From: Pseudomonas allokribbensis | GTDB lineage: Bacteria > Pseudomonadota > Gammaproteobacteria > Pseudomonadales > Pseudomonadaceae | Direction: 5' to 3' | Assembly (NCBI RefSeq): GCF_014863605.1 | Contig: NZ_CP062252.1 | Coordinates: 6,115,501-6,179,500 of the forward strand | Length of the DNA stretch: 64,000 nt | Shown: positions 1 through 64,000 of the stretch, in pieces | Layout: every line of letters starts with the position of its first letter | Numbering within the stretch: position 1 is the stretch's first letter | Notes under the pieces: model-generated | Told to the model about the DNA's origin: nothing | The model's input: the letters and a program-made list of their open reading frames with translations, nothing else | Databases searched by the model: none | Made by a program: the position numbers and the translations under genes

Positions 1-837
1 GGTGGGATGTTCGGCTTTGGCAATATAGAACAGCAGGCTTTTGAACAGCTCGGGCGGCGGTGGCTGGTTGAGGCCGGCCATGCCTTGTTCGAGCAGACGC
101 TTGAGTTCCTTGTCGGCGTCCTTGAACAGGCTGCGCAGGGCCGGGCTGTTGGCGATCCGGCCTTCGCGCATGCCTTCGACCAGCGCCGAAGCGACCTGCC
201 ACAATGGGCTCAACGGTGCATCACCGCTCAAGGCTTCGAGGCGGGTGAAGACTTTGCTCAGGTAACCGAGATGCGTCTGGTCGTCCTGTTCGCGGAGCAA
301 TCCCACCAGCGCCATCTGCAGCATCTGCCGCAGCTTGCGCAACACATTGGGCAGATCCGCCGGTTCCAGCAGGGCCAGCGCTTCCGCGCTTAGCGGCGGC
401 AGCTCGGGCAATTGCGGGCTGAACAGGCTGGTCTCGGACAACAGGCTTTCGCCCCGGGCACTGCGCAAGTCGTTGATCAGTGGCAGCACCACCAGCGGCA
501 AGTCACGGCGGGCACCTTGCACGCGATCGAGGTAAATCGGTAACTGACCGAAGGCCTGCAACAGCAGGTGCAAGGCTTCGTCGCGGTGGCTGACGCGATC
601 GTTCTGCAGGGCTTCGACCAGGTGCTCCATCTCTTCGGCGAGCAAGGCCGCGCCGTAGAACTCGACCATCTGCAGACTGCCGTGCACCTGATGGATGCAC
701 GCCAGGCACTCGTCGAGGCCGGGCACCGACTGCGGATCGTCGAGCACGGCTTCGATGGCCTGATGCGCCTGCCTCAGCGTTTCGGCAATTTCGCCCTTGA
801 CCCATTCGAGGGCCACGTAGTCGTGCCGGTCACCCAT
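1..837 (-). CDS. chpA: ChpA, chemotaxis-type hybrid histidine kinase (N-terminal part, runs off left edge)
   Basis: The frame is open from an ATG at 837 to the window edge, giving the first 279 residues of a much larger protein. The start MGDRHDYVALEWVKGEI matches what I recall of pseudomonad ChpA, the CheA-like kinase of the Pil-Chp system that controls twitching motility and surface cAMP signalling. The visible part is helical and Leu-rich, as expected for the first Hpt-like domains; the kinase, CheW-like and receiver domains would lie outside the window. An in-frame ATG at 855 would add six residues; 837 is preferred by family resemblance. The pilJ stop lies 22 bases upstream, so the gene is the last visible member of the pilGHIJ-chpA operon. 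Confidence 0.93.
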   Translation of the reverse strand, partial: MGDRHDYVALEWVKGEIAETLRQAHQAIEAVLDDPQSVPGLDECLACIHQVHGSLQMVEFYGAALLAEEMEHLVEALQNDRVSHRDEALHLLLQAFGQLPIYLDRVQGARRDLPLVVLPLINDLRSARGESLLSETSLFSPQLPELPPLSAEALALLEPADLPNVLRKLRQMLQMALVGLLREQDDQTHLGYLSKVFTRLEALSGDAPLSPLWQVASALVEGMREGRIANSPALRSLFKDADKELKRLLEQGMAGLNQPPPPELFKSLLFYIAKAEHPT

Positions 838-859
838 AACCACTCCGCTCGACATGAAC

Positions 860-2920
860 TCACGCCTTGTCCGTGGCGGGCGCTGCCGCCGCGGGCAAGG
901 TGAACCCGGACACCGAACGCCGCAACTGGCTGGCCATTTTCGCCAGGTTGCCGATGCTTTCGGCGGTGGCCGTGGAGCCGGACGAGGTCTGCGAGGTGAT
1001 CTGCTGGATCACGTTCATCGTCAGGGAAATCTGCCCGGCCGAAGACGTCTGCTGCTGCGCCGCGTTGGAAATGCTCTGGATCAGCGCCGCGAGGGTCTTG
1101 GACACGCCTTCGATTTCTTCCAGGGCCACACCGGCATCCTGCGCCAGCCGCGCGCCGCGCACCACTTCGGTGGTGGTCTGTTCCATGGAAATCACGGCTT
1201 CGTTGGTGTCGGTCTGGATCGCCCGTACCAGTGTCTCGATCTGCCGGGTCGCAGCGGACGAACGTTCGGCCAGCCGTTGCACTTCGTCGGCAACCACGGC
1301 GAAGCCACGTCCGGCGTCACCGGCCATCGACGCCTGAATCGCCGCGTTGAGGGCGAGGATGTTGGTCTGGTCGGCAATGTCGTCGATCAGGCTGACGATG
1401 TCGCCGATTTCCTGGGACGACTCGCCCAGGCGCTTGATGCGTTTGGCGGTGTCCTGGATCTGTTCGCGAATGTTGTCCATGCCGTGGATGGTGTTGTGCA
1501 CCACCTCGTTGCCCTTGTTGGCAATCTCCACCGAACGCTCGGCCACCGCCGAGGATTCGGCAGCGTTGGCCGACACTTGATCGATGGACTGGGCCATGTC
1601 GTTGATCGCGGTCGAGGCTTCGGAAATCTGCTGGGCCTGATGCTCGGAAGCCTGGGCCAGGTGCATGGCGGTGGCCTGGGTTTCCTGCACCGCAGCGGCG
1701 ACCTGGCCGGCGGTGAGGTTGATGGTCGCCACCAGGTCGCGCAACTGGTCGACCGAATAGTTGATCGAGTCGGCGATGGTCCCGGTGAAGTCTTCGGTCA
1801 CCGAGGCCGTCACCGTCAGGTCGCCGTCGGCGAGGTCTTCGATTTCATCCAGCAGACGCATGATCGCGTTCTGGTTGCGTTCGTTCTTCTCGGCGGTTTC
1901 CTGCAACTGCCGGTTGGTTTCCCGGACCATGACCATGCCGATCAGGATGATCGACGCCAGCGCCAGCAGGCCCAGCACGTAACCGCCGATGGTGTCGGTG
2001 TTGCGCCCGCCGGCGAGGTTCTCGAAACCGGTGGCCAGGTGCGAGGCTTCGTCGAGCAGGGTCTGCGACAGGCTGAAGATGTTGGTGGCGGACTCGCGGA
2101 CCTTGAACAGCTCCGGCGAGGTTTCGAGGATTTCATCCACCGAGCCCGAGACGAACTGGAACAGCTCGGAAATCTCGCTCAGACGAGCGCGGGCGTCGCG
2201 GTCTTCGACCTGGCTGATCTTCAGTGTCGGGTTGCCTTGCAGCATGCCGTTCAACACCTGACCAAAACGCGCGGCGTCACGACCGAAGGCATCGGCAGCC
2301 TGTTGCGAGTTTTCATCGCCGGAGAGCACGGTATTCACCGCGCCGAGAATCCGCTCGGCCAGCAGCGACTGACGCTGGGCCATCGCCACCTGCGCCGCCG
2401 GGGCGCCGCGTTGCAGGAGGATCTCGACGACTTTTTCGTATTCGATCTGCAACTGCGGCACGGTTTCGGCCAGGGTTGCGGCGACCTGATGCAGGGACAG
2501 TACGGTCTGTTCGCTGGACAGAATGGCGTCGGTGTTTTTCAGCAGGCGCTCCCAATCCAGCTGCACGGCGCGCATTTCCGGGCGCACGGTCGACGGTGCC
2601 GGCGGCAGGCCGGTGGCCGGGTCGCCCTTCTTCAGGTAACCCCAGCGCTGGGCGAAATCGTTGCGCGCATCGCTCAACAGCTTGAACGCGGCCGACTTGC
2701 CGGCCGCCGCTTCGGTGGCGTTCTTGGCGATCCGCTGCGACAGCACCCGCAGCTCACCGGCGTGGCCGATGTACTGTTTGTCGTAGTTGGCCTGGGTGTT
2801 GAGGTAAGCGAAGTTGGCGAACAGCAGCATGATGAACACGATCAGCGCGATGAACAGCACGATGATCTGCGAGCGGCTGCGCGAGCCTTCTGCGGGCTTG
2901 CTGGTTTTTGCTTTGATCAT
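860..2920 (-). CDS. pilJ: PilJ, type IV pilus methyl-accepting chemoreceptor
   Basis: A 686-residue chemoreceptor that feeds signals into the PilI/ChpA kinase complex at the inner membrane. A first membrane helix spans about residues 19-40 and is followed by the PilJ-type periplasmic region ([20 protein letters not shown]). A second hydrophobic segment ([18 protein letters not shown]) lies near residue 310, then a HAMP-like stretch and a long cytoplasmic coiled coil with the signalling tip around [14 protein letters not shown] and [16 protein letters not shown]. The frame is open back to 3130, but ATG 2920 gives the family N-terminus and lies downstream of an AGGA-like site, 13 bases after the pilI stop. 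In P. aeruginosa pilK follows pilJ; here chpA follows directly. Confidence 0.95.
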
Positions 2921-2933
2921 CGGTCCTCGCCTG

Positions 2934-3473
2934 TTAAACCGCGACGTGCATGAAACTCGGTGACTGCGCCAGCGCAAACAGGCTGAACACTCGCCAGTTC
3001 TGCTCGCGTCGGAAATACCCTTTGACGAACTCGCCCTTGGAGCCTTGCCGTTTACGGATCGAGACGGGTTCGAAGCTGTCTTGCTCGAAGTGCTGCAAGC
3101 CGAAGACCTCATCGACCAGCACACCGGCAAAAACGTCCTGATGCTCCACTACCAATACCCGCCGCTGCTTGCGCATGGGTGACAGCTCATGGCCGAAGAA
3201 TCCGCACAGGTCCATGATCGGCAACAACCGCCCGCGCAGATTGGCCACACCCTTGACCCACGGCTTTACCCCCGGCAGTTGGGTGAAACGCGGTTCGGGC
3301 AGCACTTCGCTGACTTCGCCCATCGGCGCGACGTACCAGTGCTCGCCGAGGCGAAAGCCGATGCCGCTCCAGCGATCCTGGCGCGCCGGTTGCGACGGCA
3401 GGTCCGCCGCCAGCAGGCGACAGCGCTGGTCGATCTGCCACAACAGTTCGAACGCGGTCAGCGACTCGCTCAT
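2934..3473 (-). CDS. pilI: PilI, CheW-like adaptor of the Pil-Chp system
   Basis: A 179-residue CheW-domain protein expected to couple receptor PilJ to kinase ChpA in the cytoplasm. The CheW fold is suggested by [18 protein letters not shown], the [19 protein letters not shown] block and [22 protein letters not shown], which are the usual beta-strand landmarks. It lies between pilH and pilJ on the same strand with short gaps of 10 and 13 bases, consistent with one transcript. Length and position match pseudomonad PilI. Confidence 0.93.
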
Positions 3474-3483
3474 GGCGGCGCGA

Positions 3484-3849
3484 TCAACCGGCCAGCACGT
3501 TGTTCAGGGTCTTGATCAGCGTGTCTTCATCGACCGGTTTGGTCAGGTAATCCTTGGCGCCCTGGCGAGTGCCCCAGACCTTGTCGGTTTCCTGATCCTT
3601 GGTGGTGATGATGATGACCGGGATGTGGCTGGTTTCAGCGTCCTTGGTCAGTTGGCGGGTCGCCTGGAAACCGTTGAGGCCGGGCATGACGATGTCCATC
3701 AGCACCGCGTCGGGTTTTTCCTGACGGGCCAGGGCCACGCCGTCGGCGCCGTTTTCGGCTTTCAACACTTCGTGGCCGTGCTTTTCCAGCATGCCGGTCA
3801 GTTTGTACATTTCGGTCGGCGAATCATCGACGATCAGAATACGTGCCAT
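3484..3849 (-). CDS. pilH: PilH, single-domain response regulator
   Basis: A 121-residue CheY-like receiver. The phosphoacceptor is Asp52 (AVLMDIVMPGLNG), with the acidic pair in LIVDDS at residues 8-9 and the conserved Lys in YLTKPVDE. PilH is known in P. aeruginosa as one of two receivers phosphorylated by ChpA and is linked to pilus retraction control. The frame stays open upstream to 3876, but ATG 3849 (MARILIVDDSP) gives the 121-residue family length. It sits 60 bases downstream of pilG. Confidence 0.95.
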   Translation of the reverse strand: MARILIVDDSPTEMYKLTGMLEKHGHEVLKAENGADGVALARQEKPDAVLMDIVMPGLNGFQATRQLTKDAETSHIPVIIITTKDQETDKVWGTRQGAKDYLTKPVDEDTLIKTLNNVLAG

Positions 3850-3909
3850 GGTCTTCCCCATTTTTCTTGTCGACACCGGGCCCGCTGGCCGAGCGTCACT
3901 GTGCGTGTC

Positions 3910-4314
3910 TTACTGCGGCAAATCAGCGGTAAAGCCCGGAACATGGGCCGCAATCGCGTCGAGCAGTTCTTCCTTGCTGAAAGGCTTGGTCAAAAATTGA
4001 TCGGAACCGACAATCCGCCCCTTGGCCTTGTCGAACAGCCCGTCGCGGGACGACAGCATGATCACCGGCGTTGCCTTGAAAGCACTGTTGTTCTTGATTA
4101 AAGCGCAGGTCTGATAACCATCCAGACGCGGCATCATGATGTCGACAAAAATGATCCCGGGGTGGTTGTCGGCGATCTTCGCCAGGGCGTCGAAACCGTC
4201 GATCGCCGTGATGACTTCGCACCCTGCATTTTTCAACAGGGTCTCGGCGGTGCGACGAATCGTTTTCGAGTCGTCGATCACCATGACCTTCAAGGCGCTG
4301 GACTGCTGTTCCAT
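3910..4314 (-). CDS. pilG: PilG, single-domain response regulator
   Basis: A 134-residue CheY-like receiver and first gene of the Pil-Chp operon. Asp58 in IIFVDIMMPRLDG is the phosphoacceptor, Asp14-Asp15 form the acidic pair, and Lys110 (FLTKPFSKEE) is the conserved switch lysine. Known PilG acts downstream of ChpA to promote pilus extension and cAMP synthesis. The gene is divergent from gshB across about 224 bases that should hold both promoters; I could not place them with confidence. Confidence 0.95.
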   Translation of the reverse strand: MEQQSSALKVMVIDDSKTIRRTAETLLKNAGCEVITAIDGFDALAKIADNHPGIIFVDIMMPRLDGYQTCALIKNNSAFKATPVIMLSSRDGLFDKAKGRIVGSDQFLTKPFSKEELLDAIAAHVPGFTADLPQ

Positions 4315-4538
4315 AAGGGGGCTCTACCGTCGCCTTTGCGAATCAATTTGTCCGTTTTGCGATGACTGATGGCTGGAAACCCTTGATGTTCAAGGGCCAG
4401 CACGGCTGGCAGCCTTTTTAGCACAGTCTCCAGAAGCAATCTATCGACGGGTTTTTCCTTGACCGAAAACCCGCCCGGAGCCACTCTGGCGGCACTTTTT
4501 TCATACCGATCCGGTAGCCAATTTTCGAGGAAAACCCA

Positions 4539-5489
4539 ATGAGCGTTCGCGTCGGGATAGTCATGGACCCAATCGCCAGCATTTCCTATAAAAAGGATAG
4601 CTCGCTGGCCATGCTGCTGGCGGCGCAGAAGCGCGGCTGGGAACTGTTCTATATGGAACAGCAGGACCTTTATCAGGGCGAAGGTCAGGCACGGGCGCGG
4701 ATGAAGCCGCTGAAAGTCTTCGCCAACCCGGAAAAATGGTTCGAACTGGACGCCGAGCAGGATCTGCCGCTGAGCGACCTGAACGTGATCCTGATGCGCA
4801 AGGATCCGCCGTTCGACATGGAGTTCGTCTACTCCACCTACCTGCTCGAACAGGCCGAAGCCGCCGGCGTACTGGTGGTCAACAAGCCGCAGAGCCTGCG
4901 CGACTGCAATGAAAAACTGTTCGCCACGCTGTTCCCGCAGTGCACGCCGCCGACCGTGGTCAGCCGCCGCGCCGACGTGCTGCGCGAATTCGCCGCCAAA
5001 CACGGCGACGTGATCCTCAAGCCGCTGGACGGCATGGGCGGCACGTCGATCTTCCGTCACCGCGTCGGCGATCCGAACCTGTCGGTGATCCTCGAAACCC
5101 TGACCGCACTCGGCACCCAACAGATCATGGGCCAGGCGTACCTGCCGGCGATCAAGGATGGCGACAAACGCATCCTGATGATCGACGGCGAGCCGGTGGA
5201 TTACTGCCTGGCGCGGATTCCGGCCCAGGGCGAAACCCGTGGCAACCTCGCGGCCGGCGGCCGTGGCGAAGCCCGTCCATTGACCGACAAGGATCGCTGG
5301 ATCGCCGCTCAGGTCGGCCCGACCTTGCGCGCGAAGGGCCTGCTGTTCGTCGGCCTGGATGTGATTGGTGAACACCTGACCGAAATCAACGTCACCAGCC
5401 CGACCTGCATCCGCGAGATCGACAATGCGTTCGGCACCGACATCGGCGGCCTGCTGATGGATGCCATCGAGAAAAAGCTGCAAGCTTGA
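4539..5489 (+). CDS. gshB: Glutathione synthetase
   Basis: A 316-residue ATP-grasp ligase that joins glycine to gamma-glutamylcysteine, the second step of glutathione synthesis. Family landmarks are the N-terminal VGIVMDPIASISYKKDSS, the central VNKPQSLRDCNEKLF, the ATP-grasp stretch DVILKPLDGMGGTSIF, and the metal/substrate end EINVTSPTCIREID. The length equals the usual 315-320 residues. ATG 4539 has a GAGG-like site upstream. It is divergent from pilG and followed by tonB3, as in other pseudomonads. Confidence 0.97.
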   Translation: MSVRVGIVMDPIASISYKKDSSLAMLLAAQKRGWELFYMEQQDLYQGEGQARARMKPLKVFANPEKWFELDAEQDLPLSDLNVILMRKDPPFDMEFVYSTYLLEQAEAAGVLVVNKPQSLRDCNEKLFATLFPQCTPPTVVSRRADVLREFAAKHGDVILKPLDGMGGTSIFRHRVGDPNLSVILETLTALGTQQIMGQAYLPAIKDGDKRILMIDGEPVDYCLARIPAQGETRGNLAAGGRGEARPLTDKDRWIAAQVGPTLRAKGLLFVGLDVIGEHLTEINVTSPTCIREIDNAFGTDIGGLLMDAIEKKLQA

Positions 5490-5596
5490 TGTGTGTCACA
5501 TGCAGCCTGTCGCTTGATGCTTGAAGCCCAAGGCGAGAAACCAACATTGCGTTATCATGCGCGGCCTGTGAAAAACGCGATGTTGGTTTTCTTGTC

Positions 5597-6496
5597 ATGA
5601 CACTTCCGTCCGATCTGCCCGCTGAACTCGCCCATAAAGGCGTGCGCCCGGTCGATCGCCTCGGATTTACCCTGTTTCTCGCGGCGCTGATCCATTTGGC
5701 GCTGCTGCTCGGCGTGGGTTTCACCATGGTCGAGCCCAAGCAGATCAGCAAAACCCTGGAAATCACCCTCGCCACCTTCAAGAGCGAAACCAAGCCCAAG
5801 AAGGCTGATTTCCTCGCCCAGGAAAACCAGGAAGGCAGCGGCACCCTCGACAAGAAGGCGATCCCCAAGACCACCGAGGTCGCGCCGTTCCAGGACAATC
5901 AGGTCAAGAAAGTCACTCCGCCGCCGGCCGCCAAGCCGGAAGTGCATGAAGCGGCGCCCAAGGCGGCCGTGACCACCGTCGCGCCGAAACCGAAAAAGGC
6001 ACCGACCAAAAAAGAAGAAGCCAAGACCGAGACCAAACCGACGGTCGACGCCCCGACTTTCGACAGCTCGCAGCTCTCCAGCGACATCGCCAGCCTGGAA
6101 GCCGAACTGGCCAACGAACAACAGCTGTATGCCAAGCGCCCGCGCATCCACCGCCTGAGCGCGGCCTCGACCATGCGCGACAAGGGCGCCTGGTACAAGG
6201 ACGAATGGCGCAAGAAGGTCGAGCGCATCGGCAACCTCAATTACCCCGACGAAGCCCGTCGCCAACAGATCTACGGCAATCTGCGCCTGATGGTGTCGAT
6301 CAACCGCGACGGCTCGCTGTATGAAGTGCTGGTGCTGGAATCCTCCGGCCAGCCGCTGCTGGATCAGGCGGCGCAACGCATCGTCCGGCTGGCCGCGCCT
6401 TTCGCACCGTTTACCGGGGATCTGTCGGACATCGACCGACTGGAAATCATCCGCACCTGGAAATTCGCCCGGGGCGACCGGTTGTCCAGCAACTGA
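5597..6496 (+). CDS. tonB3: TonB-family energy transducer (TonB3-type)
   Basis: A 299-residue TonB-like protein expected to span the inner membrane once and transmit proton-motive force to outer-membrane partners. A short cytoplasmic N-terminus is followed by one helix at about residues 23-43 (GFTLFLAALIHLALLLGVGF). A Lys/Pro/Ala-rich linker follows (about 60-155, for example APKPKKAPTKKEEAK), then the C-terminal TonB domain with NLNYPDEARRQQIYGNLRLM and the VLESSGQPLLDQAA block. The position downstream of gshB matches PA0406 (tonB3), which in P. aeruginosa is linked to twitching motility. That fits the Pil-Chp operon nearby, but the role here is inferred. Confidence 0.9.
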   Translation: MTLPSDLPAELAHKGVRPVDRLGFTLFLAALIHLALLLGVGFTMVEPKQISKTLEITLATFKSETKPKKADFLAQENQEGSGTLDKKAIPKTTEVAPFQDNQVKKVTPPPAAKPEVHEAAPKAAVTTVAPKPKKAPTKKEEAKTETKPTVDAPTFDSSQLSSDIASLEAELANEQQLYAKRPRIHRLSAASTMRDKGAWYKDEWRKKVERIGNLNYPDEARRQQIYGNLRLMVSINRDGSLYEVLVLESSGQPLLDQAAQRIVRLAAPFAPFTGDLSDIDRLEIIRTWKFARGDRLSSN

Positions 6497-6555
6497 GCCG
6501 ATCTTTTGACCGCTCCAGCTTGTCAGTTCGCCCCCCGAACGCCACACTACCGCAC

Positions 6556-7128
6556 ATGAAAAACGTCAGCCCCAGCTACCTCAAGCATCACTTCCTGATC
6601 GCCATGCCACACATGGCCGACCCGAACTTTGCCCACACCTTGACCTACATCGTCGAGCACACGGCCAATGGGGCCATGGGGCTGGTGGTCAACCGACCGC
6701 AAGAGCTGAATCTGGCCGACATCCTCGAGCAACTGCGCCCGGACATCGATCCGCCAGCGCTGTGCCAGCATGTACCGATCTTCATCGGCGGCCCGGTGCA
6801 GACCGATCGCGGTTTCGTGCTGCACCCGGCGGGCAAGACCTTCCAGGCGACCGTCGAACTGGAAGGCGAGCTGGCCCTGTCCACTTCCCAAGACGTGCTG
6901 TTCGCCATCGCTGACGGCGTAGGCCCGGCGAAAAGCCTGATCGCCCTCGGCTACGCCGGCTGGGAAGCCGGGCAACTGGAGGCTGAAATGGCCGACAACG
7001 CCTGGCTGACCTGCCCGTACGACGCCGACATCCTGTTCAACACCAGCAGCGAGCTGCGTCTGGAAGCGGCGGCCAAGCATTTGGGGATCAACCTCAATCT
7101 GCTGACCAGCCAGGCAGGGCACGCCTGA
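6556..7128 (+). CDS. yqgE: YqgE/AlgH family protein (UPF0301)
   Basis: A 190-residue member of the YqgE/AlgH (DUF179) family, whose biochemical role is not established. Hallmarks are the N-terminal YLKHHFLIAMPHMADPNF, the GAMGLVVNRPQ block and FIGGPVQTDRGFVLH. I chose ATG 6556 (MKNVSPSYLKHH) over an in-frame start at 6520 because it reproduces the family N-terminus, although no strong Shine-Dalgarno sequence is visible. The stop codon overlaps the ATG of yqgF (ATGA), so the two are translationally coupled. Confidence 0.92.
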   Translation: MKNVSPSYLKHHFLIAMPHMADPNFAHTLTYIVEHTANGAMGLVVNRPQELNLADILEQLRPDIDPPALCQHVPIFIGGPVQTDRGFVLHPAGKTFQATVELEGELALSTSQDVLFAIADGVGPAKSLIALGYAGWEAGQLEAEMADNAWLTCPYDADILFNTSSELRLEAAAKHLGINLNLLTSQAGHA

Positions 7129-7565
7129 TGGACCTGCGCCTGATCCTCGGCTTCGACTACGGCACCAAACAGATCGGCGTGGCGGTCGGCCAGGTGGTTA
7201 CCGGCCAGGCCCGCGAGCTGTGCACCTTGAAGGCACAGAACGGTGTGCCGGACTGGAATCAGGTCGAAGCCCTGATAAAGGAATGGAAACCCGACGCCGT
7301 GGTGGTCGGCCTGCCGCTGAACATGGACGGCACGCCCAGCGAGATGTGCCTGCGCGCCGAGAAATTCGCCCGTCGCCTCAACGGCCGCTACAACCTGCCC
7401 TTCTATACCCACGACGAACGCCTGACGACCTTTGAAGCCAAAGGCGAGCGACTGGTGCGCGGCGGGCAGAAAGGCAGTTACCGCGACAACCCGGTGGACG
7501 CCATCGCCGCCGCCCTGCTGCTGCAAGGCTGGCTCGACGAAAACACCGCACTATTTGAATCCTGA
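7128..7565 (+). CDS. ruvX: YqgF/RuvX, putative pre-16S rRNA nuclease
   Basis: A 145-residue RNase H-fold protein of the YqgF family, implicated in 16S rRNA 5'-end maturation and in a Holliday-junction resolvase-like activity. The catalytic core is visible: Asp in ILGFDYGTKQIGVAVG, Glu in the central ALIKEWKPDAVVVGLPLNMDG strand region, and the C-terminal NPVDAIAAALLLQ with the last Asp. FYTHDERLTTFEA is also typical. Its start overlaps the yqgE stop. A hairpin just after the stop probably ends this transcript before pyrR. Confidence 0.93.
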   Translation: MDLRLILGFDYGTKQIGVAVGQVVTGQARELCTLKAQNGVPDWNQVEALIKEWKPDAVVVGLPLNMDGTPSEMCLRAEKFARRLNGRYNLPFYTHDERLTTFEAKGERLVRGGQKGSYRDNPVDAIAAALLLQGWLDENTALFES

Positions 7566-7567
7566 CA

Positions 7568-7590
7568 AGCGCTACGGCGCTTTTCTTTTG
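7568..7590 (+). terminator. Probable intrinsic terminator after yqgF
   Basis: AAGCGC-TACG-GCGCTT forms a 6-bp stem with a 4-base loop and is followed by TTCTTTT. It begins three bases after the yqgF stop. It lies about 57 bases before the pyrR start, so it could also act as an attenuator in a pyr leader, but no alternative anti-terminator pairing was obvious to me. Confidence 0.65.
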
Positions 7591-7646
7591 GTTACAACCC
7601 GAGCCTCGGTTCGTGAGAACCGGCTCGACCCCAAGAAGGAGCAACC

Positions 7647-8150
7647 ATGAGCCTGCCCAATCCCGCCGATCTGATCAGCCAGATGGCGACCCGCCTCAAG
7701 GCGCACCTTGCCCAGCGTGATATCAGCGAGCCGCGTTACATCGGCATCCGCACCGGCGGCGTCTGGGTCGCCCAGGCCCTGCTCGAAGAGCTGGGCAGCG
7801 ATGCGCCATTGGGCACGCTGGATGTTTCCTTCTATCGCGACGACTTCAGCCAGAACGGCCTGCACCCGCAAGTGCGCCCGTCCGCCCTGCCCTTCGAAAT
7901 CGAAGGCCAGCATCTGGTACTGATCGACGACGTACTGATGAGCGGCCGCACCATCCGCGCCGCCATGAACGAACTGTTCGACTACGGCCGCCCGGCCAGC
8001 GTGACGCTGGTCTGCCTGCTGGACCTGGACGCCGGCGAACTGCCGATCCGCCCGAACGTGGTCGGCGCGACGCTGTCGCTTAGCCCCCACGAACGAGTGA
8101 AGCTGTCCGGCCCGGAACTGGCCCTCGAACTGCAAGACCTCGCCCTTTAA
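7647..8150 (+). CDS. pyrR: PyrR, bifunctional pyr operon regulator / uracil phosphoribosyltransferase
   Basis: A 167-residue PRTase-fold protein. The PRPP-binding loop is [21 protein letters not shown], and [14 protein letters not shown] forms the N-terminal nucleotide site. In Gram-positives PyrR attenuates the pyr operon by binding mRNA; in pseudomonads pyrR sits next to pyrB-pyrC' and its regulatory mechanism is less clear. A purine-rich AAGAAGGAG site precedes ATG 7647. pyrB follows after 27 bases, forming a pyrR-pyrB-pyrC' operon. Confidence 0.95.
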
Positions 8151-8177
8151 TCCGCCCTATTGAGAGTCCCCTTCGCG

Positions 8178-9182
8178 ATGACGCCTCTAGATACCAAGCG
8201 CCCGCTGCAGCTCAATGATCAGGGCCAGCTGCGCCACTTCCTCTCGCTCGACGGCCTGCGCCGCGAGTTGCTGACGGAAATCCTCGACACCGCCGACTCG
8301 TTCCTCGAAGTCGGTGCCCGGGCCGTGAAGAAGGTCCCGTTGCTGCGCGGCAAGACCGTGTGCAACGTGTTCTTCGAAAACTCCACCCGCACCCGCACCA
8401 CCTTCGAACTGGCGGCCCAGCGGCTGTCGGCGGACGTCATCACCCTAAACGTGTCGACTTCGTCGGCCAGCAAGGGCGAAACCCTGCTCGACACCCTGCG
8501 CAACCTCGAAGCCATGGCCGCCGACATGTTCGTCGTACGCCACGGTGACTCGGGCGCTGCGCACTTCATCGCCGAGCATGTCTGCCCGCAAGTGGCGATC
8601 ATCAACGGCGGCGACGGCCGTCACGCCCACCCGACCCAGGGCATGCTCGACATGCTGACCATCCGTCGGCACAAGGGCAGCTTCGAAAACCTTTCGGTGG
8701 CCATCGTCGGCGACATCCTGCACTCGCGGGTGGCGCGCTCGAACATGCTCGCCCTGAAGACCCTCGGTTGCCCGGACATCCGCGTGATCGCACCGAAAAC
8801 CCTGCTGCCGATCGGCATCGAGCAATACGGCGTGAAGGTCTACACCGACATGACCGAAGGCCTGAAAGACGTCGACGTGGTGATCATGCTGCGCCTGCAG
8901 CGTGAGCGCATGACCGGCGGCCTGCTGCCGAGCGAAGGCGAGTTCTACCGCCTGTTCGGCCTGACCACCGCGCGCCTGGCCGGCGCCAAGCCCGATTGCA
9001 TCGTCATGCACCCGGGGCCGATCAACCGCGGCGTGGAGATCGAGTCGGCGGTGGCCGACGGCCCGCACTCGGTAATCCTCAATCAAGTCACCTACGGCAT
9101 CGCGATCCGTATGGCCGTGTTGTCGATGGCCATGAGCGGACAAACAGCCCAGCGCCAATTCGAGCAGGAGAACGCCCAGTGA
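8178..9182 (+). CDS. pyrB: Aspartate carbamoyltransferase catalytic subunit
   Basis: A 334-residue ATCase catalytic chain, the committed step of pyrimidine synthesis (carbamoyl phosphate plus aspartate). Carbamoyl-phosphate site residues are in [19 protein letters not shown]. Other landmarks are the SASKGETL loop, [12 protein letters not shown] and [14 protein letters not shown] chose ATG 8178 ([14 protein letters not shown]) rather than an in-frame TTG at 8160 because it matches the 334-residue pseudomonad protein. Pseudomonad PyrB has an N-terminal extension and assembles with the inactive PyrC' rather than with PyrI. The stop overlaps the GTG start of the next gene. Confidence 0.97.
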
Positions 9183-10450
9183 AGCTCAGCATTCTCGGCG
9201 CCCGCGTCATCGATCCAAGCAGCGGCCTGGATCAAATCACCGATATTCACGTTGAAGCCTGCAAGATCGTCGCCCTCGGCGCCGCACCGGCCGGTTTCAC
9301 TGCCCTCGAAACCATCGATGCCCAAGGCCTTGTCGCCGCTCCAGGCCTCGTAGACCTGAACGTCGCCCTGCGCGAGCCGGGCTACAGCCGCAAAGGCACC
9401 ATCGCCAGCGAAACCCGCGCTGCGGCGGCCGGCGGCGTGACCAGCCTGTGCTGCCCGCCGAAAACCAAGCCGGTGCTCGACACCTCCGCAGTGGCCGAAC
9501 TGATCCTCGACCGCGCCCGCGAGGCCGGCAACACCAAAGTGTTCCCGATCGGCGCCCTGAGCAAAGGCCTGGACGGCGAACAGCTGGCCGAGCTGGTGGC
9601 CCTGCGTGACGCTGGCTGTGTGGCGTTCGGCAACGGCCTGGAAAGCTTCCGCAACACCCGCACCCTGTGCCGGGCGCTGGATTACGCGGCGACCTTCGAC
9701 CTGACCGTGATTTTCAATTCGCAGGATCACGACCTGGCCGACGGCGGCCTGGCCCACGAAGGCGCCACCGCCAGTTTCCTCGGTCTGCCGGGCATCCCGG
9801 AAACCGCTGAAACCGTGGCCCTGGCCCGCGACCTGCTGCTGGTCGAGCAGACCGGCGTGCGTGCGCATTTCAGCCAGCTCACCAGCGCTCGCGGCGTTGC
9901 GCTGATCGCTCAGGCACAAGCCCGTGGTTTGAAAGTCACGGCGGATGTCGCCCTGTATCAGTTGATCCTGACGGACGAAGCGCTGATCGACTTCAGCAGC
10001 CTGTATCACGTGCAACCGCCGCTGCGCACCCGCGCCGACCGCGACGGTCTGCGTGAAGCGGTGAAGTCCGGGGTGATTTCGGCGATTTCCAGCCATCACC
10101 AGCCCCACGAGCGTGATGCGAAACTGGCACCGTTCGGCGCCACCGAACCGGGCATCAGCAGCGTCGAGCTGCTGCTGCCGCTGGCGATGACGCTGGTCGA
10201 GGATGGTCTGCTGGACCTGCCGACCCTGCTCTCACGCCTGAGCGCCGGCCCGGCCGAGGCCCTGCGCCTGCCGGCGGGCAAACTGGCGGTGGGTGGCGCG
10301 GCGGATATCGTGCTGTTCGATCCGAAGGCTTCGACCGTGGCCGGCGAGACCTGGCTGTCGAAGGGCGAGAACTGCCCGTTCCTCGGTCATAGTCTGCCAG
10401 GCGTGGTGCGTTACACGTTGGTGGATGGCCGGATCAGCCATCAGGCATGA
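9179..10450 (+). CDS. pyrC': PyrC', inactive dihydroorotase homologue (ATCase structural subunit)
   Basis: A 423-residue amidohydrolase-fold protein. The family's HxH metal site in PGxxDxHxHxREPG is replaced: residues 55-68 read [14 protein letters not shown], so the two histidines become Asn61 and Ala63. It should therefore be catalytically dead. In P. putida and P. aeruginosa the equivalent pyrC' (pyrX) product is known to form the ATCase holoenzyme with PyrB. GTG 9179 overlaps the pyrB stop by four bases, which supports both the start and co-translation. The active dihydroorotase should be elsewhere in the genome. Confidence 0.94.
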
Positions 10451-10455
10451 AGACA

Positions 10456-10488
10456 AGAGATAGCAGGCTGTAATGGCCTGCTATCTCT
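10456..10488 (+). terminator. Perfect 13-bp inverted repeat after pyrC'
   Basis: AGAGATAGCAGGC and GCCTGCTATCTCT are exact reverse complements separated by a 7-base loop (TGTAATG). They begin six bases past the pyrC' stop. There is no T-run on either side, so a classical Rho-independent terminator is not certain; it could be a transcript-end stabiliser. It marks the left border of the low-GC bacteriocin insert. Confidence 0.55.
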
Positions 10489-10771
10489 CGAATTCTATTC
10501 GATAGCGACAAACATCCTTACAGGAAAAGTTTCGCTTAAAGTCATTACCCGAAAAAGCCATATCCCTCGTGTCATTCCCGCCGCTAGATTTACCCAAGTG
10601 ACGTAGGAAAGCGGCCGCCCGCCATAAAGAAATATCCGACGCTTTACACTCTCGTAAAAACAGCTTCGACACAATCAGAAACAGCCTACAAAGTTCTCGT
10701 AGGCGACACTTACGCTCAGCCATTAATATAAAACCGTCAAAAGGATAATCAATACCCACAAGGATGAGCAT
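10489..10771. other. AT-rich intergenic leader of the bacteriocin gene
   Basis: About 280 bases without a convincing gene. GC is clearly lower than in the pyr genes. The last bases contain AAGGA seven bases before the bacteriocin ATG. I looked for a LexA-type CTGT-N8-ACAG operator, which drives many bacteriocins, and did not find one. A TAATAT near 10722 could serve as a -10 element but has no good -35 partner. Confidence 0.5.
10684..10704. promoter_or_regulatory. Small inverted repeat upstream of the bacteriocin gene (possible operator or leader hairpin)
   Basis: GCCTAC-(9 nt)-GTAGGC is a perfect 6+6 dyad about 70 bases before the bacteriocin start. It could bind a regulator or fold in the 5' leader. 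There is no direct evidence for either, and six-base dyads arise by chance fairly often. Confidence 0.25.
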
Positions 10772-11758
10772 ATGAAAAATGGACTTACGCTTCCCCCTAT
10801 TGTCACCAGAGGCACAACAGGAAATTCTGGCGGATTTACAGTCGACTCCGGTTTCAGATGGGGATCCTACGCAACAGCAGATTGGCAGGGAGCAGGAGAG
10901 GCCATTGTCACCAATGACGGTCAAACCTATTCACTACCACTGAGCAATGGCCCAGTCATAACCTCAGCAGAAATGGACATGTTCCATGCCTGGCTTGAAA
11001 TGAAATCCGGAATTAAAGCCTTCACCTATGAACTGCAAATGGTGAACAAGGCAATTAACAACGACGCTTTAGGTGGAATTCGGGACCTTTGGAGAATCAC
11101 GGAAAGCGACAACTATTTACTCAGCAACGCCACCATTATCAGCCATGGTTATTTCAAGAACAAAGTCATCAACTTCAGTTTGGCTGATGCATTTGCAGCA
11201 CAGCAGAAACTCAGTGCCATAGAAGCTTTGATAAAGGTTTCCGCGACTGCTCCGTACAACCTGAATTACGAAACACTCACAACCGAGCTTTCCGGAGGTA
11301 CTTTCAGCCCGATCAAAGCCTTTGCTCATTACCTCTGGGGAAATGGTGAGAGGATGAGGGTCAACATCAACAATATTGGCCTGAATGTCAGAGCCAACGA
11401 ACTGCCACTGCTGGCAAGCTCTATCGCGAGCACTCGAGAAGCAGGCACTTATTACTTATCTGACCCGAAGATCCCTTACGCCACCATTAATGACAGCAAT
11501 GTCACCGGGGCTTATCTAGGAAGAATAACGTTAAAGATGGAAGGAAACTTTTCACGCGACAAAGCAGGATCCTGGGTTTTCGACGGTGCAATCAGAGCCT
11601 ATACTGACACTTACGACTTCGACGCAAGCAACAGATCAACTGCCCTTGAGTTATTAACAACAGCAGGCAGAGTATTTTCCGGAACACATTACGAAATCGA
11701 CATTTTCGGCGAGCATAAAATAAGGCTGAGCGGAACTGGATTTCACCCCACCCCGTGA
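10772..11758 (+). CDS. Colicin M-like (lipid II-degrading) bacteriocin
   Basis: A 328-residue protein with no signal peptide. Its C-terminal half resembles the colicin M/pyocin M family, periplasmic phosphodiesterases that cleave lipid II after entering through a TonB-dependent receptor. Landmarks I associate with the family are AFAHYLWGNGERMRVNINNI, GAYLGRITLKMEG and GSWVFDGAIRAYTDTYDFDAS. The catalytic block has Asp279, Tyr281 and Asp282, corresponding to colicin M D226/Y228/D229. It then reads ASNRS, with Arg288 nine residues after Asp279 and no His before it, whereas colicin M has H235-R236 at +9/+10. The N-terminal ~130 residues would be receptor-binding. GC is about 45% where I counted, far below the flanks, suggesting transfer. 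A small membrane protein follows after 40 bases. Confidence 0.82.
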   Translation: MKNGLTLPPIVTRGTTGNSGGFTVDSGFRWGSYATADWQGAGEAIVTNDGQTYSLPLSNGPVITSAEMDMFHAWLEMKSGIKAFTYELQMVNKAINNDALGGIRDLWRITESDNYLLSNATIISHGYFKNKVINFSLADAFAAQQKLSAIEALIKVSATAPYNLNYETLTTELSGGTFSPIKAFAHYLWGNGERMRVNINNIGLNVRANELPLLASSIASTREAGTYYLSDPKIPYATINDSNVTGAYLGRITLKMEGNFSRDKAGSWVFDGAIRAYTDTYDFDASNRSTALELLTTAGRVFSGTHYEIDIFGEHKIRLSGTGFHPTP

Positions 11759-11798
11759 GCACCAATAACTTTACAGACACCTGCACAACGGAAAGCGA

Positions 11799-12203
11799 AT
11801 GAGCAGAACTTACACATTATTGAGTTATGTATACCCGACCGCTCTCGTACTCACATCTGGCGCAGGAGCACTCACATTAATAAAGAATCTCAAAGCAGGA
11901 ACATATGACATAAATCAGGATTCAATCGGCCTGCCCATTGGTGTAACGCTGATTATTCTTCTGACACTTGCACTAATGCACTTGCTGCAGATTCTCTTAT
12001 TACGCTGGGCACGCGCCAATTCGTTTGCAGGTCTGCTACTGAAAATATCGGCCTACCTGATTGCAACAATATCCTTGGTGATTTTGGTGGACAGGATTGT
12101 ATATTGGTCGACACCCCAGCACGCCGTCATTGCAATACTTTATGGTATGACTGCCATTACATTTGCCATTTTCCAAATACAAACCTTGGTGCGATTGAAA
12201 TAA
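11799..12203 (+). CDS. Four-helix membrane protein, probable immunity protein for the colicin M-like bacteriocin
   Basis: A 134-residue, very hydrophobic protein with four predicted membrane helices at about residues 9-28, 44-68, 77-103 and 109-132, and short polar connectors. It has no recognised enzymatic motif. Pseudomonad colicin M-type bacteriocins are reported to have integral inner-membrane immunity proteins with four helices (PmiA type), unlike the periplasmic Cmi of E. coli. The position 40 bases after the bacteriocin on the same strand, behind a GGAAAG-like site, and the shared low GC support this role. It is inferred from context, topology and size. Confidence 0.72.
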   Translation: MSRTYTLLSYVYPTALVLTSGAGALTLIKNLKAGTYDINQDSIGLPIGVTLIILLTLALMHLLQILLLRWARANSFAGLLLKISAYLIATISLVILVDRIVYWSTPQHAVIAILYGMTAITFAIFQIQTLVRLK

Positions 12204-12220
12204 CGCGCAAGACTAAGTGT

Positions 12221-12271
12221 CGAGGGGGGAGCCTGCCAGCGCGCGAACTACGCCGACGGTCAGCCCCCTCG
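12221..12271. terminator. Possible long-loop hairpin between immunity gene and TM2 gene
   Basis: CGAGGGGG (12221-12228) pairs with CCCCCTCG (12264-12271) across a 35-base loop, between two convergent genes. It could end transcription from either side, but there is no T-run, so support is weak. Confidence 0.25.
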
Positions 12272-12278
12272 TCATCAC

Positions 12279-12713
12279 TTACTGAAAGGCGCCCCGCCCT
12301 TCGGCATTACGCAGCGACACCTGATCGTTCAGCGTCCAGAAGTCATACAGCACGCCAATAAAGAACAATCCGCCGGTCAGCAGGTACAGCAAGCCTGTGA
12401 TCCACTTGCCCTGGTACATCCGGTGCACACCGAACACCCCGAGGAACGTCAGCAGGATCCACGCCACGTTGTATTCGATCGGCCCCGCAGCAAATCGCAG
12501 ATCCGCTTCCCGATCCATCGCCGGGATCAGGAACACGTCGATCAGCCAGCCGATCCCCAGTAGCCCGAAGGTGAAAAACCAGATCGTTCCGGTCACCGGC
12601 TTGCCGTAATAGAAGCGGTGAGAGCCGGTAAAACCGAAGATCCACAGCAGGTAACCGATCACTTTGCTATGGGTGTCTTTTTCCTTCACACGGGGTAGCT
12701 GATAGCTGTTCAT
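12279..12713 (-). CDS. TM2 domain-containing membrane protein
   Basis: A 144-residue protein with two copies of a TM2-like pattern. The first is VIGYLLWIFGFTGSHRFYYG followed by GTIWFFTFGLLGIGWLIDVF; the second is WILLTFLGVFGVHRMYQG followed by GLLYLLTGGLFFIGVLYDFW. Both carry the G-x-x-x-HR-(F/M)Y signature, giving about four membrane helices. TM2 proteins have no settled bacterial function. It converges on the immunity gene, and its codon use looks like normal chromosome, so I regard it as ordinary flanking sequence. Confidence 0.85.
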   Translation of the reverse strand: MNSYQLPRVKEKDTHSKVIGYLLWIFGFTGSHRFYYGKPVTGTIWFFTFGLLGIGWLIDVFLIPAMDREADLRFAAGPIEYNVAWILLTFLGVFGVHRMYQGKWITGLLYLLTGGLFFIGVLYDFWTLNDQVSLRNAEGRGAFQ

Positions 12714-12961
12714 GAAGACCTCGATTCACACGATAGATAAATATTCTTTAATTCTTTGTGACTTTTTTACAGGTAGCCGACGTACGGCAAATGCTACCGT
12801 GTGTTCCGTCAAAGCCTTATAGCACCTGACTTCTGTCCGACAATTGCGTCTATTTGCCGCTTGTTTGGTTCCGTTGCCCGCCTTTTGAATCGACCAACGG
12901 CCTCGGAAGGGACAAAAAAGCTGTTATAAAGTTGCGCGCTAACACATAAGAGCCCTGCCTA

Positions 12962-13585
12962 ATGCGTCCATTTTTCAAGACATGGCTAACCATTTGCCTA
13001 TTAATGCCACTGGCCGCCCACGCCACCAATCGTGAGCAACGTCTTCCCAACGTCAACGGCTTCACCCCTAAATCCCATGCCTCTGCTCCATCGAACAAAG
13101 GCAAGCAAACGAAACACACCACGCTCGCCAGCAAGAGTCACGGCAAGCTGGTCCCACCGATGGCGAACAAGGAAAGCAGCAACGTCCTCAGTCGCGCGGT
13201 GAACGTCCTCGGTACACCTTACCGTTGGGGCGGCAGCAGCCCAAGTAAAGGCTTCGATTGCAGCGGTCTGGTGAAATACGCGTTCAACGACGCGACTTTC
13301 GACCTGCCCCGCACCTCGAATGCCATGGCCAGCGGCCACGGCGAGAAAGTCGAGCGCAAGGATCTCAAGCCTGGCGACCTGATTTTCTTCAACATCAAGA
13401 GCCGTCGGGTCAATCACGTTGCCATCTACCTGGGCAACGACCGCTTCATCCACGCGCCGCGTCGTGGTAAAGCGGTGAGCATCGATACGCTGAACAAGCC
13501 GTATTGGGAACAGCATTACGTGGTAGCCAAGCGCGTGCTGCCGAAAGAACCAGGTGGCAAGCAGATGCGCGTGGTTCAGCGCTGA
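12962..13585 (+). CDS. NlpC/P60 family peptidoglycan hydrolase (C40 peptidase), exported
   Basis: A 207-residue protein. Residues 1-21 form a signal peptide (KTWLTICLLMPLAAHA), residues 22-70 are a low-complexity Lys/Ser linker, and the C-terminal ~120 residues form the NlpC/P60 domain. The catalytic triad is visible: Cys100 in GFDCSGLV, His152 in NHVAIYLG and His164 in FIHAPR. YRWGGSSPSKGFDCSG is the classical start of the fold. It should cleave peptide cross-bridge or stem-peptide bonds in periplasmic murein. It occupies the place next to pilT where P. aeruginosa carries pilU. Confidence 0.93.
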   Translation: MRPFFKTWLTICLLMPLAAHATNREQRLPNVNGFTPKSHASAPSNKGKQTKHTTLASKSHGKLVPPMANKESSNVLSRAVNVLGTPYRWGGSSPSKGFDCSGLVKYAFNDATFDLPRTSNAMASGHGEKVERKDLKPGDLIFFNIKSRRVNHVAIYLGNDRFIHAPRRGKAVSIDTLNKPYWEQHYVVAKRVLPKEPGGKQMRVVQR

Positions 13586-13599
13586 TCTGTACAGATCAT

Positions 13600-13630
13600 A
13601 AAAAACGCAGCTTTCGGGCTGCGTTTTTTT
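13600..13630 (+). terminator. Bidirectional intrinsic terminator between NlpC/P60 gene and pilT
   Basis: AAAAAACGCAGC and GCTGCGTTTTTTTT pair across a 6-base loop (TTTCGG). A-runs and T-runs on the two sides allow termination of both convergent genes. Confidence 0.9.
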
Positions 13631-13636
13631 TCGTCC

Positions 13637-14671
13637 CTAGAAATTATCCGGTGTCCGCGCCTTCTCCCGCGCATGTTCGCGACTGATCAGGCCCTTGGTC
13701 ACCAGATCCTTCAGGCACATGTCGAGTGTCTGCATCCCCAGCGATCCGCCGGTCTGAATCGCCGAATACATCTGCGCCACCTTGTCCTCGCGGATCAGGT
13801 TACGGATCGCCGACGTGCCGAGCATGATCTCGTGCGCCGCTACCCGCCCGCCGCCGATCTTCTTGATCAGCGTCTGCGACACCACGGCCAGCAGCGACTC
13901 GGACAACATCGAGCGCACCATGGACTTCTCATCCCCCGGGAACACGTCCACCACCCGGTCGATGGTCTTGGCCGCCGACGTGGTGTGCAGCGTGCCGAAC
14001 ACCAGGTGCCCGGTTTCGGCAGCGGTCAACGCCAGGCGGATGGTTTCCAGATCGCGCATCTCGCCCACCAGGATCACGTCCGGGTCTTCACGCAGCGCTG
14101 AACGCAACGCCGTGGCGAAACTGCGGGTATCGCGATGGACCTCACGCTGATTGATCAGGCATTTGCGCGATTCGTGAACGAATTCGATGGGGTCTTCGAT
14201 GGTCAGGATGTGGTGATGACGGTGGGTGTTGAGGTAATCGATCATCGCCGCCAGCGTGGTGGACTTGCCGGAACCGGTCGGCCCCGTCACCAGCACCAGC
14301 CCGCGCGGGGCGTCGGTGATCTTGCGAAAGACGTCGCCCATGGCGAGGTCTTCCATGCTCAGCACTTTCGACGGAATGGTGCGGAACACGGCGCCGGCGC
14401 CACGGTTCTGGTTGAAGGCGTTGACCCGAAAACGCGCCACGCCGGGCACTTCGAAGGAAAAGTCGGTTTCCAGATGTTTCTCAAACTCCACCCGTTGGGT
14501 GTCGTTCATGATGTCGTAGATCAGCTCATGCACCTGCTTGTGATCCAGCGCCGGCAGATTGATCCGTCGCACATCGCCATCCACGCGGATCATCGGCGGC
14601 AGTCCGGCCGACAGGTGCAGGTCGGAAGCGCCCTGTTTGGCGCTGAAGGCCAGCAGTTCAGTGATATCCAT
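13637..14671 (-). CDS. pilT: PilT, type IV pilus retraction ATPase
   Basis: A 344-residue hexameric secretion-type ATPase that powers pilus retraction at the cytoplasmic face. Motifs in order: N-terminal SAKQGASDLHLSAG, Walker A GPTGSGKST (130-138), Asp box TIEDPIEF, Walker B-like VILVGEMRDLET, His box TGHLVFGTLHT and the AIRNLIRE retraction motif. ATG 14671 (MDITELLAF) is chosen over an in-frame start at 14683 because it gives the 344-residue length of P. aeruginosa PilT. It is divergent from yggS. No pilU follows. Confidence 0.97.
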   Translation of the reverse strand: MDITELLAFSAKQGASDLHLSAGLPPMIRVDGDVRRINLPALDHKQVHELIYDIMNDTQRVEFEKHLETDFSFEVPGVARFRVNAFNQNRGAGAVFRTIPSKVLSMEDLAMGDVFRKITDAPRGLVLVTGPTGSGKSTTLAAMIDYLNTHRHHHILTIEDPIEFVHESRKCLINQREVHRDTRSFATALRSALREDPDVILVGEMRDLETIRLALTAAETGHLVFGTLHTTSAAKTIDRVVDVFPGDEKSMVRSMLSESLLAVVSQTLIKKIGGGRVAAHEIMLGTSAIRNLIREDKVAQMYSAIQTGGSLGMQTLDMCLKDLVTKGLISREHAREKARTPDNF

Positions 14672-14727
14672 AGCGTTCCTCAATTCCAGTAGAATGCCGC
14701 GAACCTACAGACCGCTGGCGCCTCTTG

Positions 14728-15414
14728 ATGTCCACGATAGCAGACAACATCTCACTGGTTAGTTCGCGCATTCAGGCAGCCGTCAAAGCCGCCGGCCGCG
14801 ATGAAAACAGCGTCCAACTGCTGGCCGTGAGCAAGACCAAACCCGCCGAAGCCCTGCGCGAAGCGTACGCCGCCGGCCTGCGCGACTTTGGCGAGAACTA
14901 TCTGCAGGAAGCCCTGGGCAAACAGCTCGAACTGGCCGACCTGCCCTTGATCTGGCACTTCATCGGCCCCATTCAGTCGAACAAGACCCGCTCGATTGCC
15001 GAGCATTTCGCCTGGGTGCATTCCGTGGATCGCCTGAAAATCGCCCAACGCCTGTCCGAACAACGCCCGGCGGAGCTGCCGCCACTGAATATCTGCATTC
15101 AGGTCAACGTCAGCGGTGAAGCCAGCAAGTCCGGCTGCACCCCGGCCGACCTGCCGGCGCTGGCCCAGGCCATCAGCGCCCTGCCGCGCCTGAAGCTGCG
15201 CGGGCTGATGGCGATTCCCGAGCCGACCGACGATCGCGCCGAGCAAGACGCCGCATTCGCCGCTGTTCAGAAGCTGCAGGCCAGCCTCGATCTGCCGCTC
15301 GACACACTTTCCATGGGCATGAGCCACGACCTCGAGTCGGCCATTGCCCAGGGCGCCACCTGGGTCCGTATCGGTACGGCCCTGTTTGGCGCTCGCGACT
15401 ACTCCCAATCTTGA
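14728..15414 (+). CDS. yggS: YggS family PLP homeostasis protein (PLPBP)
   Basis: A 228-residue member of the YggS/PROSC family, which binds pyridoxal phosphate and buffers its concentration without known catalysis. The PLP lysine is Lys36 in LLAVSKTKP. Other landmarks are FGENYLQEA, WHFIGPIQSNK and the C-terminal SMGMSHDLESAIAQGATWVRIG phosphate-binding region. ATG 14728 is preferred to a TTG three bases upstream. proC follows after 23 bases, an association conserved across proteobacteria. Confidence 0.95.
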   Translation: MSTIADNISLVSSRIQAAVKAAGRDENSVQLLAVSKTKPAEALREAYAAGLRDFGENYLQEALGKQLELADLPLIWHFIGPIQSNKTRSIAEHFAWVHSVDRLKIAQRLSEQRPAELPPLNICIQVNVSGEASKSGCTPADLPALAQAISALPRLKLRGLMAIPEPTDDRAEQDAAFAAVQKLQASLDLPLDTLSMGMSHDLESAIAQGATWVRIGTALFGARDYSQS

Positions 15415-15437
15415 TGATTTCCAGATAAGGACCTGAC

Positions 15438-16256
15438 ATGAGCAACACGCGTATTGCCTTTATCGGTGCCGGCAACATGGCCGCCAGCCTGATCGGCGGC
15501 CTGCGGGCCAAGGGTCTGGAAGCCGCATCGATCCGCGCCAGCGATCCGGGCGAAGAGACCCGCAACCGGGTCAGCGCCGAGCACGGCATCGAAACCTTCG
15601 CCGACAACGCCCAGGCCATCGACGGTGCCGACGTTGTCGTGCTGGCGGTCAAGCCACAGGCCATGAAAGCCGTGTGCGAAGCGATCCGCCCGAGCCTGAA
15701 ACCGAATCAACTGGTGGTGTCGATTGCCGCCGGCATCACCTGCGCCAGCATGACCGCATGGCTCGGCGAACAACCAATCGTGCGCTGCATGCCCAACACC
15801 CCGGCGCTGCTGCGTCAGGGCGTGAGCGGCTTGTACGCCACCAGCGAAGTGAGCGCCGAACAGCGCCAACAGGCTGAAGAGCTGCTGTCCGCCGTGGGCA
15901 TCGCCCTGTGGCTGAACGAAGAGCAACAACTGGACGCGGTCACCGCTGTCTCCGGTTCCGGCCCGGCGTACTTCTTCCTGCTGATCGAAGCCATGACCGC
16001 CGCTGGCGTCAAACTCGGTCTGCCGAAGGAAACCGCCGAGCAACTGACCCTGCAAACCGCACTGGGCGCCGCGCACATGGCCGTGTCCAGCGACGTCGAC
16101 GCCGCCGAACTGCGCCGCCGCGTGACCTCGCCAGCGGGCACCACTGAAGCGGCGATCAAATCGTTCCAGGCCGGCGGCTTCGAAGCCCTGGTGGAAAAAG
16201 CACTCGGCGCCGCCGCGCACCGCTCGGCCGAAATGGCCGAACAACTGGGCAAATAA
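15438..16256 (+). CDS. proC: Pyrroline-5-carboxylate reductase
   Basis: A 272-residue enzyme that reduces 1-pyrroline-5-carboxylate to proline with NAD(P)H. The N-terminal Rossmann motif is IAFIGAGNMAASLIGGL. The catalytic dimer domain carries VRCMPNTPALLRQGVSGLY, AVSGSGPAYFFLLIEAM and the substrate loop RRRVTSPAGTTEAAI. The length is standard. An AAGGA site precedes the ATG. It is the second gene of a yggS-proC-yggT-yggU operon. Confidence 0.97.
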   Translation: MSNTRIAFIGAGNMAASLIGGLRAKGLEAASIRASDPGEETRNRVSAEHGIETFADNAQAIDGADVVVLAVKPQAMKAVCEAIRPSLKPNQLVVSIAAGITCASMTAWLGEQPIVRCMPNTPALLRQGVSGLYATSEVSAEQRQQAEELLSAVGIALWLNEEQQLDAVTAVSGSGPAYFFLLIEAMTAAGVKLGLPKETAEQLTLQTALGAAHMAVSSDVDAAELRRRVTSPAGTTEAAIKSFQAGGFEALVEKALGAAAHRSAEMAEQLGK

Positions 16257-16266
16257 GGAGCCTTAC

Positions 16267-16857
16267 ATGATTGGATTGAACACTGCAGCGGTCTACGTGC
16301 TGCAAACCCTCGGCAGCCTGTACCTGCTGATCGTGCTGCTGCGCTTTGTCCTGCAACTGGTGCGGGCGAACTTCTACAACCCGCTGTGCCAGTTCGTGGT
16401 CAAGGCTACCCAGCCGCTGCTCAAGCCACTGCGCCGGATCATCCCGAGCGTCTTCGGCCTCGACATGTCGTCGCTGGTGCTGGCAATCCTCGTGCAACTG
16501 GCACTGATGGCGCTGACCCTGCTGCTGACCTACGGCACCACCGGCAACCCGCTACAACTGTTCATCTGGTCGATCATCGGCGTGACCGCGCTGTTCCTGA
16601 AGATTTTCTTCTTCGCCCTGATCATCAGCGTGATCCTGTCGTGGGTCGCTCCGGGCAGCCATAACCCGGGCGCCGAGCTGGTGAACCAGATTTGCGAACC
16701 TGCCCTGGCGCCGTTCCGCCGCTTCCTGCCGAGCATGGGCGGTCTGGACCTGTCGCCGATCTTCGCCTTCCTCGCGCTGAAGCTGATCGACATGCTGGTG
16801 ATCAACAACCTCGCGGCGATGACGATGATGCCGGAAATTCTGCGCCTGTTGATGTGA
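16267..16857 (+). CDS. yggT: YggT family integral membrane protein
   Basis: A 196-residue protein with two YGGT repeats, each with a pair of hydrophobic helices. The first contains YLLIVLLRFVLQLVRANFYNP and the second FALIISVILSWVAPGSHNPG. The N-P-L/V-x-Q motif (NPLCQFVVKATQPLLKPLRR, then VNQICEPALAPFRRFLP) is typical. The family is linked to osmotic tolerance and envelope functions, without a defined mechanism. Its stop overlaps the start of the next gene. Confidence 0.92.
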   Translation: MIGLNTAAVYVLQTLGSLYLLIVLLRFVLQLVRANFYNPLCQFVVKATQPLLKPLRRIIPSVFGLDMSSLVLAILVQLALMALTLLLTYGTTGNPLQLFIWSIIGVTALFLKIFFFALIISVILSWVAPGSHNPGAELVNQICEPALAPFRRFLPSMGGLDLSPIFAFLALKLIDMLVINNLAAMTMMPEILRLLM

Positions 16858-17144
16858 GCTGGTTTCGTTGGGACGGTGACGACTTGATCCTCGAGTGTCA
16901 CCTGCAACCGGCAGCCCGCAGCGATGATTTCTGCGGGCTGCACGGCGACCGCTTGAAGATCCGCCTGACCGCGCCGCCGGTCGAGGGCAAGGCCAATGCG
17001 TACCTGATGGGGTTTCTGGCCAAGGCTTTTGGAGTCTCCAAGAGCCAGGTCAGCCTGATCAGCGGTGAGTTGAACCGGCAGAAACGTGTGCGCATCCACG
17101 CCCCCAAAAAACTGCCGGATTTGCCGGGGCTTCAACACCCCTGA
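16854..17144 (+). CDS. yggU: DUF167 (YggU) family protein
   Basis: A 96-residue protein that starts at GTG 16854, overlapping the yggT stop (GTGA). DUF167 hallmarks are [32 protein letters not shown] and the ending [19 protein letters not shown]. Its function is unknown; structures show a small alpha/beta fold. The position at the end of the yggS-proC-yggT operon is conserved. An upstream ATG in the same frame would lie inside yggT and lacks family similarity, so the GTG start is preferred. Confidence 0.9.
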
Positions 17145-17154
17145 TCGTTGCTTG

Positions 17155-17176
17155 CCGCTGGGGGCAGCGGTCTTTA
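17155..17176 (+). terminator. Possible intrinsic terminator after yggU
   Basis: CCGCTG-GGGG-CAGCGG forms a 6-bp GC-rich stem followed by TCTTTA, between yggU and metX. The T-tract is short, so termination may be partial. Confidence 0.5.
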
Positions 17177-17209
17177 GACTTACGCCTCATTTCAACGAGA
17201 GCAGGGTCG

Positions 17210-18349
17210 ATGCCAGCTGCCTTTCCCCCCGATTCTGTTGGTCTGGTGACGCCGGAAACGGCGCACTTCAGCGAACCGCTGGCCCTGGCCTGCGGCCGTT
17301 CGCTGGCCGCTTATGACCTGATCTACGAAACCTACGGCACGCTGAACGCGCAAGCGAGCAACGCCGTGTTGATCTGCCACGCCTTGTCCGGCCACCACCA
17401 TGCCGCCGGCTACCACAGCGTCGACGACCGCAAGCCCGGTTGGTGGGACAGCTGCATCGGCCCCGGCAAACCGATCGACACCAACAAGTTCTTCGTGGTC
17501 AGCCTGAACAACCTCGGCGGCTGCAACGGCTCCACCGGCCCGAGCAGCCTCAACCCGGAAACCGGCAAACCGTTCGGCGCCGACTTCCCGGTGCTGACCG
17601 TGGAAGACTGGGTGCACAGCCAGGCACGCCTCGCCGACCTGCTCGGCATCGGCCAGTGGGCCGCAGTGATCGGTGGCAGCCTCGGCGGCATGCAGGCGCT
17701 GCAATGGACCATCACGTATCCGGATCGCGTGCGCCACTGCCTGGCCATCGCCTCGGCCCCCAAGCTGTCGGCGCAGAACATCGCCTTCAACGAAGTGGCG
17801 CGCCAGGCGATTCTCACCGACCCGGAATTCCACGGCGGCTCGTTCCAGGAACAGGGCGTGATCCCCAAGCGCGGGCTGATGCTGGCGCGGATGGTCGGGC
17901 ACATCACCTACCTGTCCGACGACTCCATGGGCGAGAAATTCGGCCGTGGCCTGAAGAGCGAAAAGCTCAACTACGACTTCCACAGCGTCGAGTTCCAGGT
18001 CGAAAGCTACCTGCGCTATCAGGGCGAAGAGTTCTCCGGGCGCTTCGATGCCAACACGTATCTGTTGATGACCAAGGCGCTGGATTACTTCGATCCGGCG
18101 GCGAACTTCGACGATAACCTGGCGAAAACCTTCGAAGGTGCCAAAGCGAAGTTCTGCGTGATGTCGTTCACCACCGACTGGCGCTTCTCCCCGGCCCGAT
18201 CGCGGGAACTGGTGGACGCGCTGATGGCCGCGCGCAAGGACGTCAGCTACCTGGAAATCGATGCGCCGCAGGGCCACGACGCCTTCCTGATTCCGATCCC
18301 GCGCTATTTGCAGGCGTTCGGCAATTACATGAACCGCATTACGTTGTGA
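17210..18349 (+). CDS. metXS: Homoserine O-succinyltransferase (MetX type)
   Basis: A 379-residue alpha/beta hydrolase-fold acyltransferase that activates homoserine for methionine synthesis. Landmarks: [33 protein letters not shown], the oxyanion/substrate block [17 protein letters not shown], the nucleophile elbow [12 protein letters not shown], and the C-terminal Asp and His in [10 protein letters not shown] and [10 protein letters not shown]. Most MetX use acetyl-CoA; pseudomonad MetX is reported to use succinyl-CoA, hence the name. The acyl specificity is taken from the genus, not read from the sequence. metW follows after 7 bases. Confidence 0.94.
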
Positions 18350-18356
18350 GAAAGCC

Positions 18357-18977
18357 ATGAGAGCTGATCTGGAAATCATCCAGGAATGGATCCCCGCCGG
18401 CAGCCGCGTGCTCGACCTCGGCTGCGGTGACGGCGAGTTGCTGACCTGGCTGCGCGACCACAAGCAGGTCACCGGTTATGGCCTGGAAAACGACCCGGAC
18501 AACATCGCCGAGTGCGTGGCCAAGGGCATCAACGTCATCGAACAGGACCTGGACAAGGGCCTGGGCAACTTCGCCAGCAACAGCTTCGACGTGGTGGTGA
18601 TGACCCAGGCCCTGCAAGCCGTGCACTACCCGGACAAGATCCTCGACGAAATGCTGCGGGTCGGTCGCCAGTGCATCATCACCTTCCCCAACTTCGGCCA
18701 CTGGCGCTGCCGCTGGTACTTGGCGAGCAAGGGCCGGATGCCAGTGTCCGAGTTCCTGCCGTACACCTGGTACAACACGCCGAACATTCACTTCTGCACC
18801 TTCGAAGACTTTGAAGAACTTTGCCGCGAACGTGAGGCGAAGGTCATTGATCGGCTTGCCGTGGATCAACAGCACCGCCACGGGTGGGCCAGTAAGCTAT
18901 GGCCTAATCTGTTAGGTGAGATCGGTATCTACCGCGTCAGCAGCCCGGGGCTGCAGGATCACAGAATCGCGGTCTGA
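18357..18977 (+). CDS. metW: MetW, methionine biosynthesis protein
   Basis: A 206-residue SAM-methyltransferase-fold protein always found beside this type of metX. The SAM site is SRVLDLGCGDGELLTWL, and other conserved stretches are QALQAVHYPDKILDEMLRVG and FPNFGHWRCRWYL. MetW is reported to be needed for full activity of the partner MetX and thus methionine prototrophy; its own methyltransferase substrate is uncertain. The 7-base gap to metX indicates one transcript. Confidence 0.94.
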   Translation: MRADLEIIQEWIPAGSRVLDLGCGDGELLTWLRDHKQVTGYGLENDPDNIAECVAKGINVIEQDLDKGLGNFASNSFDVVVMTQALQAVHYPDKILDEMLRVGRQCIITFPNFGHWRCRWYLASKGRMPVSEFLPYTWYNTPNIHFCTFEDFEELCREREAKVIDRLAVDQQHRHGWASKLWPNLLGEIGIYRVSSPGLQDHRIAV

Positions 18978-19003
18978 ACCACGACATTGCGAGGAGAACG
19001 AAC

Positions 19004-19438
19004 ATGGGACGCTTGATTACCGCGCTATTGGCCGCCTGCCTGAGCCTGTCGGCCATCGCTGCCGACGTCATCAAGGGCGAGCGCCAGGAAACCTTCGGCG
19101 ACGTGACGGTGCACTACAACACCTTCAACTCGACCTACCTGCAACCGGACATTGCCAAGGCCGCCGAGCTGATTCGCAGCAAGAATCAGGGCGTGATCAA
19201 TGTCTCGGTGATCAAGGACGGCAAGCCGTTGATCGCCAATGTCACCGGCACGGTCAAAGACCTGACCAGCCAGAGCGTGCCGCTGAAATTCCGCCAGATC
19301 ACCGAACAGGGCGCGATCTATTACATCGCCCAGTACCCGGTGGAACAGCAGGAAACCCGCACCTTTGAAATCAAGGTGCAGAACGGCGACAAGATCAACA
19401 CCATCAATTTCAACCAAGAGCTTTTCCCCGGCGAATGA
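19004..19438 (+). CDS. DUF4426 domain-containing exported protein
   Basis: A 144-residue protein with a signal peptide of about 20 residues ([12 protein letters not shown]). The mature part is rich in beta-strands and matches the DUF4426 pattern: [34 protein letters not shown] and a C-terminal [14 protein letters not shown]. No function is established. The position between metW and rdgB is conserved in pseudomonads. An AGGAG site precedes the ATG. The stop overlaps the rdgB start. Confidence 0.88.
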
Positions 19439-20031
19439 TGAACCTCAAGCAACTCGTACTGGCCAGCCATAACGCCGGCAAACTCAAGGAACTCCAGGCC
19501 ATGCTCGGCGAATCGGTGCAATTGCGCTCGATCGGCGAGTTCAGCAGCGTGGAGCCGGAAGAGACCGGCCTGTCGTTCGTCGAGAACGCGATCCTCAAGG
19601 CCCGCAATGCCGCGCGCATCTCCGGGCTGCCGGCGCTGGCCGACGATTCGGGGCTGGCGGTGGATTTCCTCGGCGGTGCGCCGGGCATCTACTCGGCGCG
19701 CTACGCCGACGGCAAGGGCGACGCGGCGAACAACGCCAAGCTGCTCGACGCCTTGAAGGATGTGCCGGAAGCCGAGCGCGGCGCGCAGTTCGTCTGCGTG
19801 CTGGCCTTGGTGCGTCACGCTGACGATCCGCTGCCGATTCTTTGCGAAGGCCTGTGGCACGGGCGCATCCTGACCGCCGCCAGCGGTGAACACGGTTTCG
19901 GCTATGACCCGCTGTTCTGGGTCCCGGAGCGTAACGTGTCCAGTGCCGAGCTGAGCCCGAGCGACAAGAACCAGATCAGCCACCGCGCCCGTGCAATGGA
20001 TCTGCTGCGCCTGCGTCTGGGCTTGAAATGA
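19435..20031 (+). CDS. rdgB: dITP/XTP pyrophosphatase
   Basis: A 198-residue Ham1/RdgB protein that hydrolyses dITP, XTP and similar non-canonical triphosphates to prevent misincorporation. Motifs: N-terminal [15 protein letters not shown], Mg-site [31 protein letters not shown] and the C-terminal [12 protein letters not shown] and SHRARAM. Two tandem ATGs (19435 and 19438) are possible; the first overlaps the preceding stop. The stop overlaps the hemW start by four bases. Confidence 0.96.
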
Positions 20032-21233
20032 CCGATAGCTCCTCCGCGTCGTCGCTGATCATCGGCGGCGCCGCCTCCTCGTCTCGGGCGCCGTTGCCGA
20101 CGCTGCCGCCCCTGGCGCTGTACATCCACATCCCGTGGTGTGTGCGCAAATGCCCGTATTGCGACTTCAACTCCCACACCGCCAGCCCGGTGCTACCAGA
20201 GCAGGAATACGTCGACGCGATGCTGGCCGACCTCGACCAGGATCTGCACGCGGTGTATGGCCGTGAGCTGAGTTCGATCTTCTTTGGCGGCGGCACACCG
20301 AGCCTGTTCAGTGCCGAAGCCCTCGGCCGCTTGCTCGAAGGCGTGAAACAGCGCATTCCGTTTGCCGATGACATCGAAATCACCCTGGAAGCCAACCCCG
20401 GGACTTTCGAGCAAGAGAAGTTCGTCGCCTACCGCAAACTGGGGATCAATCGCCTGTCGATCGGTATCCAGAGCTTCCAGCAGGAAAAGCTCAAGGCCCT
20501 CGGCCGCATCCACAACGGCGACGAAGCCATCCGCGCCGCCGGCATGGCGCGCCAGGCCGGGTTCGATAACTTCAACCTCGACTTGATGCACGGCTTGCCG
20601 GATCAGTCGCTGGACGATGCCTTGAGCGATCTGCGTCAGGCGATCGAGCTGAAGCCAACGCACATTTCCTGGTATCAGCTGACACTGGAGCCGAACACCG
20701 TGTTCTGGAACCAGCCGCCAGTGCTGCCGGAAGACGACACGCTGTGGGACATTCAGGAGGCCGGACAGGCGCTGCTGGCCGAACACGGTTACGCGCAGTA
20801 CGAAGTCTCCGCCTATGCGCAGCCCGGTCGCCCGGCGCGGCATAACCTCAATTACTGGAGCTTCGGCGACTTCATCGGTATCGGCGCCGGCGCTCACGGC
20901 AAACTCAGCCACCCGGACGGGCGGATCGTGCGCACCTGGAAGACGCGCTTGCCGAAGGACTACCTCAACCCGGCCAAAAGCTTTCAGGCCGGCGAGAAAG
21001 CCCTGACTAACGACGAGATGCCGTTCGAGTTCCTGATGAACGCCCTGCGCCTGACTGCCGGCGTCGAATCACGCCTGTACCCCGAGCGCACCGGCCTGCC
21101 GCTGGAGAGCCTCGACGAACACCGCCGCGAGGCCGAACAAAGCGGTCTGTTGCAGGTCGAACCGTCACGTCTGGCGGCCACCGAGCGCGGACAACTGTTC
21201 CTCAATGACTTGCTGCAGAAATTTCTGAACTGA
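20028..21233 (+). CDS. hemW: HemW, radical SAM heme chaperone
   Basis: A 401-residue protein related to oxygen-independent coproporphyrinogen oxidase. The radical-SAM cluster motif CX3CX2C is Cys38-Cys42-Cys45 (CVRKCPYC). It lacks the extra cysteine following this motif in true HemN, as expected for HemW, which transfers heme rather than making it. [10 protein letters not shown] and [11 protein letters not shown] are conserved SAM-site blocks. The first ~28 residues are Ser/Ala-rich and poorly conserved, so an internal start is possible. ATG 20028 overlaps the rdgB stop. Confidence 0.94.
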
Positions 21234-21267
21234 GCCCAACGCCCAACGGCAGCCCCAAGGAAAAACC

Positions 21268-21591
21268 ATGGATTTGATTCTCGACCTGCTCGCCACCGTG
21301 TCCCGCTGGAGTCGCAGCAACCTCTCGGAAATCGCGCTGGCCCTGGTGGGCTGCCTGCTGGTGCTGTTCGGCGCTGACTTCAAGGCCTGGGTCGACCAGC
21401 GCCTGGGCAGCATCGCCGGCGCCCTGCGCGTCCCGCTGATGGCCCTGCTCTGCCTGATCGGCAGCGGCGCGGCACTGATCTACGCCACGCCTTGGGTGGT
21501 GAAGGGCTTGAGCCAGTTCAACAACTACAGCCTGGCACCGGTGTTGTTGGTGGTGCTCGTTTTGATCGGCGTAGTCGCGGATCGCCGCTGA
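21268..21591 (+). CDS. DUF3392 family membrane protein
   Basis: A 107-residue protein with three membrane helices at about residues 20-37 (EIALALVGCLLVLFG), 53-74 (VPLMALLCLIGSGAALIYA) and 87-105 (LAPVLLVVLVLIGVVADRR). The N-terminal MDLILDLLATVSRW is typical of DUF3392. No function is known. It sits 34 bases after hemW, as in related genomes, and is followed closely by kptA. Confidence 0.82.
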   Translation: MDLILDLLATVSRWSRSNLSEIALALVGCLLVLFGADFKAWVDQRLGSIAGALRVPLMALLCLIGSGAALIYATPWVVKGLSQFNNYSLAPVLLVVLVLIGVVADRR

Positions 21592-21620
21592 CCGCGCATT
21601 GAAAACAGACAGGGAAGTTC

Positions 21621-22169
21621 ATGAGCAAGAAACTGTTGGACGAAACAAGCAAATTTCTCAGCTTCGTGCTGCGTCATGAGCCACAGGCGATCGGCCTGAC
21701 GCTGGATTCCGAAGGCTGGGCAGACATCGACGCCTTGATCAATGGCGCGGCGCGGGACGGCAGAACGCTGGATCGCACGCTGATTGAAAACGTCGTGGCG
21801 AGCAGTGACAAGAAGCGCTTTTCGATCTCCGCCGACGGTCAGTCGATTCGTGCGGTTCAGGGACACTCGACGAAAAGCGTGGAGCTGCAGTTCGAAGAAA
21901 AGCAGCCTCCGGAAACGCTGTATCACGGCACGGCGACACGTTTCATGGACTCGATCAACGAGCAGGGATTGATCCCGGGATCACGCCATCACGTGCACCT
22001 TTCTCAGGAAACCGCTACCGCCTCGGCGGTTGGGCAACGTTACGGAACGGTGGTGATTCTGAAGGTTGCAGCGCGGCAGATGCAGGAACAGGGTTTCAAG
22101 TTCTATCAGGCCGAGAATGGCGTCTGGCTGACCGAGCGGGTTCCGGCTGAATTTCTTTCAACGGTGTAA
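21621..22169 (+). CDS. kptA: KptA, RNA 2'-phosphotransferase
   Basis: A 182-residue Tpt1/KptA protein, which in eukaryotes removes the 2'-phosphate left at tRNA splice junctions by transferring it to NAD. Visible landmarks: the N-terminal winged helix [24 protein letters not shown], then KKRFSIS, the ADP-ribosyltransferase part [29 protein letters not shown] and the ending [14 protein letters not shown]. Bacteria lack this tRNA splicing, so the physiological substrate is unclear. Codon use is slightly less GC-rich than in its neighbours. An AGGGAAG site precedes the ATG. Confidence 0.93.
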
Positions 22170-22189
22170 CTTCCGAGTACCGCTAAAAC

Positions 22190-22220
22190 AACTGTGGGAG
22201 CCAATGGCTCCCACAGTTTT
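22190..22220 (+). terminator. Bidirectional hairpin terminator between kptA and trmB
   Basis: AACTGTGGGAGCC and GGCTCCCACAGTT form a perfect 13-bp stem with an AAT loop, followed by TTTT on the plus strand and preceded by AAAACA. The core TGTGGGAGC resembles a repeat unit common in fluorescent pseudomonads. Confidence 0.85.
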
Positions 22221-22232
22221 ATTGCGTGATGC

Positions 22233-22958
22233 TTAAGCGAGCTTTTCGAACTTCAGATCCCACACGCCATGCCCAAGACGTTCGCCGCGGCGTTCGAACT
22301 TGGTGATCGGGCGTTCGGCCGGGCGTGGCACGCACTTGCCGTCTTCGGCGAGGTTGCGATAGCCCGGGGCGACGTTCATCACTTCCAGCATGTATTCGGC
22401 GTACGGTTCCCAGTCGGTGGCCATGTGCAGAATGCCGCCAACCTTCAGCTTGCTGCGCACCAGCTCAGCGAAGGACGCCTGAACGATGCGGCGCTTGTGG
22501 TGACGGCTCTTGTGCCACGGGTCCGGGAAGAACAGCATCAGGCGATCGAGGCTGTTGTCGGCGATGCAGCGATTGAGCACTTCGATCGCGTCGCAATCGT
22601 AGACCCGCAGGTTGGTCAGGCCCTGCGTCAGCACGCCATTGAGCAGCGCACCGACACCCGGACGGTGAACTTCGACACCGATGAAATCCTGTTCCGGCGC
22701 AGCGGCTGCCATTTCCAGCAGCGAGTGGCCCATGCCGAAACCGATCTCCAGCGAACGCGGCGCGGAACGGCCGAACACCTGGTCGTAATCCACCGGCGCA
22801 TCGGCCAGCGGCAGGACGAACTTCGGCGCGCCCTGATCCAGGCCGCGCTGCTGGCCTTCGGTCATGCGCCCGGCGCGCATCACGAAACTCTTGATGCGGC
22901 GGTGTTGGCGCTCGTCGCCTTCTTCCGTCTGGATTGGCGTGTCGTTCGATTCAGTCAT
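22233..22958 (-). CDS. trmB: tRNA (guanine-N7)-methyltransferase
   Basis: A 241-residue SAM-dependent enzyme that makes m7G46 in tRNA. The SAM site is [16 protein letters not shown], followed by [15 protein letters not shown]. The catalytic/tRNA block [20 protein letters not shown] is diagnostic, and the C-terminus has the usual [20 protein letters not shown] 22958 is chosen over a TTG three bases upstream. It lies 9 bases downstream of thiG on the same strand. Confidence 0.96.
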
Positions 22959-22967
22959 CAATAGCTC

Positions 22968-23762
22968 TTACTTGATCAGACCATCCAGCGGCGAAGAGGC
23001 GCTGGCATAGAGTTTTTTCGGCATGCGGCCGGCGAGGTAGGCCAGGCGGCCCGCGACGATCGCGTGTTTCATGGCTTCAGCCATCATGATCGGCTGCTGG
23101 GCGTGGGCGATGGCCGAGTTCATCAGCACCGCATCACAGCCCAGCTCCATGGAGATGGTGGCGTCGGAAGCGGTGCCGACACCGGCATCCACCAGCACCG
23201 GAATTTTTGCTTCTTCGAGGATGATCTGCAGGTTGTACGGGTTGCAGATCCCCAGGCCCGAACCGATCAGACCGGCCAGCGGCATCACTGCGATGCAGCC
23301 GATTTCAGCCAGTTGACGGGCGATGATCGGGTCATCACTGGTGTAAACCATCACGTCGAAGCCTTCCTTGACCAGCACTTCGGCGGCCTTGAGGGTTTCG
23401 ATCACGTTGGGGAACAGGGTTTTCTGGTCGGCCAGCACTTCCAGCTTCACCAGGTTATGGCCATCAAGCAGCTCACGGGCCAGGCGGCAGGTGCGCACAG
23501 CCTCGACAGCGTCGTAGCAGCCAGCGGTGTTCGGCAGGAAGGTGTAGCGATCCGGTGACAGCACATCGAGCAGGTTCGGCTCGCCTTCGATCTGGCCCAG
23601 GTTGGTACGGCGCACGGCGAAGGTGACGATCTCGGCACCCGAGGCTTCGATGGCCAGACGGGTTTCTTCCATGTCACGGTACTTGCCGGTACCGACCAGC
23701 AAACGCGACTGGTAAGTACGACCGGCCAGAACGAAAGGCTTGTCGCTACGAACGATGCTCAT
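22968..23762 (-). CDS. thiG: Thiazole synthase
   Basis: A 264-residue TIM-barrel enzyme that assembles the thiamine thiazole phosphate from DXP, dehydroglycine and the ThiS thiocarboxylate. The Schiff-base Lys is in [10 protein letters not shown]. Other conserved stretches are [13 protein letters not shown], the phosphate loop [13 protein letters not shown], and [25 protein letters not shown]. It is transcribed with thiS just upstream and trmB downstream. Confidence 0.97.
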
Positions 23763-23822
23763 GGGAAATCCTCTGTTGGGGTGAGGGTCTTGCAGAATTC
23801 TCGGCCCATACAGGCCTGGCGA

Positions 23823-24023
23823 CTAGCCGCCGCCGATGGCGTGCACCACTTCGACGTTGTCGCCGTCGTTCAAAGTCGTGTCGGCATGCTGGCTGCGCGG
23901 GACGATATCCAGATTGAGTTCGACCGCCACCCGGCGTCCGGTCAGGTCCAGACGGGTCAGCAGGGCCGCAACGGTTTCACCGTCGGGCAGTTCAAGGGAT
24001 TCGCCGTTCAACTGAATGCGCAT
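23823..24023 (-). CDS. thiS: ThiS, sulfur carrier protein
   Basis: A 66-residue ubiquitin-like protein ending in the required Gly-Gly (HAIGGG), whose C-terminus is adenylated and thiocarboxylated to donate sulfur to ThiG. ATG 24023 ([12 protein letters not shown]) gives the normal 66 residues; the frame is open to 24071, but the extra part has no similarity to the family. thiG starts 60 bases downstream. Confidence 0.95.
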
Positions 24024-24094
24024 GCCGGATGCCGCCATCATTTTTAGGGGGTGGCATTCTAGCCCGATCATGACCTAAAGGTCAGCACCAAGCG

Positions 24095-24475
24095 TCAAGC
24101 GGTTGGCTGCAGGCGCCAGGCGGCGAGTCCGAGGCACAACCAGCCGATCAGGAACGCCAGGCCACCGAACGGGGTGATGATGCCGAGCTTGCCGATGCCG
24201 ACGGTGGTCAGCAGGTACAGGCTGCCGGAGAACAGCAGGATGCCGATGCTGAACGAGATACCGGCCCAGGCAACCAGTCGCCCCTGAAGCTGCGTGGCCA
24301 GCAGTGCCACGCCGAACAACGCCAGCGCATGCACCAGTTGATAGGTGACGCCGGTGTGGAAGATCGCGAGGTACTCGGGGGTCAGGCGGTTTTTCAGGCC
24401 ATGGGCGGCGAATGCGCCGAGGCCGACACCGGTAAAACCAAAGAAGGCAGCCAGCATCAGAAAGCTACGCAGCAT
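24095..24475 (-). CDS. DUF423 (YgdD-like) membrane protein
   Basis: A 126-residue protein with four hydrophobic helices. It begins with MLRSFLMLAAFFGFTGVGLGAFAAHGLK, whose GAFAAHGLK is the family signature. The others lie around VHALALFGVALLA, GISFSIGILLFSGSLYLL and LGIITPFGGLAFLIGWL. The family is widespread and uncharacterised. It is divergent from mtgA, with about 74 bases between the start codons. Confidence 0.88.
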   Translation of the reverse strand: MLRSFLMLAAFFGFTGVGLGAFAAHGLKNRLTPEYLAIFHTGVTYQLVHALALFGVALLATQLQGRLVAWAGISFSIGILLFSGSLYLLTTVGIGKLGIITPFGGLAFLIGWLCLGLAAWRLQPTA

Positions 24476-24487
24476 GTAGAACTCCAG

Positions 24488-24516
24488 TCAGACTCGATCG
24501 GCAGGGTCTGTATAAT
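24488..24516 (+). promoter_or_regulatory. Candidate sigma70 promoter for mtgA
   Basis: A perfect TATAAT at 24511-24516 lies 34 bases before the mtgA start. Seventeen bases upstream is TCAGAC, a poor -35. The -10 match makes this a reasonable promoter call, but it was found by eye. Confidence 0.45.
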
Positions 24517-24549
24517 GGCCCGCTCAACCGGTTCGGCCAAGCCATCTCT

Positions 24550-25272
24550 ATGCTGCGTTTATTTCTCCGTCGTTTCACGAAGGCTCTGCTCTGGTTCGCG
24601 GGCGGCAGCGTATTGCTGGTGTTGGTGTTTCGTTTCGTGCCGCCACCGGGCACGGCGCTGATGGTCGAGCGCAAGATCGAATCCTGGGTCGACGGCGAGC
24701 CGATTGATCTGCAGCGCACCTGGAAGCCGTGGGACGAGATCTCCGATGACCTGAAGGTCGCGGTGATTGCCGGCGAAGACCAGAAATTCCCCGAGCATTG
24801 GGGTTTTGACCTGAGCGCGATCAAGGCCGCACTGGCCCACAACGAACTCGGCGGCTCGATTCGCGGCGCCAGCACCTTGAGCCAGCAAGTGTCGAAGAAC
24901 CTGTTCTTGTGGTCGGGTCGCAGTTATCTGCGCAAAGGCCTGGAAGCGTGGTTTACCGCGCTGATCGAAGTGTTCTGGCCCAAGCAGCGGATTCTTGAGG
25001 TGTACCTGAACAGTGTCGAGTGGGATGACGGCGTGTTTGGTGCCGAAGCGGCGGCAAGGCATCACTTTGGCGTAGGCGCCAAGTCTTTGTCCCGGCAGCA
25101 GGCGAGTTATCTGGCGGCTGTATTGCCCAATCCCCGGGTCTGGAGCGCCAGCCACCCGACCTCCTATGTTTCACGCCGGGCGGGATGGATTCGCCAGCAG
25201 ATGAGCCAACTGGGTGGCGACAGCTATTTGCTGACACTCAATGATTCGCGGCGGGCACCCTGGGCTCAATGA
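24550..25272 (+). CDS. mtgA: Monofunctional peptidoglycan glycosyltransferase
   Basis: A 240-residue inner-membrane enzyme that polymerises lipid II into glycan strands (GT51). One N-terminal membrane helix spans about residues 12-30 (LLWFAGGSVLLVLVFRFV). Catalytic motif 1 is AGEDQKFPEHWGFD with the essential Glu. The remaining family motifs are GGSTLSQQ-like (RGASTLSQQVSKNLFL), RKGLEAWFTALIEVFWPKQRILEVYLN and SVEWDDGVFGAEAAARHHFG. The length is typical of MtgA without a transpeptidase domain. Confidence 0.95.
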   Translation: MLRLFLRRFTKALLWFAGGSVLLVLVFRFVPPPGTALMVERKIESWVDGEPIDLQRTWKPWDEISDDLKVAVIAGEDQKFPEHWGFDLSAIKAALAHNELGGSIRGASTLSQQVSKNLFLWSGRSYLRKGLEAWFTALIEVFWPKQRILEVYLNSVEWDDGVFGAEAAARHHFGVGAKSLSRQQASYLAAVLPNPRVWSASHPTSYVSRRAGWIRQQMSQLGGDSYLLTLNDSRRAPWAQ

Positions 25273-25289
25273 CTTACTGACAGGCAAAC

Positions 25290-25327
25290 AAAAACGCCCC
25301 GATCATCACTGATCGGGGCGTTTTTTA
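25290..25327 (+). terminator. Bidirectional intrinsic terminator between mtgA and rpoH
   Basis: AACGCCCCGATCA and TGATCGGGGCGTT form a 13-bp stem around TCAC, flanked by an A-run on the left and TTTTTT on the right. It serves both convergent genes. Confidence 0.93.
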
Positions 25328-25342
25328 TTGTCGGACTACCGG

Positions 25343-26197
25343 TTACGCGGCAATCGACAACTTGAGCTTGTTCATCGCGCTCTTCTCGAGCTGACGGATC
25401 CGCTCGGCCGACACGTTGTACTTCTGCGCCAGGTCGTGCAGCGTGGCTTTCTCTTCTGCCAGCCAGCGCTGGTAGAGGATGTCGCGGCTGCGTTCGTCCA
25501 GCACTTCCAGCGCTTCGTGCAGGTTGTGATTGGAGTTGTCGCTCCAGTCGGCATCTTCCAGCTGACGCGCCGGGTCGTACCGGTGGTCTTCCAGGTAGTT
25601 GGCCGGCGACTGGAAAGCACTGTCGTCGTCCGCTTCGGCAGCCGGGTCGAAGGCCATGTCATGGCCGGTCAGGCGACTTTCCATCTCACGCACTTCACGC
25701 GGCTCGACGCCGAGGCTTTCCGCCACACGGTGGACTTCCTCGTTGTTCAGCCAGGCCAGACGTTTCTTCTGGCTGCGCAGGTTGAAGAACAGCTTGCGCT
25801 GGGCCTTGGTGGTCGCGACTTTCACGATCCGCCAGTTGCGCAGGATGAACTCGTGAATTTCGGCCTTGATCCAGTGCACCGCGAAGGACACCAGACGCAC
25901 GCCCATTTCCGGGTTGAAACGCTTCACGGCCTTCATCAGGCCGACGTTGCCTTCCTGGATCAGGTCAGCCTGAGCCAGACCATAGCCGGAATAGCTACGG
26001 GCAATGTGTACGACAAAACGCAGGTGGGCGAGCACCATCTGCCGAGCCGCCCCCAAATCCTGCTCATAGTAGAGACTCTCGGCCAGTTCACGCTCCTGCT
26101 CCGGCGTCAGCAATGGAATGCTGTTGACGGTGTGTACATAGGCTTCCAGGTTTGCGCCCGGAACCAATGCATACGCAGGTTGCAAAGAATTGGTCAT
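25343..26197 (-). CDS. rpoH: RNA polymerase sigma-32 (heat shock) factor
   Basis: A 284-residue sigma70-family protein. Region 2 contains [36 protein letters not shown]. The RpoH box is [17 protein letters not shown], and region 4.2 carries the helix-turn-helix [21 protein letters not shown]. RpoH directs transcription of chaperone and protease genes. ATG 26197 ([14 protein letters not shown]) is chosen because it gives the 284-residue pseudomonad length and has GGAGG eight bases upstream, although the frame is open to 26293. It lies downstream of ftsY-ftsE-ftsX, the usual order. Confidence 0.97.
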
Positions 26198-26312
26198 ACG
26201 AAAAAACCTCCGACTTACATACTCGCGCCTTTCGGCACTGCGAAAAATTGACCGGGAACTCAAGTACAAGTTCCCTAAAAACCGTAAGGTCAATCACGCG
26301 CAAAAAAAGATT

Positions 26313-27338
26313 CTACTTCGGCGCCAGCTCCCTGAGATGACGTGCGACTGCAATCCATGCACCGATATAACCCAACAGCACCGCGCCAAGCAAGAGCGAC
26401 AGACCGTCGGCAACTGGCACTCCGGCCAGCGCAAAATCACTGCCGTACAAGCCGGCCAGCCCAACCACCGCGTCGTTCAGCCAGTTCAGGCCGAACGCCA
26501 GCACACCCCAGGACAGCAGCCCCGCACCGAAACCATACAACGCGCCCATATAAAGGAAGGGACGACGTACATAGCTGTCAGTGCCGCCGACGAGTTTAAT
26601 CACTTCTATCTCGGTGCGGCGGTTTTCAATATGAAGACGAATGGTATTGCCTATCACCAAAAGTAATGCGGAAACCAGCAACACCGTCAGACCGAAGACA
26701 AAGCGGTCGCCGAGCTTGAGGATGGCAGCCAGACGCTCGACCCAGACTAGATCAAGTTGCGCCTGTTGTACCTTGGGCAGCTCGGAAAGTTTTTGTCTTA
26801 ATGCTTCCAGCGTCGACTTGTCGACCTCGTTCGGCGTGACCAGCACCACGCCCGGCAGCGGGTTTTCCGGCAGCTCGCGCAGGGCTTCGCCCAATCCGGA
26901 CTGCTGCTGGAACTCTTCCAGTGCCTGATCGCGGCCGACATATTCAGCATCAGCTACACCAGGCATGCCTTTGATCTGATCGCGCAGTTTCTCGCCCTGA
27001 GCCGGACTGGCTTCGAGCTCCAGGTACAGCGAGATCTGTGCCGCACGCTGCCAAGAACCACCCAGGCGCTCGACGTTGTTCAGCAACAGCGACAGCCCCA
27101 TCGGCAGACTCAGTGCGACCGCCATCACCATGCAGGTGAAGAAGCTGCCGATCGGCTGCTTGCCGAGGCGGCGCAGGCTGTCGAGCAGACTGGCACGGTG
27201 GTTTTCCACCCAGGCACGGAACAGCGTGGCGAAATCCGGGCCATCGTCATCGTCGTGCTTTTTCTTTTTTGGCGGCTGCGGATCGGCGGCTTTCGGGGCC
27301 ACACGCTCGGAAACCTTCGGACTACGTGTCGCACTCAT
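26313..27338 (-). CDS. ftsX: Cell division protein FtsX
   Basis: A 341-residue membrane partner of FtsE that controls murein hydrolases at the septum. After a charged N-terminal extension with a Lys/Asp-rich run (about residues 20-35), there is a first helix (FTCMVMAVALSLPMGLSLLL). A periplasmic loop of ~130 residues follows (ISLYLELEASPAQGEKL onwards). Three more helices come next around FVFGLTVLLVSALLLVIGN, FLYMGALYGFGAGLLSWGVLAF and LSLLLGAVLLGYIGAWIAV. The start overlaps the ftsE stop by four bases. Confidence 0.95.
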   Translation of the reverse strand: MSATRSPKVSERVAPKAADPQPPKKKKHDDDDGPDFATLFRAWVENHRASLLDSLRRLGKQPIGSFFTCMVMAVALSLPMGLSLLLNNVERLGGSWQRAAQISLYLELEASPAQGEKLRDQIKGMPGVADAEYVGRDQALEEFQQQSGLGEALRELPENPLPGVVLVTPNEVDKSTLEALRQKLSELPKVQQAQLDLVWVERLAAILKLGDRFVFGLTVLLVSALLLVIGNTIRLHIENRRTEIEVIKLVGGTDSYVRRPFLYMGALYGFGAGLLSWGVLAFGLNWLNDAVVGLAGLYGSDFALAGVPVADGLSLLLGAVLLGYIGAWIAVARHLRELAPK

Positions 27339-28006
27339 TCGCCAGCCTCCCCGTCACCGATCAATCGGCCGCGTTGCAGGGTCAGCATGCGATGGCGCAT
27401 GCGCGCAATCAGGGCCAGGTCGTGACTGGCGATCAGCACGCTGGTGCCCAGACGGTTGATGTCTTCGAACACACCCATGATTTCGGCTGCCAGACGCGGG
27501 TCGAGGTTACCGGTCGGTTCGTCCGCCAGCAGCAGGGCCGGACGGTGAACGATGGCGCGGGCAATGCCGACGCGCTGTTGCTGACCGGTGGACAGGTCGC
27601 CGGGGTACAGATCGGTCTTGTCCGACAGCGCCACGCGCTCCAGCGCCGAATCGACGCGCTTGGCGATTTCCGCCTTGGACAGCCCGAGGATCTGCAACGG
27701 CAGCGCGACGTTGTTGAACACCGTGCGATCGAACAACAGTTGATGATTCTGGAACACCACGCCGATCTGCCGGCGCAGGAACGGAATCTGCGCATTGCTG
27801 ATGGTGCTCAGGTCTTGCCCGGCCAGCAGCAGTTTGCCGCTGGTCGGACGCTCCATCGCCAGCAGCAGGCGCAACAACGTGGATTTACCGGCACCGGAAT
27901 GGCCGGTGACAAACAGGAACTCGCCGCGACGGACTCGAAAGCTCAGCTCATGCAAGCCGACGTGACCGTTCGGGTAGCGTTTACCGACCTGTTCGAAACG
28001 AATCAT
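27335..28006 (-). CDS. ftsE: Cell division ATP-binding protein FtsE
   Basis: A 223-residue ABC ATPase. Walker A is GHSGAGKSTLL, the Q-loop is GVVFQNHQLL, the signature is LSTGQQQRVGIARA, and Walker B is LLLADEPTGNLD, followed by an H-loop in VLIASHDLALI. FtsE pairs with FtsX as a mechanotransmitter rather than a transporter. It overlaps both neighbours (ftsY and ftsX) by four bases, so the three genes form one tightly coupled operon. Confidence 0.97.
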   Translation of the reverse strand: MIRFEQVGKRYPNGHVGLHELSFRVRRGEFLFVTGHSGAGKSTLLRLLLAMERPTSGKLLLAGQDLSTISNAQIPFLRRQIGVVFQNHQLLFDRTVFNNVALPLQILGLSKAEIAKRVDSALERVALSDKTDLYPGDLSTGQQQRVGIARAIVHRPALLLADEPTGNLDPRLAAEIMGVFEDINRLGTSVLIASHDLALIARMRHRMLTLQRGRLIGDGEAGE

Positions 28007-29538
28007 GAACGCTCCCGCTCGGCAAACAGTGCCTGGACAAAGGGTTCGGCTTCAAAGGTACGCAGATCGTCGATGCCTTCACCGACGCCGATGTAGCGGA
28101 TCGGCAGGCCGAATTGCTTGGCCAGGGCGAAAATCACCCCGCCCTTGGCGGTGCCGTCGAGCTTGGTCAGCGCCAGGCCAGTCAGTTCGACGGTCTGGTT
28201 GAATTGCTTGGCCTGGTTGATGGCGTTCTGACCGGTACCGGCGTCGAGCACCAGCAGCACTTCGTGCGGCGCATCGGCGTCGAGCTTGCCGATTACCCGG
28301 CGAACCTTCTTCAGTTCTTCCATCAGGTTGTCTTTGGTGTGCAGACGACCGGCGGTGTCGGCGATCAGCACATCGATGCCACGGGCCTTGGCGGCCTGCA
28401 CGGCGTCGAAGATCACCGAGGCCGAGTCAGCGCCAGTGTGCTGGGCGATCACCGGAATCTTGTTGCGCTCGCCCCAGACCTGCAACTGCTCGACCGCCGC
28501 CGCACGGAAGGTGTCACCGGCGGCGAGCATGACTTTCTTGCCTTCCAGTTGCAGCTTCTTCGCCAGTTTGCCGATGGTGGTGGTTTTGCCGGCACCGTTG
28601 ACGCCGACCACGAGGATCACGAACGGCTTGTTCTGCGAAACGATCTTCAGCGGCTGCTCGACCGGCTTGAGCATCGCAGACAGCTCGGCTTGCAGGGATT
28701 TGTACAGTGCGTCGGAATCGGCCAATTCCTTGCGTGCGACCTTCTGGGTCAGACGCTGGATGATCACCGACGTGGCTTCGACGCCGACGTCAGCGGTCAG
28801 CAGACGGGTTTCGAGGTCGTCGAGCAACTCGTCATCGATGGCTTTCTTGCCGAGGAACAGACTGGCCATGCCCTCGCCGATGCTGGCACTGGTCTTCGAC
28901 AGGCCTTGCTTGAGACGGGCGAAGAAGCCGGCCTTGGTTTCTTCGGTGCGAGGCGCAGCGACCGGAGTTTCGACGACCGCGACAGGCGCAACGACGACCG
29001 GTGCAGGTGCAGGTGCAGGTGCAGGTGCAGGTGCAGGTGCAGGTGCAGGTGCAGGCTCGGGGATTTCGATAGCCGGAGCAACCGGAGCAACCGGAGCAAC
29101 TGCGACAGGCTCTGCAGGAACCGGTGCGGTCTCGATCACAGGCTCGGCCGCCGGAACGGGAACCGGCTCAGGCACCCAAGCAACCGGCGCAGGAATTACC
29201 GGCGTCACATGCGGTGCAGCCTCTTCAACCAGTGCCACCGGCTCTTCGGCCACCGGCAAGGTCAGCCACGGCTGGGCAACCGGAGTCAGCGGCAGTTCGG
29301 CGGCAGCCGGCATTTCAGGTTCGGCCTCAGCCACCGGTTGCAACACAGGCTCGGCAATCGGCAGCACAACCGGTGCCGGCACTTCTTCTATGACAGGTGC
29401 TGGTGCCGGGGAAGGCTCAGGAATGGCCGTCGGCTGTTCGACGACGGGTTCCTGCGGTTTCTTGCGCAGCCATCCGAACAGGCTTTTCTTCTCGCCAGCC
29501 GCAGCTGGGGTCTTCTTGTCGTCGTTGGAACCAAACAT
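28003..29538 (-). CDS. ftsY: FtsY, signal recognition particle receptor
   Basis: A 511-residue SRP receptor GTPase for co-translational membrane targeting. The C-terminal ~300 residues form the NG domain: G1 [18 protein letters not shown], then [35 protein letters not shown] and the closing [19 protein letters not shown]. Residues ~20-200 are an acidic, Pro/Ala/Val-rich A region with a run of Ala-Pro dipeptides encoded by a 6-bp tandem repeat. The A region of FtsY is variable, so its length is not surprising. FtsY starts the ftsY-ftsE-ftsX set. Confidence 0.97.
29001..29054. repeat. Hexanucleotide tandem repeat inside ftsY (9 x GTGCAG)
   Basis: Nine perfect copies of GTGCAG occupy 54 bases and encode an Ala-Pro run on the minus strand in the FtsY A region. 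The unit is a multiple of three, so changes in copy number keep the reading frame. Similar but interrupted units continue just downstream (GGAGCAACC-like triplets at about 29074-29101). Confidence 0.95.
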
Positions 29539-29882
29539 GGAGGACGGCTATCTCACGGTAGCGACGCGCCACAGGGGCGCCCCGGCAAATAAATATTCGA
29601 TGCAGAACAGACTGCGTTTCACCCAGCTTGTTCACGCGCAACATTTTGTCGAAGCGCCAACGGCACCTCAAAGGAATCGTTTTAATGAAGGACTAGCCGG
29701 CAAAATCGGCGAAAAAGCGAAGTTTAGCTGATAAACCAAGGCCTTCTGCCGCAAACCCATACAACCTGATCAAGTTTCAAAACCGGATAGGCGTGGTCGC
29801 CGGTAAAACGGATCAGTATCCTAGCACCTCCTCGCCCGCCTAGGCTAAGACCAAGCGGGCAGCCGAACAGGTTTAAAAACGA
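29539..29882. other. Divergent intergenic region between ftsY and the M16 peptidase operon
   Basis: A 344-base gap between divergent genes. It should contain both promoters. I see TATCCT near 29817 that could be a -10 for the peptidase operon, without a clear -35, and AT-rich TATTTATT-like sequence near 29590 on the ftsY side. No convincing ORF, repeat or RNA structure was noticed. Confidence 0.4.
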
Positions 29883-31238
29883 ATGAATGCTCTAGCCCGC
29901 CGCGCCGCAGGCCTGCTGCTCAGCACAGTCTGCCTGCCCCTTTCGGCCCTGGCGGCCGACCCGCAACCGACCCACGAATTCACCCTCGACAACGGCTTGA
30001 AGGTCGTCGTGCGCGAAGACCATCGCGCACCAGTAGTGGTCTCGCAGGTCTGGTACAAGGTTGGTTCCAGCTACGAAACACCGGGCCAGACCGGTCTGTC
30101 CCACGCCCTTGAGCACATGATGTTCAAGGGCAGCGAGAAAGTCGGCCCCGGTGAAGCCTCGCTGATCCTGCGCGACCTCGGCGCCGAAGAGAACGCGTTC
30201 ACCAGCGATGACTTCACCGCCTACTACCAGGTGCTGGCCCGTGACCGCCTGGGCGTAGCCTTTGAACTGGAAGCCGACCGCATGGCCAATCTGCGTCTGC
30301 CGGCCGACGAGTTCGCCAAGGAAATCGAAGTCATCAAGGAAGAGCGCCGCCTGCGCACCGACGACAAACCGATGTCCAAGGCTTACGAGCGCTACAAGGC
30401 CATGGCCTACCCGGCCAGCGGCTATCACACGCCGACCATCGGCTGGATGGCCGACCTCGACCGGATGAAGGTCGAAGAGCTGCGCCACTGGTACCAGTCC
30501 TGGTATGTGCCGAACAACGCCACGCTGGTGGTGGTCGGTGACGTGACCCCGGACGAGGTGAAAACCCTCGCCCAGCGCTATTTCGGGCCGATCCCGAAAC
30601 GCGACGTGCCACCGGCGAAAAAACCGCTGGAACTGGCCGAACCCGGCGAACGCCAGATCACTCTGCATGTGCAGACCCAACTGCCCAGCCTGATGCTCGG
30701 TTTCAACGTGCCAAGCCTGGCCACCGTCGAGGACAAGCGCTCCATCAATGCCTTGCGCCTGATTTCGGCGCTGCTGGACGGCGGCTACAGCGGTCGTATC
30801 CCGACCCAACTGGAGCGCGGCGAAGAACTGGTGTCCGGCGGTTCATCGAGTTATGACGCCTACACACGCGGTGACAGCCTGTTCACCCTGTCCGCCACAC
30901 CGAACACCCAGAAGAAAAAGACCATGGCCCAGGCTGAAGCCGGTCTGTGGAAACTGCTGGAACAGTTGAAAACCACCGCACCGTCCGCCGAAGAACTGGA
31001 GCGCGTGCGTGCGCAAGTCATCGCCGGCCTGGTCTTCGAGCGTGACTCGATCACTGCCCAGGCCACCGCCATCGGCCAACTGGAGACGGTCGGCCTGTCG
31101 TGGAAATTGATGGACACCGAACTGGCCGATCTGGAAAGCGTCACCCCGCAAGACATCCAGAACGCCGCCAAGCTGTATTTCACCCGCGAACGTCTCAGCG
31201 TCGCCCACGTCCTGCCACTGGAGACGACTCATGAGTGA
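29883..31238 (+). CDS. M16 family zinc metallopeptidase (active subunit)
   Basis: A 451-residue insulinase-family protein with a signal peptide of about 24 residues (LLLSTVCLPLSALAA), so probably periplasmic. The inverted zinc motif HxxEH is His74-Ala-Leu-Glu77-His78 (GLSHALEHMMFKG), with the downstream Glu expected around ADEFAKEIEVIKEERR. The two M16 halves are visible. The next gene encodes an M16 homologue without the zinc motif, and the pair resembles two-subunit M16 proteases. The substrate is unknown. Confidence 0.92.
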   Translation: MNALARRAAGLLLSTVCLPLSALAADPQPTHEFTLDNGLKVVVREDHRAPVVVSQVWYKVGSSYETPGQTGLSHALEHMMFKGSEKVGPGEASLILRDLGAEENAFTSDDFTAYYQVLARDRLGVAFELEADRMANLRLPADEFAKEIEVIKEERRLRTDDKPMSKAYERYKAMAYPASGYHTPTIGWMADLDRMKVEELRHWYQSWYVPNNATLVVVGDVTPDEVKTLAQRYFGPIPKRDVPPAKKPLELAEPGERQITLHVQTQLPSLMLGFNVPSLATVEDKRSINALRLISALLDGGYSGRIPTQLERGEELVSGGSSSYDAYTRGDSLFTLSATPNTQKKKTMAQAEAGLWKLLEQLKTTAPSAEELERVRAQVIAGLVFERDSITAQATAIGQLETVGLSWKLMDTELADLESVTPQDIQNAAKLYFTRERLSVAHVLPLETTHE

Positions 31239-32721
31239 GCGCAAAACCCCACGCCTGTTGCTGCTCGGCCTGATCACCGTGGCGGTGATCGGCTCCGCCG
31301 CGTTCTACCTCGCGCCGAGCGACAACAGCAAGGCCAGCGAAGCACTGGATAACGCCAAGACCAGCCAGAAGCTGCAATCGCTGGCAGAACTCGACGGCAA
31401 GGCCCCGGCCAGCCGCAAGCTCGACGTGCAGACCTGGAACACCGCCGAAGGCGCCAAGGTGCTGTTCGTCGAAGCTCGCGAACTGCCGATGTTCGACATG
31501 CGCCTGATCTTTTCCGCCGGCAGCAGCCAGGACGGCAACGCGCCAGGCCTGGCCCTGCTGACCAACGCCATGCTCAACGAAGGCGTGGCCGGCAAGGATG
31601 TCGGCGCCATCGCCCAGGGCTTTGAAGGCCTGGGCGCGGATTTCGGCAACGGCGCCTACAAGGACATGGCCATCGCATCACTGCGTAGCCTGAGTGCCGC
31701 CGACAAACGCGAACCGGCGCTGAAGCTGTTCTCCGAAGTGATCGGCAAACCGACCTTCCCCGCCGACTCCTTCGCCCGCATCAAGAACCAGATGCTCGCC
31801 GGTTTCGAATACCAGAAACAGAGCCCCGGCAAACTCGCCAGCCTGGAATTGATGAAGCGCCTGTACGGCGATCACCCGTACGCGCACTCCAGCGATGGCA
31901 GCGCGCAAAGCGTACCGAAGATCACCCTGGCGCAACTGCGTGAGTTCCACGCCAAGGCGTATGCCGCCGGCAACGTGGTGATTGCGCTGGTCGGCGACTT
32001 GTCCCGTGCCGAGGCCGAGGCAATTGCCAATCAGGTTTCTGCCGCCCTGCCAAAAGGCCCGGCGCTGGCGAAGATCGCCCAGCCGCAGGAGCCGAAGGCC
32101 AGCGTCGGCCATATCGAGTTCCCGTCCAAGCAGACCAATCTGATGCTTGCGCAACTGGGCATCGACCGTGACGACCCGGACTACGCCGCACTGTCGATGG
32201 GCAACCAGATCCTCGGCGGTGGTGGTTTCGGCACTCGTTTGATGAGTGAAGTCCGCGAGAAACGTGGTCTGGCCTACACCGTGTATTCGGCGTTCAGCCC
32301 GATGCAGGCGCGCGGCCCGTTCATGATCAATCTGCAGACCCGCGCGGAAATGAGCGAAGGCACCCTGAAACTGGTGCAGGATGTGCTCGCCGACTACCTG
32401 AAGACCGGCCCGACCCAGAAAGAACTTGACGACGCCAAGCGTGAACTGGCCGGCAGCTTCCCGCTGTCCACTGCGAGCAACGCCGATATCGTCGGCCAAC
32501 TCGGCGCCATGGGTTTCTACAACCTGCCGCTGAATTATCTGGACGACTTCATGCGTCAGTCCCAGAGCCTGACCGTCGAGCAGGTTCGCGACGCCCTGAA
32601 CAAACACCTGAGCACGGACAAACTGGTCATCGTCAGCGTTGGCCCGACCGTGCCGCAAAAGCCGTTACCGGCCCCATCTGATAAACCTGCCGAGCAGCCG
32701 CTCGGGGTTCCGGAGCATTAA
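31231..32721 (+). CDS. M16 family peptidase-like protein lacking the zinc motif (partner subunit)
   Basis: A 496-residue M16-fold protein with an N-terminal membrane anchor or signal (LLLLGLITVAVIGSAAFYL). Where the zinc motif should be, the sequence reads NAPGLALLTNAMLNEG, with no His-Glu-His, so it should be non-catalytic. The C-terminal half retains the typical FGTRLMSEVREKRGLAYTVYS substrate-binding block with Arg and Tyr. It overlaps the upstream active subunit by eight bases. By analogy with paired M16 proteases it supplies the substrate-binding half. Confidence 0.9.
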   Translation: MSERKTPRLLLLGLITVAVIGSAAFYLAPSDNSKASEALDNAKTSQKLQSLAELDGKAPASRKLDVQTWNTAEGAKVLFVEARELPMFDMRLIFSAGSSQDGNAPGLALLTNAMLNEGVAGKDVGAIAQGFEGLGADFGNGAYKDMAIASLRSLSAADKREPALKLFSEVIGKPTFPADSFARIKNQMLAGFEYQKQSPGKLASLELMKRLYGDHPYAHSSDGSAQSVPKITLAQLREFHAKAYAAGNVVIALVGDLSRAEAEAIANQVSAALPKGPALAKIAQPQEPKASVGHIEFPSKQTNLMLAQLGIDRDDPDYAALSMGNQILGGGGFGTRLMSEVREKRGLAYTVYSAFSPMQARGPFMINLQTRAEMSEGTLKLVQDVLADYLKTGPTQKELDDAKRELAGSFPLSTASNADIVGQLGAMGFYNLPLNYLDDFMRQSQSLTVEQVRDALNKHLSTDKLVIVSVGPTVPQKPLPAPSDKPAEQPLGVPEH

Positions 32722-33329
32722 TGGCCAGTCCAAAGAAACCTGTACAAAAACTGCACAACGGTGTGAACCAGTTGCGCATCATCGGCGGCGAATGGCGCAG
32801 CCGCAAACTGAGCTTCCCTGATGCGCCGGGCCTGCGTCCGACGCCGGACCGGGTGCGTGAAACCCTGTTCAACTGGCTCGCGCCGTACGTTGCCGGGGCC
32901 AAGGTGCTCGATCCGTTTGCCGGCAGCGGCGCGCTGTTCCTGGAAGCGCTGTCTCGCGGCGCGTCCATGGGCCAGGCGCTGGATGCCAGCCATGTCGCGG
33001 TCTCCAGCCTGAAAGAACACCTCGGCACGCTGCGCTGCACCAACGGCCACGTGCAGACCGCCGATGCCTTGCGCTATCTGGAGACCCAGACCGCGACCGC
33101 GTTCGATCTGGTGTTCCTCGACCCGCCGTTCAACCAGAACCTGCTGCCCGCCGTGTGCACGCTGCTGGAAGAACGCCAATGGCTGGCCGATGATTCGTGG
33201 ATCTACACTGAAAGCGAAACCGCGCCATCGACCCTCGGCCTGCCAGGCAACTGGCGCCTGCACCGCGAGCAGAAATCCGGGCGGGTGTACTACGCGTTGT
33301 GGCAACGTATGGCAGTGATCGCCGGTTAA
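32721..33329 (+). CDS. rsmD: 16S rRNA (guanine966-N2)-methyltransferase
   Basis: A 202-residue Rossmann methyltransferase. The N-terminal LRIIGGEWRSRKLSFPDAPGLRPTPDRVRETLFNWL is diagnostic for RsmD. The SAM site is VLDPFAGSGALFLEALSRGA, and the catalytic motif DPPF is in FLDPPFNQNLL. It modifies G966 in the small-subunit rRNA. Its ATG overlaps the stop of the preceding M16 gene (TAATG). Confidence 0.95.
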   Translation: MASPKKPVQKLHNGVNQLRIIGGEWRSRKLSFPDAPGLRPTPDRVRETLFNWLAPYVAGAKVLDPFAGSGALFLEALSRGASMGQALDASHVAVSSLKEHLGTLRCTNGHVQTADALRYLETQTATAFDLVFLDPPFNQNLLPAVCTLLEERQWLADDSWIYTESETAPSTLGLPGNWRLHREQKSGRVYYALWQRMAVIAG

Positions 33330-33392
33330 CCGACCGGCCTGAAAAAGCGGCGAGCTTCAGCCGAGGCTCGCTGCGCTGCATCGAGAGCAATC

Positions 33393-34391
33393 GTGTCCCC
33401 TTCGTCAAAACCGTTCATCCCCGCCTTCGGCCTCGGCAATCCGCACCTGCAAACCTTGTGGGGGCCGCTGTGGCGCAAAACCGTGCACCTTGATCGCCAG
33501 CGCGAACGACTGTGGCTGGACGACGGCGATTTCCTCGACCTTGACTGGCACGGCCCCCACAGTGCGGAAGCGCCGTTGGTATTGGTGCTGCACGGGCTGA
33601 CTGGTTCTTCCAATTCGCCGTACGTCGCCGGAATCCAGGCAGCGCTCGCCGCCCAAGGCTGGGCCAGTGTTGCGCTGAACTGGCGTGGCTGCTCGGGCGA
33701 GCCGAACCTGTTGCCGCGCAGCTACCATTCCGGCGCCAGCGAAGACCTCGCCGAAACCATCCGTCATCTGAAAGCCAAGCGGCCACTGGCGCCGCTGTAT
33801 GCGGTCGGCTACTCCCTCGGTGGCAACGTGCTGCTCAAACATCTGGGGGAAACCGGCAGCGCCAGCGGCGTGCTCGGCGCGGTGGCGGTGTCGGTGCCGT
33901 TTCGTCTGGATCAGTGCGCCGATCGTATCGGCCAGGGTTTCTCGAAGGTCTATCAGGCGCACTTCATGCGCGAGATGGTGGCCTACATCAAGAACAAGCA
34001 GCGCCAGTTCCAGCACGACGGCCGCGAGGAGGGTCTTGCCGCATTGGCCGCCCTCGGCTCGCTGGAAAACATGCGCACCTTCTGGGATTTCGACGGCCGG
34101 GTGACGGCGCCACTGAATGGCTTTGCCGATGCCGAGGATTACTATCGCCGGGCATCAAGCCGCTACTTTCTTGGCGAGATCCGTACACCGACCCTGATCA
34201 TTCAGGCGGCGGACGATCCGTTCGTGTTCCCCCACAGCCTCCCTTCGGCCAGTGAGCTGTCGAGCTCGACCGCGTTCGAATTGCAGGCCCGGGGCGGGCA
34301 TGTCGGCTTCGTCGATGGCTCGTTCCGCCAACCGGGTTATTACCTGGAACGGCGCATTCCCCAATGGCTGGCCGACTCGGGGCGCGGGTGA
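33393..34391 (+). CDS. YheT-family alpha/beta hydrolase
   Basis: A 332-residue protein beginning at GTG 33393. The family N-terminus FIPAFGLGNPHLQTLWGPLWRK is clear. The hydrolase core has the HGLTGSS oxyanion region, the nucleophile elbow GYSLGGNVLLKHLGE, an Asp in IIQAADDPFVFP, and the final His in ARGGHVGFVDG. The substrate is unknown; relatives include esterases and ABHD1/3-type lipases. The gene ends five bases before an AraC-type regulator. Confidence 0.9.
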   Translation: MSPSSKPFIPAFGLGNPHLQTLWGPLWRKTVHLDRQRERLWLDDGDFLDLDWHGPHSAEAPLVLVLHGLTGSSNSPYVAGIQAALAAQGWASVALNWRGCSGEPNLLPRSYHSGASEDLAETIRHLKAKRPLAPLYAVGYSLGGNVLLKHLGETGSASGVLGAVAVSVPFRLDQCADRIGQGFSKVYQAHFMREMVAYIKNKQRQFQHDGREEGLAALAALGSLENMRTFWDFDGRVTAPLNGFADAEDYYRRASSRYFLGEIRTPTLIIQAADDPFVFPHSLPSASELSSSTAFELQARGGHVGFVDGSFRQPGYYLERRIPQWLADSGRG

Positions 34392-34395
34392 CGTC

Positions 34396-35226
34396 ATGAG
34401 CGAACAGGGCGAGTCGATCCGTTTCTGGCAAACCGCGCCACTGGCCGGGGTCGAATTACTGTCGGCGCGCTACATCGAGCATCGCTTCGCCCCGCATGTC
34501 CACGACGGCTACGTGATCGGCATGATCATGGCCGGCGCCCAGCGCTACCGCTATCGCGGCGCCGAACACCTGGCCGGCAGCGGCACGCTGGTGCTGATCA
34601 ACCCGGACGAATTGCACACCGGCCACAAAGGCACCGAGGACGGTTGGCTGTACCGGGCGTTTTATCCGGATACCGGCAAGATTGTCTCGCTGCTCGAAGA
34701 ACTGGAACTGCCGACTGCGCCGATGCCGGCTTTTGGCGCGACGCTCTATCGCGATCCGGATCTGGTCAACGGCTTCAGCCAGTTGCACCGCTTGCTGGAA
34801 AGCCCCGCCACCGCGCTGCAACAGCAAACGGTGTGGCGCGAAATGATGATGCTGCTGTTGCAACGCCACGCGGCGGTGCAGATCAACGGCAAACCCGGCA
34901 AGGAACATCGTGCGGTGGTGATGGCCAAGGAATTGCTGCACGCACAACTGGCGGCGCCACCCTCGCTGGAAGAACTGGCGGCAGCGGTGAACCTGTCGCC
35001 CTTCCACTTCGCCCGGGTGTTCCGCCGCGCCACCGGCATGCCGCCGCACACCTGGCTGATGCAACAGCGGATTGCCTGCGCGCGGGGCTTGTTGCAGAGC
35101 GGCTGCCTGCCAGTGGAGGTCGCCACACAGTTGGGCTTTGCCGATCAGAGTCATCTGAGTCGGCAATTCAAACAGGTATATGGCGTGGGACCAGCGGCCT
35201 ATCGCAGTGCGCGGCTGGACCGCTGA
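34396..35226 (+). CDS. AraC family transcriptional regulator
   Basis: A 276-residue regulator with an N-terminal cupin-type sensor domain (EHRFAPHVHDGYVIGMIMAG onwards) and a C-terminal double helix-turn-helix. The first helix pair is PSLEELAAAVNLSPFHFARVFRRATG, the second LPVEVATQLGFADQSHLSRQFKQVYG. ATG 34396 is chosen because the longer open frame upstream overlaps the hydrolase gene. The ligand is unknown. The position suggests a transcript shared with the YheT-like hydrolase. Confidence 0.92.
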   Translation: MSEQGESIRFWQTAPLAGVELLSARYIEHRFAPHVHDGYVIGMIMAGAQRYRYRGAEHLAGSGTLVLINPDELHTGHKGTEDGWLYRAFYPDTGKIVSLLEELELPTAPMPAFGATLYRDPDLVNGFSQLHRLLESPATALQQQTVWREMMMLLLQRHAAVQINGKPGKEHRAVVMAKELLHAQLAAPPSLEELAAAVNLSPFHFARVFRRATGMPPHTWLMQQRIACARGLLQSGCLPVEVATQLGFADQSHLSRQFKQVYGVGPAAYRSARLDR

Positions 35227-35232
35227 ACGCGC

Positions 35233-36087
35233 TTACTCGCCGGTGGCGATACCGCGCGAAGGCTCATTGATCCACTCGCTCCACGACCCGGCATACAGCG
35301 AACCCAACGGATAACCCGCCAGGCACAGGGCGAACAGGTTGTGACACGCCGTCACCCCCGAGCCGCAATACGCCACCAGATCGGCCGGCGACCGCGCGCC
35401 GAGTTTCGCGGCAAAGCGCTGCTTGAGCTGGTCGGCCGGCAGGAAACGCCCGTCGCTGCCCAGGTTGTCGGTGAACGCCGCGCATTGCGCGCCTGGGATG
35501 TGCCCGGCGATCGGGTCGATCGGCTCCACTTCACCCTTGAAACGCGGCAAGGCGCGGGCATCGAGCAGAGTCAGAGCCGGTTGACCGAGGCGTTGCTGCA
35601 ATTGCTCGGCGCTGAGCAGCAGCAGTTTGTCCGGATGCCCGCTGAACGTCCCGCGAGTCACCGAAGGCGCATCCAGGCTCAGCGGCAGACCGGCCGCGTG
35701 CCAGGCCTTGAGCCCGCCATCGAGAATGAACACGCCGTCGCGCTTGCCCAGCCAGGCCAGCAACCACCAGGCCCGCGCCGCGTAGGCACCGGGGCCGTCG
35801 TCATACAGAACCACGTCGCTGTCGTTGTTGATGCCGAAGGCTTGCAGGCGCTCGATCAGCGCTGCCGGCTCCGGCAACGGATGACGCCCGGTCACGCCCT
35901 TGGTCACCGGGCCGCTGAGGTCTCGCTCAAGATCGGCATAGCTCGCCCCGGCAATGTGTCCTTCGGCATAGCTGCGCTGGCCGTAGTCCGGGTCTTCGAG
36001 GGCAAAACGGCAGTCGAGAATCACCAGCCCCGGTTGCTCCTTGCGGGCATCCAGCGTGGTCGGGCTGATCAGTTGCGCAATCGGCAT
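35233..36087 (-). CDS. sseA: Two-domain sulfurtransferase (rhodanese/3-mercaptopyruvate type)
   Basis: A 284-residue tandem rhodanese. The N-terminal inactive domain starts LISPTTLDARKEQPGLVILDCRF and has the linker RHPLPEP. The C-terminal active domain ends with the persulfide Cys241 in the loop CGSGVTACHNL. The CGSGVTA loop is the pattern I associate with 3-mercaptopyruvate sulfurtransferases rather than thiosulfate rhodaneses, so SseA-like activity is likely but inferred. It is convergent with the AraC gene. Confidence 0.88.
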   Translation of the reverse strand: MPIAQLISPTTLDARKEQPGLVILDCRFALEDPDYGQRSYAEGHIAGASYADLERDLSGPVTKGVTGRHPLPEPAALIERLQAFGINNDSDVVLYDDGPGAYAARAWWLLAWLGKRDGVFILDGGLKAWHAAGLPLSLDAPSVTRGTFSGHPDKLLLLSAEQLQQRLGQPALTLLDARALPRFKGEVEPIDPIAGHIPGAQCAAFTDNLGSDGRFLPADQLKQRFAAKLGARSPADLVAYCGSGVTACHNLFALCLAGYPLGSLYAGSWSEWINEPSRGIATGE

Positions 36088-36114
36088 AGCGAACGACTCC
36101 TGTGAGCGGATGGG

Positions 36115-36786
36115 TCAGGACCTTTCTTCGAGGGCCTGGGCCAACGGTACGTAGAACTCTTCGAACAGTGCGTTGACCTCATCGCGGGCCTGCTCGGTGA
36201 CAAACCCCGCTTCCAGCACCAACACCTGATACACGCCACGTTTAATGGCCTGCTCGCTGAGGTGATTGGAGTTTTCCCGGGTCGTGCACAGAAAACGCAC
36301 CCAGGAGGTAAGGATGATCCACGCGTTGAGGGTCAGGGATTCGATCTGCACCCGGTCCATCTTCAGGATGCCGGCGGCGACGAAGCCTTCATAGATTGCT
36401 GCCCCCTGAATCACACAGCGCTGGGAAAAGCGCCGGTAACGCCCGGCCAGGTCCGGGTCGCTGTCGAGCAGGTGCTCGAGATCGCGATGCAGGAAACGGT
36501 AGCGCCACATCGCCGACAGCAGTTCCTTGAGATAGAAACGCTTGTCTTCGACTGTCGCCGCACGCCCCTGAGGCGGGCGCAGGAAGCTGTCCACCAGGCT
36601 TTCGTACTCACTGAACAGCACGGAGATGATCGCCTGCTTGTTGGGGAAGTGGTAGTACAGGTTGCCCGGAGAAATCTCCATGTGAGCGGCGATGTGGTTG
36701 GTGCTGATGCTGCGCTCGCCCTGCTGATTGAACAGCTCGAGGCTGTTCTGCACGATGCGCTCGCTGGTTTTGATCCGTGGGGCCAT
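36115..36786 (-). CDS. TetR family transcriptional regulator
   Basis: A 223-residue repressor-type protein. The N-terminal helix-turn-helix is RIVQNSLELFNQQGERSIS followed by HIAAHMEISPGNLYYHFPNKQAI, with the typical GNLYYHFPNK. The remaining ~160 residues form a TetR_C-like ligand domain rich in aromatic residues. It is divergent from the aldehyde dehydrogenase gene across 146 bases and probably controls that set and itself. The same arrangement exists at PA0367-PA0366. Confidence 0.92.
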   Translation of the reverse strand: MAPRIKTSERIVQNSLELFNQQGERSISTNHIAAHMEISPGNLYYHFPNKQAIISVLFSEYESLVDSFLRPPQGRAATVEDKRFYLKELLSAMWRYRFLHRDLEHLLDSDPDLAGRYRRFSQRCVIQGAAIYEGFVAAGILKMDRVQIESLTLNAWIILTSWVRFLCTTRENSNHLSEQAIKRGVYQVLVLEAGFVTEQARDEVNALFEEFYVPLAQALEERS

Positions 36787-36932
36787 GGCTTGAGCTTTAA
36801 TTCAGAGTGCGTTGGGGGGCATCTTACGACCTAACCGGAATGGGATAAAACCATGACGCACAAGGAAGTCATTTGACTTTCTAGAGCATAGACTCTAAAA
36901 AGTTCCTCACGACAACAAATCCGGAGCCGACA

Positions 36933-38363
36933 ATGACCGCCGATATTGCCTACCTGCAATCGTTGCAACAGCCGCTGGAAGAGCTCAACCGGTTGTTCAA
37001 CGCGCAGCGCGCCGCCTACGCCGCCAACCCGATGCCGCCGGCCGCCCAGCGTCAGCAGTGGCTCAAGGCGTTGCGCGATCTGCTGAGCAGCGAACGGCAG
37101 GCGCTGGTCGAAGCGATCAGTTCGGACTTCAGCCATCGCAGCGCCGATGAAACCCTGCTCGCCGAGTTGATGCCAAGCCTGCATGGCATTCATTACGCCA
37201 GTCGGCATATCAGCCAGTGGATGAAGCCTTCGCGGCGCAAAGTGGGTGTCGCCTTCCAGCCGGCGTCGGCGAAAGTCGTGTACCAACCGCTGGGCGTGGT
37301 TGGCGTTATCGTGCCGTGGAACTACCCGCTGTTCCTGGCCATGGGCCCGTTGACCGGCGCGCTCGCAGCGGGCAATCGGGTGATGCTCAAACTCAGCGAA
37401 TCGACCCCGGCCACCGGCCTGCTGCTCAAGGAATTACTGGCGCGGATCTTCCCGGAAGACCTGGTTTGCGTGGTGCTGGGCGAGGCCGATGTCGGCGTGG
37501 CGTTCTCGAAACTGCGCTTCGATCACCTGCTGTTCACCGGCGCCACCAGCATCGGCAAGCACGTGATGCGCGCAGCGGCGGAAAACCTCACGCCAGTGAC
37601 TCTCGAACTGGGCGGCAAATCCCCGGCCATCGTCTCCCGCGATGTGCCGCTCAAGGACGCCGCCGAACGCATCGCCTTCGGCAAGACGCTCAACGCCGGC
37701 CAGACCTGCGTGGCCCCGGACTACGTGCTGGTGCCGGAAGACCGGGTCGGCGGTTTCGTCGAAGCCTATCGCCAGGCCGTGCGCGGGTTTTATCCGACAC
37801 TCGCCGACAACCCGGACTACACCGCCATCATCAACGAGCGCCAATTGGCGCGGCTGAACAGCTACCTCAGCGACGCCACCAGCAAGGGCGCGCTGCTGAT
37901 TCCGCTGTTCGATCAGGGCCAGGGCCGACGCATGCCTCACAGCCTGCTGCTGAATGTCAGTGACGAGATGACGGTGATGCAGGACGAAATCTTCGGCCCG
38001 CTGCTGCCGATCGTGCCGTATCAGGATCTGGATCAGGCATTTGCTTACATCAATCAACGGCCACGTCCTCTGGCTCTTTACTACTTCGGCTACGACAAAC
38101 GCGAACAAAAACGCGTGCTCCACGAAACCCATTCCGGTGGCGTCTGCCTCAACGATACGTTGCTGCATGTGGCCCAGGACGACATGCCCTTCGGCGGTAT
38201 CGGCCCATCGGGCATGGGCCATTACCACGGACACGAAGGTTTCCTGACCTTCAGCAAGGCCAAGGGTGTGCTGGTTAAACAGCGCTTCAACGCGGCGAAG
38301 CTGATCTATCCGCCGTACGGCAAATCCATTCAGAAACTGATCCAGAAACTGTTCATTCGCTAA
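36933..38363 (+). CDS. calB: Coniferyl aldehyde dehydrogenase-like aldehyde dehydrogenase
   Basis: A 476-residue ALDH. The cofactor region has VGVIVPWNYPLFLAMGPLTGALAAGN. The general base Glu is in TPVTLELGGKSPAIV and the nucleophile Cys in NAGQTCVAPDYVLVP. EIFGPLLPIVPY and the C-terminal PFGGIGPSGMGHYHG are family standards. The short length and the HYHGHEGFLTFS end fit the CalB/class 3 group, which oxidise coniferyl and fatty aldehydes. Substrate identity is inferred from family naming. It leads a three-gene set with a Tat lipoprotein and a GMC oxidoreductase. Confidence 0.88.
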   Translation: MTADIAYLQSLQQPLEELNRLFNAQRAAYAANPMPPAAQRQQWLKALRDLLSSERQALVEAISSDFSHRSADETLLAELMPSLHGIHYASRHISQWMKPSRRKVGVAFQPASAKVVYQPLGVVGVIVPWNYPLFLAMGPLTGALAAGNRVMLKLSESTPATGLLLKELLARIFPEDLVCVVLGEADVGVAFSKLRFDHLLFTGATSIGKHVMRAAAENLTPVTLELGGKSPAIVSRDVPLKDAAERIAFGKTLNAGQTCVAPDYVLVPEDRVGGFVEAYRQAVRGFYPTLADNPDYTAIINERQLARLNSYLSDATSKGALLIPLFDQGQGRRMPHSLLLNVSDEMTVMQDEIFGPLLPIVPYQDLDQAFAYINQRPRPLALYYFGYDKREQKRVLHETHSGGVCLNDTLLHVAQDDMPFGGIGPSGMGHYHGHEGFLTFSKAKGVLVKQRFNAAKLIYPPYGKSIQKLIQKLFIR

Positions 38364-38387
38364 CGTCACCGCCGGGTAATAACAACA

Positions 38388-38933
38388 ATGCACCCAAGCC
38401 TGACCGAAACACCTGCACTGTCGCGCCGTGGCCTGCTGAAATTCAGCCTGGGCGCCACGGCTTTCCTCGCCACCGCCGGCCTCGGCGCCAGCCTCAGCGG
38501 CTGTTCGTCGAGCGTATCGGCCAACGGATTCACCACGTTGCGCAGCGGTGACCTGCTGTTTCTGCGCGCGCTGATTCCGGTGATGCTCGATGGCGCTGTC
38601 GCAGTGGAGAAGATGCCCGCCGCTGTCGACGGAGCGCTGAAGTCCCTGGATTACAGCCTCGATCACCTGTCGCCGGAAATGCTCAAACTCACCCGGCAAC
38701 TGTTCGACGTACTGGGCATGTCCGTGACCCGAGGACCGCTGACCGGAATATGGGGCAGCTGGGAAAACGCCAGTCCCGAGGCGATCCGACACTTCCTCGA
38801 TCGCTGGGAAAACAGCTCGTTGAGCCTGCTGCGCATGGGCCACAGCTCCCTGCAGCAAATGGTGATGATGGCCTGGTACACCCGCGCCGAATCCTGGGCG
38901 CACTGTGGTTATCCCGGCCCACCCACCGTCTGA
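38388..38933 (+). CDS. Tat-exported lipoprotein, likely small subunit of the adjacent GMC dehydrogenase
   Basis: A 181-residue protein with a twin-arginine signal (LSRRGLLKFSLGATAFLA, Arg13-Arg14) that ends in a lipobox-like LSGC at Cys39, so it is predicted to fold in the cytoplasm, cross by Tat and be lipidated. The mature part is alpha-helical with no cofactor motif (FLRALIPVMLDGAVAVEK; MAWYTRAESWAHCGYPGPP). Its size and place before a GMC flavoprotein match the small gamma subunits of gluconate or fructose dehydrogenases, which carry the Tat signal for the flavin subunit. That role is inferred. Confidence 0.8.
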   Translation: MHPSLTETPALSRRGLLKFSLGATAFLATAGLGASLSGCSSSVSANGFTTLRSGDLLFLRALIPVMLDGAVAVEKMPAAVDGALKSLDYSLDHLSPEMLKLTRQLFDVLGMSVTRGPLTGIWGSWENASPEAIRHFLDRWENSSLSLLRMGHSSLQQMVMMAWYTRAESWAHCGYPGPPTV

Positions 38934-38974
38934 GACGCGCGCCTCCCCCGAACAATAATAAGAGAGCCTGATTG

Positions 38975-40570
38975 ATGCCCGTACCTGACCCGTTTCGCGA
39001 AGGCCTTGCCCGTGGCTGGAAAACCTACAACGGCGCACAACTGACCGACGACCTGACTCTGGAAGCCGACGTGGCCATCATCGGCAGCGGTGCCGGCGGC
39101 GGCACCACGGCGGAAATCCTCAGCGCCGCCGGTTATAAAGTGCTGCTGATCGAAGAAGGTCCGCTCAAGACCAGCAGCGACTTCAAGATGCTGGAGGACA
39201 AGGCCTACAGCAGCCTCTATCAGGAAGGCATCGGTCGCATGAGCAAGGACGGCGCGATCACCATCCTTCAGGGTCGCGCGGTCGGCGGTACCACCCTGAT
39301 CAACTGGACATCGAGCTTCCGAACCCCCGAGCCGACCCTCGAACACTGGGCTAAAGAACACAACGTCAAAGGCCACAGCCCCGCCGACATGGCGCCGTGG
39401 TTCGAAAAAATGGAGCAGCGCCTCGGCGTTGCGCCATGGATGATCCCACCCAACGCCAACAACGACGTGATCCGCAAAGGCTGCGAACAACTGGGCTACA
39501 GCTGGCACTTGATCCCGCGCAACGTGCGCGGCTGCTGGAATCTGGGTTATTGCGGCATGGGCTGCCCGACCAACGCCAAGCAATCGATGATGGTCACGAC
39601 CATTCCGGCAACCCTGGAAAAGGGCGGCGAACTGCTCTATCTGGCCCGCGCCGAGAAGCTGTTGATCAGCGGCGACAAAGTGACCGGGCTGCAATGCGTG
39701 GCGATGGACGAACGCTGCGTCGAGCCGACCGGACGCAAGATCACGGTCAAGGCCCGCCATTACGTGCTGGCCGGCGGCGGGATCAACAGCCCTGCCCTGC
39801 TGCTGCGCTCGGATGCGCCGGATCCCCATCAGCGCCTCGGCAAACGCACCTTTCTGCACCCGGTGAACATGTCCGCCGGGCGCTTCGACGAGGTCATCAA
39901 CCCGTTTTATGGCGCGCCGCAGTCGATCTACTCCGACCACTTCCAGTGGAAGGACGGCACCACCGGGCCGATGGCCTTCAAACTCGAAGTGCCGCCGCTG
40001 CACCCGGCGCTGGCCGCCACCCTGCTCGGCGGCTTCGGCCAGGAAAACGCGCAGCACATGGCGGATCTTCCGCACACCCACGCCATGCTGGCGTTGCTGC
40101 GTGACGGCTTTCATCAGGACAGCCAGGGCGGCAGTGTCGAATTGCGTGGCGACGGCTCGCCGGTGCTCGATTATCAGGTGTCGTCCTACGCCTGGGACGG
40201 TTTGCGCCGGGCCTTCCACGTCATGGCCGAAATCCAGTTCGCCGGTGGCGCCAAAGCGGTGATGCCGATGCACGCCGATGCGCGCTACGTGAACAGTCTG
40301 GCCGAGGCACGCAAAATGATCGACGGCTTGAGCCTTGAGCTGTACCGCACACGCCTGGGCAGCGCCCACGTCATGGGCGGTTGCGCGATGGGCGAAGACC
40401 CGAAAACCGCCGTCACCGATAGCCTTGGCCGGCATCATCAACTGCGCAATCTGTCGATTCATGACGGCTCGCTGTTCCCCACCAGCATCGGCGCCAACCC
40501 GCAGCTGTCGGTGTATGGTCTGACGGCGCAACTGGCGACATCCCTCGGCGAACGGCTGAGAAACCCGTGA
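38975..40570 (+). CDS. GMC family FAD-dependent oxidoreductase
   Basis: A 531-residue flavoprotein. The FAD dinucleotide motif is VAIIGSGAGGGTTAEILSAAGY. Other GMC landmarks are QGRAVGGTTLINWTSSFRTP, YVLAGGGINSPALLLRS and the C-terminal GSAHVMGGCAMGEDP plus HDGSLFPTSIGANPQLS. The cysteine group CGMGCPTNAKQSMM is typical of large alcohol/sugar dehydrogenases. It has no signal peptide, which fits export by hitchhiking on the preceding Tat subunit. ATG 38975 is preferred to a TTG three bases upstream. The substrate is unknown. Confidence 0.9.
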   Translation: MPVPDPFREGLARGWKTYNGAQLTDDLTLEADVAIIGSGAGGGTTAEILSAAGYKVLLIEEGPLKTSSDFKMLEDKAYSSLYQEGIGRMSKDGAITILQGRAVGGTTLINWTSSFRTPEPTLEHWAKEHNVKGHSPADMAPWFEKMEQRLGVAPWMIPPNANNDVIRKGCEQLGYSWHLIPRNVRGCWNLGYCGMGCPTNAKQSMMVTTIPATLEKGGELLYLARAEKLLISGDKVTGLQCVAMDERCVEPTGRKITVKARHYVLAGGGINSPALLLRSDAPDPHQRLGKRTFLHPVNMSAGRFDEVINPFYGAPQSIYSDHFQWKDGTTGPMAFKLEVPPLHPALAATLLGGFGQENAQHMADLPHTHAMLALLRDGFHQDSQGGSVELRGDGSPVLDYQVSSYAWDGLRRAFHVMAEIQFAGGAKAVMPMHADARYVNSLAEARKMIDGLSLELYRTRLGSAHVMGGCAMGEDPKTAVTDSLGRHHQLRNLSIHDGSLFPTSIGANPQLSVYGLTAQLATSLGERLRNP

Positions 40571-40598
40571 AAAAGCCGAAGATTCGTACCGTCTATAG

Positions 40599-41165
<567 letters not shown>

Positions 41166-41178
41166 CGACCGTTCAAAC

Positions 41179-41203
41179 GGCGCCCGCGTGCACTGCGGGC
41201 GCC
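41179..41203. terminator. Perfect hairpin after coaD
   Basis: GGCGCCCGC and GCGGGCGCC form a 9-bp perfect stem with a 7-base loop, 13 bases after the coaD stop. No T-run follows, so termination efficiency is uncertain. Confidence 0.45.
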
Positions 41204-41228
41204 AATGCGGCACAATTGCGCGCATTGA

Positions 41229-41519
<291 letters not shown>

Positions 41520-41530
41520 GCCTCTGACCC

Positions 41531-41555
41531 CGATCGCAGCGCCAGGCTGCGATCG
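41531..41555. terminator. Hairpin between ferredoxin gene and the convergent small membrane protein gene
   Basis: CGATCGCAGC and GCTGCGATCG form a perfect 10-bp stem with a 5-base loop (GCCAG) in the 38-base gap between convergent genes. There is no clear T-run. Confidence 0.55.
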
Positions 41556-41557
41556 CG

Positions 41558-41881
41558 TCATTCACGCTGCTCGAATCCTTCCCCGGTACAGCCCAGGCAG
41601 CGCACGAACGCCGCTTTCGCCGGTGCCACCACCAGCGCCTCCCCCGCATCGCCGACGCCGCCACCCAGCGCGGTAAACGGCAAAGACACCACAAACGCCC
41701 CCGCACCGATCACTGTCGCCGCTACCAGCAAGGGGCGGGCAATCAGCAGATCGCCGAGCATGGCGTAGGCCGGTGGGTTCTGGATCGCGTATCGCGGGTC
41801 ACCGCTGCCGCCTTCCGTGGCATGAACGGTCAGGCCGGAACACAGCAGCAGTGCGAGGAACAGGGCTTGCGAGGATTTCAT
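41558..41881 (-). CDS. Small exported or membrane protein of unknown function
   Basis: A 107-residue protein with a signal peptide of about 21 residues ([15 protein letters not shown]). One hydrophobic segment follows around residues 50-75 ([25 protein letters not shown]), and a C-terminal CLGCTGEGF contains a CxxC pair. I do not recognise a characterised family, although similar small proteins occur at this place in other pseudomonads. It could be a periplasmic or membrane-inserted protein. It is convergent with the ferredoxin gene. Confidence 0.75.
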
Positions 41882-41950
41882 GGCACGATCCTTCGGGCTG
41901 AACAGTGAGACAACTCACTATAGACCGTAGGACTTTTTCAGCTTTTACGC

Positions 41951-42763
41951 TCAGCTTTGGCAGCGCGGACAGAAGACGCTGGCACGCTGACCCAGTTTCA
42001 CTTCCCGCAAACCGGTGCCGCAGACTTTGCAGTGCTCGTTACCACGCCCGTAGACAAACAATTCCTGCTGGAAATACCCCGGCTGCCCATCACCGCCGAT
42101 GAAATCACGCAACGTGGTGCCGCCACGTTCGATGGCGGCGGCGAGGATGCGCTTGATCTCGATTGCCAGCTTCAGATAGCGCGCCCGGGAAATGCCCTTG
42201 GCTTCGCGACGCGGATCGATACCGGCGGCGAACAGTGCTTCAGTCGCGTAAATATTGCCGACGCCCACCACCACTGCGTTATCCATGATGAACGGTTTGA
42301 CCGCCATCGACCGCCCGCGTGACAACTGATAGAGACGCTCGCCATCAAACAGATCGGTCAACGGCTCAGGCCCCAGACGAATCAGCAATTCGTGATTGAG
42401 CGGGTCGGTACTCCAGAGCATCGCGCCGAAGCGCCGCGGATCGGTGTAGCGCAGGGCCAGGCCGGATTCCAGCTCGATGTCGACATGCTCGTGTTTGGCC
42501 GCCGGCAGCCCGACTTCAACCAGCCGCAGATTGCCCGACATGCCCAAGTGACTGATCAGCGTGCCGACCTCGGCGTTGATCAGCAGATACTTGGCGCGCC
42601 GCTCGACCAGCACGATACGCTGCCCGGACAGGCGCACATCGAGGTCTTCGGGAATCGGCCAGCGCAGCCGCCGGTCACGCACAATCACCCGGCTGACGCG
42701 CTGGCCTTCCAGGTGCGGGGCGATGCCGCGACGGGTGGTTTCGACTTCCGGCAATTCAGGCAT
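41951..42763 (-). CDS. mutM: Formamidopyrimidine-DNA glycosylase
   Basis: A 270-residue Fpg/MutM enzyme that excises 8-oxoguanine and nicks the DNA. The catalytic N-terminal Pro follows the initiator Met ([14 protein letters not shown], Pro2-Glu3). The helix-two-turn-helix region has [21 protein letters not shown], and the zinc finger at the end has [11 protein letters not shown] and VFCPRCQS with four cysteines. All catalytic features are intact. It is transcribed in the same direction as the HDOD gene 28 bases upstream. Confidence 0.97.
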
Positions 42764-42791
42764 GAGTTCCTCGAATCATTAACTACTTGAA

Positions 42792-43658
42792 TCAGTGCGC
42801 GCCAAGTTCGCGGATCGTCTGCTTCAACGTTTCGAAGTCGTAATCCGAGAGGCCGATGTATTCGAGCACCAGCGGCCCGACGGCCTGCCATTCGAAGTCT
42901 TCGGTCTGGTTGCCCAGCACCCGATACGACGCGCAGATGTGCTCGGCCATTTTCAGGATCGCCAGCAGGTTTTTCATCTGGCTGTTGCGCGAAGTCTCGT
43001 CGCTGAAGATCGCCATCGCATTGTGGTGGTTGGCGATGGCCGCGCTGACGTGTTCCGGCAGGCGCCAGGACTTGGCGGTGTAGTAACCGACCACCGAGTG
43101 ATTGGTGTTGTAGACATCGTTCTCGGTGTCCACAACCCGGCGTTCGGCACCCGCGTTGGCATAGGCCTCTTCGAGTGTCTTCATGTAATCCGGGAAACGC
43201 TGGAGCATCAGCGGCACGCCGCAGTCATGGAACAGGCCCAATGCGTAGGCCTCGTCGCTCGCCTCGGTGCCGACGCGCTTGGCCAGGGTCAGGCAGGTCA
43301 TGGCCACGTCCTGGGCGGTATCCCAGAAGCGGTTCAGGGTGACGATGGTGTCATCGTTCATCTCGCCCTTGATCGACATCGCGTTGATCAGGTTGATGAT
43401 CGAACGACTGCCCAGCAGGTTCACCGCGCGCTTGATCGAAGTGATCTTGTTGCTCAGGCCGTAATACGGCGAATTGACGATTTTCAACAGAGAGCCGGAC
43501 AGGCCGGGATCCTGGGAGATCAGCTTGGCGATCGTCTCCAGGTCCGGGTCGGGCATGTACTGCTCCATTTGCAGATCCACCATGATCTGCGGTTGCGCAG
43601 GCACGCTGATGCCTTGCAGGGACTGTTGAATCTGTTCGGTGGTCAGCTCTTGGGACAT
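42792..43658 (-). CDS. HDOD domain-containing protein
   Basis: A 288-residue protein whose central ~200 residues form an HDOD domain (PAQPQIMVDLQMEQ; ISQDPGLSGSLLKIVNSPYYGLSNKITSIKRAVNLLGSRSI). The HD-like positions read ALGLFHDCGVPLML and AIANHHN. HDOD proteins are usually signalling scaffolds without hydrolase activity, linked to c-di-GMP, motility or stress regulation. No extra output domain is visible, so the role cannot be narrowed. It lies just upstream of mutM and is divergent from the RlmI-like gene. Confidence 0.9.
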   Translation of the reverse strand: MSQELTTEQIQQSLQGISVPAQPQIMVDLQMEQYMPDPDLETIAKLISQDPGLSGSLLKIVNSPYYGLSNKITSIKRAVNLLGSRSIINLINAMSIKGEMNDDTIVTLNRFWDTAQDVAMTCLTLAKRVGTEASDEAYALGLFHDCGVPLMLQRFPDYMKTLEEAYANAGAERRVVDTENDVYNTNHSVVGYYTAKSWRLPEHVSAAIANHHNAMAIFSDETSRNSQMKNLLAILKMAEHICASYRVLGNQTEDFEWQAVGPLVLEYIGLSDYDFETLKQTIRELGAH

Positions 43659-43870
43659 AAGTACACACTCTGGGACAGGCGGCGATTCTAACCCCTAAAA
43701 ACCGACGAACGACACATCGGGGACAGATCGGCGGAAACTTTCATTCAAGACCATTTGGCCAATTCTGCCTTCATCCGCTGACAGGCCGGGCTTACGCGCC
43801 ACATGTCCAGCACCGAACCCGCGTGCAGCGCAACACGGTATACTCCCGCTCTTTTTTCCGGAGCGACGTC

Positions 43871-45067
43871 ATGTCCCTGCCTAGCTTGCGCCTCAAAGCC
43901 AACGCCGACCGTCGCCTGCGCGCCGGTCACCTGTGGATCTACAGCAACGAAATCGACGTGGCCGCGACCCCGTTGCACGGCTTCAAGGCCGGCGACCAAG
44001 CGATCCTCGAAGCCGCCGGCGGCAAGCCGCTGGGCATCGTCGCCATGAGCCCGAACAACCTGATCTGCGCCCGCCTGCTGTCGCGCGACATCAAGCTGCC
44101 GCTGGACAAGTCGCTGCTGGTGCACCGCCTGAACGTGGCCCTGTCCCTGCGCGATCGCCTGTTCGACAAGCCGTTCTATCGTCTGGTCTACGGTGATTCC
44201 GACCTGCTGCCGGGTCTGGTCGTCGACCGTTTCGGCGACATCCTCGTGGTGCAGATCGCTTCGGCGACCATGGAAGCCCATAAAGATGACGTGATCGCGG
44301 CGCTGACCCAAGTGCTCAAGCCAAGCGGCATCCTGTTCAAGAACGATTCCGCCGCCCGTGATGCCGAAGGCCTCGAGCGCTACACCGAAACCGTGTTCGG
44401 CCTGGTGCCGGAGTGGGTGGCGCTGGAAGAAAACGGCGTGAAATTCGAAGCCCCGGTGATTCAGGGCCAGAAAACCGGCTGGTTCTACGACCACCGCATG
44501 AACCGCGCGCGCCTGGCCCCTTACGCCAAAGGCAAACGCGTGCTGGACCTCTACAGCTACATTGGTGGCTGGGGTGTGCAGGCTGCCGCATTCGGCGCCA
44601 GCGAAGTGTTCTGCGTCGATGCCTCGGGTTTTGCCCTCGACGGTGTTGAGCGCAACGCCGCGCTGAACGGCTTCGCCGACAAGATGACCTGCATCGAAGG
44701 CGACGTCTTCGAAGCCCTGAAGGAACTCAAGGCCAGCGAAGAGCGCTTCGACGTGATCGTTGCCGACCCGCCTGCGTTCATCAAACGCAAGAAGGACATG
44801 AAAAACGGTGAAGGCGCCTACCGCCGCCTGAACGAGCAAGCCATGCGCCTGCTCAACAAGGACGGCATCCTGTTCAGCGCTTCGTGCTCGATGCACCTGC
44901 CGGAAGACGACCTGCAGAACATCCTGCTGACCAGCGCCCGTCACTTGGACCGCAACATCCAGCTGCTGGAGCGTGGTGGTCAGGGCCCGGATCACCCGGT
45001 GCACCCGGCCATTCCGGAAACTCGCTACATCAAGAGCATCACCTGCCGTCTGCTGCCCAACAGCTAA
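43871..45067 (+). CDS. rlmI: RlmI-like class I rRNA methyltransferase
   Basis: A 398-residue protein with an N-terminal PUA-type RNA-binding domain (RLKANADRRLRAGHLWIYSNEI) and a C-terminal Rossmann methyltransferase: TGWFYDHRMNRARLAPYAKGKRVLDLYSYIGGWGVQAAAFGA for SAM, then IVADPPAFIKRKKDM, and a Cys in SASCSMHL. This architecture is that of RlmI, which makes m5C1962 in 23S rRNA; exact specificity is inferred. ATG 43871 (MSLPSLRLK) follows a GGAGCG site; the frame is open to 43823. A TATACT at 43839-43844 may be its -10 element. Confidence 0.9.
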   Translation: MSLPSLRLKANADRRLRAGHLWIYSNEIDVAATPLHGFKAGDQAILEAAGGKPLGIVAMSPNNLICARLLSRDIKLPLDKSLLVHRLNVALSLRDRLFDKPFYRLVYGDSDLLPGLVVDRFGDILVVQIASATMEAHKDDVIAALTQVLKPSGILFKNDSAARDAEGLERYTETVFGLVPEWVALEENGVKFEAPVIQGQKTGWFYDHRMNRARLAPYAKGKRVLDLYSYIGGWGVQAAAFGASEVFCVDASGFALDGVERNAALNGFADKMTCIEGDVFEALKELKASEERFDVIVADPPAFIKRKKDMKNGEGAYRRLNEQAMRLLNKDGILFSASCSMHLPEDDLQNILLTSARHLDRNIQLLERGGQGPDHPVHPAIPETRYIKSITCRLLPNS

Positions 45068-45081
45068 CGGTATCGATGCAT

Positions 45082-45116
45082 AAAAGAAGGGGAGCCAACA
45101 GGCTCCCCTTCTTTTT
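45082..45116 (+). terminator. Strong intrinsic terminator after the RlmI-like gene
   Basis: AAGAAGGGGAGCC and GGCTCCCCTTCTT pair across AACA, followed by TTT. It isolates the upstream housekeeping gene from the low-GC cluster that begins just after. Confidence 0.93.
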
Positions 45117-45269
45117 GCCTTCCGTTATTGGTTTTCCTACATTTATCGTCCGATCAACATGCAGGACTTTTCCTTACATCCATCATTTACCAATATCTAA
45201 CTTACAAGACCTTTTCAAGCGAAAGACCACTCCGACAAAATTACTGGAATATTCCTACTTAATATCCAC

Positions 45270-45297
45270 TTGCGATTAATCCATTACAAACTATTAT
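45270..45297 (+). promoter_or_regulatory. Candidate sigma70 promoter of the peptide-oxidase cluster
   Basis: TTGCGA (45270-45275) and TATTAT (45292-45297) are separated by 16 bases in a very AT-rich stretch (about 37% GC at 45181-45240), 65 bases before the short ORF. It is the best promoter-like sequence I found in this leader. The region 45121-45269 contains no convincing ORF. Confidence 0.5.
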
Positions 45298-45361
45298 TAA
45301 GTCGTCACCACGAGGTGGCACTCAACAAATAACGAAGCCTCAATGAACAAGGAGTTCAAAC

Positions 45362-45433
45362 ATGAAAGCAATTACTCTGGAATCCCGCAAAATCGCAAAC
45401 CTGGCTTTTCTGGTTGCACCTAAAACCCGATAA
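45362..45433 (+). CDS. 23-residue peptide, candidate precursor or scaffold peptide of the oxidase cluster
   Basis: A short frame starting at ATG 45362, with AAGGAG seven bases upstream. It encodes 23 residues beginning MKAITLESRK, with a hydrophobic middle (ANLAFLV) and a basic end (APKTR), stopping at TAA 45431-45433. It is well placed: downstream of a plausible promoter, 70 bases before a SagB-type peptide dehydrogenase, and separated from it by a hairpin, as is common for precursor peptides of modified natural products. It has no Cys or Tyr; possible modification sites are Thr5, Ser8, Lys10, Asn13 and the C-terminal Lys/Thr/Arg. It resembles PqqA in length only. It could instead be a regulatory leader peptide. 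No homologue is known to me. Confidence 0.6.
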   Translation: MKAITLESRKIANLAFLVAPKTR

Positions 45434-45442
45434 GTAAGGCGG

Positions 45443-45468
45443 CGCTGGGTATTGCCGGCTACCCAGCG
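45443..45468 (+). terminator. Hairpin between the 23-residue ORF and the SagB-type gene (possible attenuator)
   Basis: CGCTGGGTA and TACCCAGCG form a perfect 9-bp stem with an 8-base loop, nine bases after the short ORF's stop. It is followed by TCTTTGATG rather than a true T-run. This suggests partial termination or 3'-end stabilisation, which would leave more of the short ORF's mRNA than of the downstream genes. Confidence 0.6.
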
Positions 45469-45503
45469 TCTTTGATGACCTATCCAGAGAGCCTTGCCTT
45501 AAC

Positions 45504-46577
45504 ATGCAAATAAATCCCTATCTATTCATATTGCCGCGCACGCCAGGACAAATAGTCTGGAACTATAAAGATCACACGCAACATGAACTCGATCTGGACT
45601 ATTCATCTCGCCTGGCACAACTAATCCACAACCCCGAGCTGTACGACAACGACAACATCATAGATACACAATTACTCAATGCCGGAATACTGACAGTATC
45701 GGTAATAAACAACCCCGTCTGGGGCTGGGATGAACTGTCGAAGATTTATCACATCGGCACCCGCAACATTCCCTGCGAATATATTCCGGACAACATTCAT
45801 GAATGGGCCAGACAATACCTGGAACATTGCAACGAAGTGCTCGCCTCCTCGCCCCCGGCCGATGACACGGCTGAGCGCCCCCCAGGCAGACGCATCGCTC
45901 TCCCCGCGCCGTCGACATTGAATGACGACAGTCTGTCGAACGCCTTGACCCGGCGAAAAACCTGCCGGTCCTTCACCGGTTCAGCCGTTCGGCTGAGTGA
46001 TGTCGGCTCCTTGCTGTACCTGACTCTCGGCTATCTGCGCGAGCGCGAAGGCGATTGCGACGACAGCATCGCCGAAGGACTCGACGCCCGCCGCAGCAGC
46101 CCTTCCGGTGGCGGGCTCAATGCCTGCGAAGGTTACCTGCTGATCCAGAACGTCGAAGGACTGGCACCTGGCGTATATGCCTATCACCCGACCGAACACG
46201 CCTTGAGCCTGATCAACCCGTCGCCCGACACAGCGCTGGGCAATCTGCTGGGAGGCCAGCACTTCATCAACAACCTGCCACTGGGCCTGTTCATCACCGC
46301 CCGTTTCGACAGGCTCTGGTGGAAGTATCCCCACTCGCGCGCCTACCGAATGGCGTTCGTCGAGGCCGGGCATCTTTCACAGACGTTTCAACTGGCCGCC
46401 ACCGCGCTAGGCATGAACACCTGGCTGACAGGCGCATTCGCCGACGATCAGGTCGACACATTGCTGCAACTGGAGAACGCTACCGAGCAACCGTTGTTCT
46501 TTGTCGGTTGCGGCGAAAGCGACGGTCAGGCGATGTGCCAGGAAATGCGCGACCTGTTGCGCGAGACGCCAGCATGA
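45504..46577 (+). CDS. SagB/ThcOx-type flavin-dependent peptide dehydrogenase
   Basis: A 357-residue protein. Residues ~1-110 look like the winged-helix-type N-terminal domain of this family (WNYKDHTQHELDLDYSSRLA). Residues ~140-355 form a nitroreductase-fold FMN domain: ALTRRKTCRSFTG, the SPSGGGLNACEGYLLIQNV block, PGVYAYHPTEHAL, AFVEAGHLSQTFQLAATALGMN and the ending FFVGCGESD. Family members oxidise azoline rings in thiazole/oxazole peptides. No YcaO cyclase is present here, so another oxidation is likely. Codons are AT-rich at the 5' end and approach the chromosomal norm downstream. The stop overlaps the start of the next gene (ATGA). Confidence 0.85.
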   Translation: MQINPYLFILPRTPGQIVWNYKDHTQHELDLDYSSRLAQLIHNPELYDNDNIIDTQLLNAGILTVSVINNPVWGWDELSKIYHIGTRNIPCEYIPDNIHEWARQYLEHCNEVLASSPPADDTAERPPGRRIALPAPSTLNDDSLSNALTRRKTCRSFTGSAVRLSDVGSLLYLTLGYLREREGDCDDSIAEGLDARRSSPSGGGLNACEGYLLIQNVEGLAPGVYAYHPTEHALSLINPSPDTALGNLLGGQHFINNLPLGLFITARFDRLWWKYPHSRAYRMAFVEAGHLSQTFQLAATALGMNTWLTGAFADDQVDTLLQLENATEQPLFFVGCGESDGQAMCQEMRDLLRETPA

Positions 46578-47530
46578 GCCTTCTCCCCCTGGCCCCGGCC
46601 TTCGAGTTTTCACTGGGCGACTGGAACACCCGCGCTTCGGTGCGTACCAGCGCCCACGATTACCGCTTGCCGGCTGACATCGCGCAACAACTGGAAACCC
46701 GTCATTGGTTCCCGCCGGCATTTCTGCCCTATCTCGCCCACCCGGCCATCGAAGCGGCGGGCCGTTCGGTAGTGCATCGGCTCACGGCCAGTCATCTGGT
46801 GCATTTTCTCGACTACACCACGTTGCTTGAACACCGCATCGTCAATCGCGCCGTGGAAGTCATCGTCCACGGCGAACTGCCGGTCGATCTTCTGCCATCC
46901 ATGAAAACCGCCGCACTGCAGCTCTACACCGATGAGGGCTACCACGCCCTGTTTTCCCATCAGGTCGCGGAACAGATCGCCGGGTTCTACGCCATCACCG
47001 GGCGCCCGGTGATGCCCAGGCGCATCACGCGGATGGACGGGCTGATCGCCAGAACACCTCAAGAGCAGCGACCGCTGACGTGGTTCCTGCTTGGCTTCGT
47101 CTCGGAAACCATCATTGCCCGGGAACTGCTCGACGTCTGCCGGGACAGCCTGGTGTCCGGGGTCAACGACATGCTGCGCGATCACCTCACGGACGAAGCG
47201 CGCCACAGTCGCTACTTCACTGAAGTGTTCCACTACCTCTGGCTGCACCTGGGCGCGCAACAACGAACCTTCGCCGCCGCCACCCTGCTTGAGATCCTCG
47301 GGATCTTCTTCGAAATCGATGAACCGTGGCTGCGGCAAAGCCTGTACAACGCCGGGATCGCAGACAGCGTCGTGACGGAGATACTCGGCAAGCTGGTAAC
47401 GGTGCAAGCCACCCGATCGCGCGCACGGGCAGGCAGCGTCGCCACGTTGAATGCACTGAAGAAAGCCGGATTTTTCACTGAACCTCAAAACCAGATACTT
47501 TTCGCCAAGGCAGGATTGATCGATGGATAA
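46574..47530 (+). CDS. AurF-like non-heme diiron oxygenase
   Basis: A 318-residue helical protein. All seven iron ligands expected from AurF (as I recall E101, E136, H139, E196, H223, E227, H230) have counterparts with matching spacing: Glu86, Glu121 and His124 (TDEGYH), Glu178 (FVSETIIA), His204, Glu208 and His211 (HLTDEARH). AurF-type enzymes oxidise amines to hydroxylamine, nitroso or nitro groups; others in the family do different oxygenations. The family call is sequence-based; the substrate is unknown. ATG 46574 overlaps the dehydrogenase stop, and the stop overlaps the exporter start, so the enzymes and exporter are translationally coupled. Confidence 0.87.
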   Translation: MSLLPLAPAFEFSLGDWNTRASVRTSAHDYRLPADIAQQLETRHWFPPAFLPYLAHPAIEAAGRSVVHRLTASHLVHFLDYTTLLEHRIVNRAVEVIVHGELPVDLLPSMKTAALQLYTDEGYHALFSHQVAEQIAGFYAITGRPVMPRRITRMDGLIARTPQEQRPLTWFLLGFVSETIIARELLDVCRDSLVSGVNDMLRDHLTDEARHSRYFTEVFHYLWLHLGAQQRTFAAATLLEILGIFFEIDEPWLRQSLYNAGIADSVVTEILGKLVTVQATRSRARAGSVATLNALKKAGFFTEPQNQILFAKAGLIDG

Positions 47531-48755
47531 AGGAAAATCCGGGGTGACGACCCGACAACGTCGCGGGGCCGTCAGCCTGTTGCTGGCGATGGTGTTGCTG
47601 GGTGTATTTCCGCTGGATGTTCTGCTGCCTTCGTTCCCGGCGCTGGCCGAACACTTTCGCAGCACTCCGGCGGACATCGCACTGTCCATCAGCCTGTTCG
47701 CCGTCGGCATCGCCTTCGCCCAGTTGCTGATCGGGCCGTTGTCGGATGTGATCGGTCGCAAGGGGCTGCTGCTCGCCGGCATGAGCGTTTCAATGCTCGG
47801 TGCCCTCGGGTGTGTAATGACCTCGGACTATTCGCTGTTCCTGATATTCCGGGTCGTTCAGGCGCTGGGTTGCGGTTGCTTCGTGCTGTCCCAGGCATTG
47901 GTCCAGGATCTGTTCGAGGGCGAGGAGCGCGATCGCCTGCGAATCCTGATGGTCACCGCCGGCGGGATTTTCATCTCGGTATCGCCGCTGGCAGGCACGT
48001 TCATTCAGGCAACGCTGGGGTGGCGTGGCAGCTTCTGGGTGTTCATCGCATTATCCGCCGTGGTGTTGATCAAGGCCTGGCTGTTTCTGGAGAACACTCG
48101 GCCAACCGTCAGTGGCACACATACAAACTTCCTCACGGCTTACCGACGGGTGCTGGGAGATTTCGACTTCGTCAGCTACTGGCTGATTTCGGCATTTGCG
48201 TTCGCCTGCCACTTTTCATTCATCGTGATCTCGCCGCTGATCTTCATGGACCGGCTGCAATTGTCCGCTTACGAATTTTCCTTGATCCTGCTGATCTACG
48301 GGGCGGCGTACGTCACGGGGGGCATTCTCGCCAGCGTGCTGAGCAGGCGCATCACCAGCGGCCAGCAGATGGTCGTCGGCCTTAGCCTGATTCTGTGCGC
48401 CGGTGTGACCATGCTGTACCTGTCATCGAACTTTGCACTGGCTCCGGCGACGGTGCTGATCCCGATGCTGATCTGCACCGCCGGCACCACCATTGCCCGA
48501 CCGGCCGCCACCTCCCGGGCCATGAGCCTGTTTCCGGACAACGCCGGCACCTCGGCCTCTGCCGGCAGCACGATCATTTTCATCTGCGGCGGTTTGATCA
48601 GTGCCTTGATCAGTCTGAGCCCGACCAACCTGCAATCCACCCTGGGCTACAGCTTTGTCTTGCTCAGTGGTGTGGCGCTCGCCTTGAACAACCGGATCAG
48701 CCGTCGCGCCAGAATCCTGCAAACCGGTGCCATCGCACAGCCGGGCGGCGATTAA
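47523..48755 (+). CDS. Bcr/CflA-type MFS exporter
   Basis: A 410-residue transporter with 12 predicted helices. The first starts at about residue 17 (LLLAMVLLGVFPLDVLLPSFPAL). The MFS loop 2-3 signature is GPLSDVIGRKGLLLAG, and the Bcr/CflA-type helix 4-5 region is FRVVQALGCGCFVLSQALVQDLF. FLENTRPT follows helix 6. Proteins of this group export small drugs and amino-acid-like molecules by proton antiport. It overlaps the diiron oxygenase gene by eight bases, so it probably exports the cluster product and may give self-resistance. Confidence 0.88.
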   Translation: MDKGKSGVTTRQRRGAVSLLLAMVLLGVFPLDVLLPSFPALAEHFRSTPADIALSISLFAVGIAFAQLLIGPLSDVIGRKGLLLAGMSVSMLGALGCVMTSDYSLFLIFRVVQALGCGCFVLSQALVQDLFEGEERDRLRILMVTAGGIFISVSPLAGTFIQATLGWRGSFWVFIALSAVVLIKAWLFLENTRPTVSGTHTNFLTAYRRVLGDFDFVSYWLISAFAFACHFSFIVISPLIFMDRLQLSAYEFSLILLIYGAAYVTGGILASVLSRRITSGQQMVVGLSLILCAGVTMLYLSSNFALAPATVLIPMLICTAGTTIARPAATSRAMSLFPDNAGTSASAGSTIIFICGGLISALISLSPTNLQSTLGYSFVLLSGVALALNNRISRRARILQTGAIAQPGGD

Positions 48756-49021
48756 ACCTGCCAGTCGTCATTCCGCACGGGGCGTCAGCGCTGGAACAAC
48801 GTTTTGCGCCATTCCCTCCTGACGCCAGCGGTGTAGAATCGCGAGATTCATCGCCATTCATCCCCGGCGGGTTTATGAGCTCAGGCTGAGACCAGCGGCG
48901 ATCCCGCAACGTCATCGGCAACTTCAGGACACACGGCCATTTCTGAGTGTTCCAGACGTCAATAGAAGCTCACTCCCCTTTTGCACCTGATTAGTAAGTG
49001 ATTAGCCGCCCGGAGTGTTCC

Positions 49022-50863
49022 ATGCCAGATTACCGTTCGAAAACATCCACCCACGGCCGCAACATGGCCGGCGCCCGCGCACTGTGGCGCGCCACCGGGA
49101 TGAAAGATGACGACTTCAAGAAGCCGATCATCGCGATTGCCAACTCCTTCACCCAGTTCGTACCGGGCCACGTTCACCTGAAGGACCTGGGCCAACTGGT
49201 TGCCCGTGAAATCGAACGCGCCGGTGGCGTGGCGAAAGAATTCAACACCATCGCCGTGGACGACGGCATCGCCATGGGCCACGACGGCATGCTGTATTCG
49301 CTACCGAGCCGCGAGATTATCGCCGACTCCGTCGAGTACATGGTCAACGCCCACTGCGCCGACGCCATCGTCTGCATCTCGAACTGCGACAAGATCACCC
49401 CGGGCATGCTGATGGCCGCCCTGCGCCTGAACATTCCGGTGATCTTCGTCTCCGGCGGCCCGATGGAAGCCGGCAAGACCAAACTGGCCAGCCACGGTCT
49501 CGACCTCGTCGACGCCATGGTCATCGCCGCCGACTCCAGCGCTTCTGACGAGAAGGTTGCCGAGTACGAGCGCAGCGCCTGCCCGACCTGCGGTTCGTGC
49601 TCCGGCATGTTCACCGCCAACTCGATGAACTGTTTGACCGAAGCCCTGGGCCTCGCACTGCCGGGCAACGGTTCGACCCTGGCCACCCACAGCGACCGCG
49701 AACAGCTGTTCCTGCAGGCCGGCCGCACCATCGTCGAACTGTGCAAACGCTACTACGGCGAGAACGACGAGTCGGTACTGCCGCGCAACATCGCCAACTT
49801 CAAGGCGTTTGAGAACGCGATGATGCTCGACATCGCCATGGGCGGCTCGACCAACACCATCCTGCACCTGCTGGCCGCTGCCCAGGAAGCCGAGATCGCG
49901 TTCGACCTGCGCGACATCGATCGCCTGTCGCGCGTAGTGCCACAACTGTGCAAAGTCGCGCCGAACATCCAGAAGTACCACATGGAAGACGTGCACCGCG
50001 CCGGCGGCATCTTCAGCATCCTCGGTTCGCTGGCCCGTGGCGGCCTGCTGCACACCGACCTGCCGACCGTGCACAGCCGCAGCATGGAAGAAGCCATCGC
50101 CAAGTGGGACATTACCCAGACCGACGATGAAGCCGTACACCACTTCTTCAAGGCCGGCCCGGCAGGCATTCCGACGCAAACAGCGTTCAGCCAGTCGACC
50201 CGTTGGGAAACCCTGGACGACGACCGCGAAAACGGCTGCATCCGCAGCTTCGAGCACGCCTATTCGAAAGAAGGCGGCCTGGCCGTGCTGTACGGCAACA
50301 TCGCCCTGGACGGCTGCGTGGTGAAAACCGCCGGCGTCGATGAATCGATCCACGTCTTCGAAGGCAACGCGAAGATCTTCGAAAGCCAGGACAGCGCCGT
50401 GCGCGGCATCCTCGCCGACGAAGTAAAGGAAGGCGACATCGTCATCATTCGCTACGAAGGCCCGAAAGGCGGCCCGGGCATGCAGGAAATGCTCTACCCG
50501 ACGTCGTACCTGAAATCCAAAGGCCTGGGCAAAGCCTGCGCCCTGCTGACCGATGGCCGTTTCTCCGGCGGCACCTCCGGCCTGTCCATCGGCCACGCTT
50601 CGCCAGAAGCTGCAGCCGGCGGCGCGATCGGTCTGGTGCAGGACGGTGACAAGGTGCTGATCGACATTCCGAACCGCTCGATCAACCTGTTGATCAGCGA
50701 CGAAGAACTGGCGGCACGCCGGGTCGAGCAGGACAAGAAGGGCTGGAAACCGGTGGAAATACGTCCACGCAAAGTGACCACCGCCCTCAAGGCCTACGCC
50801 CTGCTGGCGACCAGCGCCGACAAGGGTGCGGTGCGTAACAAGGCGATGCTCGACGGGCTGTGA
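49022..50863 (+). CDS. ilvD: Dihydroxy-acid dehydratase
   Basis: A 613-residue Fe-S dehydratase of valine, leucine and isoleucine synthesis. Cluster ligands are in [10 protein letters not shown] and [19 protein letters not shown]. Other landmarks: [35 protein letters not shown] and [19 protein letters not shown] 49022 ([12 protein letters not shown]) gives the family length; the frame is open to 48998. About 266 bases precede it, with a TAGAAT at 48834-48839 that could be a -10 element; I found no clear leader peptide or riboswitch there. Confidence 0.97.
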
Positions 50864-50881
50864 TACTTAACCGTCGCGCAT

Positions 50882-50914
50882 AAAAATGCCCCGCCAAGTG
50901 CGGGGCATTTTTTT
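50882..50914 (+). terminator. Bidirectional intrinsic terminator between ilvD and pchP
   Basis: AAAATGCCCCGC and GCGGGGCATTTT pair across a 5-base loop (CAAGT), followed by a T-run and preceded by A residues. It serves both convergent genes. Confidence 0.93.
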
Positions 50915-50924
50915 GCCTTGAGGA

Positions 50925-51986
50925 TTACTGAATCTCTTCCGGCTTCACGATCACCCAGTTCTTGTCCGCCGTCACCGGCAAACCTTCCTTCGCCTGAGCT
51001 GCTGCGTGCTTGGCCATCATGCCGTTGAGCTGGGTCATGTACTTGTCCTTGCGGTTGACCCACAGGTGAATGCCGCCCTTGGCCACGTCGACGCTGTGGA
51101 ACAGCATGTAGCCGTCGCTGCTCGGGGTGTCGCCGCCCACCAGCACCGGTTTTTTCCATTCGTCGATGTAGGTCAGGATCGCCGCGTGCTTGCCGGCCAT
51201 CCAGGTCGCCGGGGTCCACAGGTAAGGCGTCAGTTCCAGGCCGAGATTGGCCTTCTCGTCATACTTGCCGGCGGTGATCTGCTTGCGCGCGGTGGTCAGT
51301 TCGCCGGTCTTTGGATCCTTGAGCAGCAGCGATACACCGATCACGTTCTGCGGTTTGACGTTGTAGCCGTACTTCGGATCGGCCGCGACCATCCGCACCA
51401 GTTCTTCGGAGGCGGCGGTCATCACGTAGACCTCGATGCCGTTCTCCATCAACTTGTTGTACAACTCGGCCTGACCGGCGAAGACTTTCGGCGGCTGGAC
51501 GTCGAGGTTCTTCACCACATCGCCATCGTAATAAGTCGCCGGCACCGGTTTGCCCGACGCCATCAGCTCATCGACGTAGCCTTTGAGTTCCTTGAGGGTG
51601 AAACCGGAGAACACCTGCGCGACCCATGGGTAGCAGACCATGTCGTCGACTTCGCAGAGGCGATAGTAGTAGCTGAACAGGCTTTCCTTGTGGTCGGCGG
51701 TGTCCTTGAACGGCATCAGTTTCAGGGAGGGGTCGAGCTTGTCGCGGGTGATCAGGCCCTTGTTTTCCATGAACGGCAGCAACGACTCTTCGAGGTCGTA
51801 GCGGTAGCTGGTGTTGTCCATGTCGAACACCGCGTAGTTACCCTTGTTGGCATTGGCGGCGATCATCGCGTCCAGCGCCTTGGCCTGATCCGCCGGCCAG
51901 TGTTTCAGGTCGGTGGCAAAAGCCTGAGTGGCCAGGCCCATCCCCACAGTCAGCGCGACAGCCAGAAATTTCGGTGCAAACTTCAT
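50925..51986 (-). CDS. pchP: Phosphorylcholine phosphatase (HAD family), periplasmic
   Basis: A 353-residue protein with a signal peptide of about 24 residues (VALTVGMGLATQAFA). HAD motif I is YAVFDMDNTSYRYD, with nucleophile Asp55 and acid Asp57. Motif II is in YVMTAASEELVRMV, and the motif III/IV region is GGDTPSSDGYMLFHS. The sequence closely follows what I recall of P. aeruginosa PchP (PA5292), which releases choline from phosphorylcholine in the periplasm. ATG 51986 is chosen for the signal peptide, although the frame remains open far upstream to 53210. Confidence 0.93.
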   Translation of the reverse strand: MKFAPKFLAVALTVGMGLATQAFATDLKHWPADQAKALDAMIAANANKGNYAVFDMDNTSYRYDLEESLLPFMENKGLITRDKLDPSLKLMPFKDTADHKESLFSYYYRLCEVDDMVCYPWVAQVFSGFTLKELKGYVDELMASGKPVPATYYDGDVVKNLDVQPPKVFAGQAELYNKLMENGIEVYVMTAASEELVRMVAADPKYGYNVKPQNVIGVSLLLKDPKTGELTTARKQITAGKYDEKANLGLELTPYLWTPATWMAGKHAAILTYIDEWKKPVLVGGDTPSSDGYMLFHSVDVAKGGIHLWVNRKDKYMTQLNGMMAKHAAAQAKEGLPVTADKNWVIVKPEEIQ

Positions 51987-52226
51987 GGACACTTCTCCCT
52001 GAGTCAAAGAAATCGACGCTAACAAATAAATGTGACAGTCCTCGTCTGTCAGCGACCGTCCGCGTCCCTTCCGCGCCAGTTGCATCCCCGAGAGCGACAC
52101 ACGCTTATTCCAAAAACGACGGACGACCTTCGATTTCGGTATTAATTCATTGGAAATCAAACTGTTAGGCTTGCCGGTTCGCAACAGCCCCGGAAGGTTG
52201 TTGGCACAGTCTTTTCTGGAGTCCTC

Positions 52227-53618
52227 ATGAATCTGCCTCTGATTCTCAACTTGCTGGTGTTCCTCGCCCTGCTCTTCGGCCTGGCGCAAACCCGTCACAC
52301 CTCGTGGAGCCTGGCGAAAAAAGTCTTGCTCGCGCTGGTGCTGGGCGTGGCATTCGGCGTCGCGCTGCACACGATTTACGGTGCCGGCAACCCGGTGCTG
52401 AAAGCCTCGATCGGCTGGTTCGATCTGGTCGGCAACGGTTACGTGCAACTGCTGCAAATGATCGTGATCCCGCTGGTGTTCGCCTCGATCCTCAGCGCCG
52501 TGGCCCGCCTGCACAACGCTTCGTCGCTGGGCAAGATCAGCTTCCTGACCATCGGCACACTGCTGTTCACCACCGCGATTGCGGCGCTGATCGGCATCGG
52601 CCTGACCAACCTGTTCGGCCTGACCGCCGAAGGCCTGGTCGCCGGCACTCAGGAAATGGCCCGTCTGCAAACCATTCAGACCGACTATGCCGGCAAGGTC
52701 GCCGACCTGAATGTGCCGCAACTGCTGCTGTCGTTCATCCCGCAGAACCCGTTCGCCGACCTGGCCCGGGCCAAGCCGACGTCGATCATCAGCGTGGTGA
52801 TCTTCGCCGCGTTCCTGGGGGTTGCCGCGCTGCAACTGCTCAAGGATGACGTCGAGAAAGGTCAGAAAGTGATCAACGCCATCGACACCCTGCAAGCCTG
52901 GGTGATGCGTCTGGTGCGTCTGGTGATGAAGCTGACCCCGTACGGCGTGCTGGCGCTGATGACCAAAGTGGTGGCGGGTTCCAACCTGCAAGACATCATC
53001 AAACTCGGCAGTTTTGTGGTGGTGTCGTACCTCGGTCTGGGCCTGATGTTCGTGGTGCACGGCCTGCTGGTGTCGGCGGCCGGGATCAACCCGCTGCGCT
53101 TCTTCCGCAAGATCTGGCCGGTGCTGACCTTCGCGTTCACCAGCCGTTCCAGCGCCGCGAGCATCCCGCTGAGCATCGAAGCGCAGACCCGTCGTCTGGG
53201 CATTCCGCAATCGGTTGCCAGCTTCGCCGCATCGTTCGGTGCGACCATCGGCCAGAACGGCTGCGCCGGTCTGTACCCGGCAATGTTGGCGGTGATGGTT
53301 GCGCCAACAGTCGGCATCAACCCGCTGGATCCGCTGTGGATCGCGACGCTGGTGGCGATTGTGACCTTAAGTTCGGCCGGTGTGGCGGGCGTGGGTGGCG
53401 GTGCGACTTTCGCGGCACTGATCGTGCTGCCGGCCATGGGCTTGCCGGTTTCGCTGGTGGCGTTGCTGATTTCGGTCGAGCCGCTGATCGACATGGGTCG
53501 TACGGCGTTGAACGTGAGTGGTTCGATCACCGCTGGCGCGATTACCAGCCAGGTGATGCAGCAGACCGACAAGGCCCTGCTGGATGCCGATGAGCATGCG
53601 GAGCTTGCTCAGGCTTGA
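52227..53618 (+). CDS. tcyP: L-cystine transporter, TcyP/YdjN-like (DAACS family)
   Basis: A 463-residue sodium/proton-dicarboxylate symporter-family protein. Membrane helices begin at residue ~4 ([17 protein letters not shown]). Family landmarks are [21 protein letters not shown], the serine-rich hairpin [39 protein letters not shown] and the C-terminal [26 protein letters not shown]. The length of 463 equals E. coli YdjN (TcyP), the cystine importer, and the N-terminal region fits it better than DctA or GltP. Substrate assignment is inferred from that similarity. It is divergent from pchP across 240 bases with no other feature seen. Confidence 0.85.
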
Positions 53619-53625
53619 TTGACGT

Positions 53626-53655
53626 TGTAGCGAGGGAGCGTGCTCCCTCGCTACA
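53626..53655. terminator. Hairpin between tcyP and the convergent folA
   Basis: TGTAGCGAGGGAGC and GCTCCCTCGCTACA form a perfect 14-bp stem around GT. No T-run follows. The GAGGGAGC core looks like a common intergenic hairpin of fluorescent pseudomonads, which may act as a bidirectional terminator or REP-like element. Confidence 0.6.
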
Positions 53656-53658
53656 GAT

Positions 53659-54171
53659 TCAGGCTTTTTCCCAGACTTCGAAGTTGTAAGCCGGTTTGTC
53701 GCCTTCAGCCGGATTCGGCACGTTCGACACCAGTTTCCACTGGTTGAGATCGAACTCCGGAAACCACGCATCGCCTTCCGGGCTCAGTGCCACACGGGTC
53801 AGATACAAGCGATCCGCCTGCGCCAGCCCCTGCGCATACAGTTGCGCCCCGCCAATCAGCATCAACTCGTCGACGCCCTGCTCTTTCGCCCACTCTTCGG
53901 CGCGAACCACGGCAGCTTCCAGCGACGGATAGACTTCCGCGCCTTCCAGCACCAGACCGGCCTGACGGCTGACCACGATATTCAAGCGGCCCGGCAACGG
54001 ACGGCCGAGGGAATCCCAGGTCTTGCGGCCCATGATGATCGGTTTGCCGAGCGTCGTGGCCTTGAAGTATTTGAAGTCCCCCGGCAGGTGCCAGGGCATG
54101 CTGTTGTCGACGCCGATCACACGGTTTTCACCGAGGGCTGCGATCAGGCTGAGGGGGAGTGATTTAGTCAT
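53659..54171 (-). CDS. folA: Dihydrofolate reductase
   Basis: A 170-residue DHFR that reduces dihydrofolate with NADPH. Landmarks: LSLIAALGENRVIGVDNSMPWHLPGDFKYFKATT, then PIIMGRKTWDSLGRPLPGR, LMLIGGAQLYAQGL and LYLTRVALSPEGDAWFP. The substrate carboxylate is in the MPWHLPGD region at about residue 29. ATG 54171 (MTKSLPLSLIAAL) is chosen, as the longer frame to 54237 has no family similarity. Confidence 0.96.
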   Translation of the reverse strand: MTKSLPLSLIAALGENRVIGVDNSMPWHLPGDFKYFKATTLGKPIIMGRKTWDSLGRPLPGRLNIVVSRQAGLVLEGAEVYPSLEAAVVRAEEWAKEQGVDELMLIGGAQLYAQGLAQADRLYLTRVALSPEGDAWFPEFDLNQWKLVSNVPNPAEGDKPAYNFEVWEKA

Positions 54172-54256
54172 GCCGGCGAGGATACCAGAGCCGCCCTTAC
54201 CCCGATAAGCGCCACAGCGGTTATGCTCACGACTCAATCAAGCAACGGGATGCCGC

Positions 54257-55636
54257 GTGACTGAACTGACTCCACTGCAAAACCTCTGGCTCACCGAAAC
54301 CGTGCGCCTGCGCGAAGAACACGCAGGCCCGCTGGACGATCTGGAAGCCAATCGCCTGGCCCGCGCGGCCGGCGGCGATCTGCCGAGCCGCATTCAACGC
54401 CGGGCCTTGTGGCTGGCCGAGCGCGATGGCCTGACCTCTGCGCTCAAGCATTGGCTGCAAGGCGCGCGCCTGGCGCTGCTGTTGATGGTGCTGCTGGCCT
54501 GCGTGACCGGTGCCGGGATGGCCTTTTCCACACTGGGCGACGGCACGCGAGCGGTGAATATTTTCTGGGCGCTGGGCACATTGCTCGGGGTGAATCTGAT
54601 CCTGCTGCTGAGCTGGCTGTTCGGCCTGCTGTTCGCCGGTGAACACGGCGCAGCACTCGGCCGGCTGTGGCTATGGCTCAGCGAAAAATTTGCCCGGGAT
54701 GCCAAAGCCGCGCAACTACCACCCGCGCTGCTGGTGTTGCTGCAACGGCACAAACTCAACCGCTGGGCGCTCGGTACGCTGGTCAATGGCCTGTGGCTGC
54801 TGATTATGCTCAGTGCCTTGAGCATGCTGGTACTGATGATGGCCGCCCGACGCTATGACTTCATCTGGGAAAGCACGTTATTCGGTGCCGACTTCTTCAC
54901 CGCCCTGACGGATGCATTGGCGGTCATTCCCAATACGTTGGGTTGGTCTGCGCCACGTGTGGACATGATTCGCATAACGCTGGATACCGATTACAACCGC
55001 GAACTGGTTCGCCAGTCCTGGGCGATCTGGCTGGTCGGTGCGGTGTTGATCTATGGGGTTCTGCCACGGCTGGCCTTGATGCTGTTCTGCCGCTGGCGCT
55101 GGAAACGCGGGCGCGATCGCTTGCGTCTGGACCTGAACCTGCCCGGCTACGCCCAGTTACGCGAACGGCTGATGCCGACCAGCGAACGCCTGGGCATTAC
55201 CGACCCTGAGCCTGCGCAACTGCACCGCGTCGAAATCGCCGTCGGCGAACACGCCAGCGATGGCGCCCTGCTGGTGGCGATCGAGCTCGACGATCAGCAC
55301 CCATGGCCGCCGGCGCTGCCGAAGAACGTCAGCAACGCCGGCATCCTCGACAGTCGTGAATCACGCAACAAACTGCTCGAACAGCTCAGCCGTTTTCCGC
55401 CGGCACGCCTCGCGATTGCCTGCGATCCGAGACGCTCCCCGGATCGCGGCAGCCTTGCGCTGATCGCCGAGCTGGCGCGCAATGCCGCCGCGACCCGAAT
55501 CTGGCTGTTGCAGGCGCCGCCGGGACAAGGACTGGACGCCGAACGCCTCGGCGACTGGCACGTGGCGCTGCAACAACTCGAACTGCCGTTCGCCGATTGC
55601 GCCCCGTTGAACTGGCTGGAGCACGGACATGACTGA
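54257..55636 (+). CDS. DUF2868 domain-containing membrane protein
   Basis: A 459-residue protein starting at GTG 54257. The N-terminal ~65 residues are cytoplasmic and charged. Helices follow around ARLALLLMVLLACVTGAGMAF, LGTLLGVNLILLLSWLFGLLFAG, TLVNGLWLLIMLSALSMLVLMMA and IWLVGAVLIYGVLPRLALMLF, and then a ~200-residue soluble C-terminal region. DUF2868 has no known function. It overlaps the following GTPase gene by eight bases, and the pair is conserved, so they are likely to work together at the inner membrane. Confidence 0.87.
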   Translation: MTELTPLQNLWLTETVRLREEHAGPLDDLEANRLARAAGGDLPSRIQRRALWLAERDGLTSALKHWLQGARLALLLMVLLACVTGAGMAFSTLGDGTRAVNIFWALGTLLGVNLILLLSWLFGLLFAGEHGAALGRLWLWLSEKFARDAKAAQLPPALLVLLQRHKLNRWALGTLVNGLWLLIMLSALSMLVLMMAARRYDFIWESTLFGADFFTALTDALAVIPNTLGWSAPRVDMIRITLDTDYNRELVRQSWAIWLVGAVLIYGVLPRLALMLFCRWRWKRGRDRLRLDLNLPGYAQLRERLMPTSERLGITDPEPAQLHRVEIAVGEHASDGALLVAIELDDQHPWPPALPKNVSNAGILDSRESRNKLLEQLSRFPPARLAIACDPRRSPDRGSLALIAELARNAAATRIWLLQAPPGQGLDAERLGDWHVALQQLELPFADCAPLNWLEHGHD

Positions 55637-57014
55637 TGCCTGGAAAGCACCGCTGAAACTGGCCGTGGTCGGTCACACCAACGTCGGCAAGACTTCGCTG
55701 CTGCGCACTCTGACCCGCGATGTCGGTTTCGGCGAAGTCTCCCATCGCCCGAGCACCACGCGGCATGTCGAAGGCGCGCGGTTGTCGGTGGATGGCGAAC
55801 CATTGCTTGACCTCTACGACACGCCGGGCCTGGAAGACGCCATCGCCCTGCTGGATTTTCTCGAGCGCCTGGAACGCCCCGGCGAACGCCTCGACGGCCC
55901 GGCGCGGTTGGCGCGGTTTCTCGACGGCAGCGAAGCGCGCCAGCGTTTCGAACAGGAAGCCAAAGTGTTGCGGCAACTGCTCGACTCCGACGCCGGCCTG
56001 TATGTGATCGACGCCCGAGAACCGGTACTGGCCAAGTACCGTGATGAACTGGAGGTGCTGGCCAGTTGCGGCAAGCCGTTGCTACCGGTGTTGAATTTCG
56101 TCAGCAGTGCCAACCACCGCGAGCCGGACTGGCGTGAAGCACTGGCGCGCCTGGGACTGCACGCGCTGGTGCGCTTCGACAGCGTCGCCCCGCCCGAGGA
56201 TGGTGAGCGACGACTGTACGAAAGCCTCGCGTTGCTGCTGGAAAATGCCCGCCCCCAGCTTGAACGGCTGATCGCCGATCAACAGGCCCAACGCCTCGCC
56301 CGTGAGCAAAGTGCCGCACGCCTGATCGCCGAATTGCTGATCGACTGTGCTGCGTGCCGGCGCAGTGTGGCGAGCAATGCTGAACAGGAACAACAGGCCA
56401 TCAGCGAACTGCGCAAGGCCGTGCGCCAACGCGAGCAGAAATGCGTCGAAGCGCTGCTCAAGCTCTACGCCTTCCGACCGCAAGACGCCGCGGCCAGTGA
56501 TTTGCCGCTGCTCGACGGGCGTTGGGGCGATGACCTGTTCAATCCGGAAACCCTCAAGCAACTGGGGGTGCGGGTCGGCGGCGGGATTGCGGCCGGCGCA
56601 GCGGCCGGTGCAGGTGTGGATCTGCTGGTGGGCGGCATCACCCTCGGCGCCGCCGCCCTGGCCGGCGCAATTGCCGGCGGCGCCCTGCAAACCGCCCGCA
56701 GCTACGGCAATCGCCTGCTGGGCAAGATCAAGGGACAAAGGGAACTGACGGTCGACGACAACGTGTTGCGCCTGCTGGCGCTGCGTCAGCGGCAACTGTT
56801 GCAAGCGCTGAATGCCCGTGGTCATGCGGCGATTGATGCCGTTCAAGTGGCGACGCCACAGGACAAGACCTGGCGCGAAGGCAAGTTGCCGGAGGCGCTG
56901 AACATCGCCCGGGCCCACCCGCAATGGTCGTCACTCAATCCGCATCCGAAGCTGAATCAGGCCCAGCGCCAGGAACAGATCGAAGGACTGGTGGGCAAGG
57001 TGCTCGAACTCTAG
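55629..57014 (+). CDS. DUF3482 GTPase
   Basis: A 461-residue Era-like GTPase. G1 is VVGHTNVGKTSLLRTL, the switch region is RPSTTRHVEG, and G3 is LYDTPGLEDA. The usual NKxD G4 motif is not obvious; the stretch LPVLNFVSSAN follows the expected strand. The middle third is a Gln/Arg/Glu-rich coiled coil. A Gly/Ala-rich hydrophobic hairpin (RVGGGIAAGAAAGAGVDLLVG then GAAALAGAIAGGALQTA) may insert into membrane. The function is unknown. The stop overlaps that of the convergent downstream gene. Confidence 0.88.
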   Translation: MTDAWKAPLKLAVVGHTNVGKTSLLRTLTRDVGFGEVSHRPSTTRHVEGARLSVDGEPLLDLYDTPGLEDAIALLDFLERLERPGERLDGPARLARFLDGSEARQRFEQEAKVLRQLLDSDAGLYVIDAREPVLAKYRDELEVLASCGKPLLPVLNFVSSANHREPDWREALARLGLHALVRFDSVAPPEDGERRLYESLALLLENARPQLERLIADQQAQRLAREQSAARLIAELLIDCAACRRSVASNAEQEQQAISELRKAVRQREQKCVEALLKLYAFRPQDAAASDLPLLDGRWGDDLFNPETLKQLGVRVGGGIAAGAAAGAGVDLLVGGITLGAAALAGAIAGGALQTARSYGNRLLGKIKGQRELTVDDNVLRLLALRQRQLLQALNARGHAAIDAVQVATPQDKTWREGKLPEALNIARAHPQWSSLNPHPKLNQAQRQEQIEGLVGKVLEL

Positions 57015-57436
57015 AGCCAGCCAACCTTGAGGAACTGCTTGACCAGCGCCGTCACGCGGCTGCGATCCGTGCGATTGGCGCGCCCGTCGTTGTCGACGTC
57101 CGAACACAGGACAACCTCAAAGCCACCATCGTTATCCAGATCATGAACGGCAGCTTTGTAAGCGATGGTTTCACCCTGGTGAAAGTGCAGCCTCACTGAC
57201 TCCGGCGTTCCATCGCTGCCGGGGTTCAGGGCAAAGATCCGTAGATGACGGGTGTCCTCATCGGCCGCGTTGAACCAGGCGCATTTCAGATAGGTGCTGG
57301 AGAAGCTGCGCAGTTGCGCGACTTCACGGGCCGAGGCTTCGCGCCAGTCCTGTTCGCTGTCATGAAAACGCAGCTGGACACTGTCCCCTGCGCCGCTGCC
57401 CGATCGATCCCGGGCAATCACTTTCAAAAAACGCAT
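57011..57436 (-). CDS. Small protein with two EF-hand-like loops, function unknown
   Basis: A 141-residue protein from ATG 57436 (MRFLKVIARDRSG); the frame is open to 57484. The N-terminal ~95 residues look beta-rich (SVQLRFHDSEQDWREA; SVRLHFHQGETIAYKAAVH). The C-terminal part has two calcium-loop-like stretches. DLDNDGGFEVVL (99-110) lacks the twelfth acidic residue. DVDNDGRANRTD (113-124) has Asp at positions 1, 3, 5 and 12, which fits a canonical loop. No signal peptide is visible. I do not recognise the family. Its TAG stop shares CTAG with the GTPase stop on the other strand. Confidence 0.78.
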   Translation of the reverse strand: MRFLKVIARDRSGSGAGDSVQLRFHDSEQDWREASAREVAQLRSFSSTYLKCAWFNAADEDTRHLRIFALNPGSDGTPESVRLHFHQGETIAYKAAVHDLDNDGGFEVVLCSDVDNDGRANRTDRSRVTALVKQFLKVGWL

Positions 57437-57521
57437 CCGTGCGCTCCTTCGGCAAAAAACCAGTCTGTGCCGAAGGAGCAACACGCGCCATGCACCGTTT
57501 CCCGGTTTGGCGTAAGAAGGT

Positions 57522-58088
57522 TCAGCGCGCCTCGCGGGACAGCAATGTGAAAGCCTTGTGCTTCAACACCGCAAGATCCATCACCGGCACCGCCATCTCC
57601 TTCGCCAGCTCATCCCACTGGCGCATCCGCAAACTCACAGCGCACAACGGATCCCGCTCGAACGCATCGGCTTCAGCCTCCGTCATCACCCCGCCCTGAT
57701 ATTCCAGAGTGCGTCGGCTGGCTTCGCTCAAGCGCTCGTAATAACCCGAATCCCTGAGTGTCAGATAGCGCTTGGCCTGGACGTGATACTCCACCAGACG
57801 CGCCATGCGTTCGCTGAATCCGGCCTCACGCAAATAATCGGCACCGAGGCGTTCGTGGCTGACGACGCCGTAACCGCCCATGTTCTCCGCGCCTTCGGCA
57901 CACAAGTGGCCGATGTCATGGAAGAACGCGGCGAGCACCACTTCATCGTCAAAACCTTCGGCGATGGCCAGTTGCGCCGCCTGGGACATGTGCTCGATCT
58001 GCGACACCGGTTCGCCGATATAGTCGCTGGCACCAAACCGCTCATAGAGCCCGAACACCCGGTCGATGACTTGCTCGTGACTCAACAT
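57522..58088 (-). CDS. PhnZ-like HD-domain diiron oxygenase, phosphonate catabolism
   Basis: A 188-residue HD-domain protein. Residues match those reported for the mixed-valence diiron oxygenase PhnZ with an offset of one or two: Tyr23 and Glu26 (SDYIGEPVSQIEH), His33, His57-Asp58 (FFHDIGH), His78, His102, Lys106 and Asp159. PhnZ cleaves the C-P bond of 2-amino-1-hydroxyethylphosphonate to glycine and phosphate. The substrate here is inferred from this match and from the phosphonate transporter genes beside it. It is the last gene of the operon and overlaps the FAD oxidase stop by one base (TGATG). Confidence 0.85.
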   Translation of the reverse strand: MLSHEQVIDRVFGLYERFGASDYIGEPVSQIEHMSQAAQLAIAEGFDDEVVLAAFFHDIGHLCAEGAENMGGYGVVSHERLGADYLREAGFSERMARLVEYHVQAKRYLTLRDSGYYERLSEASRRTLEYQGGVMTEAEADAFERDPLCAVSLRMRQWDELAKEMAVPVMDLAVLKHKAFTLLSREAR

Positions 58089-59221
58089 CAGTTCTCTCCA
58101 AAAAGCTGTGCGACATTGCGCTCGGCCATGGCCGGGCCGACGCTCATGCCGACGCCGCTGTGCATCAGCGCCACACTCAGCCCCGGCGCCGGACGCAGGA
58201 ACGAAAACGGCCCCGGCCCCCGAGAACCATAGACACCCTGCCAGCGCTCGACCACTTGCACCTTGCAGCCGAGGGTCTGTTCGGCCAGCTCGAGCATCCA
58301 GTTGTCGACCTGCTCGGCGTTGAACGGCGACGGATCGCTGCCGTAATGGTGCGAGTCGCCGATGATCAGTTCGCCATACGGCGTCGGGCTGATCAGCAGG
58401 TGAATGCCGTTTTCCTGCAGGTGCGGTTGCTCGCGCAGGATTTGCGCCTGCACCGCTGCGGCTTCCGGCAAGTCGGCGAAGGCGCCGTAGTGCACGCAGC
58501 TGAGGCCGGTGAGCAAGGCGTGTTGCAGGTTCAGGTCAATTTGCGGCCGGGCGCGGAGCATTTGCAGGCGGCAGATCTGCGGGTCGAGGGCGGCAATCGG
58601 CTCGGCCAGCAAGGTCTGATAATCGTGGCCGGAACAGACAATGATCTGCTCGGCGGTAAAAGTGCCGGCAGTGCTTTGCAGCCTCCCCGGCTCGACGTCG
58701 CGCACCAGCGTCGAGAAGTGGAACTCGACGTTGAGTTCGCGACGCAGGTAATCGATCAGCGCCGGAATCGCTTCCCGGGAATACAACTGTTGATCGTCCA
58801 TCCCGTGCAGCGCGGCGCGGTGATGACTGAACTGGCCGCCATACAGATCTCGTAATGCGGCACCGCGCAACAGGTTGACGCGATAGTCGTGCTCCACGGC
58901 GCGCCCGGCGCAGAAGGCTTCGAGCAAGTGCTCTTCGGCCTCGGTACGGGCGAACAGGTACGAGCCGTTGCGCTTGAGTTGCAGGCCGGCGAGCTGCGCC
59001 CACTGACCCCAGATCTCGCGGCTGGCCTTGGCCAGTTCGAGCATCGGGCCCGGTGGCTGACCGGTGACCAGTGCCTGGCCGAAGTTGCGAACCGACGCGC
59101 CGAGTGGCGTAGCGGTGCGCTCGAAAACCGTGATTTTGAGACCACGCCGGGCGGCGGCATAGGCGTGGGACAGGCCCAGGATGCCGGCGCCGACGATCAG
59201 CAAGTCTTTGTGTTGTGTCAT
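58088..59221 (-). CDS. FAD-dependent oxidoreductase of phosphonate catabolism clusters (TIGR03364-like)
   Basis: A 377-residue DAO-type flavoprotein. The FAD motif is LLIVGAGILGLSHAYAAARRGLKITVFER. Later blocks are RNFGQALVTGQPPGPM and the C-terminal ALMHSGVGMSVGPAMAERNV. The architecture resembles glycine/sarcosine oxidases. Members found in 2-aminoethylphosphonate clusters are thought to oxidise the C-N bond of N-substituted aminoethylphosphonates; I infer this from context. ATG 59221 (MTQHKDLLIVGAG) is preferred to the upstream start at 59260. It is coupled to the PhnZ-like gene downstream. Confidence 0.83.
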   Translation of the reverse strand: MTQHKDLLIVGAGILGLSHAYAAARRGLKITVFERTATPLGASVRNFGQALVTGQPPGPMLELAKASREIWGQWAQLAGLQLKRNGSYLFARTEAEEHLLEAFCAGRAVEHDYRVNLLRGAALRDLYGGQFSHHRAALHGMDDQQLYSREAIPALIDYLRRELNVEFHFSTLVRDVEPGRLQSTAGTFTAEQIIVCSGHDYQTLLAEPIAALDPQICRLQMLRARPQIDLNLQHALLTGLSCVHYGAFADLPEAAAVQAQILREQPHLQENGIHLLISPTPYGELIIGDSHHYGSDPSPFNAEQVDNWMLELAEQTLGCKVQVVERWQGVYGSRGPGPFSFLRPAPGLSVALMHSGVGMSVGPAMAERNVAQLFGEN

Positions 59222-59294
59222 TGAGAGGTGCTCTGAATAAGAGACCGCCATCGCTGACAAGCCAGCGATGGGGCCCTGTCAGTCGATGAAGATT

Positions 59295-60320
59295 TTACTT
59301 GGCGACCACTTTCTCGGACTTGCCGTCATAGCGCTTGCGCCATTCGGTCAGGATCTCGTCGCGGTTCTTCGAGGCCCAGGCAAAGTCGTTCTTGATCAGG
59401 CGCTGCTCGTAGTCGGCCGGCAGTTCGGTCTGCGGCTTGGCGATGCCCGGCTGGGCGAGGACGGCGAAGTTTTCCTTGTACAGATCCATCGCCGGGGCGC
59501 TGGCGGAGAAGTCAGCCAGTTTCTTCGCAGCCTCTTCGTGCGGCGTGCCTTTGATCACGGCAGTCGCTTCGATCTCCCAGCCCAGGCCTTCCTTCGGCAG
59601 GATGATGTCCAGCGGTGCACCCTGGCGTTTCAACTGTACGGCCGGGTATTCGAAGGAAATCCCGATCGGGAATTCGCCAGCGGCCGCCAGTTTGCAAGGC
59701 TTGGAACCGGAGTGAACGTATTGGCCGATGTTCTGGTGCAGACCGTCCATGTAAGCCCAGCCCTGCTTCTCGCCGAAGGTTTGCAGCCAGGCGCTGACGT
59801 CGAGGAAACCGGTGCCGGACGAGGCCGGGTTCGGCATCACGATCTTGCCTTTGTACTCAGGCTTGGTCAGGTCCTGCCAGCTCACCGGTTTGGTCAGGCC
59901 TTGTTTCTCGGCCTCGACAGTGTTGAAGCAAATGGTTGCGGCCCAGACGTCCATGCCGACCCAGGCTGGCGGGTTGGCGGCGTCGCGGTAGTTCGCACCG
60001 ATCTTGCCCAGATCCTTCGGCGCATAGCTTTGCAGCATGCCTTGCTGATCGAGGATCGCCAGGCTCGATGCTGCCAGGCCCCACACCGCGTCAGCCTGTG
60101 GACGCTCTTTTTCGGCCAGCAGTTTGGCGGTGATGATCCCGGTGGAATCGCGCACCCACTTGATCTCGACGTCCGGGTTGGCCTTTTCGAACGCTTCCTT
60201 ATAGCTCTTAAGCTGTTCGGCTTCGAGGGCGGTGTACACCGTCAACTCGGTTTTTGCCGCGAAGGCATTCAGGCTGAAAGTAGCGAGCACAGCAGCGGCC
60301 AGGGCCATAGGCTTGAACAT
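59295..60320 (-). CDS. phnS: ABC transporter substrate-binding protein, probably for 2-aminoethylphosphonate
   Basis: A 341-residue periplasmic protein with a signal peptide ending at about residue 22 (ALAAAVLATFSLNAFAA). The mature part starts with KTELTVYTALEAEQL and continues with VRDSTGIITAKLLAEK and FNTVEAEKQGL, a pattern shared by iron(III) and aminoethylphosphonate binding proteins (PhnS-type). The context of a phosphonate oxygenase, FAD oxidase and LysR regulator favours the phosphonate ligand over iron. ATG 60320 is chosen because it begins the signal peptide; the frame is open to 60431. Confidence 0.84.
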   Translation of the reverse strand: MFKPMALAAAVLATFSLNAFAAKTELTVYTALEAEQLKSYKEAFEKANPDVEIKWVRDSTGIITAKLLAEKERPQADAVWGLAASSLAILDQQGMLQSYAPKDLGKIGANYRDAANPPAWVGMDVWAATICFNTVEAEKQGLTKPVSWQDLTKPEYKGKIVMPNPASSGTGFLDVSAWLQTFGEKQGWAYMDGLHQNIGQYVHSGSKPCKLAAAGEFPIGISFEYPAVQLKRQGAPLDIILPKEGLGWEIEATAVIKGTPHEEAAKKLADFSASAPAMDLYKENFAVLAQPGIAKPQTELPADYEQRLIKNDFAWASKNRDEILTEWRKRYDGKSEKVVAK

Positions 60321-60367
60321 GATCGTTTTCCTGTAGGTGAGTTGAGGCGATAGGGATAAGTCGTGAA

Positions 60368-62092
60368 TCAGTGACCGGGCGCCGTTTGCCGCCAGGCCTG
60401 GGAACGGCGCAGCAAGCCGCGCGAAGCCCACGCCAGCAGCAAGGACACGCCCGCCGAGGTGAACAGAATCAGGGTCGACATCGCCGCCGCGCCGCCGACG
60501 TTGCCGGCGTCATCCATGTTCAGCACCGCCACCGCCGCGAGGATGGTGTCGGGGCTGTAGAGGAAGATCGCCGCCGACACAGTGGTCATGGCCGAGACGA
60601 ACAGGTAGCGCACGATGTCCAGCAGCGCCGGCAGGCAGATGGGCACGGTAACCCGCAGGTAATGCCGGTACAGCGGCGCTTTCAGCGACAGCGCGGCGGC
60701 TTCGAACTCGGCATCGAGCTGGCGCAGCGCGGTGGTGGCGGTCATCTGCGCGGTGGTCAAATAGTGAGCAATGGTGCAGACGATCAGCAGGGTCATGGTC
60801 CCGTACAGCACGTGCAGCGGGTTGCCGGTGAGGTTGAAGAAGAAGACGTAACCCAGCCCCAGCACCAGCCCCGGCACCGCCATCGGTACGAAACTGAGCA
60901 TGCGCAAGGTCAGATTCAGCCCGCGCTGGCTGCGGGTCTTTTCCATCAGGTAGGCGCCGGTGAAGATCAGTACGCTGCCGATCAACGCCGTGCCCAGCGC
61001 CATTTTCAAACTGTTGCCGTAGGCCAGCCAGCCACCGCCGGCGGTCTCGTTGAACTGATAGTGGTTGAGTGACAGCGACAGGTTGTACGGCCAGAACTTC
61101 ACCAGCGACGAGAACACCGCCATGCCGAACACCAGTAGCAACGCCGCACTGATCAACAGGACGATGGCCAGATAACAGGCGTCGCGCTTCTTCGACGGTG
61201 CCGGTTTGAACACCTGGGCGCGACCGCTCATGGAGTCGCCGTGACGCCGACGCAGCCAGGCATCGACGCCGAAGCTGAACAGCGCCGGCAGCAGCAGAAC
61301 CATGCCGATCAATGCGCCGCGACCGAATTGCTGTTGGCCGACCACCGCTTTGTAGGCTTCCAGCGCCAGCACCTGATAGTCGCCACCGACCACTACCGGC
61401 ACACCGAAATCGGTGATGGTCAGGGTGAACACCAGACAGAACGCGGCGAACACAGCCTGGCGAGTCGCCGGCCAGGTGATGCTGCGGAAGGCTTTCGCAG
61501 GACTGGCGCCCATGCTCGACGCGGCGTCGAACAGTCGCGCATCCGCCAGCGACAGGGCTGACAGCAAAATCATCAAGGCGTGTGGGAAGGTGTAGATCAC
61601 CTCACCCAGAACAATCCCCCAGAAACCGTAGATGTTGTCCGACAGCAGCCCGCGCAACATGCCCTGATTGCCGAACAGATAGACCAGGGCAATCCCCGGC
61701 AACATCGACGGCGCCATCAGCGGCAGCAGGGAAATCCCGCGCCAGATGCCTTTGGCGGGAATCAACGTGCGTTGCAACGCGTAGGCAAACAGGTAGGCCA
61801 GCGGTACGACGATGGCCGCGACGCTGAGGGAAACCTTCAGGCTGTTACCGAGCAACCAGTGAAAATTGTCGCTGGTCACCAGTTCCTTCGCCGCCAACCA
61901 GCCACCGCCCTGCCCGGCTTCGCTGCTGAAACCACGCCAGAAGATCGCCAGCAACGGCAACAGCACCGCCACACCGAGCAGCACCAGCAGCAGGAGTTTG
62001 CCGCCGAGGACGAAGATCCGGTCGCCGACCTCGGCCCCGGACACCTGCCGCGCCTGCTTTTGCGGTAGCGGCAGTGCGAGGTTGCTGTTCAT
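60368..62092 (-). CDS. ABC transporter permease with two fused membrane domains, probably aminoethylphosphonate
   Basis: A 574-residue protein containing two binding-protein-dependent permease domains in tandem, about 12 helices in all. The first half runs from LLLLVLLGVAVLLPLLAIFW through ISLLPLMAPSMLPGIALVYLFG and VFTLTITDFGVPVVVG. The second half runs from LAIVLLISAALLLVFGMAVF through LSFVPMAVPGLVLGLGYVFFF and IVRYLFVSAMTTVSAAIFLYSPD. Each half has an EAA-like loop. ATG 62092 overlaps the ATPase stop (TGATG), so translation is coupled. The frame extends further upstream but overlaps the ATPase gene. Confidence 0.88.
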   Translation of the reverse strand: MNSNLALPLPQKQARQVSGAEVGDRIFVLGGKLLLLVLLGVAVLLPLLAIFWRGFSSEAGQGGGWLAAKELVTSDNFHWLLGNSLKVSLSVAAIVVPLAYLFAYALQRTLIPAKGIWRGISLLPLMAPSMLPGIALVYLFGNQGMLRGLLSDNIYGFWGIVLGEVIYTFPHALMILLSALSLADARLFDAASSMGASPAKAFRSITWPATRQAVFAAFCLVFTLTITDFGVPVVVGGDYQVLALEAYKAVVGQQQFGRGALIGMVLLLPALFSFGVDAWLRRRHGDSMSGRAQVFKPAPSKKRDACYLAIVLLISAALLLVFGMAVFSSLVKFWPYNLSLSLNHYQFNETAGGGWLAYGNSLKMALGTALIGSVLIFTGAYLMEKTRSQRGLNLTLRMLSFVPMAVPGLVLGLGYVFFFNLTGNPLHVLYGTMTLLIVCTIAHYLTTAQMTATTALRQLDAEFEAAALSLKAPLYRHYLRVTVPICLPALLDIVRYLFVSAMTTVSAAIFLYSPDTILAAVAVLNMDDAGNVGGAAAMSTLILFTSAGVSLLLAWASRGLLRRSQAWRQTAPGH

Positions 62093-63168
62093 CAGGCAAA
62101 CACCTGCAGGCTGCGTGGCGGCAAGGCGACCATGATTTGCTGGGCGCCGAGGCGCGGCATGGCTTCCGGTGCCAGTTCGGCGAGCAAGGCGTGGCCGGGC
62201 AATTGATCGAGCTCGAAGCTCATGCGGCAGCGGTTGCCGAGGAAAGTGATCTCGCGGACCTTGGCCGGGAACAGGTTTTCTTCGTGCACCAGCGGATTGA
62301 CGTTGATCGCTTCCGGACGGCAGAACAGTCGGCCCGACGGGCTGTGGACGCTGCCGTCGGCCAGACGCAGGTTCATCCCGCCGACCTTGGCGTGGCTGTC
62401 GCTGCTGCGCTGGAACGGCAGCCAGTTGCCCTGGCCGACGAACTCGGCCACAAATGGCGTGGCCGGGCGGTTGTAGATTTCCTGCGGGGTGGCGTACTGC
62501 TCGACCTTGCCGTTGTTCATCACGGCGATGCGGTCGGCCATCAGCATGGCTTCGTCCTGATTGTGGGTGACCATCAGGGTGGTGATGCCGAGGTTGCGTT
62601 GCAGCTGACGCAACTCGGTGCACAGATGCTCGCGGACGCGGGCGTCGAGGGCCGACATCGGTTCGTCGAGCAGCAACAGCGACGGCGCGGGGGCCAAGGC
62701 TCGGGCCAGTGCGACCCGTTGCTGCTGGCCGCCGGACAACTGGCCCGGGTACTTTTTCTCACTGCCGGTGAGGCCGACCAGTTCCAGCATCTGACCGACG
62801 CGACGGCGCACTTCATCACGGCCGCTGCCGGCGAGGCCGTAGGCAATGTTCGCTTCGACGGTCAGATTGGGGAACAGCGCGTAGGACTGGAACAGGATGC
62901 CGTAGTCCCGAGCCTGCGGCGCGAGGTGGGAAACATCGCGATCGCCGAGGTACAACTCGCCACTGTCCTGCTTCTCCAGACCGGCGATGCAGCGCAACAG
63001 CGTGGTCTTGCCACAGCCCGACGGGCCGAGCAGGCACACCAGCTCACCGGCCGCGACATCGAGGGAGACGTTATCCAGCGCGGTGAAGGCGCCGAAGCGC
63101 TTCTGCACGCCGCGCACTTTCATCGGGGCGCCGGGGTTGGTCAGGGCAGTTGCGATTGCAGGGTTCAT
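62092..63168 (-). CDS. phnT: ABC transporter ATP-binding protein, probably aminoethylphosphonate
   Basis: A 358-residue ATPase. Walker A is [19 protein letters not shown], the Q-loop is [15 protein letters not shown], the signature is [15 protein letters not shown], Walker B is [11 protein letters not shown], and the H-loop is in [11 protein letters not shown]. The C-terminal ~110 residues form a TOBE-type regulatory domain ([26 protein letters not shown]). It is the first gene of the operon ATPase-permease-binding protein-FAD oxidase-HD oxygenase. Confidence 0.9.
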
Positions 63169-63275
63169 GGACAGACCTCATCAAGCAGATGAGGCAAATC
63201 CTAGAGTTGTAATGCGTCGGTCATATGGCAACAAGGCAAAATCGACCGATAGTGGTATTCAGGGATTTGGGTTGA

Positions 63276-64000
63276 TCAGGCCGGGGACATTTCCTGCGCC
63301 AGCCCGAGAAACGCCGCCGGCAACCGGGCGTTCTTGCGCTCCTTGAGGCAGTAGAGGTATTCGGGAATCTGCGGCGCATTCTCCAGGGTCAGCACCCGCA
63401 ACTGCGGATCATGCGGCACTTCCTGTCGGGCGATGATGCTGATGCCGATGTTGCGCAGCACCGCTTCGCGGATCGATTCACGGCTGCCGATCTCCAGCAA
63501 CGGGCCGAAACTGACCCCGGCACCGGCCAGCAATTCTTCGGTCAAGCGACGGGTGGTCGAACCCGGTTCACGCATCAACAGGGTATGCCCGGCCAGTGCA
63601 CTCAGCGTCACATGGTCATGCGCCGCCAGCGGATGATTGCGATGCACCGCCAGCACCAGCGGATCGCTTCCAAGCACCCGGCGGATCAGCCGTGCATCGT
63701 CGAGCAATTGCGACGATGCCGCGACATCCACCCGGTAATCCTCCAGCGCTTCGAGCACTTGCTGCGAGTTGCCGATTTCCACCGACACTTCCACCTGCGG
63801 CAGCCGTTCGCGGAAGGTCTTCACCAGATCGAGGATGTAATACGGCGCGGTGGCGGCGATGCGCAGGGTGCCCTGAACCTGACCACTGTTGCGCAGGAAG
63901 AACTCGATATCGGCCTCCTGCTGCAACAGCGCCTTGACCATCGGCAACAGCCGCGCACCTTCATCGCTGACACTCAGGCGCCGGCCGCCACGGTAGAACA
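63276..64000 (-). CDS. LysR-type regulator of the phosphonate operon (partial, N-terminus beyond right edge)
   Basis: The frame is open from the window edge to a stop at 63276, giving about 240 residues. The edge begins inside the end of the HTH domain (FYRGGRRLSVSDEGARLLPMV), followed by the linker helix and the effector domain (VQGTLRIAATAPYYILDLVKTFRERLPQVEVSVEIGN). RNIGISIIARQEVPHD is typical of the C-terminal part. It lies 107 bases upstream of the ATPase gene on the same strand and probably controls it. Similar LysR genes are a fixed part of aminoethylphosphonate clusters. Confidence 0.88.
   Translation of the reverse strand, partial: FYRGGRRLSVSDEGARLLPMVKALLQQEADIEFFLRNSGQVQGTLRIAATAPYYILDLVKTFRERLPQVEVSVEIGNSQQVLEALEDYRVDVAASSQLLDDARLIRRVLGSDPLVLAVHRNHPLAAHDHVTLSALAGHTLLMREPGSTTRRLTEELLAGAGVSFGPLLEIGSRESIREAVLRNIGISIIARQEVPHDPQLRVLTLENAPQIPEYLYCLKERKNARLPAAFLGLAQEMSPA

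Follow-up and report, generated by a model that had tools for sequence, protein, structure and literature searches.

A conserved 23-residue peptide gene beside SagB-type and AurF-like enzymes in Pseudomonas, a candidate minimal RiPP pathway

Described relatives of the locus

The nearest precedent for the locus analysed here is PflD of Pseudomonas, whose nitroreductase domain, encoded in a RiPP cluster that lacks YcaO, forms Z-dehydrophenylalanine on the precursor (PMC12636437, of 2025). The accessible text of that paper calls nitroreductases in YcaO-free RiPP clusters rare and functionally uncharacterised, and characterises one. As far as the available parts of the two sources describe them, the pfl/pos systems (PMC12636437, PMC7726476) resemble our locus in having a YcaO-free nitroreductase in a Pseudomonas RiPP cluster; those parts report no protease near the pfl genes, and none was seen in our locus; in PflA, an oxygenated residue adjoins a desaturated one (Phe7, Asp8). 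The differences are plain as well. PflD is fused to an MNIO domain and has an HEXXH enzyme as its partner, whereas our locus has a stand-alone SagB-type protein, with PF00881 as its only domain, and an AurF-like diiron enzyme, and the pfl/pos precursor is longer (85 aa in strain Os17, PMC7726476) than the 23 aa found here. The genome under study also encodes a PflD-like paralogue, carrying both the MNIO and nitroreductase domains, that is 37% identical to our SagB over 202 residues and has the same WKY motif. We rejected the idea that the OS3 cluster of Os17 (PMC7726476) is the present locus: by its 650-aa size, its neighbours and the seen text of PMC12636437, OS3, with Os17 taken from its description only, fits the 649-aa PflD-like paralogue at locus L002.

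Three other families bear comparison. The TOMM, or linear azol(in)e, systems (SagB, McbC, ThcOx) share the SagB-type FMN dehydrogenase with its Lys-Tyr pair; unlike in them, no YcaO or cyclodehydratase gene was seen in our locus, and none of the tabulated core positions of the peptide is a conserved Cys, Ser or Thr available for cyclisation, on which grounds we rejected azole formation by this SagB. The arylamine N-oxygenases AurF and CmlI share the fold and the seven diiron ligands of our diiron enzyme, although identity in the structural match is only 19-25% and the substrate proposed here is a ribosomal peptide. In PQQ biosynthesis a very short ribosomal precursor, PqqA, is converted to a small product. 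Our precursor is also very short and may likewise be converted to a small product, but no radical SAM enzyme was seen in the locus, the peptide lacks a Glu-Tyr pair, and the enzymes are others.

The first-pass annotation knew of no described pathway with this gene set, and literature searches turned up none: no paper naming both SagB and AurF was found, and the seen parts of PMC12710340, PMC13060819 and PMC13108848 do not describe it. The annotation had also supposed that SagB-type enzymes normally need a YcaO partner. Its observation that YcaO is absent holds, by the ORF list and by family profiles of the three enzyme-sized genes between the flanking genes; its premise is weaker than stated, given the YcaO-free nitroreductase domain that acts on a Pseudomonas RiPP precursor in the accessible text of PMC12636437.

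The genes and their enzymes

The peptide ORF, the hairpin that follows it, and the SagB-type, AurF-like and MFS genes are all present as first annotated in the window, by which we mean the whole 64,000-nucleotide stretch of DNA analysed (Table 1). GC content is 41-47% across about 45050-45800, against about 60% in the surroundings. The ORF list, leaving out frames that overlie these genes, holds no extra enzyme gene between the flanking housekeeping genes, and it reveals neither an ABC peptide exporter nor an amino-acid-adding ligase within the locus. The order SagB, AurF-like, MFS is maintained among related loci down to 33-43% identity.

Table 1. Features of the locus, in window coordinates
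Feature	Position	Strand	Basis or detail
Left border, presumably an RlmI-like rRNA methyltransferase gene	43871..45067	+	ORF list; tblastn: 69/80 named loci
Sigma-70-like promoter, TTGCGA-16-TATTAT	45270..45297	+	9/12 consensus matches
Hairpin GTCACC-ACGA-GGTGGC	45304..45319	+	Stem of at least 6 pairs in 87/98 loci (raw count, without shuffled control)
Ribosome binding site AAGGAG	45349..45354	+	7 bases 5' of peptide ATG
Putative precursor peptide, 23 residues, MKAITLESRKIANLAFLVAPKTR	45362..45433	+	ORF list, cross-locus conservation, constraint
Hairpin between peptide ORF and SagB gene	45441..45470	+	Stem of at least 6 pairs in 94/98 loci (raw count, without shuffled control)
SagB-type FMN dehydrogenase, 357 aa	45504..46577	+	PF00881; TIGR03605
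AurF-like diiron oxygenase, 318 aa	46574..47530	+	PF11583; overlaps SagB by 4 bases
MFS exporter near Bcr/CflA, 410 aa	47523..48755	+	PF07690; overlaps AurF by 8 bases
Right border, presumably an IlvD-like dehydratase gene	49022..50863	+	ORF list; tblastn: 68/80 named loci

The window protein qualifies as a SagB-type FMN dehydrogenase in the TOMM sense, scoring 128.4 bits against NCBIfam TIGR03605 (cut-off 78.4), and its invariant Lys274-Tyr275 pair aligns to the WKY motif of ThcOx. Its structure model is of moderate confidence (mean pLDDT 77.6) and predicts three strands and two helices for residues 1-60. When this N-terminus was compared with PqqD as profiles (98 SagB rows, 13 PqqD fragments), no alignment resulted, and a recognition domain in SagB was not confirmed. 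In the fold search the nitroreductase domain fills the list of matches, so that the missing recognition-domain match there means nothing. The diiron protein belongs to the AurF family by score (72.4 bits against PF11583, cut-off 29.6) and by its seven ligands E86, E121, H124, E178, H204, E208 and H211, which are invariant in 17 sequences and align to those of AurF and CmlI, the best structural matches of its model. It falls far short of the 4-aminobenzoate N-oxygenase family NF045603 (61.6 against 620 bits). The MFS protein just misses the Bcr/CflA cut-off of TIGR00710 (189.7 against 200.9 bits).

The peptide and the loss of Asn13

Is the short ORF a gene at all? We took it to be an ATG-started frame, 18-36 codons long and carrying E7 and N13, whose end lies 30-130 bases 5' of SagB. 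Upstream of related SagB genes, 142 of 158 distinct sequences contain such a frame, against 3 of 7900 mononucleotide shuffles and none of the 2529 window positions used as controls, and these counts exclude chance. A pN/pS of 0.40 points to constraint at the protein level; E7, A12 and N13 show zero replacements among 69 peptides, Asn13 with both Asn codons in use. The first-pass annotation had staked its reading on conservation and coding constraint of this ORF, and in that it was right. It was mistaken in expecting a conserved C-terminus, for what stays fixed is the peptide's N-terminal half together with its middle (E7, A12, N13, L14). By sequence comparison, then, a conserved, coding 23-residue peptide is tied to the SagB family of this locus, and the locus has one hallmark of a RiPP system, a conserved precursor gene beside putative modifying enzymes. 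The peptide has no family match in Pfam or NCBIfam, so annotation pipelines may miss its gene.

A natural comparison is offered by eight loci at the same chromosomal site that lack the AurF-like gene (class II). They form one SagB clade (SH-aLRT 98), with one change of state relative to the AurF-bearing class I, in a quick tree of 98 of 148 distinct SagB rows, one per 88%-identity group, with all 12 rows lacking a local AurF kept; the tree and the residue counts leave out 8 loci whose SagB is shorter than 300 aa or has no usable start. In the seven class II genomes within our 398-genome sample, a genome-wide search for AurF gave no match better than 2e-11. Leu6-Glu7 is present in all eight class II peptides. 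Asn13 is found in none of them, as against 137 of 137 in class I, a count that includes L107, whose contig stops short of the expected AurF start. At residue 14 all 137 class I peptides have L, W, M or F and all eight of class II have F or H, and every residue type seen there in either class has a beta-methylene. In class II the whole core is changed, residue 11 too, with Phe or His in place of Leu at residue 14, so that Asn13 is not singled out, and the link between AurF and Asn13 amounts to one loss event. Four loci with shortened AurF frames (L046, L048, L074, L076) retain Asn13.

In these alignments, then, loci with the AurF-like gene retain Asn13 and the clade lacking that gene has lost it. 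Very probably the enzymes use the peptide as their substrate, because a conserved, constrained ORF accompanies them and because the absence of AurF goes with the loss of Asn13; the earlier idea that the peptide belongs together with these two enzymes, SagB and the diiron protein, is borne out to this extent. These patterns indicate that the enzymes would chemically modify the peptide, yielding a ribosomal natural product of a new kind.

Proposed pathway and its alternatives

We propose, with a probability of roughly 70%, a minimal RiPP pathway in which the peptide would be modified by SagB and the diiron enzyme and the product exported. Recognition would depend on residues 1-7 (MKxIxLE), a short stretch to which the N-terminal domain of SagB may bind. 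Using FMN and a Lys-Tyr pair that also occurs in the azoline oxidase ThcOx, SagB would introduce a C-alpha/C-beta double bond into a core residue, residue 14 being the likeliest. Asn13 beside it would be oxygenated by the diiron enzyme, either on its carboxamide nitrogen or on its beta carbon. A general cell protease might then trim the product, and the MFS protein would export it. We know of no AurF-fold enzyme previously found to act on a ribosomal peptide, and the present one is a candidate. The comparison with the clade that lost the enzyme predicts which residue is modified, and the precursor is of a size that permits full synthesis.

A bolder version, which we hold only tentatively, is a modular RiPP family built on a stand-alone SagB desaturase and the ultra-short MKxIxLE segment, with an exchangeable tailoring enzyme: an AurF-like diiron oxygenase oxidising the peptide Asn, nothing further, a TPR-methyltransferase or a carbamoyltransferase. 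The diiron branch might then free the Asn13/dehydro-residue-14 unit as a small N-oxidised dipeptide-like metabolite.

The peptide might instead serve as the scaffold for assembling a small molecule, as happens for PQQ and the products of peptide-aminoacyl-tRNA ligases, and not itself become a peptide product. The exporter, of small-molecule type, the 23-aa length and the lack of a peptide ABC exporter in the locus would suit this. Such ligases, however, add amino acids at the C-terminus; the locus shows no amino-acid-adding ligase, and the peptide's C-terminus varies in length and sequence, so we consider the scaffold unlikely.

Might the short ORF be a regulatory leader, in which a stalling ribosome switches the hairpin before SagB while the enzymes use a free metabolite? 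In efflux and amino-acid operons, leader peptides have a similar size, and the hairpin follows the ORF at nearly all loci (Table 1), with 77 distinct 5' arms and a median z of -2.6 (60 mononucleotide shuffles per stretch). Arrest peptides, though, are fixed relative to their end. Here the conserved residues keep a constant distance from the start codon and a variable one from the stop, with 8-13 residues after Asn13 in 87 class I rows. Nor does the window peptide contain a run of one control codon; its core is altered in the clade without AurF, and ORFs of greater length (33 codons; 55-56) with a comparable N-terminal motif occur at some related SagB loci. Regulation of this kind therefore seems improbable as the explanation of the ORF. 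Under the pathway proposed above, it is possible that this hairpin is an attenuator, yielding more peptide than enzyme, though a terminator scan of the window copy gave no site at it. The upstream hairpin (49 distinct 5' arms, median z -2.0 by the same shuffles) probably lies near the mRNA 5' end, since it is close downstream of the -10 element; the promoter is itself weakly indicated, with two such sites on both strands of the region against 0.7 expected from shuffles. Flanking the peptide ORF, the hairpins would favour the peptide message over the enzyme message.

That SagB and the diiron enzyme use an unrelated free metabolite, as AurF and CmlI use free or carrier-bound arylamines, beside a separate small protein such as an immunity or membrane peptide, is very improbable: peptides do stay intact at most loci with a broken-looking SagB (all eight whose SagB is below 300 aa or has no usable start, L103 among them, have the ORF, and seven have Asn13 and Glu7, the motif at L035 being shifted one residue on), but peptide core and AurF presence change together, and of the loci with damaged SagB L055 has an altered peptide with Gln7 and no ribosome site, while at L052 no peptide was found.

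How widespread is the system? A search of plasmids for near matches gave none. In a sample of 369 genomes from the class, five besides the window's own matched at E <=1e-30, through the nitroreductase domain only. The 80 named loci, of 160, are all from Pseudomonas, and in 398 sampled genomes of that genus the window-type SagB family is present in 114, of which 102 also carry the diiron enzyme.

The peptide gene and its setting

The cluster (see table) lies on a 6.57-Mb Pseudomonas chromosome, in a block whose start is GC-poor (41-47%) and whose flanking genes we take to be RlmI-like and IlvD-like. The first-pass annotation had proposed a SagB-type dehydrogenase, an AurF-like diiron enzyme and an MFS exporter, and the family scans concur. 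The exporter scores slightly below the Bcr/CflA cut-off, and scans of the window proteins found no family match for the 23-residue peptide. The SagB and AurF genes overlap by 4 bases, the AurF and MFS genes by 8.

Genes of the cluster, with window coordinates and family-scan assignments
Feature	Position	Assignment or setting
Precursor ORF, 23 codons	45362-45433	between RlmI-like and IlvD-like genes
SagB-type dehydrogenase	45504-46577	PF00881, TIGR03605
AurF-like diiron enzyme	46574-47530	PF11583
MFS exporter	47523-48755	PF07690

A SagB of this family is found in 114 of 398 Pseudomonas genomes (E 1e-50 or better), and the diiron enzyme, counted from the listed matches, in 104 of the same 398 (1e-40 or better). 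The loci compared comprise 119 from this sample plus 80 named loci taken from GTDB, every one titled Pseudomonas; the two sets overlap. The gene order SagB, AurF, MFS is unchanged even where identity to the window is only 33-43%. A short ORF with an ATG start, 18-36 codons, Glu7 and Asn13 (numbered from the start Met), and an end 30-130 bases before SagB is present in 142 of 158 distinct 300-base upstream stretches; by chance, such an ORF arose in 3 of 7900 shuffles and at 0 of 2529 window control positions. Fourteen of the 16 stretches that lack one belong to loci with no AurF gene, and the other two (loci L052 and L055) have a damaged SagB. Among 69 peptides from loci with an AurF-like gene (class I), all of 23 residues, pN/pS is 0.40, and Glu7, Ala12 and Asn13 show zero replacements, with Ala12 written in four codons and Asn13 in two. 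Judged by its sequence, the short ORF is a genuine gene.

Is the peptide instead a leader that acts by stalling? This is unlikely, because the conserved residues keep a fixed spacing from the start codon and the tail after Asn13 varies from 8 to 13 residues. The transcript does carry two hairpins, a short one directly 3' of the promoter -10 box and another between the peptide ORF and SagB. Of 98 loci, 87 have a stem of six or more pairs at the first position and 94 at the second, as counts without a control, and hairpin energies were judged against mononucleotide shuffles only. Both hairpins vary in sequence among loci (49 distinct 5' arms in the first, 77 in the second) and preserve their pairing; the window's copy of the second was not called by the terminator scan. 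The first, a palindrome at the probable transcript start (45304-45319), might stabilise the 5' end of the mRNA or serve as an operator.

The diiron enzyme and residue 13

The AurF-like enzyme is probably an active oxygenase, since its seven diiron-ligand positions are invariant across 17 diverse AurF-like sequences and align with AurF and CmlI, and since its structural model (mean pLDDT 88.4) best matches CmlI and AurF.

What becomes of the peptide where this enzyme is missing? Comparison of the two genome searches shows that in 12 of the 114 SagB genomes no AurF match reaches 1e-40. Class II is made up of seven of them together with P. nabeulensis (locus L176), and retains SagB and MFS at the same rlmI-ilvD site as class I. 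Loci L176 and L181-L187 show that the two classes are alternative versions of the cluster at this one site in different species. In a quick SagB tree rooted on more distant SagBs, class II is one clade within class I (SH-aLRT 98; support of 90 for the fork that nests it) and needs a single change of state, so the switch happened once and not repeatedly.

The class II peptides, which include MNAIILESKALAAFALIGMPK, MKTVILESKELAAFSLIGMPK, MKKVQLEKNLAVHHHAMLSTPK and MEKIKLEQAVSAGHHALLGTSK, keep Leu6 and Glu7 in all eight cases. Residue 13 is Asn in 137 of 137 distinct class I SagB rows, including L107, whose contig ends before AurF; in class II it is Ala in four, Gly in three and His in one. A residue fixed in all sampled class I rows drifted to three residues after the loss of AurF. 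By this sequence comparison Asn13 is the best candidate target of the diiron enzyme, though not the sole one, since the entire core is altered in class II. The enzyme would oxidise Asn13 at either its nitrogen or its beta carbon. Asn13 is also present in four class I loci with shortened AurF frames (L046, L048, L074, L076), and most loci whose SagB frame is short have an intact peptide, which fits recent damage and counts against a strict rule.

Residue 14 and the PflD parallel

Residue 14 is Leu in 131, Trp in 3, Met in 2 and Phe in 1 of the 137 class I rows, and Phe in 5 and His in 3 of the 8 class II peptides. Because these varied side chains have a beta-methylene in every case, the position suits a C-alpha/C-beta desaturase, and SagB would desaturate that bond of residue 14. 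Residue 16 is sometimes Gly or Ala, and residues 17 and 11 are sometimes beta-branched.

According to PMC12636437, the nitroreductase domain of PflD converts one Phe in the precursor of a Pseudomonas RiPP to Z-dehydrophenylalanine in a cluster without YcaO, and the fused MNIO domain hydroxylates the adjoining Asp. The window genome encodes a PflD-like fusion of MNIO and nitroreductase elsewhere on the chromosome (locus L002, C1:1483200-1486784). Over 202 residues it shares 37% identity with the window SagB, and the two have a WKY motif in common, aligned in ThcOx too. This genome thus holds two distinct SagB-type systems with no YcaO in view. By analogy with the YcaO-free logic of the PflD system we file the cluster as a RiPP, but it differs in its oxygenase, its ultra-short precursor and its small-molecule type exporter. 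We found no paper with both 'SagB' and 'AurF', and the gene set is undescribed in the literature searched, which covered few subscription journals.

More distant SagBs

The more distant SagBs in the sample are without AurF. In loci L189, L192 and L193, SagB is preceded by a precursor-like 33-codon ORF that starts M[KR]K[IA]x[LM]Q and has the pattern M[KR]K..[LM]Q...LSN[ND]AY..L[IV]T. SagB is adjoined by a TPR-methyltransferase in L189 and L192, the two covered by the family scan, and by a gene of similar size in L193; L192 also has a carbamoyltransferase. These three represent a relative without AurF and with other tailoring enzymes. A carbamoyltransferase-like gene adjoins SagB in L188, L190 and L191 (of these three, L190 alone had its proteins scanned against Pfam), and L188 and L190 have an MFS gene as well. 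The upstream-ORF script gave no ORF for L190; in L188 and L191 the ORF has 55-56 codons and starts M[NK]RV[IT]IE (MNRVIIE or MKRVTIE), resembling the MKxIxLE of the window peptide. These loci suggest a single recognition segment that may be combined with different cores and different tailoring enzymes.
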